Below, piece by piece: positions 1 through 64,000 of a stretch of DNA of 64,000 nt. Positions within the stretch are counted from its first letter, which is position 1. Every line of letters begins with the position of its first letter. This DNA comes from Gigantopelta aegis (Eukaryota; Mollusca; Gastropoda; Neomphalida; Peltospiridae), in assembly GCF_016097555.1 (NCBI RefSeq), contig NC_054706.1, positions 72,184,380 through 72,248,379 of the forward strand, in the 5' to 3' direction. Position numbers and translations under genes: made by a program. The notes under the pieces were generated by a model. The model saw only the letters and a program-made list of their open reading frames with translations, had not been told where the DNA came from and did no database searches.

Positions 1-388
1 GTAAATTTTAAGGCTTCAACTGGGTGGCTTGATAAATTTAAAGAAAGAAATGGGATAACATTTATAAAGGTGTGTGGGGAGGAAAAAGCTGTGGACACAC
101 AATCAACAGAAATGTTAGAATGGCATCGAGATGTACGTTACATTGATCGGATTTATCTCGTTTCTGTTAATATTTACTTAGTTTTATCATATACACAGAA
201 GGAATATGCTAACATCTGTGTGTTGGGGACAGGGATGGAACAGCAAACGTGTCTTCCGATGTCAACGAAATGATAATACTACAATGCAGTTTCACTTTGG
301 GGTCTGCTGTACGAATTTCGAAAACTCGAACTTCCTGAAACTCGAATTATTTCGTCGTCCCCTTCAACTTCGAGTTAACGAAGTTCGA

Positions 389-467
<79 letters not shown>

Positions 468-519
468 TGGTTTTGAAAACAATAAAGTATATAATAGTCG
501 TTCTTACTGTTATCCTTAG
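1..519 (+). other. Cyclase intron before the first visible exon
   Basis: No coding exon seen. A (TA)n microsatellite occupies 393-465, ending about 55 bases before the acceptor at 519. The open frames across it are TA-repeat artefacts (Tyr-Ile runs). Confidence 0.6.
393..465 (+). repeat. (TA)n microsatellite
   Basis: About 36 uninterrupted TA units upstream of exon 1. Confidence 0.97.
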
Positions 520-33912
<33,393 letters not shown>

Positions 33913-35220
33913 TTTTTTGTTTCTTCCTTTTTCTCTTTTTTTTTTTTAAAGTCGGAACTAAAATGTAGACATACTTTCACATTATCTAGTATTTAAAAAC
34001 GAGTTTATGTGTGGTAAAATAATGCCACACACACTTATCTACCACAACTTACATTTTCTTGGATGTTATTTTGTCAACATTCTTGCTTAATATTTAAGCC
34101 TACATTTAGTTACGCAGTTATCATACATCCGTTTTTAGCCAATTTCGTAACCAACGCCCATTTCCTGTTTCTGCCAGCGATTGTTCAGACATCAGGTTAC
34201 AAATAGCTGACTGAAACAGTTTATGTCTGCGATGGCATAGGTTTTGTGGGATATATAAATTTAAGAATACATTAACGGGTCTCCTCCTCCTCCTCCTCCA
34301 ACTCCCCCACCCCGGTTCCTACGGCTGCACTTCTTGTAACGTTTCTCGTTGTAGGTCCTCATTCGTATTAAAGTTATAGTAACAAAATGTACGTAAAACA
34401 CCCCTTCCCCAGTCCCCTCCATCCAAAGATTATAATATTAATAAAATAAATCTGATTTAGATTGTAAAATGTCTAGAATAATAGTCTATATCTTGTATAC
34501 CTATGCAGTTTTTTAATCTGGTTTTGGAAGAGTTTTCTTTAATGTTCATTTCAGTTTTGTTTACTTCATGTTTTACTTTTCTTTTTCGGGGGGCAAGAGG
34601 GATATTGAATTTTGGTGGAAGGAGGGATGGGAGTGAAGTCCTTTTTTTTTAAATCGTTATGTACTGACAATCAAAAGAAAGCATGCCGAACAAATTTCTT
34701 TTTAAAAACATATTTTTGAGGGGAAGCATGAAACAACAGAGAACCCTAAAACTCCTCTCACTATATATATCATTCAATTTTAACTTTTAGAGACGATCAT
34801 TTTATTTACTTATTTCACGAAATATAACATTGGCATCAACTTTATGCTTTGTGTCGTTTATACAAAAAACTGATTCATATCATATACTTTCTTTTGATAG
34901 TCATTTATTTCACGAGTCGTTTCTCATTTCCTTTGGTTCTATTTTTCGTTACAAAATGAAGTAAAATTCTACAGAACGTGGTATCGAGTCGATACACTGA
35001 ATGAGAGATTTATTAATCTCGGTCTCGCCCGTTTTATAGAATTGAGAGATGTGTTTCGTTTACGTTTAACAATGTTTACTCATGTTTGATGTTTTTACAA
35101 ATGTGTGATTAAGATGTAGCTGTAAATTGGTGTTTATTGTTTGTTGTTACAGTTTAAAACTGCTCCAGAAATAATGCCTGCCATATTCAGCAGTATTTAG
35201 TTTCAATTTACTATAATTTG
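33913..35220 (+). other. Probable 3'UTR and 3' flank of the cyclase
   Basis: AT-rich with no ORF of note. AATAAAATAAAT near 34440 is a possible poly(A) signal, but the transcript end cannot be fixed from sequence alone. Confidence 0.4.
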
Positions 35221-35573
35221 TCTACAACAGATGAGTGCCGTCTTATCGCATGGGCACACTGGGCAGTTGCCCGGGGGCCCCGCGATTTTGGGGGTCCCGA
35301 AATTCAATTTGAAAAATAAAAATTAAGGTTCATATTATTAAATAGGGGCCCCAGTACATTGTTTTTCCCGGGGGCCTCAAATGTTCTTAACACGGTCCTG
35401 CAACAGACGTGTTTAAACACGTTTAAAAAAAATAATAATAAAAAAAAAAAAAAAAAAAAATATTTGCCAACTACAAAGTTGACTATAGCTCCTGATTTCA
35501 TTCTTCTCGTTTTTCTGGGACGTTTTGCCGAGGGACGGGTTAGTTTTTCGGAGGAGTTGGGGGTTATGCTTGC

Positions 35574-35585
35574 TTATATATATAT

Positions 35586-35657
<72 letters not shown>
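35574..35657 (+). repeat. (TA)n microsatellite
   Basis: About 40 TA units with one AAA interruption. An inverted second-family SINE tail (GGTTCAAGCACGCTG) abuts it at 35659. Confidence 0.95.
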
Positions 35658-35658
<1 letters not shown>

Positions 35659-35967
35659 GGTTCAAGCACGCTGTAATTGGTACACACCTCAACTATATCT
35701 GGATTTTTTGTCCCGAACACGGGTTAATGTTTTGTTTTAGCCGTCAGAGAAAGTCGGAGCAGTCTGCAGTAACCTCGCACCTGCAGACTCGGACGTTAAG
35801 TGTCAAAATCTAAGTGGGTAGCACCTGCCATCCGACATCTTTACACCACCATCGATTTCATATGGATCATCCTTAAGTTCAGTCAGCTGCTTGTCGCTAA
35901 CGCTTCCTAGATGTTACACGTTAAACCGAATTGTAGGAGACTTCTGATAAAGATGGAGAGTGTGTGT

Positions 35968-35992
35968 GGGGGGGGGGGGGGGGGGGGGGGGG
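35968..35992 (+). repeat. 25-G homopolymer
   Basis: Uninterrupted G-run following (GT)4. Its flanks do not resemble those at 9112 or 28341. Confidence 0.95.
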
Positions 35993-37987
35993 TGTTGGAC
36001 AGAAGGCAAGTACCTCGTCAGTAAAATAATTTGGGACATCTCGGCAGAAAATCAGGATTGATCTCAGGGTTGGAGTATCACTCTTCCCAGCGCCACCCCC
36101 GGGGAAACTAGACGCTAAAACCCATGTGTAAATAAGCTTCATAAACCGGTTTGGCTAATTCGATAAAAGCTGAACAAGAAAATACAGGAAGTTAATTTAT
36201 TTCAATTTTCAATGTCACATGCGCAAGGTGAGATTATGTCTCAAATTTATCAAGAATCACACTGCAATATTTTTATCTGTTATTTTATGAAATCAAAGTC
36301 TATTATTCCAATTAAAGACTTGAATTAGGTATGGATGAATAAAACATACATACTGTTTGATTTTGATGAGCCATATTAAACGTACAAATGCGTAACAGAT
36401 ATAAATCCCAAAATGTTCATTCCATCATATACAAAATATCATTTGGACTATATTACTGGCTCAAGAAACTAGGCAACAGATACATTTTAGATATGCAAAA
36501 CAAAAACTATAAAAGAACGAGAACTGGTTAAAAGCTGAACATAGATGGTTGTGTGGTCTTACTTCCACGAACGTCAAAAATTATTATGTTCAATTTTTAT
36601 AATTCTAAATGTATAACTATTCATCAATATAAAATATTATGAAATAACAAAATGGAACTCTTCTTCAGGGAATGAATACACCCAACGAGCCGAATTTCTC
36701 ACATTATTTCATACAACAGAATTGTAAATAATTAATAACATTTACCGACTGAACCTTAAATAATGTAAACAATTGTTTATTAATTTAAAACAAAGAAACC
36801 ATCTGAAATGATCTATTTCGTTTTCCAAGCACTGCCGAAAGTAGTGCAAAAAGGAGCTATGCACGTCGGTCTTTTACGTCACATGTATCATTTGGACTAA
36901 TCCAAGTAGTAACAAAATAATATTTTCAGATTGGAATTACTGGTTAATAATTCCAATATGTAGATATACTTTTGCTATAAAGTAAAAACATTTGATATGT
37001 TTAACAACACCACTAGAGCAGATTGATTTATTAACCATTGGCTATTGGATGTCAAACAGTTGGTAATTTTGAGTCTTAAGACAGGAAACTCGCTCAATTT
37101 TTTCACTAGTAGCTACTGGATATTAAACGAAGTTCCATTTTGTATCATTTTTATGTCCCGAGTGAAATAATTTTCAGTTGTCACGATCTTTAGCGAGTGA
37201 CAGTGAAAATTATTTCACGAGGGACATAAACATGATACGAAATGATATCTAGTTTAATGTCCTATTTATTACCCAAAATCGATCTTAATTTATATCACAC
37301 TTAACTCGTTTGGTTGACATTCCTGCAATGTTTATGTAGCGTGCTAATCGATGGTGTCACTTGGTGTTTTAGTGGGGCGTGTCACTTTGTTATGTACCAA
37401 GATATTTTTTAATCATATGGGTAATAACGAGATTTTATATATACACCATCCTGCAGGATATCACATACCACAGCCAGATGGTGCACTAGCTGTAACGAAA
37501 ACCAGCCCAATGGGCCCACCGAACGGCTTTTGTTATAAATGCTTGAATTGGTCCAAATGGTATGTAACGTAAGAAAACAAAACAAGAAAGAAAAAAAACG
37601 TCATTCATAAACTCCTTGGAGTTTAATACTGCACTACTTTCGTTAATGCTTATAGTCGGAAAAGTTGTGTTGTTACAGTATTTTACACCTATAAAATAGT
37701 TATACACTTGCAATTATACAACTTGAAAGTAACAGGTGCTTGACGTCCGTTCAAGTATGAACCTCAGAACCGCAATACACCTATGTATGAACAGTTTTGC
37801 GCCAACACCTACGTCATTTATCCAGTGTATAAAAAGCGGTTCTGTTTCTCATACATCCATGAGCGACAAAATTCTCACGATCAATTCGTAAATAACATAG
37901 ATGCCCCAAATTCCGGAAGGGTAATGACAAAATCGCGAATAGGCCTATGATACGTACGTAAATTAATTTCTAGTTGGAAGTTACGGT

Positions 37988-37991
<4 letters not shown>

Positions 37992-38040
<49 letters not shown>
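37992..38040 (+). repeat. Poly(A) followed by (GA)n
   Basis: 27 A then about 11 GA units. No clear retrotransposed body precedes it. Confidence 0.95.
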
Positions 38041-38206
38041 AAAAAAACCCATACAACTGAACAAGCACGCCACAACAAATTGGGTGCTAATTGTGTAACA
38101 AAGCAAGAAAAATCAAACCTTACGGAGTTTCAATCATAACGGAATTAGGGGCACATTGACAACAAGTGATTTCATTAAAATAATGTTCAGGATTGTTACC
38201 AAGAAC

Positions 38207-38230
38207 GGGGGGGGGGGGGGGGGGGGGGGG
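38207..38230 (+). repeat. 24-G homopolymer
   Basis: Uninterrupted G-run; followed by TATAAGAATTATTATTG. Confidence 0.95.
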
Positions 38231-38556
38231 TATAAGAATTATTATTGATCGAAGAGAGGCGATAATCCCGACGTAAGAGCAAAACCCAAATCCGAGATAT
38301 CAAAAAGTGGATTCATTGTACGAGACCCACACGAATCGTCATGCGTCAAAGGACGAATACGCCCACCCGCATTGTATTGGAATTATTTAGTATTTTACGA
38401 TTGAAAATCCTAACAAGTAAATATGCCAATAGAACTCCAAATTAGTTCCACTAATCCCAGTTCAAAATGTTCTCCTATTTTCCTATATAACACTGCGAGA
38501 CATATCTGAGGAATAAGTACCAAATGAATACTGCTGCCAGCTGGCAAGTGAATATG

Positions 38557-38662
38557 GTGGAAACACGTGTCATATCACGGAGATGAAAACACGAGTCATA
38601 TCACTGACGTGAAAACACGAGTCATATCACGGAGATGAAAACACGAGTCATATCACGGAGGG
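38557..38662 (+). repeat. 26-bp tandem repeat, four copies
   Basis: The unit GAAAACACGAGTCATATCAC GGAGAT is repeated from 38557 with small variants. Confidence 0.88.
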
Positions 38663-38879
38663 TAAAGAATCACAACACCTGTAAATCTTCTATCGTTGCA
38701 GACTTAGTAATCCACCCTGGCATTTACAGATTAAATATAAATTAAATCTATGCGACTATCTAAACAAGTTATTCATTTTAGTGTGTTTCAGAAAATTAGT
38801 TGGTGTTATTGTCTGTACTATTAAGCAACAGTTTAGCATAATCAAAGGAACATTCTTAATTTTATAGCCACTGGTAAGG

Positions 38880-39165
38880 AAAGAAGACGTTTTATTTAAC
38901 AGTGCATTCAACACTATATATGGCTATATGGAGGACCACACAGATAATTAGAAAGAATGTCTCAATGCTCCATGGGTTAATATTTTTGATTAGCACCAAG
39001 GATCATTTATATGCACCATTCCACAGACAGGACAGTACATACTTTTACCACAGCCTTTGTTAACCAGCTGTGGAGCACTGGCAAGAACCAGAAATAGCAT
39101 ATGGAGCCCACTGATGGAGCTTAATCTTAGATAGATAGTGGGTTAGGTGAGTGTTTTACCTTTGA
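38880..39165 (-). mobile_element. Old SINE, inverted
   Basis: Inverted copy of the main family: GTTTTATTTAACAGTGCATT at the left, ATGCACCATTCCACAGACAG in the middle, CACTGGCAAGAACCAGAAAT to the right. Highly diverged. Confidence 0.75.
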
Positions 39166-39489
39166 CTTATGTTCCATTCCCTATAGCCACCATTAAGAGC
39201 TTCTAGATAACAAAGCCCTTTCATCTATTAAAATAACACATTAATTACATTTCTTAGACTTTGAATATCAAAGTCTGGATGTCCAGCGTGTTTGTTATTT
39301 TGTTGTTACTGGTTTATTTTTGTTTTTTATTCTGGTCCTAATGTTTGTAGTAGCTCAAAATTGATACTACCCAATTTTATTTTTTAATACACAAGAACGT
39401 ATGGAGATGTACAATCTAGTTTGAGATACTACACACTAGATACACAGACCTGGATATTCCAACTCTCATGATGTAAATAATATGTAATT

Positions 39490-39777
39490 ACCGGTCTCGG
39501 TGGTGTCGTGGTTAAGCCATCAGACATAAGGCTGGTAGGTACAGGGTTCGCAGCCTGGTACCGGCTCCCACCCAGAGCGAGGTTTAACGACTCAATGGGT
39601 AAGACAACTACACTCTCCTCTCTCACTAACCACTAACAACTAACCTACTGTCTTGGACAGACAGCCCATATAGCTTAGGTGTGTGCTAAGGACAGCATGC
39701 TTGAACCGTAATTGGATAGAAGCACGGAATAAAGAAAGAAAGAAAAGAGAGAAAGAAAAGAAAGAAAGAAAAGAAAC
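39490..39777 (+). mobile_element. SINE, second family, with purine-rich tail
   Basis: Head GGTCTCGGTGGTGTCGTGGT, B-box-like GGGTTCGCAGCC, tail GTGTGCTAAGGACAGCATGC TTGAACC, then an (AAAG)n-like end. Flanked by a short direct repeat TGTAATT. Confidence 0.85.
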
Positions 39778-39784
39778 TGTAATT

Positions 39785-42700
39785 TGTGTAGTTGAAAGGA
39801 ACCTTTTAGCTAAAATTGTTAGAATGTCTACAGTCAGGAATGTTCATTTAATTAAAAAAGTTGACAAACAGCAACAATAATCAAACTTGCTTGAATGGAA
39901 GCTGTTAATTAATACTATTTTTGGTCTGATTAAATGTGTAAGATTAATCAAGAACAGGTAAAAACAACCAAATATTATAAAGAATATTCAACGAGTACTG
40001 AATTTGTAGAATTCATACTGTTTATAACACCACAATCTAGCAAACCTAACATTTCTCAACAGTGCAAAATAAATGAATAAAGAATTTGACAAAAAATGCC
40101 ATAAAAATAATATAATGCACATAAGATATTCTAGTTATTTATTATTAGAACACATTCATGCATAAACACACTGTTTGTCAATGACCAGAAAGCAGATTAA
40201 AGTAATGACAAACATTTTTATCAGGTGTAAATAGAAGAATTCAAAACACTCTTTATGGTTTTTAATTTCTGAAATGGGACTCAAATACATCATTCAACTT
40301 CAGCATGCATTACTTAACTTGTAAAATATCAAATAAGATATTCACTTTTTTTTAACTTATAAAACAGAAATTGATAAAACTAAAAAGTTTCACATTTAAT
40401 TAAGGCCACCCTATTTAATATATCGGACAATAAATTGACTAAAGTTTAAAGTTGCAGCCTGAAATGAAAAAAATGCTATTATTAACAATATGAAGAGATC
40501 TTGTTAAAACAAAACTTTTAAGTCTGGACTTTAGGTTTTTACAAAATACTGAGATTAACTTTAGTAGGTATGTCCTAGAACTTTGAGCACTACTTTCATT
40601 ATATGCTAATTAAATAATTTACATAGCATTTGCCACAAGAAAAGAAACATAACTGTTCTCTGTACATCATGCAATTTTACTATAAAATATTCACACGGTA
40701 TAATGTACAAAAATATGCATTGTTACAGAAAAGATTTCTGTCTGTACAACCACCTACTATTGGACGTGAAATAACACTTCAGTATTAATCAAACATGATG
40801 GAGGCACATGAACAAAGCAATTGCACTAACTAGTAATGGCATGTGGTCAGGATTTCAAAAAATCACCCTGCTTTTACAACTATTTGAGTCTATAAGCTGG
40901 AAAAAAAACAAAAACTAAATGAAATTCTGAATAGTGTTGTCAAAGAAAAATAATTAGGAAAGAAGGAAATGTAAAGGTATGGTTATAAAATGTCCATGAA
41001 ATGTAATAAACACCATACATTTATTATATAACATTCAGTGAAGTATCTGAAAATATCAGTCGCTAGTGTACCCTTTGCCACAGCATAAAGTGTTCTTTTC
41101 ACTGCAGTGTCGCCACTTATCAAAATGACATATAAATCTACATTTTGATGATTGTTAATCTATGTAGTTAGAAGTACTATCTCCTTATTTCAGACAATCT
41201 GAAACTGATGTAATATGTAACTAAGCAGCAGTCAGGACACACATTTTGTTGCCAACACCCACTAAATATTTTTATGGTCCTGCGTACACTATCCATTGTG
41301 TTTAATTCAAAATCCAGGCTACAAAGAATTTGATAATGCTATGAAGCATGTATGCCAATTGAACAGGTTTTTCTAAATGTCAACATCCATTATTTAAATG
41401 TAATGGAAAACAATAACATTCCATTTTCTTAACATAGTTTTTTAATTGTCCTACATTACTTAAGAACACAAAAATACAAACAAAATGCCATTTGTCATGG
41501 CAAAATTGTTGCATATATTTTGTTACAGTATTAAAAATATTTTATTTCACAAAATATTTTTACACATAAAATTTACGTTGGTAGTGGCATGAGGAAAAAT
41601 AAGTTTCAACAAAGCAAGCTAAGAGTTTTAAAGAACTGGACACAGTTTTACAAAGCAATCGTAGCAAAAAGTTCACTTTAAGTGCACGGAGTAGTAATGC
41701 ACTTAAGTTGATGTTTGCGCTAAGAATGCTTCATAAAACAGGACCCAGGTGAACATTTTAATATCATATCACCTCATAGAATTCACAAGAGATAGGGTCT
41801 CATCACAATCACAACTTTAGCTTTAGATCTTCAATCAGTCTATTTATTTATCGTTCTTCTTTTTTCAATCCATATTATATAGCCAGCAAGCTTCACAGAA
41901 TTTCTTGTCTTCAAATTTAAAAAAAAAAAAGAATCAACAACAAAACAAATCACAATTTCTTTCCAATTATTTCACTTTCATTTAACAAGTATTTCACTTT
42001 CATTTAGCTGGCCATTCCATGCATTCCGACGTAATATATTATATTCAAAGACATTTTTGGTTTCACTCATTCTCTTGTTCACCAAACTCAAAATGTGTAT
42101 ATACAGGTGACGTCTCACACCTTGTGGATGAAAGTGCCTTCAGTTATCATTCACAGCTATAGAAGTAGCAAACTAGGTCGAGAGGTCTGCGGTACGCGAG
42201 CAAATTACTTCTACATAAAAAGAGTCAAACTTTGTTGTTTCTGTGATGAAGGGACAGACCAATCACAAGACACTGGTGGTTTGACATAAATATAATAGCG
42301 GTTAGTGAAAATTATGCCATGGGACATTTTCTTGACCTCAACATATCCTGGTTTCTCGAAATAACAAAGTTTGTCTGTACATGGTATTATTTTCTCTATT
42401 TTAAAATTTCATGTTTTCACAATGTGTTAAAGATGTGAAAACACCATTACGTGTTAAATAATGTTTTGCTACACAGATGAAAATCAACTTGGGACAAAAA
42501 AAGGGTGGGGGCAAAGTTTGGAGTTTTAAGGAATAAGGATAGAAAAGGTGTAGCACTAAAATCAAGAATTTCGGAAACATCTGAAGATTTTGTCCATCTC
42601 TGTTGTTAAAATGGAATGCAAACAATCCTCACCATCTCCCACACAACTACCACAAAAAACAAAATACTTTCACTCCAAGTTTGATTTGTAGTTTTATATA

Positions 42701-43518
42701 TATATAAATACACCATCACATTAATTACTTACATCTACAAATCTCATGATGAGGGCAGAAATAAAAATCAATCACCAAAGATTAGTACAATGTTACCAAC
42801 CTGATTCTAACATCCACCACCTTATACCCCTGAAATAAGTCATCATAAACCTGGACCAAGAGGACACCTCGATATAGTTGGCACAGGTTTAAGGATGCAG
42901 ATATTAATGTATGTTTAATTACACCAATGTAAAGGCGAGAGCATTCTCGGCAGCTCTCGTCACTTCAGCCTACTTTCTATACTGATCATTATATAAATCA
43001 CTGCACTTATTAGATATAGTCACCTACTTTTTTTAATTTCAAAGATAAATAAATGCCCTAAATGCGTGACAAATGATGTATGTTCAGGAGGATGAGCGAT
43101 CACGGCCACTCATTAAGACTGGTTTTTGCCCCTAAGGTTATATGAAAGTGATATGACAGAAGACAAAAGGTACCAGTCAAACAATTTCCAATCATTCAGC
43201 CCTCCTGAACCTGCCACTGATCACCAAGATAGATATCCGTTTATTGACCACCTTCAGATTCGTAATTTCAGTTTAAAATGATCAAACAATCATTACATTT
43301 TTAAACAAAACTTTCTTGAAATTTGTATATTCTTACTATAAACATTGCCATGTGGAGGTAGAGAAGTTCTGCAAGAGTGTAAGACCCGGGAATAAATAAG
43401 ACAATTTGACTGATGTATCCAGCTGAGTCCTCCATAACACAACTACGACCTCAAGACTCTAGATTGCTACCTCGAAGTTGGGGAGTTCAATTTGACAGTT
43501 GCCTAAGGTGGTCCAGTC
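39785..43518 (-). other. Probable 3'UTR and 3' flank of SAR1
   Basis: 3.7 kb of AT-rich sequence unusually free of the repeats seen elsewhere. This fits a long SAR1 3'UTR in part. TTTATT (AATAAA on the - strand) occurs several times, so the cleavage site cannot be chosen. No ORF looks coding. Confidence 0.4.
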
Positions 43519-43635
43519 TCAGTTGATGAACTGGGCCAGCCATCGGAATCCTTCACCGTAACCCTGTCTCTTTAATACACTGCACATGAACAACTCCATG
43601 GGACGGCCAGGCAGGTCATTCCGACTCACATTTCC
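43519..43635 (-). CDS. SAR1: SAR1 terminal coding exon
   Basis: 38 codons plus TGA (43521-43519), acceptor GTTGCAG. It encodes [20 protein letters not shown] then [18 protein letters not shown]. The CSVLK segment is the G5 region, and the ending matches the SAR1 GEGFRWxxQxI C-terminus. Confidence 0.97.
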
Positions 43636-46600
43636 CTGCAACAGAAAAAAACACATCTTGTACTGGAAATGAAAGAAAGAAAGAAAAGAGAAAAAGAAAT
43701 GTTTTATTTAACAATGAACTCAACACATTTTAATTATGGTTATATGGTATCTGACATAAGGTTCAGGACAGATAATGAGAGAGGAAACCCACTGCTGCCA
43801 CTTCATGGGCTAATCTTTTTGATTAGCAGTAAGGGATCTTTTATATGCACCATCCCATAGACAGAACAGTACATACCCTGGCATTATGGAGCACTGGCTG
43901 GAATGGCAAACAACCCAAATGGGTCTACCGACAGGGATCGATCCTAAATCGACTATGTTTCAGGTGACCACTTTACCATTGGGATACATCCCACCCTCTG
44001 TATTGGAAATGTGATTTCCCGTCAACAGATATCCATTAATGTGACCAGTATTTAACACACATCAAAATAACAAGTCTGGCAGTTGTACAAATAAACAGCA
44101 ATAGAACTAGTGACAAAGAATGAAGTTCATGTATTTTAATATATGGGAATTTTTGACCCATCATGTAAAGGAAATGTCAAGCAAAGTTTCCATACCAGTT
44201 ACAGCTTACCTTTCCCGTTGTCATTCCATGAAGACCGAACAAGTGTCTAATTTCTTCCTCACTGGCGGCACCCGGTTTATCAATCTTGTTACCTAGAATC
44301 AATACGGGGGCATTGGCTACCTGCTCATCGGCTAACAAACTCTGAAAAACAACAGGTAGTGTTAGCAACATTCAGTATCACCGAGCACATCTCTCACTTC
44401 TTACGGTCTGAACCAAAATCTTAACTTTAAATCAAGTGGAAGACATGCTTAGCAGGCTCTAGAAAACTAAAGGGTTGCTGTGAACATTTCACAAAAAACT
44501 AAAACAGGACAGTTTTCTCGTTTGTTCTGATGGATGCTGATGGTAAGTAAAATATACTGTAAATAAAAAGCTACATGTTTTCTTGTAAATAATTTCTGTT
44601 TTGTTTGATGTAAGAAAAAAAGTTATTTTTTTTTGAAAATAACAAAAAATTACTATTTCTGTGTCCAATTTAGAAAACAATCAGCTCAGAAATAAATAAC
44701 GTGTAGTAAATTCCTTAGCATGAAAAAAGGCATTCCCCATGATCAAGATGGATCAAGAACTACAGGTATAAATACTAGTTATACATAAACTCTGTTAATA
44801 GGCTAACTTAATAAACAGCACAAACAATGACACCACTAGAGCGCACTTATTTTTTTATTAATCATCAGCTATTAGTCTCATAGTCTTCACAAAACCTTTT
44901 TCAATTAGCAGCATACCATTTATATGCAATTTCCCCCAGACAGGACAGCACATACCACAGCCTTTGATATACCAGTCAAAGAATGGGTTTAGAGGCCATC
45001 CATAATTTTCAACATTTTCAGTGTACAAAGAGTACACTTTTGACCAACTTTTAAAGCAACTGAAACATAACCACTCACATCTAATTCAACCTTTGCTTCT
45101 GAAAATCTTTCCCTGTCGAAGGCATCAATAAGAAAGACAACCCCGTCAACTGCTGGAAAATAGTCTTTCCATACTCGTCGGGCTGTTGACAAAAACAAAC
45201 AAATCATCATGAATGCATTTAGTATAATATTAACGTAATGATTACTTTATTATAAGTTTAGTAGTATTAATTTTTTGCCAATGTGTTGTTGAAATTAAAG
45301 AAACACACAAAAATATTTTTGTATCAAATGTCTCTTTCATTTTGATAGTGTGAAGACTGGATTAAGAACCACTACCACTATTTAATTATTATAATCATAA
45401 TAACCCTATCTTTGTTTTAATTTTATTGAAAACATTTAAGTAAGAAAGAACAAAGTATTTCATAAAGAATTAAGTGCAAAACATGTCATAGCAATGACAT
45501 GTTACCATTGGCAACAGTTAATAAAATGTAATAGAAAACTCTCATAAACTATATTACAGAGAAGAACTCTGATAATAGAGAATATGGGGGGAAAATGTCT
45601 GAAATGCATGATAAAGAAATAACCTTTGCTAGGGACTGATTAAAGAAGAACAAAGAATTTCTGTTTAATGACGCACTCAACACATTACTATTTTTATGGC
45701 GTCAGACATATGGTTATGGACAGATGAGAGAACACCCACTGTTGTCACTTCATGGCCTACTATCATGGATTGGCAGATACGGATCTTTTATATATGTTAT
45801 ATCACCTTACTCTTGCTAAAACAAGAAATAGCCAGATGACTCAACAGGATTGACATAAACACAAGTGGGGGTAGCACTGGCAGGATAAACATTTATAACA
45901 TTAATGATGGGCAATGTTATTATATACAATGAAGACTAAAGCTCAAAAGGCAGTACAAGAAGAATACATTATACACTTCAGCACATTTAAAACAAACACA
46001 TCAGCACATTTAAAACAATGGCTGTTTTGACCCTTGATTTAGAAAGAGGAAAGCTGGTACCTCTACCAAAAAGTGGCACTTTCTCATAGACAGGACAGTA
46101 TATACCCATGGTCTTTGATGTACCAAGTATGGGGCACTGGTTGGGAAGGAAGGAAGGAATATTTTATTTAATGATGCACTCAACACATTTTAATTAGTTA
46201 TATGGCGTCAGACATATGGTTAAATATCAGAGAGAAAACTCGCTCCCACCACACCATGGGCTACTCTTTTTTATTATAGCAGCAAGGGTTCTTTTATATG
46301 CTCTATTCCACAGACAGGACAGAATATGGCACAGCCTTTTTCACACCAGTTGTGGAGCACTGGCCGGAATGAGAAATAGCCTAATGGGCCCACCAAGGGA
46401 GATCAATCCTAGACCGACCGCACATCAAGCAAGTGCTTTACCACTGGGATACGTCCTGCCCTACACTGGTTGGGACGAGTGGGAAAATCGATCCTATGAC
46501 CCATGGCGTGTCAGGTGAAAACCCTAGCACCGTACTGAGCTACATCCTAATCCCAAGTAGCAGCACGAAGATGATCATCACCTTGTTTATGTCCGCCCAG

Positions 46601-49600
46601 ATCAAACGTGGTGAACTTCATGCCACCCATCGACAGCTCCTCTGATGCTGAAATGAACAATTGTCTGTTTAATTAGCAAGTCTATACATGTAGTTACAGA
46701 ATGTGAATACTGGAAATAATCAGAAATCATAGTTTGCCATTCATATCCTATTCCTTTTCGCTAGTTACTTAGTGCATAACTTATATTCATTATCGTATTT
46801 CAGTATGTGTACTTTATTGTGGCCATTAAGTTAAATATTATTCATCCTGCTACTTAACACATTCATTTCATGCAAATCAACATTTTCCTTTAAAAAAACA
46901 AAATAATAAAAATAAAATCATTTCAATTTTTAAAACTAAATCTAATTTAATATCAGGAAAATTACATCTTACAATGTTACAGTACTATCTATATACCTTA
47001 TTACAATCACACATTACACAGAAATGTATACAATGTTTCTTATTATTAATATTAAACATTATTTTAAATATTCTATTATAAGAAAATTTACTATCACACT
47101 TCCTAATTAATTAGCCGTAAACATAACATTCATGCTCTTACACATTATGTTAATGAACACACAAGTTATTAAAAAACAAAACAAATATTAATGTTGTAAA
47201 AAATACACTAATCTTGAAGTGTTAAAATTATTAATGTTCAGTGAACAAAACGGGTATTAGCCGAGATATCATATATACAGGTACATGTGCATTTGGTGAC
47301 AAATTTATCAATTATTAACATCTTAATTACTTTATTAAATTAAATTTTAAAAGGTTAGACCCAAAAGCAAGGCCCAAAATTCATTGTGTGGAGTGGAAAG
47401 CAATTCTTGTCGCTCAAAAATCGGGAAGCAGTTTTAGAAATTTATTTTAAAATTGAACTCCTTATTAAATGTATCGCATAACTTTTTTCAAGCGAACATG
47501 TGTTAATTCTGATATGATGAATATTGGACTAAATGTGGAATACTGATAAAACATAACATGGAATGAAAAAGCTGTCTGTGAAATTGATTATCAGAAAGCA
47601 TATTGTGCATTTCAAGTAGCATATTGTGCATTTCAAGTAGCATATTGTGCATTTCAAGTAGCATTTGCTGCTTGCCTTCAGTCAGTTTTGAGCCATGCAA
47701 ATGTACTTCCAGTTATCAATTTTTTCAACATCAATTCTAAACTTCTACCCCTTTACAGTGATCACTTATTGCAAAAATATATAACCATTTATTTAAACTG
47801 TAATGCTTTGAATTAGCATTTAATAATAATATAAAAGGTATGTATTAATAAATTGTATATAATATGCAGATAAAAGACCACAAAATAAGATTTATGTTTG
47901 TTTTTAAACAAGACTCCGGATATGGTTGACTATCGTTGGTATCCAACATGCAACAAGGTACAGGAAGCTACATGTACTTGTAGAATCTGTGCAATTAATT
48001 AATCTCCATGTTCTGGGGATTTTAGGGAGAGGGGGTAGTTTTCATTTGTTATCTTTTTTCATTTTTGTTAAGTAAATGCAGAAATTTATGTTGTTAATGA
48101 CAAGCACTACTGAAGAAAGAATATATGTGTATTTATTATTAAACAACCACACATTATAGTCTAAGCACTATTTTCAAAAGTCAAACTTTTCAGACAATAT
48201 CTACTCCATGTACATGAAATCACTAAAATCTAGTCCTCTGCAAAGCCGCGCGATTACATCGGGGAAACATATGCTGTATCAGTATCCTCTTACTTGGGTG
48301 GAGTGTGGGGACATGCTGTGCCATTCTGTCATCTTTGAGCATGTGCAACAGAGTTGTCTTTCCTGCATTGTCAAGGCCCAGAAACACAAGCTTACCAGAC
48401 TTTTTGTACAAACCTACAAAATCAAACACATGCAGTTAGGACACACAGGCAAAACAAAAACAAAACAAAACAAAACACAGAACAGAGACAGTTCACAACT
48501 AAGGTTGGTACTGCAATCACAGCAAGGTATGTGCAAAATAAATTATTAATAGGCCAAGGATTATCCAAACTTCATCAAAGGTTAAATGCATGTCTTGAAT
48601 GTGGAGAGAAATTAAAAAAAAACATTTTCTAATAACAACAAAACAGGGATACGAATCTTATTTTTTGTAATTCTGAACCTCGAGAACTGTGACCATGTAT
48701 GATGTATATATGGAATGCATGTACTGACTGACACTCTTTTCTAATAATACATTTCCGACTATAATGATGACAGTCCATCAAGGAGGTGGTTTCTGGTATT
48801 ATGGCTCTCTTTGGGTTCTTGCACGTGGTATTAAAGGCCATGGAAAAGCTCATATAAAAGATCCCTTGCTACAAATGAAAAAAATGTGTGGGTTTCCTCT
48901 CTAAGACTATGTCAGAATTACCAAATGTTTGATATCCAATAGCTGATGATTAATAAATCAATGTGCTCTAGTGGTGTTGTTAAACAAAACAAACTCAGTT
49001 TAACTATAGTTTCTAGATTTGCAAATTGGGTGCATGTCATCCCATGAATTTAAATCCTAATTGAAACACTGGTTTCATTTCTTTTTGAACTGTTAAAATC
49101 AACTTGTAAAAGATCACATTTAGTACAAAACGCTTTTACATTCCTTTGATGAAGTTAGCCTGATTAGTATTCAAGTGAACCAGGTGCTGAAATGCCAAGT
49201 GCACTATGGGTAAGTTTCACAAGCAGGTGATCTGTCTAAAGCACGGTTACCACATACTGGGGTGCAGTGTCGGGACAGGCTGGACCATGTGCCCCTCTTT
49301 GAGGACACCTAACAACGTAGTTTTTCCAGCATTGTCCAAACCCAGAAGTATCAGTTTTCCAGACCTTTTAGTCAACCCTAAATAACATGCAAAATCAAAC
49401 AGTTTACTGAAACTTTGTTAGATATACTGTGTATGGTACAGAGCTGACATTTAAAATATTTTTTTAAAAACAAAAAGAAAGTAACTATTTAATCAAATTA
49501 CATAATTTCTCTTTGCTCGCATTACACATACTTTCCCCCTCCCCTCCATTACTACATCTAACAAAATTTTAAAAATTAAAAAACACAATAGGGAATCACT

Positions 49601-52504
49601 ATCACTGGTCACTGACCTACTGTTATTCCAACTGAGTGGACAAAACCAGTTCCGTCAACTCTCCTAACGTAAATCTCACTACATAAAACAATGTATGTAG
49701 TGTACAGCTGCATGTTTTGTAATGTGAATGAATGAATGTTTAACGACACCCCAGCACGAAAAATACATCGGCTATTGGGTGTTAAACTATGGTAATGCAA
49801 ATAAATAAAGTGATGATCAACATCAATATAAAAATTCAAGACTTAAACAAAAACAGTGTAAAGGACTGTGCAAAAACACAAATATCACAGAATTTTACGG
49901 ATACTGAATTTTACTCAAAACTTCAATTTTGTGCTGTATTGGCCATTCTCAAAGAGAATGTTACACCCCTGCACCACGATGAGGTTACAGCACACGCAGG
50001 GGATTTTGTAATGTGAAGTTTTGATTAACCTGTACAGATTATGTAACATAACAAGTCCATGACAATTTATTAATTTAACAGCGAGATCAATAAGCATCTA
50101 CATGATAATATTATAATATTATAACGTCACTACATGTAGTTCAAATCTCTACAAAACTACATACTATGCAACTTGATTTCCGCAGTAACCAGAAATCGGG
50201 TTTAAGGTATTTTATGAAAGTCACTGTAACGATGTCTACAATGGGTTGCACTTTAATAGTTTGCAAAGAAAACAGTGCGATCCATCATCAGTCCAAGAAA
50301 ATGGTTTGATGTCACATCCACACTTTTAAGTTTTTGTTGACGTCACTACGTGTACATTCAGTAAGTTCCGTCAACATCACTACCTCAAGGTGCATGTATA
50401 TGCTTTCTGATTGTTTAGGTTTTTAGTAAAACTGACAAAGTTCCTTCTGAGTGGCAGGAATGAAATGAATAGGTGTTTAATAACACCTCAGCTAAAAACA
50501 AATACATCGGCTGTTGGGCATCAAACAAAAGTAAATACATGAATAAATTGATATATAATGATAACAAAGGGGTGGGACATAGCCCAGTGGTAAAGCATCA
50601 GCTTGATGCAGTCAGTCTGGGATCGATCCCCGTCAGTAGGCCCATTGATCTATTTCTTGTTCCAGCCAGTGCACCACAACTGGTATATCAAAGGCTGTGA
50701 TATGTGCTGTCCTGTCTGTGGGATGGTGTATATAAAAGATCCCTTGCTACTAATGGAAACATTATATTGAGTTTCCAAATATTTGACATCCAATAGCCGA
50801 TGATTTTAATAAATCAATGTGCTCTAGTGGTGTCGTAAAACAAAAACAAACTTTGATGAGTAGCAGGAGTTCTGAATAGTTTTATCACATTCACAATTTC
50901 AGATATTTTGGTGGGGAAGGTGGCATGCATGTATATGAAATGACAGGGCTTCTAGATTATGGCAGCCCCACTCCCATGGCTAGAGATATTCAATGTGACA
51001 GTTGGGCCAGTAAATAATTACTATTGCCATGCCCGTCGGCTAGTGAATTTTTGTTGTCAAATGTTACAGTTAAGTCTATTTTGTAAATATGAATATCCTG
51101 CCCCCATTCCCCAATGTTAGTTTTTTAAGCTCTATCTCCCTCTTTCTAGGTATATCACTATTATTTTTGTAAAATGTATTAACTTAAAGTAGGGCTAGTG
51201 AATTTTTAATCGTAGTTAGTAAGTTTTTTAAATCACTGATCCCATGGCTAGTGGATTTTATATAAATTCTAGAAGCCCCGGAAATGAATTTAATATGTAG
51301 TACATGTAAATAAGAATAAATAATGAATGTATCTACATGTATCTACAGAGGTCGCCTCTAGCTGGCGTAGATGATCTGTAAGTGACACACTGATATTGTC
51401 CAATGCATACACAGGCCTCAAAATTTCTTCTCTTTTTTTGTGAATGGAAGAAGGAAGGAAGGAAATGTTTTATTTAACGACACACTCAACACATTTTATT
51501 TACGGTTATATGGCGTCGGACATATGGTTAAGGATCACAAAGATATTGAGGGAGGAAACCACTTCATGGGCTACTCTTTTCATTTAGCAGCAAGGGATCT
51601 TTTATATGCACCATTCCATAGACAGGATAGCACATACCACGGCCTTTGATATACCAATCATGGTGCATTGGCTGGAGAGAGAAATAGCCCAAAGCGAGCG
51701 ATTTACCACTGGGCCACGGGTAACCCTTTTTTTTTTAAATGGAATTTTATACCCTGTAATCATTGGAACATATCGTAAACTTGTTCAGTATGGTAATGGT
51801 GGATTATGTTATACGATACCATTGCATGTATTTTGAAGGGTCCATGGGAATAATGTTTGATGTCAAAACAGATAGTCCGTATTATAACAATTGTGTGTCA
51901 TGGTCACAATGACACACTATGTTAAAAACCTATAATTATGGTAGGTCATGAAAAGTAGTTGGTAAATTCTGCTTTTTTAGGCATCAATATACCAAAATTT
52001 CAGAGACATTGTAAATGTTAAAATTTTTAAAAAGATCATCTAATTCAAAATGTGACATCAGATGTCGGTCCTTGGTTTTTGAAAATTATAGGAGAGTGGA
52101 AAATCGCACACCTCAATATGCTAATGCTAAGGCGAGTGAAAAATCACTCTCCAAAATAAATAAAGTAACTCCGATTGGATTTTGACTGGTACGTCTACAA
52201 AATTGTTTATTAAACCAGTATTTTCCGATTTGTTCAACAAAGTGAAATACCAGTTTAACGACTGCATGGAAGCCACACTGCCATGTTTTTATTATTCTTT
52301 TTTTTAATAAAAGGACCTTCCTATCAGCTAAATGAGCTATGAAAACTGTTGAATTTTGTGAACAGTGGAAATAAATATACCCATCTATTTTACGTGCGCC
52401 GTTTGTTCAATATAACGTGCGCTGTTTTTCACACTCATCAAACTAAAATTACATGCGCTTGTGCACCGTAAAAAGCAAGGTCTGAGTCGTAATTCTCATG
52501 GACC

Positions 52505-52554
<50 letters not shown>

Positions 52555-52718
52555 ATTCTAACATAAGTTATTATTTACCAAAAATTAAATGTGTTATTTT
52601 GTAACAAAGTATACACATTTTATGTAGGCCTATACAACCGTGTCAGTTTACCAGTTCAAATTACCCTCAACCTACCAAGGAAATTTAGCATACTCGCAAA
52701 CCATTCCCATAGAAACAT
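43519..52718 (-). CDS. SAR1: SAR1 small GTPase (COPII), with duplicated P-loop exon
   Basis: SAR1 is the Arf-like GTPase that inserts an N-terminal amphipathic helix into the ER membrane and recruits SEC23/24 and SEC13/31. Coding exons on the - strand: 52718-52676, 49377-49258 or 48413-48294, 46647-46582, 45182-45079, 44341-44210, 43635-43519. Either P-loop exon gives a continuous 193-residue protein, close to the usual 198. The N-terminus [15 protein letters not shown] fits the SAR1 membrane helix. G1 is GLDNAGKT (27-34), switch I has VPTLHPTSEEL, G3 is DLGGH (70-74, with the catalytic His), G4 is NKID (129-132), and the C-terminus is [15 protein letters not shown]. There is no myristoylation glycine at position 2, unlike ARF. 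A 5' non-coding exon is expected upstream but was not found. Assignment is very secure; whether both variants are expressed is unknown. Confidence 0.96.
43668..43998 (-). mobile_element. SINE, inverted, in SAR1 last intron
   Basis: Full-length inverted copy: AATGTTTTATTTAACAATGA at the left, GATCGATCCTAAATCGACTA (B-box complement) and GGGATACATCCCACC at the right. Flanked by imperfect repeats of TGGAAATG. Confidence 0.87.
44210..44341 (-). CDS. SAR1: SAR1 exon 5
   Basis: 44 codons, phase 0 to 0. It encodes [20 protein letters not shown] then [19 protein letters not shown] and MTTGK. The guanine-specificity motif NKID is intact. The donor is AAG|gtaagc. Confidence 0.96.
44342..45078 (-). other. 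SAR1 intron between exons 4 and 5
   Basis: Contains a degraded inverted SINE at about 44828-44980 (ACACCACTAGAGCGCACTTA at the left). Otherwise AT-rich with no feature. Confidence 0.6.
45079..45182 (-). CDS. SAR1: SAR1 exon 4
   Basis: 104 nt, phase 1 to 0. It encodes [20 protein letters not shown] then [15 protein letters not shown], matching the SAR1 [20 protein letters not shown] segment. The donor is GAT|gtgagt. Confidence 0.95.
45660..45860 (-). mobile_element. SINE fragment, inverted
   Basis: CTGTTTAATGACGCACTCAA then TTTTATGGCGTCAGACATAT, a diverged copy lacking its head. Confidence 0.75.
46140..46462 (-). mobile_element. SINE, inverted, near full length
   Basis: Begins GGAAGGAATATTTTATTTAA and ends TTTACCACTGGGATACGTCC. 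It ends about 120 bp from the SAR1 exon 3 donor. Confidence 0.87.
46582..46647 (-). CDS. SAR1: SAR1 switch exon
   Basis: 66 nt, phase 1 to 1. It encodes [20 protein letters not shown] then KQ, with the G3 motif and the catalytic histidine equivalent to human His79. The donor, CAAG|gtgatg, is weaker than consensus. Confidence 0.94.
46648..48293 (-). other. SAR1 intron between exons 2b and 3
   Basis: AT-rich, 1.6 kb. The only structure seen is a 21-bp tandem repeat near 47594-47665. No second switch exon was found here. Confidence 0.6.
47594..47665 (+). repeat. 21-bp tandem repeat, three copies
   Basis: AGCATATTGTGCATTTCAAG T repeated three times, then a partial fourth copy. Confidence 0.92.
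48294..48413 (-). CDS. SAR1: SAR1 alternative P-loop exon, canonical copy (2b)
   Basis: 120 nt, phase 1 to 1, acceptor TTTTGTAG and donor CCAA|gtaaga. It reads [20 protein letters not shown] then [19 protein letters not shown], which is nearly the vertebrate SAR1 sequence. It is separated from copy 2a by about 0.84 kb of intron. Confidence 0.95.
48414..49257 (-). other. Intron between the two SAR1 P-loop exons
   Basis: About 0.84 kb. Includes a + strand SINE tail at 48830-48998 (ATAAAAGATCCCTTGCTACA, AATAAATCAATGTGCTCTAG TGG). It is long enough that a spacing-based block on joining both exons is unlikely. Confidence 0.65.
49258..49377 (-). CDS. SAR1: SAR1 alternative P-loop exon, upstream copy (2a)
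   Basis: 120 nt, phase 1 in and phase 1 out, acceptor TTATTTAG and donor CCCA|gtatgt. It reads [20 protein letters not shown] then [19 protein letters not shown]. All GTP-binding residues are kept. Differences from the other copy cluster before the P-loop (T/Y, R/K, IL/VF) and in the loop before switch I (GVLKEGH against HMLKDDR, P against H). The open frame, matching phase and conserved motifs suggest a maintained exon rather than a dead copy. Confidence 0.88.
49725..49895 (+). repeat. Dispersed repeat (GAATGTTTAACGACACCCC type)
   Basis: Starts AATGAATGTTTAACGACACC and carries CGGCTATTGGGTGTTAAACT and AAGGACTGTGCAAAAACAC. It matches 9605-9725 and, inverted, 15340-15390. Confidence 0.75.
50574..50852 (+). 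mobile_element. SINE with alternative tail
   Basis: Main-family head (GGGACATAGCCCAGTGGTAA, GGGATCGATCCCC) and body, but the tail is the AATAAATCAATGTGCTCTAG type instead of the CGTCGTTAAATAAAAC type. Confidence 0.87.
51450..51722 (-). mobile_element. SINE, inverted, internally deleted
   Basis: GGAAATGTTTTATTTAACGA at the left, ATGCACCATTCCATAGACAG in the middle, GCGAGCGATTTACCACTGGG at the right. Part of the B-box side is missing. Confidence 0.85.
52508..52548 (+). repeat. (TA)n microsatellite
   Basis: About 20 TA units in SAR1 intron 1, about 130 bp from the exon 1 donor. Confidence 0.95.
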
Positions 52719-52728
52719 CTTTGTTCAC
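52676..52728 (-). CDS. SAR1: SAR1 first coding exon
   Basis: The exon starts after acceptor TTTGCAG at 52728 with 10 nt of 5'UTR, then ATG at 52718-52716. Fourteen codons, [14 protein letters not shown], and one base of Gly precede the donor G|gtaggt. The first Met fits the SAR1 N-terminal length. The aromatic and hydrophobic pattern is that of the membrane-bending helix. Confidence 0.92.
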
Positions 52729-54150
52729 CTGCAAAGACAAAAAGAGAGATGCTAGTTAGAGCTGAAATATATTCAGAACTGGAGACTAATTACTGATGTT
52801 AATCTGAGACCATGTACATGTAGACTCAAGACTGTACAAAATGTAAGAGTAAACTTGTATACAATTTGTAAGATATTAATGCAAAAACATGTGTCCGATG
52901 TATCGACACAATAATTAGTTGATGAATTATATTTTTAATCTATAACACCACTTAAAAATCTCAGAAACAACCAAACGTGTATTTATTAGAATAAAAATGC
53001 TATTTTATCTACAGGTATATTGCTGTATATTAACTGACTTTTCAAGCCTCTATAAATACCATCATGAGAAGAGAGGTTGGCCAATACACAGTCGACAAAA
53101 CAATTTCTACAGAAATATGATACTAACGAAAACTTGTCTGTCATTCTAAGCTTAAAAATCGTACTGTTGCATTTTAAACCAGTATTTTAACCGCCTCTAT
53201 CAAGTCGCATACCAGTGTCCATTTGTTTGTTTGAATTATGATACACAAAATAAATGTTATATTTGAGAAATGAAATGGAAATGTATTTTATTTTTATTGT
53301 ACTGACAATTTCCTGCAAAAGCGACCGACAAGTAGTACCAGTATTTGGCACCAAATTTGTCAATTGATCGAAATGGTCATTATATATTTTTATGACCAAA
53401 GGTTTAAACAAATTCCCGCGATTTGTTTTGATTTGTGATTTTTAAAAGTTGCATTTCCCAGATGCATCAATACAAATATGCATTTTAGTTTGTACATGTA
53501 TGTACCTGTCCCAACACAATAATATCATGACTCATTATTTTCATGATTTACAGTAATTAATCAATTTTCTGTCTGTTCAGAAATTTATTATGACGGATCC
53601 TCTGATTTAAGTGATGGCAACACCCATTAAACATTTGATTGTTATGCTCTGACTTCTTTCATAAAATTGGATCGACACTCACATATTTGGAAGATTTAAC
53701 CAAAAATGAGTAATCGATCCAAGCCTTGACAGGGTTTCTACCAGAGGGTAAAACAGGTATGGTCCCATACGAGTACGGCTCAGATCATGGGTACACTGAG
53801 TGTATGTTGAACAAAAAATCAATTTTCAAAGGATATGTAAAAAATTTCAAAGTTGCTTTTACAACTATGTCCAGGAAAGACTTTATAGAACCTAGTAGGA
53901 GCAAAGTTTGCTATGTTTGGTTTGCACCAAGTTCAGGAAAAAGCTAAAACGACAGTAATAGTGGGTAAAAACAATGGCCATTTTGTTACATCATGACGAC
54001 TACAAATTTTGATCAACAAATGCCCCATGTACAAAAGCAATATACAGACCACAACTACCACCTAACATAAGATAAATACTCTTGTTATTTTATCATTAAA
54101 TTGTTTCCATGTATATTTAAGTAAATTGCATGATTTTACTGGCAATAAAT
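52729..54150. other. Upstream of the SAR1 coding start, no gene recognised
   Basis: SAR1 intron in the 5'UTR or promoter-side DNA. A 73-codon + strand ORF at 53726-53947 has no family I recognise. Its segment at 53766-53795 recurs inverted near 57770. Confidence 0.45.
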
Positions 54151-54540
54151 CTACATTCCGCTCATAACCATTAGTGTCTTATTTACATTAATTCTAGACA
54201 ACGCATGTATCTACTGCAACAAAGTGTTTTTTCGTCACAAAGACCACATGGCTTAATATGTACACTTTAGTACTGTACACGGGAAAAACTGAGATTTGTG
54301 ATTGTAAAATTACGTAATTTATGGTCATATATATAACTCGCAAGTGATTGGTGTCCTGTGCGTTATGAGCGAAAGAACACACGCTGCAACTTTGGGTAAA
54401 ATTGTGATATGTTCTAAATTTGCTTAATACATTCCACAAGTTGTTTACTAAAAGCAACGCGTCATTGGTTTGTGCCAAGCGCGTTGTGATTTACAAAGAG
54501 AGCTTGATCTGCGTTCGTGTCTGTTGGTTTTGACACATGT

Positions 54541-54619
54541 TATGAGCGGAAGACAATTTGATCCAGGGACGTTTTTCTTCAATTTGGTTGATAACCGAGC
54601 AGTGCACACGAATGGAAGG
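54541..54619 (+). other. Possible exon-like fragment
   Basis: ATG in GTTATGAGCGGAAG opens MSGRQFDPGTFFFNLVDN then RAVHTNGR and meets a donor-like AAG|gttagt. No homology is recognised. The start lies on a motif repeated many times in this region, which argues for caution. Confidence 0.2.
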
Positions 54620-54699
54620 TTAGTATTTCTTTTGTTAATATTTATTCTTTTTACTTGACACTTTGTGATAAATTTTATGACGATAAATGCATTTTTGAT

Positions 54700-55705
54700 G
54701 GTCATTCTCTCACCACTAGAATCGCGTCTTCGTTATGAGCAGAAGTGATAGTTCGCATATAACATGCCTAATTAATTAAACCAGCTTTATGTTGGTGCAC
54801 ATTAATGAAATAGTGCTTGAAATATATCTGTCTAATTTTTGTAATAAATAAGCAAATTTTAACCCAATTGTAACTCATGGTATTCTGCTCATAACACAGA
54901 CACCCATTTTATTTTAATTTTTGGAGTCTTTGTTATGAGCTGAAGTGATTGTTTGCAAATCAATGTGCCTAATTAATTAAACCAGCTTTATGTTGGTGCA
55001 CATTAATGAAATAGTGCTTGAAATATATCTGTCTAATTTTTGTAATAAATAAGCTAATTTTAACCCAATTTTAACTCATAGTATTCTGCGCATAACACAG
55101 ACACCCATTTTATTTTTATTTTTGGAGTCTTTGTTATGAGCTGAAGTGATTGTTTGCAAACCAATGTGCCTAATTAATTAAACCAGCTTTATCTTGGTCC
55201 ACATTAATGAAATAGTGCTTGAAATATATCTGTCTAATTTTTGTAATAAATAAGCAAATTTTAACTCAATTGTAACTGATGGTATTCTGCTCATAACACA
55301 GACACCCATTTTATTTTTATTTTTGGAGTCTTTGTTATGAGCTGAAGTGATTGTTTGCAAATCAATGTGCCTAATTAATTAAACCAGCTTTATGTTGGTC
55401 CACATTAATGAAATAGTGCTTGAAATATATCTGTCTAATTTTTGTAATAAATAAGCAAATTTTAACCCAATTGTAACTCATGGTATTCTGCTCATAACAC
55501 AGACACCCATTTTATTTTAATTTTTGGAACCTTTGTTATGAGCTGAAGTGATTGTTTGCAAATCAATGTGCCTAATTAATTAAACCAGCTTTATGTTGGT
55601 CCACATTAATGAAATAGTGCTTGAAATATATCTGCCTAATTTTTGTAATAAATAAGTAAATTTTAACTCATGGCATGCTGCTCATAACACAGACTCCATT
55701 TATTT
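54700..55705 (+). repeat. 201-bp satellite-like array, five copies
   Basis: TGCCTAATTAATTAAACCAG recurs at 54765, 54966, 55167, 55368 and 55569, an exact 201-bp step. Each unit junction has GCTCATAACACAGAC and, about 30 bases on, GTCTTTGTTATGAGC, an inverted pair of 15 bp with one mismatch. Confidence 0.95.
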
Positions 55706-56647
55706 GTTGAAGTACAAGAGTACAAAGCTTAGACAAAAAGCCTTTTATGTTGTCTTTTGAAATATTTTGAACTTTTAATTATCACCAATGTGATAATCCA
55801 CATCCTTTTGATACTACAGATTCAAAGTGAGGTTGAATGTATTGTATAGTAACACCTCCCACCTGTGTGGCCCACCTGTGTCTACCTTTAGAATTTTTAT
55901 TGCCCCTAATTGCCACCTGTTCTAAAAGATGTGTTAACAAGACTAGCCACTTTGTTCTTTGTAGTCTTTGATGGTGAAACAAAAAAGGGTTAAAGTTCTT
56001 TTATTGTGTTTGATGTACTTCTATTCGGTAATCAAAATCTTTGAACAGAAAAGTTTTAAGCAGATGTCTGAACAGTCTTTTGAGGATTATTTTAGTTAGT
56101 CTTTGTTATGGCCGAAAAAACTTTAAATAATCAAAATCCATCTTTTCGTTGGCTATTTATGTAGGCATTTTCATAACCATAGCAACCACAAACTTTAACC
56201 AAAAAAATGCTACAAAAAATATTGACTTAGTTGTTTTATCTATAAACATAACTTTTAGGTATCATTTTATGTTAACCATTGAAAGTGTTTGTTTTTTTAC
56301 ATTTTAACACTTTATTACAAGGAACCTGGAAGTAAAATACAATTAGACCAAATTAAATAATATGTGTGGCTCGGGTTACCTGACCGATCCTAACCCCCTC
56401 ACCCCCTTTTGCCATTTGTGCCAAAAAAAACTTTATGGAATGTACAAAACAGATTTAAGTTTTGGATTAAATTACTTAGTTATTTAAACCTCATGAAAAT
56501 TTATTTGGATGTTGACAACAAACCCTGTAAGATAAACAACAGAATCAACAGCACAAACATGAAACAAATGTGGAATTTTTTCTGTTTACATTTTGTCAGT
56601 ACATTGTACAAGCTTGTTATATAATGTGACATTTTCATATTTTGCAG

Positions 56648-56830
56648 GTTGAAAGTGTTGATGACGATGGAACAGAGCTGCGTTTCCTGAGGAAAATGGG
56701 GCAGCACTATGTCAAATCTGATGTATTGGACATCTCGTTTTTTTTTCTCCAATAAGATCCTGGACATTATGCCTGTTCCAAGAATTTCTTTTAAAGACAC
56801 AAATTACCTACATGATTTCTGTTTAGTATT
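56648..56830 (+). pseudogene. Decayed coding fragment, transposon-associated-like C-terminus
   Basis: After an acceptor-like TATTTTGCAG the + strand reads VESVDDDGTELRFLRKMG and QHYVKSDVLDISF. Further on, in another frame, comes KILDIMPVPRISF. The spacing resembles a C-terminal segment I recall from uncharacterised, often transposon-linked, invertebrate proteins (chromatin-reader-like strands, then a DI..IMPVP segment). No complete gene is visible around it and the frame is broken. Family not identified. Confidence 0.35.
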
Positions 56831-56999
56831 GGATCCCAATGATCAAATTACAAATTTTATTCCAGTGATTGCCAACTATTTTTTCCTCATATTTCGTTTA
56901 TTGTTTTTTTTTCTCCCAATCATTAAAGTAAGATGTTATAACTTAACACTAATTGAGAGGCAATATTATCCTGCTGAGTATATTTACAGAGCTTCTACT

Positions 57000-59150
57000 T
57001 CCAATCTTTTATATTCATTATAAAAGTGAACTCGAAATATTACAAAGATTCAGTTTTTAAAAACATATTTTACCGGTTTTCTGTGTCACAAGTCTATAGC
57101 ATATATATACTAGTACATTGTATTTTTTTTAAATTTATTATTACTCAAGACAAGCTAACACATCCTAGGAATGATTAAGTCATTCTGTCAAATGGGGTCA
57201 CATCTGTATGATTTGCAGTGTTTTATGATGTATTTTGGCATAATCAGTGTCTGTGTTATGCGCAGAAGGTGATTTGAAATAGTCTTTCTACTTCAATGTG
57301 TGCTATTGATTTTGGGTTATCATAAATGATGAATAAATCTATTTCCATGTACCATATTGTGTTCATTGTTGTATATGTCCAATGGTGTTAGTTTTCTTTA
57401 CCTGGAAACTTTTTTTTTTTAATCTGCTGCTCATAACGGTGTCTATTTTACAGTGTCACTTCTAAACTTTAAGTTTATACACAATTTGGGGTTTTTGGTG
57501 TCTTCACATAGTCTTCCACTTATTCATGTTTGTTTTTGGGTTTAATTGTGAAATGACCTTATTTATTGTCAGTTACTATGCATCACAAGACACCATGTTA
57601 TGAGCAGAAGATATGCATGTCTTGCTATGAAATGCTCCGTCAAGAGCAAAATTCTTATGTTCTTGATCTGCAAGTTATAAATCTACATAGTTTAGATATC
57701 AGTCAGTAAATTAGTGTCATTTCACATGATTTGTGCAAAGTTTAATATTTGACCTAGGTGTAACAGTTTCTGTACCCATGATCTGAGCTGTACTCATACC
57801 CAAAGTTGCTGGCTTACAATTGCTGTAGGTGGGCTTAAAATTACTGTAGGTGTCCATTTTGTCTATGGCTAATCATTTTTCAAAATTGATGCAGATAACA
57901 AATTCTTAATTTCAAGCTCTTCGATCATAAGGCCAGAAAGATACAAGGGTTCATCCGTTTACTGTCTAATATGGAATAAATGAACAGCTCTGTATTTTTT
58001 TTACCAGTTAATGTATGGCTCAAAGGTAATAAATTGAGATTTAAATTGCTTCTGGTCAGTGGCACCACAAATGGCATTTTTGTGTCATTGGATAAAAATT
58101 ACTGCCTTCAGGAAAGCTTCTCAATGACAGCAAAATGTATACACCTGGTGTATGATATCTGTTGGTATTTAACAATATATACAGTACAATGACATGTTCT
58201 TTTTTGTGATTGGTTATCAACTAAATTATAAATTTGTACCCGATGTTAAAGAATGAAAAACAGGTACATGCACAACACCTGCAGTTAAGAAAATTACCAC
58301 AGCAAAAAAAAAATGCTGCACGGAAAAATAATGTCCACAGCATTTTCCACTAGGGATGAGACGATTATTTGATGTTACCGAAAACCACGATTTTAGACCC
58401 ACGGTTCAGTGCACCGTTTCCCAATTCGCGAACTGCAGTTCATAATTCACACGAAACATGTTGTATACCCTCAGGATAATTTGGAATGTTTTCAAATTAT
58501 TTTGAAATCACTGGCATGATTCTGTAAGTAAGGTTTTGATTGGTGGACATGAGCTCCAACTGGCTGCTGTTAGATCCACATGTAATAGTGGAGCTAATTT
58601 TAATTAGATTGTTAATCAATGTGCTCTAGTGATGCCGTGAAACAAAAACAGTCAAATCCTGGGGCAAGTTTAGTCAACTGCTTGTCACTAACATCCACTA
58701 AACTGGTTTTTATTCTAACAGTAGCATGAACCAACAGGAACAATAACTCGTGACGGCATGAATTGCGTCTGCGCAAAAACTGGCTCCAGATTTGTCTCAT
58801 TTAATGGGTACAAACTCCGTCTTAAAGCTCTTTTCTGATAGGTTCTGACACAGGAAACATAGCCAATGAGAAAAGTTAATACATTAATCTGCTAGAACAT
58901 TCTATTTTCACTTAATTATGCACGCATTTGCCTAAAAATAATTCAGTGTGAAAAGTTTGCTTCAGGTAAAAATGTAGTTAGGAGAGGTGTTCTACATCGT
59001 GGTTTGGTAATATGAAAAACCATCCATACCTTTATTAGTGTAAATCAGAAAAAATACAGAAAATGGGCGTAAAATTGTTGATTTTGGAAGTTTAACAACC
59101 CAAAGTGACTATTTCCGAGCGCTCACGGAAATCAACGGAAATTTCCGATC
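57000..59150. other. AT-rich region with scattered GTTATGAGC motifs
   Basis: Motif copies occur near 57255, 57430 (inverted) and 57599. A SINE tail (TCAATGTGCTCTAGTGATGC) lies at 58615-58640. No gene recognised. Confidence 0.45.
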
Positions 59151-59157
59151 GAAATCC

Positions 59158-59168
59158 AAGATGGCGGC
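59158..59168 (+). promoter_or_regulatory. YY1-type motif AAGATGGCGGC in a local GC-rich patch
   Basis: The exact AAGATGGCGGC consensus follows paired TTTCCG/CGGAAA sites at 59111-59148. Such motifs mark housekeeping promoters. The following ATG opens only about 17 codons. It could equally be the end of a repeat family. It lies 6.4 kb upstream of the SAR1 ATG. Confidence 0.25.
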
Positions 59169-59597
59169 GCCCATTCCCGATCAGTATTTACAAACTTTTA
59201 AACGTATTCCTTGACAATGCAATCAATTCTACATGGATTATTACAAGTAATTTGGGGACATATAGCATATAAATTATAATCCAATACTTCGTATATATAG
59301 ACCTCTATTATTGAGTAGAAATTGTTGCAAATGTTGAAACATTTATTTTGTAACTTCCTCCTCATACCACTTCGCACCCTTTTCATACTATTTAAAAACC
59401 CATTCAGAATATTGTAATGTATGTTTTCCATGTCCATGTTGACAATGATACATCCACTCCGGCTCTACTCTATCGGCACCCGGACACGTCCAACAAACTT
59501 TACAAAGATTATTCCAAATCATAGTCCTACCAAGTCAGTTCAGTATTTTGTTTGGTGATTCCTGATGGTGTATTTTGTGAGATCTCTGACGGGATGC

Positions 59598-60080
59598 GGT
59601 GAACTTGTATGGAAACAAACTCGTATGAACGAAAAACTCGTATGGAAAACGAACTCGTATGGAAAAAATAACGGTGAACTCGTATGGGGATGTATGCAGA
59701 TATACTAACTTTGATATTTCTCTTAAATGTGTATTTTGACACTTGTTTTGTATACATGCTTCTTATTTATGTCCCCATCAGTCAACTATTGGCGTGTCAA
59801 CCGCAGTTTGTGCGTCAAAGGCAGTCACCTATAATTAAAACATGCATGTCATTAGACTTATTTCCTGCAACTGAAACCGTAAACAATGCATGCATGTTTT
59901 GCGTTTCTCACCAGCCCGAACTTAAAAACCACTAACCAATGCCATGGACGTTGGGCTAGCGGATTTGTCGAACTCTGCATAAAAACTACAAACAAGTTGC
60001 TATACAGTTATGGATATATCCGTTTGTTCACTGCATTTTCCCCCATACGAGTAAGTTTTCCATACGAGTTCACCGCAAGC
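59598..60080. mobile_element. MITE-like element with GCGGTGAACTCGTATGGAAA ends
   Basis: The left end GCGGTGAACTTGTATGGAAA is followed by several more CTCGTATGGAAA units. The right end is the complement, TTTTCCATACGAGTTCACCG C. About 480 bp lie between the ends, with no coding capacity. Confidence 0.65.
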
Positions 60081-60099
60081 CTATCTGTCTCTGGAGGAA

Positions 60100-62580
60100 A
60101 TATTTGATAGATTTTGATTGGTCTATCTATTTATTACTGGCTTCAGAGGTCCCACAAAAGACACCACATCACCAGCAAAAGTATTTCATGAAAACAAAAA
60201 ACTAAAAATAATTTTCAGACATTGGTGGATGAATATGAACATGACTATTCTCATTACTGACCCTAGTTGTGGACACGTTACTGTGCCAAAACTCCCGTAA
60301 TATCCATAGCAGACACAGTACAGGAGTTTTTGCGGAGTTACGTGCCCACAACTACATGTATACATACCAGTTCATTTTTCACATGCATTCTATAATCATA
60401 ATGCACTAACATGAACATGGAGGAACCAAAGATATAGACGTAAGTAGTCTGTTTCGCTGAAAATGGTGACTTTTTGCTTGCATATATCATTGTAAAACGA
60501 TACTTAAAACCATTTTAATTCTGCGTTATATTATTTGTTTCCATTTTCAATCAGATTAGAGGTCATATTACATGTAAAAAACAAAATAATCACCAGTTAT
60601 TTGGATGATTGCCATGTTACCTTCATTATATTCATTATACAGGTTTTTGGACAGAAAATGAAAAAAAATATTTAAAGGTCCGTCAACCGGCCGTATACAC
60701 AAATTAGTTAAAAATTAATTTTTCACTCTTTTTCATTAAAACAAAAAGCATTCATCTTCTAAAACCCATACTATGGAAAGTGTACCGCCCGTTCCCCCCA
60801 TTAGTTATCGATCTAAAGAGGGATTTTTTGATGGGGTATATATATCCCTAACCCTAACCCTAACTAATATCATCATGTTACAAAACGACCAAAAAAAAAA
60901 AGAAGGAAACATTAATAAACTATTATAAATGATGGGGGGAACGGGTGGAGCTCTTGCCTGAGTCTCGAGTTGTAGGTAAGAAGGATAGTAAGTTAAAATA
61001 GAAAATAAGCAATCTATTTTTCTTCCTCACATTACAAAAAAAACACCAAAAAAATGGAAACCACAGCCACGAGCGAAACGAAAATAGGGTCTCACCATAA
61101 TAACCGTCCTCGACGACGATACCTGTAGCGTATAAAAATTACATTTTTGAAATCAAAAGTAGGCGAACAAAAATACACTTACTTATTCAAGTAGATACCC
61201 TATTCAATGTAAATTTGATTCAAAATAATTCCATAAAACGTAAAAGAACGTTTTATTCTGTCTCAAAAATAATACGTGACACAAAATGGCTGAGAAGGAT
61301 GACGTATGTCCGCATTTTTAAAAACTATTTTTGATTGGATAATTCGGACAAGTTAGCGAATCAAAAATCGGATAACAAAAGTGACGGTATATTCTACAGC
61401 ATGGCTTCCGTGATCTGTCAGGTGCTGTTTGGTTTGTTTCTACTTCAATTTTAACAGCGTTTAAAAATTGTTGTGATATTTTCTTTAAAAATTTTGCTGA
61501 TTTTTTCCAATATTATTTTACTCACTTCATAATAATATGAACTAGGTAAAGCGTAAAAAGCAAAAACAATTTCTAATAAGAAATTAAGGTTGCAATGACA
61601 GTCACAATGTCAAAGTTGCAAGTGTTATATTTTTACAGTTTTTATTGTATCGTACCGTCATACAATTTCGATCGACATATGTTTTCGATACTTTGTTTGT
61701 AACTGCATGTATCGCGAGATTATGCGAGATATTACGTCACTATCAGCCTAAACATAAACAACGAAGTGTCTTTTACCTCACAATATTAAAAATGCTTCAA
61801 GTCAAGCTGCCAACTTTATGTTTTAATTATAATACCATAAATAGTGTGCATGTTATCAGTTTTTCGTAATGCAATATTTTGGTACTAATGAAATGCCTCA
61901 CATAGCGAAATCCAGGTATCACAAATCCTTGCAAAATTATCTTAGACTGCAACACTGACATCTGATCTGTCAAAGTTTGACGATATACCACGTGATCATT
62001 ACACTGAACAATAAAATTTATGGAAGGCTGGTTGGGTTACCTCTTATGTCATTCACAGCAAAGATCTTTTCGGTAATTTCTGGTGGGGGCATGTTTACAT
62101 GTGCATCTACATTTACATTTACTACAAATAAAGGTGGTTTGGTGGAATTAGATTTTTTGAAAATATATAGTTCTGTATCTCTGTACTTAAGGTGACAGTC
62201 TGAATTTAGGTGTCGTTGATACATATAACAAGAGGATTAGACATTAGACTATGACGAAAACATAATGTAAATATGTTTTAAGTGAACACTGTCTATTGGT
62301 CTGAAGATTATTCAATATTTTGTACAAGTTACAAACATTATATGATTTTATTTTCAAAAGAAGATTTTGATGTAAATTATTGCACAGAGTATAGACCGTT
62401 CACTGCCATAAAAAGGACAAAAATGGACAACCAATGAAACTACCGAAAACATATGATGTTTGTGAAAATATAGCAGAAACACCTGTATGACTTAGCAGCT
62501 AGTGTTTTTGGAGGAAAATTTGATGTTTGTGACGGTACATGCTCTTAATTTCTTTTCGCCTGTGGCGATATTAATTGTTT
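60100..62580. other. Right-hand region with no recognised gene
   Basis: AT-rich. Contains the inverted pair at 60783-60953 around a CCCTAA triplet and two short ATG-initiated peptides (61288 and 61402) that do not extend. No exon of a known family. Confidence 0.45.
60783..60953. repeat. Inverted repeat around telomere-like (CCCTAA)3
   Basis: ACCGCCCGTTCCCCCCATTA on the left and GATGGGGGGAACGGGTGG on the right are inverted copies. Between them, 60846-60864 reads three CCCTAA units. Confidence 0.7.
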
Positions 62581-62584
62581 TAGA

Positions 62585-64000
62585 AGGCCGTGTGCAGTTC
62601 CAAATGCATTTAGCCCAGATGGGCAATTTGTTACGTAATACCTTCACGTGACCGTGCATTCCAATATGCACTTAGTCCAGCTGTGGAGGCCATGTGGCCA
62701 GTAGTTACGTAATAACTCTGCGAGTGCGTTTTTTACAACCTTGAATTTCGCGACTGGCGACAGAATGTCTGGTCATCTAAGGAAAGATACCAACTCTGGG
62801 AGAGGTGGAAATATTAGATGATACGTGAGGTACCGCCTTGTACCTCCAGGCGATATTCGCTGTCTCTGAGAGTTTTGAATAAATAGCTAGGATTTTAGAG
62901 ATATCGGGGAGAAACATAGGAAGGCTCCAGGGGATCGCTGTCCGTCCGGACTGGTAAATAATTTTATTTCTGCTCTGTGTTTAACCTTGATGTGATTGAT
63001 GTGACCTTAAATATTTTAATACTGTATTTACCAATATTATTTAGACGGTGCTGCCGGTCATCTGACGCAGTAATCTGTAGGCACACTGTCCTAAATAATT
63101 ATAAAAAGCTTAACCAGTCATCCTAGAGGACCTAGGTAAACTGTAGGTTATTGTCTTTATTGTGATAGGTACCAGTATTAATTTTGTATTACAAGGTTAT
63201 TGAATCAGTAGTTAGGGTTAATTAAAAATTAACCGGTTAGGAATAGAGTTGTAATTCCTTTATTAGTTAAGTTCTCCTGGAAGCGTTTCTCAATTATCAC
63301 GCGTTATTGAACGAGTAGTAAGGGTTAATTAAACATTAACAAGTTAGGAATAGAGTTGTAATTCCTTTATTAATTAAGTTCTCCTGGAAGCGTTTCTCAA
63401 TTATCACATGTGTGGGTGTTGTGTCACGGTGAAGTGCATGATTAGCATATTGTGTAAACTAGACACCTAGAGATTAACTAATTAAGTGATTAGTTCTGGG
63501 TTGTTATTATTTGTTGTTGTTAATTAACTACTGCGGCAGTACATTTGTCAGTGTAGGTTAATACAGATTCCAAAGTGTATTGTGTTTTTGTTGTGTTTTC
63601 TAGTGAACTAAACGTGCTATAATAATATATACTTTATATAAGATCGTATTTCTGATCATACCTAGAGACGAGCCACAGCGGGTATAACTGCCTGTTACAG
63701 AGAGATCTAATAGATATACAGTTAGGAGAGATATTTGGATAATCGTGTTTCATCCAGTTACGGGTATTATAGAATCCCCGTGACAGTGTTCATGGGAAAT
63801 TATCACTGTTTTTCACAATAAACTAATGTGCCTTGAGAAAGGTAAAGTAGTATTGTATGTACGAAGTATTGTTTTTATTATATTTAAATTTTTTGCTTAT
63901 CGTATCGAAAACATATGACGCCAGGATACAATGTATGGCATTATCCGTACGTATGTCTGTCTGTTATCTAGTTTTTATCCAAGGCGTGTATAGTATACCA
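62585..64000. repeat. Repeat-like block at the window edge
   Basis: A roughly 65-bp phrase with GTTACGTAATA is duplicated at 62590-62712. A roughly 109-bp unit is tandemly duplicated at 63196-63410 (GGAATAGAGTTGTAATTCCT in both). The remainder looks like the non-coding part of a larger mobile element running off the window, but no end, primer site or ORF allows a family to be named. Confidence 0.5.
63196..63410 (+). repeat. ~109-bp tandem duplication
   Basis: AGTTCTCCTGGAAGCGTTTC TCAATTATCAC ends both copies. The copies differ by a few substitutions. Confidence 0.9.

Follow-up and report, generated by a model that had tools for sequence, protein, structure and literature searches.

A tandem pair of putatively alternative P-loop exons in the SAR1 gene of the gastropod Gigantopelta aegis

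RESULTS AND DISCUSSION

The SAR1 gene and its two copies of exon 2

The window, i.e., the whole 64-kb stretch of Gigantopelta aegis DNA that was analyzed, carries on its minus strand a complete SAR1 coding sequence, in which all the introns between the exons are of the GT-AG type (Table 1). Upstream of the first coding exon, the TTTGCAG preceding position 52728 is likely the 3' splice site of a putative 5' UTR intron. The second coding exon occurs in two copies, 2a and 2b, separated by an intron of 844 nt, and the original prediction of two 120-nt exons with equal phase and intact splice sites was confirmed in its coordinates and in the AG and GT borders present on both exons. In both copies, the upstream boundary splits the Gly15 codon behind its first base, and the downstream boundary follows the A of a Thr codon, to which exon 3 supplies CA. 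The joining of exons 1, 2b, and 3 to 6 yields a SAR1 of 193 amino acids, and the joining of exons 1, 2a, and 3 to 6 yields another SAR1 of the same length; the inclusion of both copies gives 233 amino acids, as anticipated in frame, and the skipping of both gives 153, with the frame kept in all four combinations.

Copies of a dispersed element resembling a SINE, which starts with a 'cagtggtaaagc'-like sequence and has an 'agatccctt'-like central part, were recognized by eye in the introns and in the downstream flank, and elsewhere in the window a 226-amino-acid open frame gave no Pfam match at an E value of 0.001.

Table 1. Positions in the window of the SAR1 exons and of the sequence elements discussed in the text
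Feature	Positions	Strand	Remarks
Coding exon 1	52676..52718	-	donor GTAGGT
Exon 2a, alternative P-loop exon	49258..49377	-	120 nt; donor GTATGT
Exon 2b, canonical P-loop exon	48294..48413	-	120 nt; donor GTAAGA
Exon 3	46582..46647	-	completes Thr of HPT
Exon 4	45079..45182	-	
Exon 5	44210..44341	-	contains NKID
Exon 6, coding part	43519..43635	-	stop TGA
12-mer TGTTTGATTTTG before exon 2a	49390..49401	-	
12-mer TGTTTGATTTTG before exon 2b	48417..48428	-	
TGCATG (UGCAUG, RBFOX-type) before exon 2a	49386..49391	-	starts at -14
TGCATG (UGCAUG, RBFOX-type) before exon 2b	48429..48434	-	starts at -21
GU/U-rich stretch ahead of the 2b acceptor	48440-48490	-	TTTTGTTTTG repeats and CTGTGTGTC
Comparable place before exon 2a	49440-49490		shorter T-rich run
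SINE-like element copies (by eye)	46500-46160, 43995-43700, 39150-38880	-	introns and downstream flank
Open frame, 226 aa	33232-33912	+	

Assignment of both predicted forms to SAR1

Both forms strongly match the Arf family of Pfam, with 209.8 bits for the 2b form and 201.7 bits for the 2a form. When the first 76 residues were compared with PDB chains, the nearest ones for either form were SAR1a and SAR1b, which we take to be the human proteins, just as we take the further SAR1 chains used for comparison to be those of yeast; the SAR1a chain scored 131.1 bits with the 2b form and 102.4 bits with the 2a form, against 37.4 and 40.3 bits, respectively, for the best ARF-family chain. SAR1 is recognized by a hydrophobic N-terminal helix and by the lack of the Gly2 needed for myristoylation, and the N terminus encoded here is a hydrophobic helix without Gly2. 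Furthermore, the P-loop GLDNAGKT, the switch I motif PT.HPT, DLGGH, and NKID occur in both. Judged by sequence, both forms belong with SAR1 rather than with ARF.

A probably single SAR1 gene in the assembly

The full 2a-form protein was searched against the whole assembly (1,149,253,464 bases in 5216 contigs), giving 38 listed matches. Every one of these above 60% identity belongs to the exons of the window, exon 1 being covered by a short match of 73%. Outside the window, the six matches that exceed 130 amino acids are ARF-family-like, with 31 to 37% identity, and the remainder are weaker or shorter. Thus, protein searches of the 1.15-Gb assembly gave no second SAR1 locus among the matches listed, and it is likely, on these sequence comparisons, that the assembly holds no second SAR1. 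When the whole genome was searched with 2b plus part of exon 3 as the protein query, exon 2a was matched at an E value of 7.3e-11, and it is flanked by the other SAR1 exons in their proper order; the resemblance is thus not due to chance.

These results bear on the idea that exon 2a derives from a second SAR1 gene or a processed copy, or that it is an assembly error. The whole-genome matches listed include the exons of just one SAR1, no further candidate for exon 1 was apparent in the window, and no additional copy of exon 2 was found in the three introns above the best of 40 shuffles. Moreover, 2a and 2b are not one piece assembled twice, because 36 of their 117 bases differ. Nothing in favor of such an origin emerged, and we consider it very improbable.

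As a side observation on the same assembly, a mollusk-type hemocyanin is encoded in it, which agrees with a molluscan origin of the DNA: Haemocyan_bet_s matches exceed the cutoff, with none in 14 control genomes, and the PDB chains matched strongly were hemocyanins, KLH1 among them. A search for egg lysin, aimed at a narrower taxonomic placement, gave no match in the genome, nor in the controls.

Divergence and selection between exons 2a and 2b

The recount of identical residues gave 28 of 39 whole codons, the same value as first claimed, and identity at the base level is 81 of 117. The base differences are distributed over codon positions 1, 2, and 3 as 8, 7, and 21, an excess at the third position (P = 0.0018). 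The Nei-Gojobori comparison over the 39 codons, a pairwise test of 2a against 2b without outgroup DNA, returned a dS of 1.57, a dN of 0.22, and an omega of 0.14 (bootstrap 95% interval, 0.05 to 0.33; 1 or more in none of 5000 replicates), so that the dN/dS check proposed along with the original prediction points to purifying selection. With 29 synonymous sites, dS is near saturation, and since its bootstrap runs from 0.75 to the ceiling of 3, the duplication can be claimed only to be old.

The 11 replacements lie where they had been placed by the original prediction, 4 ahead of the P-loop and 7 between the P-loop and switch I. None of them falls within the 15 residues GLDNAGKTT and VPTLHP, a set taken as named in the initial finding (P = 0.0015), in agreement with the claim that the GTP-binding residues are kept in both exons. 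In a neutral simulation with all the divergence on one lineage, the 28 identical residues were kept in none of 100,000 runs, and no stop arose in 40%. The absence of a stop is thus weak evidence, and it is the pattern of changes that carries weight. On this pattern, the pair is to be regarded as under purifying selection, and 2a as long kept by selection.

In human SAR1 numbering, which equals the numbering of this protein plus 5 and is used below, 2b agrees with human SAR1A and SAR1B at 10 of the 11 replaced positions and with yeast at position 51. The agreement with human SAR1A amounts to 37 of 39 residues for 2b and 27 of 39 for 2a, and the 11 replacements appear to sit on the 2a side. In particular, K24, F30, H43, M44, D48, and R49 are common to 2b, human SAR1A and SAR1B, and yeast and are altered in 2a, which could reflect relaxed constraint. 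The residues of 2a include T22, G43, V44, G48, H49, and P53. By these comparisons, 2b is the canonical version, and 2a has changed at a higher rate while remaining constrained. An ARF-derived origin of 2a was rejected: one of the genome's own ARFs is slightly closer to 2a (16 of 39 residues) than to 2b (15 of 39), and G48 and V51 of 2a are ARF-like, but 2a is far closer to SAR1, agreeing with human SAR1A at 27 of 39.

It is possible to hypothesize that 2a was long used and then recently lost, being now a fresh fossil exon that the spliceosome skips. The sequence would be compatible with recent neutral evolution over as much as about 0.1 substitutions per site: of 20,000 simulations, 18% passed at 0.05 and 3.6% at 0.10, where a simulation passed if it was free of stops, had 11 replacements or fewer, and retained the pocket (here LDNAGKTTL and VPTLHP, shifted by one residue from the set given above and likewise 15 unchanged residues). 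The weak donor of 2a and its replacements at positions common to 2b, human, and yeast would agree with such a loss. However, the passing fraction drops to 0.15% at 0.2 substitutions per site, to one in 20,000 at 0.3, and to none at 0.4, and the splice-site dinucleotides and the 12-mer TGTTTGATTTTG are undamaged, which makes a recent loss of 2a unlikely. The original prediction of an alternative P-loop exon in SAR1 is upheld in part, in that 2a is intact, evidently maintained by selection, and placed so that either exon would be usable. The two forms may also differ in GTP exchange, effector binding, or cargo size, as it suggested.

Sequence shared at the two acceptors

The 12-mer TGTTTGATTTTG and a UGCAUG at the acceptors of 2a and 2b were noticed after the fact. 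The sense strand of the window contains the 12-mer only twice, upstream of 2a and of 2b, and the opposite strand contains it once. None of 1000 dinucleotide shuffles of the 40-nt upstream flanks of the two exons reached a sharing of 12 nt, and with wider flanks of 60, 100, and 150 nt, the shuffles that reached it numbered 3, 8, and 14 of 1000, respectively. The longest common stretch in the other 20 of the 21 SAR1 acceptor pairs is 8 nt, and when the 1774 YAG sites along the sense strand of the window were compared with the 2a flank, 2a itself and 2b were the only ones with 12 nt in common with it. Genome-wide, the 12-mer followed by TAGG within 20 nt was found at 56 places (41 for the reversed control), 2 of which are in SAR1, 964 bp apart. 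Gapped alignment of the 150-nt flanks of 2a and 2b revealed nothing beyond shuffles, 99 and 87 of 200 of which reached the score, so that the 12-mer is the one conspicuous similarity there.

Of the seven acceptors, those of 2a and 2b have TGCATG in the 60 nt ahead of them, and the five others, including the putative 5' UTR one, do not; as a background rate, it was found within 40 nt at 38 of 3568 AG sites. Because the synonymous sites are near saturation, the intron identity at the two acceptors is best read as functional, and the shared sequence, 12-mer and UGCAUG together, favors a regulated use of the exons. Since UGCAUG precedes both of them, a switch would need a second input. The genome contains an RBFOX-like RRM exon with 91% identity over 33 residues to an RRM query, and the Fox-1_C family profile had no match in the genome, nor in the controls, and is hence uninformative.

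In the introns, a GU/U-rich stretch made of TTTTGTTTTG repeats and CTGTGTGTC lies ahead of the acceptor of 2b, and the comparable place before 2a has merely a shorter T-rich run. Stretches of this kind are read by CELF and ELAV proteins.

Splice-site strength and means of exclusion

The donor scores, calculated with frequencies taken as typical of donors, are 4.4 for 2a, 7.8 for 2b, 6.6 for exon 1, 7.3 for exon 3, and 7.8 for exon 4, and the weaker donor of 2a fits 2b as the default exon and 2a as the regulated one. Exclusivity would not be achieved via frame-shift surveillance, because all the exon combinations stay in frame. Three other means of exclusion were considered, and none found support: with competing intron pairing, the best duplexes were within the range of eight shuffles in all three pairings (120-nt pieces, with intron 1 represented by its last 1000 nt only); the 844-nt intron is too long for steric exclusion; and, different from the case of exclusion by a distant branch point described in PMC7969005, the CTAAC branch-point-like sites are at the ordinary distances of -41 for 2a and -23 for 2b.

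It could be supposed that the two exons are alternatives without being exclusive, with 2a as an occasional cassette and with double inclusion or skipping also being made and lowering the SAR1 output. The preserved frame of the products of 193, 193, 233, and 153 amino acids, the length of the intron, the ordinary branch-like sites, and the lack of a competing pairing among those examined are all in line with this supposition. On the other hand, a G domain with a doubled or absent P-loop segment would hardly be functional, and output control alone would not require preserved GTP-binding residues in 2a. We consider a nonexclusive cassette rather unlikely, if slightly less so than a recent loss of 2a.

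Taken together, an old tandem duplication of exon 2, with both copies kept as alternative and most likely mutually exclusive exons, is in our opinion a highly probable explanation of the locus. From the gene sequence, it is very likely that 2a and 2b are used as alternative exons and likely that the choice between them is mutually exclusive. Exon 2 of the sole SAR1 gene would have been duplicated in tandem long ago, and exon 1 would be spliced either to 2b, giving the canonical SAR1, or to 2a, giving a variant SAR1, with exon 3 following in either case. Exon 2b would be the default, in view of its better donor score and canonical sequence, and 2a the regulated exon, with a UGCAUG-binding (RBFOX-type) factor possibly acting at the acceptors of both. 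The 2a protein would be a working GTPase in which helix alpha1 and the loop from alpha1 to switch I are altered, and this alteration may change nucleotide exchange or the contacts with the GAP or the coat. That the one SAR1 gene provides two COPII GTPases differing in nucleotide or coat behavior, switched between tissues via the shared acceptor element, is a proposal that we put forward tentatively.

Comparison with known systems

Tandem homologous exons spliced in a mutually exclusive manner are a known class, described in passages of PMC9741552, PMC9013439, and PMC6071210. Like the exons described there, 2a and 2b are adjacent homologues of equal length and phase in which the core function would be kept; different from them, they lie in SAR1, where their exclusive use is predicted from genomic DNA. 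No report of duplicated or exclusive exons in SAR1 was found in the open-access literature (PMC papers under an open license). The term 'Sar1' is absent from the main texts of PMC5740500, on human exclusive exons, and of PMC9741552, and the terms 'alternative splic', 'splice variant', and 'mutually exclusive' are absent from the main text of a review on the posttranscriptional regulation of COPII (PMC7835409).

Among small GTPases, exons 4A and 4B of KRAS are spliced mutually exclusively into KRAS4A and KRAS4B, according to a part of a preprint (PMC9882654). In both cases, one small-GTPase gene gives two GTPases, but in KRAS the last exon, for the C-terminal tail, varies, whereas in SAR1 here the P-loop exon is duplicated, with 11 changes. 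The difference between RAB6A and RAB6A' stems from a duplicated exon, an origin for which we found no paper in the open-access literature. As mentioned in PMC7561474, these two are a splice pair three residues apart, again two GTPases from one small-GTPase gene, compared with the 11 residues that set the SAR1 pair apart. Local exon duplications with mutually exclusive use near functional interfaces are reported for GNAO, GNAQ/GNA11, and preGNAI in sections of PMC5896119; these are likewise GTPase genes with duplicated exons, although the G-alpha proteins are larger and other exons are involved. Duplicated alternative exons are thus an already known type, as in KRAS and G-alpha, and SAR1 is an unexpected gene for it.

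In vertebrates, SAR1A and SAR1B differ at 20 of 198 residues, with conserved clusters at 106 to 117 and 139 to 146, as stated in a portion of PMC7307210. The likeness consists of two SAR1 proteins per animal, here predicted from the gene, but the vertebrate ones come from two genes, whereas here there is one gene with differences at 22 to 53. Because these differences lie in another part of the protein than the vertebrate clusters, functional parallels are only suggested. Exon 2 of human SAR1B is presumably noncoding. For that exon, alternative splicing has been predicted (PMC3029219).

With regard to regulation, in Caenorhabditis elegans RBFOX proteins repress the exclusive exon 5B of egl-15 via UGCAUG in the upstream intron, and UGCAUG in intron 7b of unc-32 helps to select exon 7a (both in passages of PMC3585155). 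Similar to these genes, SAR1 here combines putatively exclusive exons with UGCAUG; however, the C. elegans sites are bound by RBFOX, and the candidate sites in SAR1 precede both exons.

SAR1, which as a COPII GTPase binds GTP and recruits Sec23/24, starts vesicle export and paces export from the ER, and it is usually regarded as one protein per gene. If our reading is true, splicing would achieve in this mollusk what gene duplication did in vertebrates. A natural SAR1 pair differing only in the exon that encodes the P-loop, helix alpha1, and the beginning of switch I would moreover be a natural experiment on the tuning residues, with which exchange, GAP response, and coat size could be mapped.

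Scans of viral and prokaryote sequences

A scan of viral sequences gave 74 pattern matches, none of them confirmed as a relative, and a second scan gave no match. The scan of prokaryote genomes returned 26 loci, all with bacterial or archaeal titles. The one locus inspected, at positions 7411 to 8055 of JABSRF010000156.1, from the metagenome-assembled genome of Oligoflexales bacterium DT_79, is an intronless gene for a SAR1-like GTPase with HPNTDEL and DLGGH that shows 58% identity to the 2a query across 40 residues. The neighboring genes on its contig look bacterial by eye, and the gene is possibly a eukaryotic SAR1 transferred to a bacterium or a matter of binning.
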